8,709 nt of DNA. Origin: Pseudomonadota bacterium (lineage in GTDB: Bacteria > Pseudomonadota > Gammaproteobacteria > Steroidobacterales > Steroidobacteraceae). Location: contig QGUX01000146.1 of the NCBI GenBank assembly GCA_003242275.1, forward strand, positions 1 through 8,709. Direction: 5' to 3'. The position numbers and the translations under genes are program-made. Of the stretch, positions 1 through 8,709 are shown one piece after another (within the stretch, counting starts at the first letter, position 1; each line of letters opens with the position of its first letter). The notes under the pieces were generated by a model. The model saw nothing but the letters and a program-made list of their open reading frames with translations, ran no database searches and was not told the origin of the DNA.

Positions 1-71
1 CGGAAACGCACGCCCTTGACGACCTGGCCGTCACGGACGTCGAGGCAGGGGATCAGGCGTCGCGCAAGTAT
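1..71 (-). CDS. hisF: HisF, imidazole glycerol phosphate synthase cyclase subunit (5' end only)
   Basis: This is the first 23 codons of the cyclase subunit that, with HisH, turns PRFAR and ammonia into imidazole glycerol phosphate and AICAR. The visible residues contain IPCLDVRDGQVVKGVRF, the conserved HisF N-terminus. The only plausible start is ATA at 71-69. Counting that codon as residue 1 puts the catalytic aspartate at 11 and the conserved lysine at 19, the same numbers as in the well-studied Thermotoga HisF. A strong GGAGGAG ribosome binding site lies 8 nt upstream, and no ATG, GTG or TTG is in frame nearby. The gene overlaps the end of hisA by 19 nt and is the seventh enzyme gene of the operon. 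It runs off the left edge, so the rest of the barrel cannot be judged. The family call is very secure; the start codon is unusual. Confidence 0.93.
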   Translation of the reverse strand, partial: MLARRLIPCLDVRDGQVVKGVRF

Positions 72-793
72 GGCTGCAACTCCTCCATGCTGATGCGGCC
101 CTCGAGCAGGGCCTTGCCGCTGATGGCGGCGGCCAGTCCCATCTGCGCCAGGCGCGCCAGGTCGGCCGCCGAGCTGATGCCGCCCGAGGCCTGCCAGGCG
201 ATGCGCGGGAAGCGGCGCTGCGCCTCCGCGTACAGCTCGATGCTGGGACCGGCCAGCGCGCCATCGCGCGAGATGTCGGTGCACAGCACGTGCTTGAGGT
301 CGGTGTCGGCGAAGGACTCCAGCAGCTGCCACAGCGACAGCGCGTGTTCCTCCACCCATCCTTTCGTGCGCACGCGCGGAGTACCGCCCTCGTCCACGCG
401 CACGTCGATGGCCAGGCACACGGCCTCCGGGCCATGGGCGCTGAGCAGCTCGCGCAGCAGGGCAGGGTTCTCCACCGCGGCACTGCCGATCACCACGCGG
501 GCCACGCCCAGAGCCAGCGCCTGCTCCGCCAGCTCGCGCGTGCGCAGGCCGCCGCCCAGCTGGATGCGAAGCCGTCCAGCGCCGGCCATGCGGGCGATCA
601 GCCCGTGGTTGCCCGGCGTGCCGTCGCGCGCGCCGTCGAGGTCGACCAGGTGCAGCCAGCGTGCGCCGGCGTCGGCGTACCGGTTCAGCAGGTCGAGCGG
701 ATCGACCTCGTAGCGGGTCTCGGCGTGGAACTCGCCCTTCAGCAGGCGCACGCAGCGCCCGCCGCGCAGGTCGATGGAGGGAATCAGCAGCAC
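53..793 (-). CDS. hisA: HisA, phosphoribosylformimino-AICAR ribotide isomerase (ProFAR isomerase)
   Basis: HisA carries out the Amadori isomerisation of ProFAR to PRFAR, the substrate of HisF-HisH, in the cytoplasm. The product is 246 residues, the usual size. It is a single TIM barrel with the two expected catalytic aspartates: D8 in LIPSIDLRGG and D130 in CLAIDVR. Phosphate-binding glycine motifs are at 79-82 (LGGG) and 204-205 (SGG), and the C-terminal half has CTDISRDG at 171-178. The start is GTG at 793, chosen because it begins the conserved VLLIPSIDLRGG and has GGGAG 5 nt upstream. The reading frame stays open upstream to about 1240, but that part is a shadow of hisH. The gene starts 1 nt after the hisH stop and overlaps hisF at its end. 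Confidence 0.97.
   Translation of the reverse strand: MLLIPSIDLRGGRCVRLLKGEFHAETRYEVDPLDLLNRYADAGARWLHLVDLDGARDGTPGNHGLIARMAGAGRLRIQLGGGLRTRELAEQALALGVARVVIGSAAVENPALLRELLSAHGPEAVCLAIDVRVDEGGTPRVRTKGWVEEHALSLWQLLESFADTDLKHVLCTDISRDGALAGPSIELYAEAQRRFPRIAWQASGGISSAADLARLAQMGLAAAISGKALLEGRISMEELQPYLRDA
80..86 (-). promoter_or_regulatory. Strong ribosome binding site for hisF
   Basis: On the minus strand this reads GGAGGAG, close to a full anti-16S match, and sits inside the hisA coding sequence. The spacer to the ATA at 71-69 is 8 nt, which is near ideal. It is the main evidence that translation of hisF starts at the ATA rather than further in. It may also compensate for a poor initiator codon. 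Confidence 0.75.
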
Positions 794-794
794 G

Positions 795-1412
795 TCAGCT
801 CCCGAGGGCAACGAAGTTGGCGAGCAGCCGCGCGCCCACGGCGGCGGAACGCTCGGGATGGAACTGCACGCCGCGGAAGTTGCCGCGGCGCACGGCGGCG
901 GTGAAGCGCCCGCCATAGTCGCTGGCGGCCAGCGTGTACGGGCCCACCGGCACGGCGAAGCTGTGCACGAAGTACACGTAGTCGCCGTCCTTGATGCCAT
1001 CGAACAGCGGGTCTTCCGCCAGCAGCTCGAGCTGGTTCCAGCCCATGTGCGGCACCGGCTGTCCGGGACTGGCCGGGATGCGCGCCACGCGCCCGGGCAC
1101 GATGCCCAGGCAGCGCGTCTCGGTGGCGCCGCCGCCGACGGTCTCCTCCGAGGCCTCGAACAGCAGCTGCATGCCCAGGCAGATCCCGAGCACGGGCTGG
1201 GTGAGCTTCGGCAGCAGCCCGGCCACTCCGGCGTCGGCAAGGCGCTTCATCGCATCCGGCGCCGCGCCCACGCCGGGCAGCAGCACATGCGAGGCCGCGG
1301 CGATGCGCGCCGCATCGCGGCTGACCTCGGCCTTCACGCCCAGGCGGCCGAGCGCGTGCAGCAGCGAGGCAAGGTTGGCGCCGCCGCTGTCGATGACCAC
1401 CACGGCGCTCAC
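795..1412 (-). CDS. hisH: HisH, imidazole glycerol phosphate synthase glutaminase subunit
   Basis: HisH is the class I glutamine amidotransferase that hydrolyses glutamine and channels ammonia to HisF. The product is 205 residues, typical for the family. The triad is visible: nucleophile C78 in GICLGMQ, then H185 and E187 in VQFHPERS. PHMGWN at 121-126 and YFVHSF at 147-152 are further family motifs. The start is GTG at 1412, which shares GTGA with the hisB stop. AAGGGGG lies 4 nt upstream and VSAVVVIDSGGAN matches the expected N-terminus. Longer upstream reading of this frame is out-of-frame hisB and was not used. It lies between hisB and hisA, as in many gammaproteobacterial operons, and its partner HisF is two genes downstream. 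Confidence 0.97.
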   Translation of the reverse strand: MSAVVVIDSGGANLASLLHALGRLGVKAEVSRDAARIAAASHVLLPGVGAAPDAMKRLADAGVAGLLPKLTQPVLGICLGMQLLFEASEETVGGGATETRCLGIVPGRVARIPASPGQPVPHMGWNQLELLAEDPLFDGIKDGDYVYFVHSFAVPVGPYTLAASDYGGRFTAAVRRGNFRGVQFHPERSAAVGARLLANFVALGS

Positions 1413-2485
1413 AGCACCCCCTTGGTGGAGGGCAGCTCGCTGCCCTCGCGCCGGAACGCCATGCGCAGCGCGCGGCCCACGCCCTTGAAGCAGACCTCGA
1501 CCATGTGGTGGGTGTTCTCGCCGGTGACGCTGATGTGCAGCGAGGCGCCCAGCGTATCGGCCAGCGAGCGGAAGAAGTGCGGCACCAGCTCGGTGGGCAG
1601 CTGCCCGACCTCGCTGCGGCCGAATCGGCCCTCCCACACGAAGTAGGGCCGGCCCGAGAGGTCGATGGCCACCTGCACGCGCGACTCGTCCATGGGCAGC
1701 AGGAAGCCGTAGCGGCCGATGCCGCGCTTGTCGCCCAGCGCCTTGCGCAGCGCCTCGCCGAGGGCCAGCGCGCAGTCCTCGACGGTGTGGTGCTCGTCGA
1801 TGTGCAGGTCGCCCTTGCAGGCGAGCTTCAGTGAGAAACCGCCGTGCCGGGCGATCTGCTCCAGCATGTGGTCGAAGAAGCCGATGCCGGTGCTGACCTC
1901 GATGGGACTTTCGGCGTCGAGGTCCACGGACAGGCGGATGTCGGTCTCCTTCGTCCTGCGTTCCACGCTGGCGCGACGGGCCAGCAGCTCGGTGGCCACC
2001 GCCGGCCAGGTCTCGGCCGGCGAGCCATCCTTCAGCACCTTCAGGCCCCGCACGCCGATGTTGCGCGCCAGTTCGAGGTCGGTGTCGCGGTCGCCGACCA
2101 CGGCGCTGGCGGCGAGGTCCACGGCGGTGCGTCGCAGGTAATCGCCGAGGATGCCGGGCCTTGGCTTGCGGCACTCGCAGCCATCGGCCGGCCTGTGCGG
2201 ACAGATGAACACCTCGTCGAACGTGATGCCCTGGCTGGCCAGCGTGTCGATGATGAAGTCCTGCACGGGCTGGAACTGCTCGCGCGGGAAGCTCGCCGTG
2301 CCCAGGCCGTCCTGGTTGGTCACCATCACCAGCCGGTAGCCGGCCGCCACCAGCCGCTGCAGCGCGGCGAACACGCCGGGCATCCAGTGCACCTTGGCGA
2401 GGCTGTCCACCTGTTCGTCGGCCGGCTCCTCGACCAGCGTGCCATCACGATCGATGAACAGTACTTTCTGCAACGGGGTGCTCAT
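1409..2485 (-). CDS. hisB: HisB, bifunctional histidinol-phosphatase / imidazoleglycerol-phosphate dehydratase
   Basis: This fused enzyme catalyses dehydration of imidazole glycerol phosphate and, two steps on, dephosphorylation of histidinol phosphate. The 358 residues split into an N-terminal HAD phosphatase (about 1-165) and a C-terminal dehydratase (about 170-358). In the phosphatase, D12 and D14 of FIDRDGT are the HAD catalytic pair. C95, H97, C103 and C105 form the zinc site and GDRDTD is at 131-136. In the dehydratase, FFDHML (203-208), ARHGG (212-216), DEHHTVED (230-237) and ENTHHMVE (323-330) carry the metal-binding histidines. The start is ATG at 2485, overlapping the hisC stop as ATGA, with GGAG 8 nt upstream. 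Length and layout match the E. coli-type fusion (355 residues). All key residues are present in both halves. Confidence 0.98.
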   Translation of the reverse strand: MSTPLQKVLFIDRDGTLVEEPADEQVDSLAKVHWMPGVFAALQRLVAAGYRLVMVTNQDGLGTASFPREQFQPVQDFIIDTLASQGITFDEVFICPHRPADGCECRKPRPGILGDYLRRTAVDLAASAVVGDRDTDLELARNIGVRGLKVLKDGSPAETWPAVATELLARRASVERRTKETDIRLSVDLDAESPIEVSTGIGFFDHMLEQIARHGGFSLKLACKGDLHIDEHHTVEDCALALGEALRKALGDKRGIGRYGFLLPMDESRVQVAIDLSGRPYFVWEGRFGRSEVGQLPTELVPHFFRSLADTLGASLHISVTGENTHHMVEVCFKGVGRALRMAFRREGSELPSTKGVL

Positions 2486-3567
2486 GACAGGCTCTCCAGC
2501 AGGCGCGCGTTCTGTTCCGGGGTGCCCACCGAGATGCGCAGGCTGTTCGGCAGGGCGGGCTGGCGCACGTCACGGATGATCAGGCCGGCCTTGCGCACGC
2601 GCCGCAACACCTCGTCGGGATCGGTGCAATCCACCAGCAGGAAGTTGGCATCGCTGGGCCACACCCGCGTGACGAGCGGCGAGCGCGCGAGGCCCTCGGC
2701 CAGCCGCTCGCGCTCCAGCAGCAGCCGCGCCACGCGCGTGCGCATGCGCGCGACGGCCTCCTCGGTGAGCTGCGGCGCCACGGCCTCGACGGTGAGCTCG
2801 GTGATGGCATAGGGCGGGATCACCTTGCGCGCCAGCTGGATGATGGCCGGATGCGCCAGCAGCGCGCCCACGCGGGCGCCGGCCAGGCCATGCGCCTTCG
2901 ACAGGGTCTTGAGCACCGCCAGGTTCGGCGCCCCGGCGAGGTGGCGTGCCATGCTCTCGACATTGGCGAAATCGATGTAGGCCTCGTCCACCACCAGCAG
3001 CGCGTCCGGCGCGATCGCGCGCGCGATGCGCAGCAGCTGCGCCGGCGGCACGGCATTGCCGGTGGGATTGTTCGGTGAGCACACGAACACCAGCCGCGTG
3101 TTGGCATCCACGCTGGCCAGGATCCGCGGCTCGTCCAGCGTGAAGCCGTTCTCCGCGCACAGCGGCACCGGGCGCACCTCGGCGCCCTGGATGCGGGCCG
3201 CCACACCGTACATGCCGAAGGTGGGCGGGCAGATGATGACGTTGTCCACGCCAGCGCGGCAGAACACGCGCAGCAGCAGGTCGATGGCCTCGTCGCTGCC
3301 GCGGCCCACCAGCACCTGTTCCGGCGAGACGCCATGGAGCTTCGCCAGCCCCTCCACCAGCACCGGCGGCTGCGGTTCGGGGTAGCGGTTCAGCCCCGCC
3401 TCGGTGTCATCGCCGTGCACGCGCCAGGGCAGCTCGTTGGCGTGCATGCGCACCAGCGAGGGCTCCCAGGCGGCATGGCTGTAAGGCGTGAGCGCGAGGA
3501 TCTCGGGGCGCGCCTTCGCCAGTACGGCCTCGATGCCGGGCGCGGAGGAGGAGGCGGGGGCGCTCAT
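2482..3567 (-). CDS. hisC: HisC, histidinol-phosphate aminotransferase
   Basis: HisC is the PLP-dependent enzyme that transfers an amino group from glutamate to imidazole acetol phosphate, giving histidinol phosphate. The product is 361 residues with fold-type I features: GRGSDEAI (88-95), SPNNPTG (164-170), VVDEAYIDF (192-200) and the Schiff-base lysine K224 in TLSKAHGLAGARVG. The conserved arginine near the C-terminus is in LRISVGTP. The start is ATG at 3567, overlapping the hisD stop as ATGA. The frame is open far upstream (to about 4404), but that is a shadow of hisD and gives no HisC-like residues. The first 13 residues are a low-complexity Ala/Ser run, common in GC-rich orthologues. Broader aromatic aminotransferase activity is possible, but the operon position makes HisC the clear call. 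Confidence 0.97.
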   Translation of the reverse strand: MSAPASSSAPGIEAVLAKARPEILALTPYSHAAWEPSLVRMHANELPWRVHGDDTEAGLNRYPEPQPPVLVEGLAKLHGVSPEQVLVGRGSDEAIDLLLRVFCRAGVDNVIICPPTFGMYGVAARIQGAEVRPVPLCAENGFTLDEPRILASVDANTRLVFVCSPNNPTGNAVPPAQLLRIARAIAPDALLVVDEAYIDFANVESMARHLAGAPNLAVLKTLSKAHGLAGARVGALLAHPAIIQLARKVIPPYAITELTVEAVAPQLTEEAVARMRTRVARLLLERERLAEGLARSPLVTRVWPSDANFLLVDCTDPDEVLRRVRKAGLIIRDVRQPALPNSLRISVGTPEQNARLLESLS

Positions 3568-4871
3568 GGCGCCACGCCCAGCGCTTCCAGCCGCACGGTG
3601 ACGGCGCGCGCATGGGCGTCGAGCCCCTCGAGCGTGGCCAGCGTCTCGGCCACCGGACCCAGGCGGCGGATGCCGTCGGCAGTGAGCTCCTGCACGGTCA
3701 TGCGCTTCTGGAAGTCGGTCATCGACAGGCCGCTGTAGGCACGCGCATAGCCGTAGGTGGGCAGCACATGGTTGGTCCCCGAGCAGTAGTCGCCCATGGA
3801 CTCCGGCGACCAGGCACCCAGGAACACCGAGCCGGCGTTGACGATGCCGTCGAGCAGCGCGCGCGGCTCGCGCGTCTGCACGATCAGGTGCTCGGGCGCG
3901 TAGGCATTGGACACCTCCAGCGCCTGGGTGAGCGTGTCGACCACGATGATGCGGCAGTTGCCCACCGACTCCTGCAGGATGCTCTTGCGCGACAGCGCGG
4001 CACGCTGGCGGTCGAACTCCTCCGCCACCGCCGAGGCGAGCTGCGCCGAGTCGGTGACCAGCAGCGCCTGCGCGCGCACGTCGTGCTCGGCCTGCGCCAG
4101 CAGGTCCGCCGCCACGAAGGCCGGATTGGCCGCCGAGTCGGCGATCACCAGCACTTCGGAGGGACCGGCGGGCAGGTCGCAGGCCGCCCCTTCCGGATCG
4201 GCCGCCACGAGCTGCTTGGCGGCCGTGGTCAGCGCCGTGCCGGGACCGAAGATCTTGTCCACCTTGGGCACCGATTCGGTGCCATAGGCCATGGCCGCCA
4301 CGGCCTGCGCGCCGCCGGCCTTGAACACGCTGTGCACGCCGCAGCGGCGCGCCGCCACCAGCACCGCCGGATTGGCGCGGCCGTCGGCCGCCGGCGGCGT
4401 GCACAGCACGCGCTGCGGGCAGCCGGCCAGCTGCGCCGGCACGGCCACCATGATCACGGTGGAGGGCAGCGGCGCGGAGCCGGCGGGCACGTACAGCCCC
4501 ACGGCCGGCACCGGCCGGAACAGCCGCTCGCAGCGCACCCCGGGCATCACGTCCATGGCCAGTGGCGCGGTGAGCTGCGCGGCGTGGAAGCGGCGCACGT
4601 TGTCGATGGCGGTCTCGATGGCCGCGATCTGCTTCGGCGCCAGCTCGCGCTCGGCGGCGTCGAACTCTTCGGTGGAGACCTTGAGGCTGGCGAGCTTCGC
4701 GCGGTCGAAGCGCTCGGCGAAGCGCAGCAGGGCGGCATCACCATCCTTGCGCACTTCCTTGATGATGTTGCGCGCGAGCTGCTCCACGTCGTGCAGCGAG
4801 TCGAGCCGGGCGCGCGCCAGCGCCTCGCGTTTTCCCGCCGCATCGAGACTGTTCCATTCGAGGATCTGCAT
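3564..4871 (-). CDS. hisD: HisD, histidinol dehydrogenase
   Basis: HisD performs the last two steps, oxidising L-histidinol to L-histidine via histidinal with two NAD+ and a catalytic zinc. The product is 435 residues, one more than in E. coli. By alignment from memory with E. coli HisD, the zinc and substrate ligands are kept: Q260 and H263 (AQAEH), D361 (MGDY) and H420 (DAHA). The acid-base pair E327-H328 (PEHLI) and E415 are also present. The NAD site keeps Y127 and Q189. The third NAD-contacting residue, Asn211 in E. coli (GPGN), is Thr212 here (GPGT), and the usual AID before PAGPSEV is ACD. Both sites look otherwise intact, so I read these as a lineage variation, not loss of function. 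The start is ATG at 4871, 3 nt after the hisG stop, with only a weak ribosome binding site. Confidence 0.97.
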   Translation of the reverse strand: MQILEWNSLDAAGKREALARARLDSLHDVEQLARNIIKEVRKDGDAALLRFAERFDRAKLASLKVSTEEFDAAERELAPKQIAAIETAIDNVRRFHAAQLTAPLAMDVMPGVRCERLFRPVPAVGLYVPAGSAPLPSTVIMVAVPAQLAGCPQRVLCTPPAADGRANPAVLVAARRCGVHSVFKAGGAQAVAAMAYGTESVPKVDKIFGPGTALTTAAKQLVAADPEGAACDLPAGPSEVLVIADSAANPAFVAADLLAQAEHDVRAQALLVTDSAQLASAVAEEFDRQRAALSRKSILQESVGNCRIIVVDTLTQALEVSNAYAPEHLIVQTREPRALLDGIVNAGSVFLGAWSPESMGDYCSGTNHVLPTYGYARAYSGLSMTDFQKRMTVQELTADGIRRLGPVAETLATLEGLDAHARAVTVRLEALGVAP

Positions 4872-4874
4872 GAT

Positions 4875-5774
4875 TCAGTCCAGCATCTTTTCAACGGGAA
4901 GCACCAGCATGGCGCTTGCGCCGGCGGCCTTCAGGCTCTCCAGCGTCTCCCAGAACACGTTCTCGCGGCACACGGCGTGCACCGCAACCTTGTCCGTGGA
5001 TCCCTCCAGCGGAATGATGGTCGGCGACTCGCTGCCCGGCAGCAGCTCGCGGATGCGGGGCAGGGCCGAGCGCGGCGCGTGCAGCATGATGTACTTGCTC
5101 TCCTTCACCTGCTCCACGCCGTCGATGCGCAGCAGCAGCCGTTCGACCCAGTCCTCCTTCACCTGCGGCAGCTTCACCGGCGTGCGGATCAGCACCACCT
5201 GGCTGGCCAGCACGGTGTGCACCTCGCGCAGGTGGTTGGCCTGCAGCGTGGAGCCCGAGGACACCAGGTCGCAGATCATGTCGGCGCGGCCCAGCCGCGG
5301 CGCGATCTCCACCGCGCCGGACAACGTGACGATCTCGGCCTCGATGCCATTGCGCCTCAAGAAGTCCTCCAGCAGCGCCGGGTAGGTGGTGGCGATGCGC
5401 AGGCCGGCGATGGAGGAGAGGTCCTTCCATGCCATGCCCTCGGGCACGGCCAGCGACAGGCGGCAGTGGCCGAAGTCGAGCCGGCGCAGGATCTCGAAGC
5501 GCGCCGTGGCGCCGCGCGCGGCCATCTCCAGCCGCCGCTCCTCCAGCACGTTCAGGCCCACCAGCCCCAGGTCGCAGACATCCTCCTGCACCAGGTCGGG
5601 GATGTCGTCGTCGCGCACGAACAGCACGTCCAGCGGCAGGTTCTCGCCGTAACCCATGAGCTGGTCCTTGCCGCGCGAGAGCTTCAGGCCGCAGCGGGCC
5701 AGCAGGTCCAGCGAGTGGTCCGTGAGGCGGCCCGATTTCTGCACCGCCAGCTTCAGGCGGGTGTCCTTATCCAT
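4875..5774 (-). CDS. hisG: HisG, ATP phosphoribosyltransferase (long form)
   Basis: HisG joins ATP and PRPP to form phosphoribosyl-ATP, the committed and feedback-controlled step. The 299 residues equal the E. coli length and define the long hexameric form that needs no HisZ. The catalytic domains cover about 1-224, with the N-terminal LAVQKSGRL (9-17) and the PRPP loop region at 156-180 (key piece DLVSSGSTL). The C-terminal ACT-like domain (about 225-299), which binds histidine in this form, is complete. Control by histidine at the enzyme level is therefore expected. The start is ATG at 5774, overlapping the upstream regulator gene by 8 nt (ATGGATAA) and preceded by GGAG 10 nt away. This implies translational coupling between regulator and enzyme. 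Confidence 0.98.
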   Translation of the reverse strand: MDKDTRLKLAVQKSGRLTDHSLDLLARCGLKLSRGKDQLMGYGENLPLDVLFVRDDDIPDLVQEDVCDLGLVGLNVLEERRLEMAARGATARFEILRRLDFGHCRLSLAVPEGMAWKDLSSIAGLRIATTYPALLEDFLRRNGIEAEIVTLSGAVEIAPRLGRADMICDLVSSGSTLQANHLREVHTVLASQVVLIRTPVKLPQVKEDWVERLLLRIDGVEQVKESKYIMLHAPRSALPRIRELLPGSESPTIIPLEGSTDKVAVHAVCRENVFWETLESLKAAGASAMLVLPVEKMLD

Positions 5775-6084
5775 TCCGCATGCTCTCCAGGCGCTTCACG
5801 GCCAGCGCATAGCCGCCGCTGCCCGCGGCCAGGTAACGGGCGACCCGCCCGATGGTGGTGAGACTCACGCCGGTGAGGCGGTGGATCTCGCGATAGGGCA
5901 GGCCCTGCTGCAGCGCCTCGACCACCGCCCAGCGGTCGGCCATGGCCTGCAGCTCGGCGGGCGTGCACAGGTCCTTCAGGAACGCGCGCAGCTCCTCGGG
6001 CGTGCGGCAGGTCAGGATGGCCTGCACCAGCGAACGCTCGGTCTGCGCCTCGTGGCGCGGGGAGAACTGGCGGTTGGTCTTCAT
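5767..6084 (-). CDS. YerC/HisR-type TrpR-family DNA-binding protein, likely histidine-operon regulator
   Basis: This is a 105-residue all-helical protein of the Trp repressor superfamily, YerC/YecD type. The conserved DLCTPAELQAMADRW lies at 38-52. A helix-turn-helix spans 61-85, with YREIH in the first helix and LTTIGRVARYL as the recognition helix. The GSGGY motif at 89-92 follows and is typical of YerC rather than true TrpR. It is the first gene of the his operon and overlaps hisG by 8 nt. Members of this family have been proposed as histidine regulators (HisR); the effector cannot be read from sequence. I infer autogenous repression through the palindrome at 6090-6113, which lies 5 bp upstream. 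The ATG at 6084 has no ribosome binding site before it, so the message may be leaderless or have a very short leader. A true tryptophan repressor is unlikely given the motif and context. Confidence 0.9.
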   Translation of the reverse strand: MKTNRQFSPRHEAQTERSLVQAILTCRTPEELRAFLKDLCTPAELQAMADRWAVVEALQQGLPYREIHRLTGVSLTTIGRVARYLAAGSGGYALAVKRLESMRNG

Positions 6085-6089
6085 GATCT

Positions 6090-6113
6090 AATGTATTAAC
6101 ATGCTAGTATATT
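6090..6113. promoter_or_regulatory. Candidate operator for the TrpR-like regulator (24-bp imperfect palindrome)
   Basis: The left arm is AATGTATTAAC (6090-6100), the centre AT, and the right arm GCTAGTATATT (6103-6113). Read outward from the centre, the half-sites are GCTAGTATATT and GTTAATACATT; 8 of 11 bases agree and the three differences are all transitions, giving GYTARTAYATT. The right half carries CTAGTA at positions 3-8 from the dyad, the same register as CTAGTA in the E. coli trp operator. The site is a sharp AT-rich island in GC-rich DNA and covers the likely -10 box and start of the his transcript. Binding there would repress the regulator and his genes and might also affect divergent metX. 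The protein partner is inferred, not shown. Confidence 0.7.
6106..6111 (-). promoter_or_regulatory. Probable -10 box of the his operon promoter
   Basis: The minus strand reads TATACT, five of six bases of the sigma-70 -10 consensus, inside the palindrome. A start of transcription near 6099 would give a leader of about 15 nt without a ribosome binding site. I see no convincing -35 box at 16-18 nt. An alternative -10, TACATT at 6095-6090, would start the message at or next to the ATG (leaderless). Either way the operator would occlude RNA polymerase. There is no histidine-rich leader peptide or attenuator structure in this short region. Confidence 0.5.
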
Positions 6114-6140
6114 GGAACGCCAGGCGCAAGCCCGGCATGG

Positions 6141-6170
6141 TTGCTGCCCATCGCGCCGGGGCCCTAAAAT
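6141..6170 (+). promoter_or_regulatory. Possible metX-metB promoter
   Basis: TTGCTG (6141-6146) and TAAAAT (6165-6170) are separated by 18 bp. The -10 is a good match (5 of 6) in a very GC-rich setting; the -35 keeps only TTG. Transcription would start near 6177, directly before the TTG at 6178, which raises the question of a leaderless message. I saw no AGACGTCT-like MetJ box and no room for a SAM riboswitch. Confidence 0.4.
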
Positions 6171-6177
6171 CGAGGGC

Positions 6178-7176
6178 TTGTCCAACGCGCTTGGCCAATC
6201 CGCGACGCCCCGCGAAGGCGTCCTCCAGGTCGAAGGCCCGACCACGCTGCACCACGGCGGCACACTGGAACGACTGCAGATCGGCTACTCGCTCAGCGGG
6301 CGGCCCGGACAGCCCGTGGTCCTCGCCCTGGGCGGCATCTCGGCCAGCCGCACCGTGTTCACCCCCGATGGCTCGCGCGCCGGCTGGTGGCACCACGTGG
6401 TGGGGCCGGGCAAGGCGCTGGACACCGACCGGGTGGCCCTGCTGGGCATGGACTACATCGGCGGCAGCGGCGCCACCACCGGCCCGGCGCCGGGCGCGGA
6501 CTTCCCCAGCATCTCCAGCTACGACCAGGCCGAGGCCATCGTGCGGCTGCTGGACCACCTGGGCATCGACAGGCTCTCGGCCATCGTCGGCGCCTCCTAC
6601 GGGGGCATGGTGGCGCTGGCCTTCGGCGAGCGCTACCCGCAGCGTGTCGACCGGCTGGTGGTGATCAGCGCCGCCGACTCCGCCCATCCCATGGCCACGG
6701 CCTGGCGCAGCGTCCAGCGCAACATCGCGCGGCTGGGCCTGGCCTGTGGCTGCCCCACGCAGGCGCTGGAACTCTCGCGCGCGCTGGCCATGTCCACCTA
6801 CAGGAGCCCGGAGGAATTCGACGCGCGCTTCCGCAAGCCGCCGCGCATGGAGGAGGGCCGGCCGGTGTTCCCGGTGGAGGAATACCTCACTGCCCGCGGC
6901 AGGGACTACGCGGCGCGCTACCTGCCGGAATCCTTCATCTGCCTGTCGGAGTCCATCGACCTGCACCAGGTCGACGCCACGCGCATCCCGGTGCGCACCG
7001 AGGTGGTGGCCGTGCGCGAGGACCAGCTCGTGCCCATCGCCGACATGCGCGCCATGACCGCAAGGCTGCCCAATGCAACCTTGCATGAGATTTCCTCGCT
7101 GCTGGGTCATGATGCCTTCCTGAAGGAGGCCGAACAGCTTCGCGCCGTCCTGTCGCTGATCCACTCCGGAGACTGA
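6178..7176 (+). CDS. metX: Short MetX-family homoserine O-acyltransferase (probably O-succinyltransferase)
   Basis: This alpha/beta hydrolase activates homoserine by acylation, the first committed step of methionine synthesis. From the TTG at 6178 it has 332 residues. WWHHVVGPGKALDTDR at 70-85 is the MetX hallmark. The triad is S140 in GASYGGM, D282 in REDQLVP and H311 in GHDAF. The usual NSLGSxxGSTGP segment is replaced by DYIGGSGATTGP (92-103), and the nucleophile elbow GNSMGGM by GASYGGM, so it belongs to a divergent short branch. The acyl donor cannot be read with certainty; the adjacent cystathionine gamma-synthase and the likely lineage favour succinyl-CoA. The start is uncertain: no ATG or GTG is in frame, another TTG lies at 6112 (354 residues), and neither has a well-placed ribosome binding site. 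I prefer 6178 because it follows the promoter-like sequence. It is 2 nt from metB. Confidence 0.85.
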   Translation: MSNALGQSATPREGVLQVEGPTTLHHGGTLERLQIGYSLSGRPGQPVVLALGGISASRTVFTPDGSRAGWWHHVVGPGKALDTDRVALLGMDYIGGSGATTGPAPGADFPSISSYDQAEAIVRLLDHLGIDRLSAIVGASYGGMVALAFGERYPQRVDRLVVISAADSAHPMATAWRSVQRNIARLGLACGCPTQALELSRALAMSTYRSPEEFDARFRKPPRMEEGRPVFPVEEYLTARGRDYAARYLPESFICLSESIDLHQVDATRIPVRTEVVAVREDQLVPIADMRAMTARLPNATLHEISSLLGHDAFLKEAEQLRAVLSLIHSGD

Positions 7177-7178
7177 AC

Positions 7179-8339
7179 GTGACCGACCGTCCCGCCTTCA
7201 CCACGCGCTCCGTGCGCGCCGGCCTCGAGACCGACGATGTCACCGGGGCCGTCGTTCCCCCGCTGCACCTGTCGAGCACCTATGCCTTCCGCGGCTACGG
7301 CCAGAAGCGCCAGTACGACTACTCGCGCTCGGGCAATCCCACCCGCGACATCCTCGGCGCCGCACTGGCGGACCTGGAGGGCGGCGCCGGCGGCGTGATC
7401 ACCGGCACCGGCATGAGCGCCATCACGCTGGTGGGGCACATCCTGCCGCAGGGCGCGCGCATCCTCGCGCCGCACGACTGCTACGGCGGCACCTTCCGGC
7501 TGTTCACTGCCTGGGACAAGCGCGGCGAGCTCAAGGTGGACTTCGCGCGCTTCGCCGATCCCGCCGAACTGGAGGCCGCGCTGGCGAAGAAGCCGGCCAT
7601 GGTGTGGATCGAGACGCCCAGCAATCCGCTGCTGCGCATCACCGACATCGCCGAGGTGGCGCGCCGCGCGCACGCGCAGGGCGCACTGGTGGCGGTGGAC
7701 AACACCTTCCTGTCGCCCGCCTGGCAGCGGCCGCTGGAACTGGGCGCCGACATCGTGGTGCATTCCACCACCAAGTACATCAACGGCCACAGCGACATCG
7801 TCGGCGGCGCCGTGGTGGCGAAGACCCCCGAGCTGCACGAGCAGCTCGCCTGGTGGGCCAATGCGCTCGGCCTGACCGCCGGCGCCTTCGACAGCTTCCT
7901 TACCCTGCGCGGCCTGCGCACGCTGCAGGCCCGCCTGGCCGTGCACGGGAAGAATGCCGGCGAGCTGGCCGGATGGCTGGCCACGCAGCCGGGCATCCGC
8001 AAGGTCTACTACCCGGGCCTGCCCACCCATCCCGGCCATGACGTCGCCCGCCGCCAGCAGCAAGGCTTCGGCGCCATCATCAGCATCGAGATCGAGGGCG
8101 GCGAGCCGGCGGTGAAGCGCTTCGTCGAGGGCCTGGAGTTCTTCTCGCTGGCCGAGTCGCTGGGCGGGGTGGAGAGCCTGATCGCGCATCCGGCGTCGAT
8201 GACCCATGCCGCCATGGCGCCGGAGGCGCGCGCGGCCGCCGGGCTGGTGGACGGCCTGCTGCGCTTGTCCATCGGCATCGAAGCAGTGGAAGATCTGCGG
8301 CGGGACCTGGCCGCGGCGCTCGAGCGCGCCCGCGGCTGA
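7179..8339 (+). CDS. metB: MetB, cystathionine gamma-synthase
   Basis: MetB is the PLP enzyme that condenses O-acylhomoserine with cysteine to cystathionine, feeding methionine synthesis. The 386 residues equal the E. coli MetB length. Motifs of the Cys/Met metabolism PLP family are all present: YDYSRSGNPTRD (46-57), D174 in VAVDNTF for the pyridine nitrogen, the Schiff-base K199 in HSTTKYINGHSD, and SLGGVESLIAHPASMTH toward the C-terminus. The start is GTG at 7179 with GGAG 7 nt upstream (7168-7171), inside the end of metX, so the two genes are almost certainly co-transcribed. Cystathionine beta/gamma-lyase and O-acylhomoserine sulfhydrylase are relatives. The MetX-type neighbour and exact length favour the synthase, but some members of this family are bifunctional. 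Confidence 0.9.
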   Translation: MTDRPAFTTRSVRAGLETDDVTGAVVPPLHLSSTYAFRGYGQKRQYDYSRSGNPTRDILGAALADLEGGAGGVITGTGMSAITLVGHILPQGARILAPHDCYGGTFRLFTAWDKRGELKVDFARFADPAELEAALAKKPAMVWIETPSNPLLRITDIAEVARRAHAQGALVAVDNTFLSPAWQRPLELGADIVVHSTTKYINGHSDIVGGAVVAKTPELHEQLAWWANALGLTAGAFDSFLTLRGLRTLQARLAVHGKNAGELAGWLATQPGIRKVYYPGLPTHPGHDVARRQQQGFGAIISIEIEGGEPAVKRFVEGLEFFSLAESLGGVESLIAHPASMTHAAMAPEARAAAGLVDGLLRLSIGIEAVEDLRRDLAAALERARG

Positions 8340-8343
8340 GCCT

Positions 8344-8359
8344 CGCCGCGCAGGCGGCG
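8344..8359 (+). other. Short GC hairpin after metB
   Basis: CGCCGC (8344-8349) and GCGGCG (8354-8359) form a perfect 6-bp stem with a GCAG loop, starting 4 bases after the metB stop. No T-run follows, so it does not meet the rule for an intrinsic terminator. It could stabilise the 3' end or be chance in such GC-rich DNA. Confidence 0.3.
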
Positions 8360-8381
8360 TCCACGACCAGAGGGGGGAATC

Positions 8382-8709
8382 ATGTCGCACCGCTCCAGGA
8401 TCGGGAGCGCAGCGGGCATCGCGCTGCTCGTCGCCTCCGCCATGCTGTCCGCCGCCCAGCCGCAGGGACCCGCGCAGGCGCCATCCGGCTGGACCACCGA
8501 GCTGGACCACCGCAACATGATGGACCAGCTCGGCATCACCCGGCTGCGGCCGGGCCGCAATGCCAACGCGGATGCGCCCAATGCCGCCAACTACGACGAG
8601 GCGCTCGCCAATCCCTATCCCGACCTTCCCGATGTGCTCCGCATGCAGGACGGTCGCAGGGTCACCACCGCGCAGCAGGGGCGGGGCAGGGCCCCCCCCG
8701 GCGTCCCGG
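8382..8709 (+). CDS. Exported protein, probable CE15-like glucuronoyl/xylan esterase (5' part only)
   Basis: The ATG at 8382 is preceded by AGGGGGGA (8371-8378). The first ~24 residues form a Sec signal peptide: a basic MSHRSR start, a hydrophobic stretch GIALLVASAML, then an SAA-Q cleavage site. The mature part carries DHRNMMDQLGI, then PNAANYDEALANPYPDLPDVL and DGRRVTTAQQ. From memory, this series precedes the alpha/beta-hydrolase domain in bacterial proteins annotated as glucuronoyl methylesterase (CE15) or acetylxylan esterase, which cut ester links in plant xylan outside the cytoplasm. The catalytic domain is beyond the window, so function is inferred from the N-terminal segment alone. 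After TTAQQ the expected WW...RRPE segment is missing and a C8 run appears, so the last ~40 bases may contain errors. It is on the metB strand 42 bp downstream, but has its own ribosome binding site and unrelated function. Confidence 0.6.
   Translation, partial: MSHRSRIGSAAGIALLVASAMLSAAQPQGPAQAPSGWTTELDHRNMMDQLGITRLRPGRNANADAPNAANYDEALANPYPDLPDVLRMQDGRRVTTAQQGRGRAPPGVP

Follow-up and report, generated by a model that had tools for sequence, protein, structure and literature searches.

Introduction

TrpR of Escherichia coli binds tandem operator sites with 8-bp spacing. A histidine-linked branch of its repressor family, HisR, was described by Ashniev et al. (2022; PMC9413887), who predicted a proteobacterial regulon comprising HisR and its binding motif, a 20-bp palindrome (TGTAnTArnnnnyTnTTACA) located immediately upstream of hisR in gamma- and alpha-proteobacteria, Xanthomonadales and other gamma-proteobacteria being listed for it. 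The same work places proteobacterial HisR on the branch nearest to TrpR, and its main text reports a single assay, in which histidine promotes the DNA binding of Ruminococcus gnavus HisR on that protein's own, different motif; neither 'Steroidobacter' nor metX occurs in that main text.

In this work we analyze a candidate site of this kind in the window, the 8,709-nt stretch of contig QGUX01000146.1 (Steroidobacteraceae) examined here at full length. The original prediction, made from the letters of the window, had proposed that a palindrome at 6090-6113 is the operator through which a TrpR-like protein represses its own his operon. Our results support this proposal in substance, with an estimated probability of about 0.88, but it is not new, since HisR and the proteobacterial motif are already described in PMC9413887.

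Materials and methods

Relatives were found by a scan of genome contigs (248 in total), and the best 80 of these 248 were used together with the window. For each locus, the best site up to 200 bp upstream of hisR was scored with the motif TGTAnTArnnnnyTAnTACA, a symmetrised form of the published motif (whose right half is printed as yTnTTACA) with 14 fixed positions. Additional half-sites were called with TGTAnTAr at a minimum of 5/7 and counted by their outward shift. The extent of the regulon was judged from 12 related genomes, and the gene context of places found with up to two mismatches was looked at in 6 stretches.

Results

A palindrome upstream of a hisR-led his operon

The elements of the operon and its upstream region are as follows.

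6090-6113 (20-bp core 6092-6111), no strand: putative HisR operator, a 24-bp palindrome, from conservation in 80/80 relatives and the published motif
5767-6084, minus strand: hisR, TrpR-family repressor of the YerC/YecD (HisR) type (PF01371, TIGR02531)
4875-5774, minus strand: hisG (PF01634/TIGR00070), with an 8-nt overlap into the end of hisR
3564-4871, minus strand: hisD (PF00815/TIGR00069)
2482-3567, minus strand: hisC (TIGR01141)
1409-2485, minus strand: hisB, bifunctional (NF003937)
53-1412, minus strand: presumably hisH and hisA, assigned on inspection of the reading frames, with approximate starts

The palindrome reads AATGTATTAAC-AT-GCTAGTATATT, with its dyad between 6101 and 6102, half-sites that are unlike at three transitions only, CTAGTA at positions 3-8 counted from the dyad, and a 5-bp spacer (6085-6089) to the ATG of the TrpR-family gene; these features, on which the original prediction was built, were all confirmed from the letters. 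We take its CTAG to lie in the same register as that of the E. coli trp operator. Judged only as a palindrome the site is unremarkable, being imperfect (9/12 pairs overall, 7/10 in the 20-bp core) in a window where 22 start positions have at least 9/12 pairs, against 15.0 (sd 3.9) expected under a first-order Markov model. The case for the site is made by the conservation of its specific sequence and not by its pair count. Allowing up to 3 mismatches, the complete degenerate pattern matches once in the window and in 0/200 shuffles, which counts for little because the pattern was taken from the site itself. An AT-rich dip coincides with the palindrome: GC content is 20% at 6080-6099 and 40% at 6100-6119, and 55-85% in the remaining 20-bp steps from 5980 to 6239.

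The protein encoded at 5767-6084 scores 85.4 bits against Pfam PF01371 and 64.3 bits against NCBIfam TIGR02531 (YerC/YecD; cut-off 42.2), and with 26.9 bits it does not reach the cut-off of TIGR01321 (TrpR; 67.25). Its top matches among solved structures, 3kor, 3frw and 3g1c, are all TrpR-like chains, the last of which is named HisR in PMC9413887. The gene heads an operon hisR-hisG-hisD-hisC-hisB followed by later his genes, the genes from hisG through hisB lying a few bases apart or overlapping to a similar extent; hisG also follows hisR in 80/80 related loci, and each of the 12 related genomes encodes one PF01371 protein. In our alignment the residue at TrpR Arg69 is Arg in the window HisR (at least 95% conserved, PYRE) and Ala in 3kor; PMC9413887 gives HisR a Tyr in place of Arg69, so the alignment near a one-residue gap at this position is uncertain. 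An Arg here could be a reason why proteobacterial HisR sites retain a TrpR-like TGTA.

Conservation of the probable operator and extent of the regulon

The original prediction had also called for a search upstream of orthologous genes, and this search returned a matching site in 80/80 relatives (the best 80 of 248). With the window included, a site of at least 11/14 lies upstream of hisR in 81/81 loci (4 score 11, 10 score 12, 23 score 13 and 44 the maximum of 14), a count to be read with the relatives as kin, not independent samples, and with site choice guided by the symmetrised published motif. At a score of 11, sites occurred in 3/2718 control blocks from the same loci and in 14/4050 shuffles, and at 12 or more in none. 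The window site scores 13/14, and its core (6092-6111) fits the proteobacterial HisR motif of PMC9413887. Changes between the window and relative L001 inside the operator are mostly transitions that retain the purine/pyrimidine pattern. Conservation and motif match together thus support reading the palindrome as an operator that the TrpR-like (HisR) protein would use, at a position suited to autoregulation of hisR-his.

Two further features of individual loci were observed. To the right of the operator in L048 (about 3959-3998), the right half and its flank (ggacgcgttattacat) are seemingly duplicated towards the start codon. About 1 to 2.4 kb separate hisR from the SAM-I riboswitch and met genes in L045, L048, L069 and L074, and the HisR operator there keeps its place in front of hisR, at a distance of 10-42 bp from the gene's start.

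Among the 12 genomes, a scan with up to one mismatch recovered the hisR operator in 11, the only other places being G010:C2 and an overlapping copy in G008; the operator of G011 scores 11/14 and was missed by the two-mismatch scan. With up to two mismatches, 38 forward-strand matches were found in the 12 genomes against 49 for a reversed-pattern control, so a wider HisR regulon was rejected and we infer that the regulon is limited to the hisR-his operon. Three HisR-like palindromes in G001 (L081:3026-3045, L082:3004-3023 and L083:2116-2135) are located at or close to ABC-transporter genes; each stretch also encodes a GntR-family regulator, and the palindromes are probably operators of these regulators. 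For an extra site in G002 (L084), the gene found 276 bp away encodes a type II/IV secretion ATPase.

Proposed mechanism and effector

From the site, its conservation, the protein family and the operon context, which are read directly, we infer binding and local autogenous end-product repression of the his operon by the HisR encoded 5 bp downstream of 6090-6113. At high levels of the effector, most likely histidine, HisR dimers would occupy the palindrome, which probably spans the -10 element and the transcription start, and thereby block RNA polymerase; under starvation the his operon would be released from HisR.

Histidine is a plausible effector by analogy with R. gnavus HisR (PMC9413887), the sole HisR assayed in its main text, and a different signal (a pathway intermediate, tryptophan or none) acting through the same operator and protein is unlikely. 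Such a signal would suit the position of proteobacterial HisR next to TrpR. The residues of the window HisR aligned with TrpR Thr44, Arg54, Thr81 and Arg84 are T, R, T and R, which likewise fits a TrpR-like signal. We assume here the TrpR contact list and part of its numbering. Against this, hisG comes after hisR in all 80 related loci, and the positions of TrpR Gly85 and Ser88 are V and Y in the window HisR, the 6fal chain used for comparison being itself a variant with Y at 88.

The divergent metX-metB genes

Upstream of hisR the window carries methionine genes on the opposite strand.

6141-6146, plus strand: candidate metX -35, TTGCTG (identical in L001 and L003)
6165-6170, plus strand: candidate metX -10, TAAAAT (same hexamer in L001 and L003)
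6178-7176, plus strand: metX, homoserine O-succinyltransferase type, probable TTG start (NF006449, 342.2 bits, cut-off 296)
7179-8339, plus strand: metB-like cystathionine gamma-synthase (TIGR02080, 568.2 bits, cut-off 504.55)

The candidate hexamers are 17-18 bp apart in the window, L001 and L003, the -10 hexamer of L003 lying one column off in the MAFFT alignment, and the predicted metX transcription start falls at about 6177. The start of metX at 6178 was set by comparison with L001; in both the window and L001 this TTG codon lies 7 nt past TAAAAT, which suggests a leaderless metX mRNA. An upstream TTG at 6112, in an open frame in both, was rejected as a start because the 22 additional residues are poorly alike by eye.

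In most loci metX-metB is divergent from hisR. Matches to the SAM-I riboswitch (RF00162) were found in 74/80 relatives (14/16, 17/18, 16/18, 16/16 and 11/12 by batch), that is, in 71 of the 73 in which metX was found and in three with metB only (L014, L048, L069). The two metX-bearing exceptions are L001 and L003, which form with the window one clade (FastTree support 0.999), so that a single change on the tree accounts for the lack of SAM-I. In the window RF00162 gives no match at the gathering score, and a weak SAM-I remnant was rejected, as none appears at E values up to 10 in 6000-6400. Elsewhere in the metagenome-assembled L001 and L003 genomes, none was found among the first-look candidates scored (149/255 and 149/173).

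The original prediction had suggested that the operator may also touch metX, which would couple histidine and methionine synthesis. We consider this quite improbable. The intergenic region is about 90-105 bp in the window, L001 and L003, where SAM-I was not found, and relative to the predicted metX start a HisR dimer would sit near -76, from where action at a distance is conceivable. However, the candidate metX promoter elements (6141-6170) lie outside the operator, 27 bp separating it from the candidate -35, so that the operator need not touch the metX promoter; the distance to metX is 300-600 bp in most relatives, with SAM-I riboswitches as tallied above; and the operator is intact (14/14) in all seven loci where no metX was found (L012, L014, L032, L038, L048, L069 and L075, the last with just 470 bp upstream), of which L014, L048 and L069 have metB. 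The main text of PMC9413887 is likewise without metX. The suggested control of metX is therefore not upheld, and the neighbouring gene seems to be controlled separately from the operator.

Half-site repeats at 8-bp steps and the register of the candidate his promoter

The four central bases of the operator are YRYR in 78/81 loci, the exceptions being L024, L035 and L059. One 8-bp step beyond the left half an extra half-site is present in 57/81 loci (absent in 24), and one step beyond the right half in 28/81 (absent in 53), or in 18 of the 30 loci in which 26 bp or more lie between the centre and the start codon. Among outward shifts of 10 to 60, the highest counts are 5/81 (left) and 4/81 (right), each at a shift of 16, which is also a multiple of 8. 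The outer copies of the window are both degenerate (5/7 under a looser half-site), and G008 (L044) carries two perfect overlapping sites 8 bp apart. Given the 8-bp repeats and the tandem sites of E. coli TrpR, tandem HisR dimers are a natural reading.

The repeat on the left side can instead be read as an extended -10 element (TRTGn). Tallies of -35-like tetramers show a far peak at -37 (11 loci) and -36 (40) and a near peak at -29 (9), -28 (6) and -27 (1), 8 bp apart, with 0 to 2 at each other position from -46 to -20 and 13 at -19; a single locus can contribute to two adjacent positions, and some register assignments are weak (for example L075 and L078). Because the -35-like elements fall in two registers 8 bp apart, a half-site may at the same time serve as an extended -10. 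Register and outer half-site are associated (far with half-site, 48; far without, 8; near with, 6; near without, 14; Fisher p = 8e-6, uncorrected for kinship and with 5 ties omitted). On a hisG+metX tree of 74 sequences, which includes 18/20 near-register loci, the number of register changes is 8, and none of 500 shuffles gave fewer than 13; the register is thus clumped by kinship yet has changed repeatedly.

The window belongs to the near-register loci, with TTGCGC (6129-6124), a 17-bp spacer, TAGCAT (6106-6101) and no extended -10 TG.

6124-6129, minus strand: candidate hisR-his -35, TTGCGC, from the near-register peak at -29 to -27
6101-6106, minus strand: candidate hisR-his -10, TAGCAT, within the operator

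The operator probably covers the -10 box, a candidate -10 lying inside it, but a consensus sigma-70 scan of 5900-6300 gave no site above thresholds, the candidate hisR-his promoter included.

Tentatively, and at somewhat less than even odds, we propose that HisR operators of this gamma-proteobacterial group consist of half-site arrays with an 8-bp period accommodating several tandem HisR dimers, that each half-site serves also as an extended -10 (TGnTAAYGT), and that the his promoter has in the course of evolution jumped by exactly one repeat with operator and promoter staying locked. That the palindrome is instead an AT-rich promoter feature or a chance occurrence bound by no protein is very improbable: such pairing is common in the window and the site coincides with the likely promoter, but both half-sites and the YRYR centre are kept, also the half that lies past the likely -10 towards the start codon.

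Discussion

The 80 further loci compiled here (the best 80 of 248) extend the prediction that some gamma-proteobacteria repress histidine synthesis by means of a DNA-binding protein, in contrast to E. coli, where histidine control is exerted by an RNA attenuator. They also provide a sharper description of the operator, with a YRYR centre and 8-bp repeats, and the loss of SAM-I beside it indicates a methionine neighbour with its own regulation. Within the open-access text searched, which for PMC9413887 is the main text, we came across no account of the 8-bp half-site array, of the two promoter registers or of the loss of SAM-I. The repeats outside the published 20 bp and the two -35 registers are a modest new detail.

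Compared with the regulon of PMC9413887, the centre is YRYR here and nnnn in the printed consensus (the Fig. 3 logos or supplements might already show YRYR), extra half-sites are found 8 bp beyond the 20-bp palindrome, and metX is the neighbouring gene. Firmicutes HisR/YerC is his-linked like the window hisR and shares its NCBIfam family name (YerC/YecD), but its motif, cacTTTAnnnnnnTAAAgtg in the text of PMC9413887, is unlike the window operator. E. coli TrpR belongs to the same Pfam family as the window protein, which falls under the NCBIfam TrpR cut-off, and controls trp, whereas the genes of the window are his; the 8-bp half-site repeat around the HisR operator nonetheless resembles the tandem sites of TrpR.
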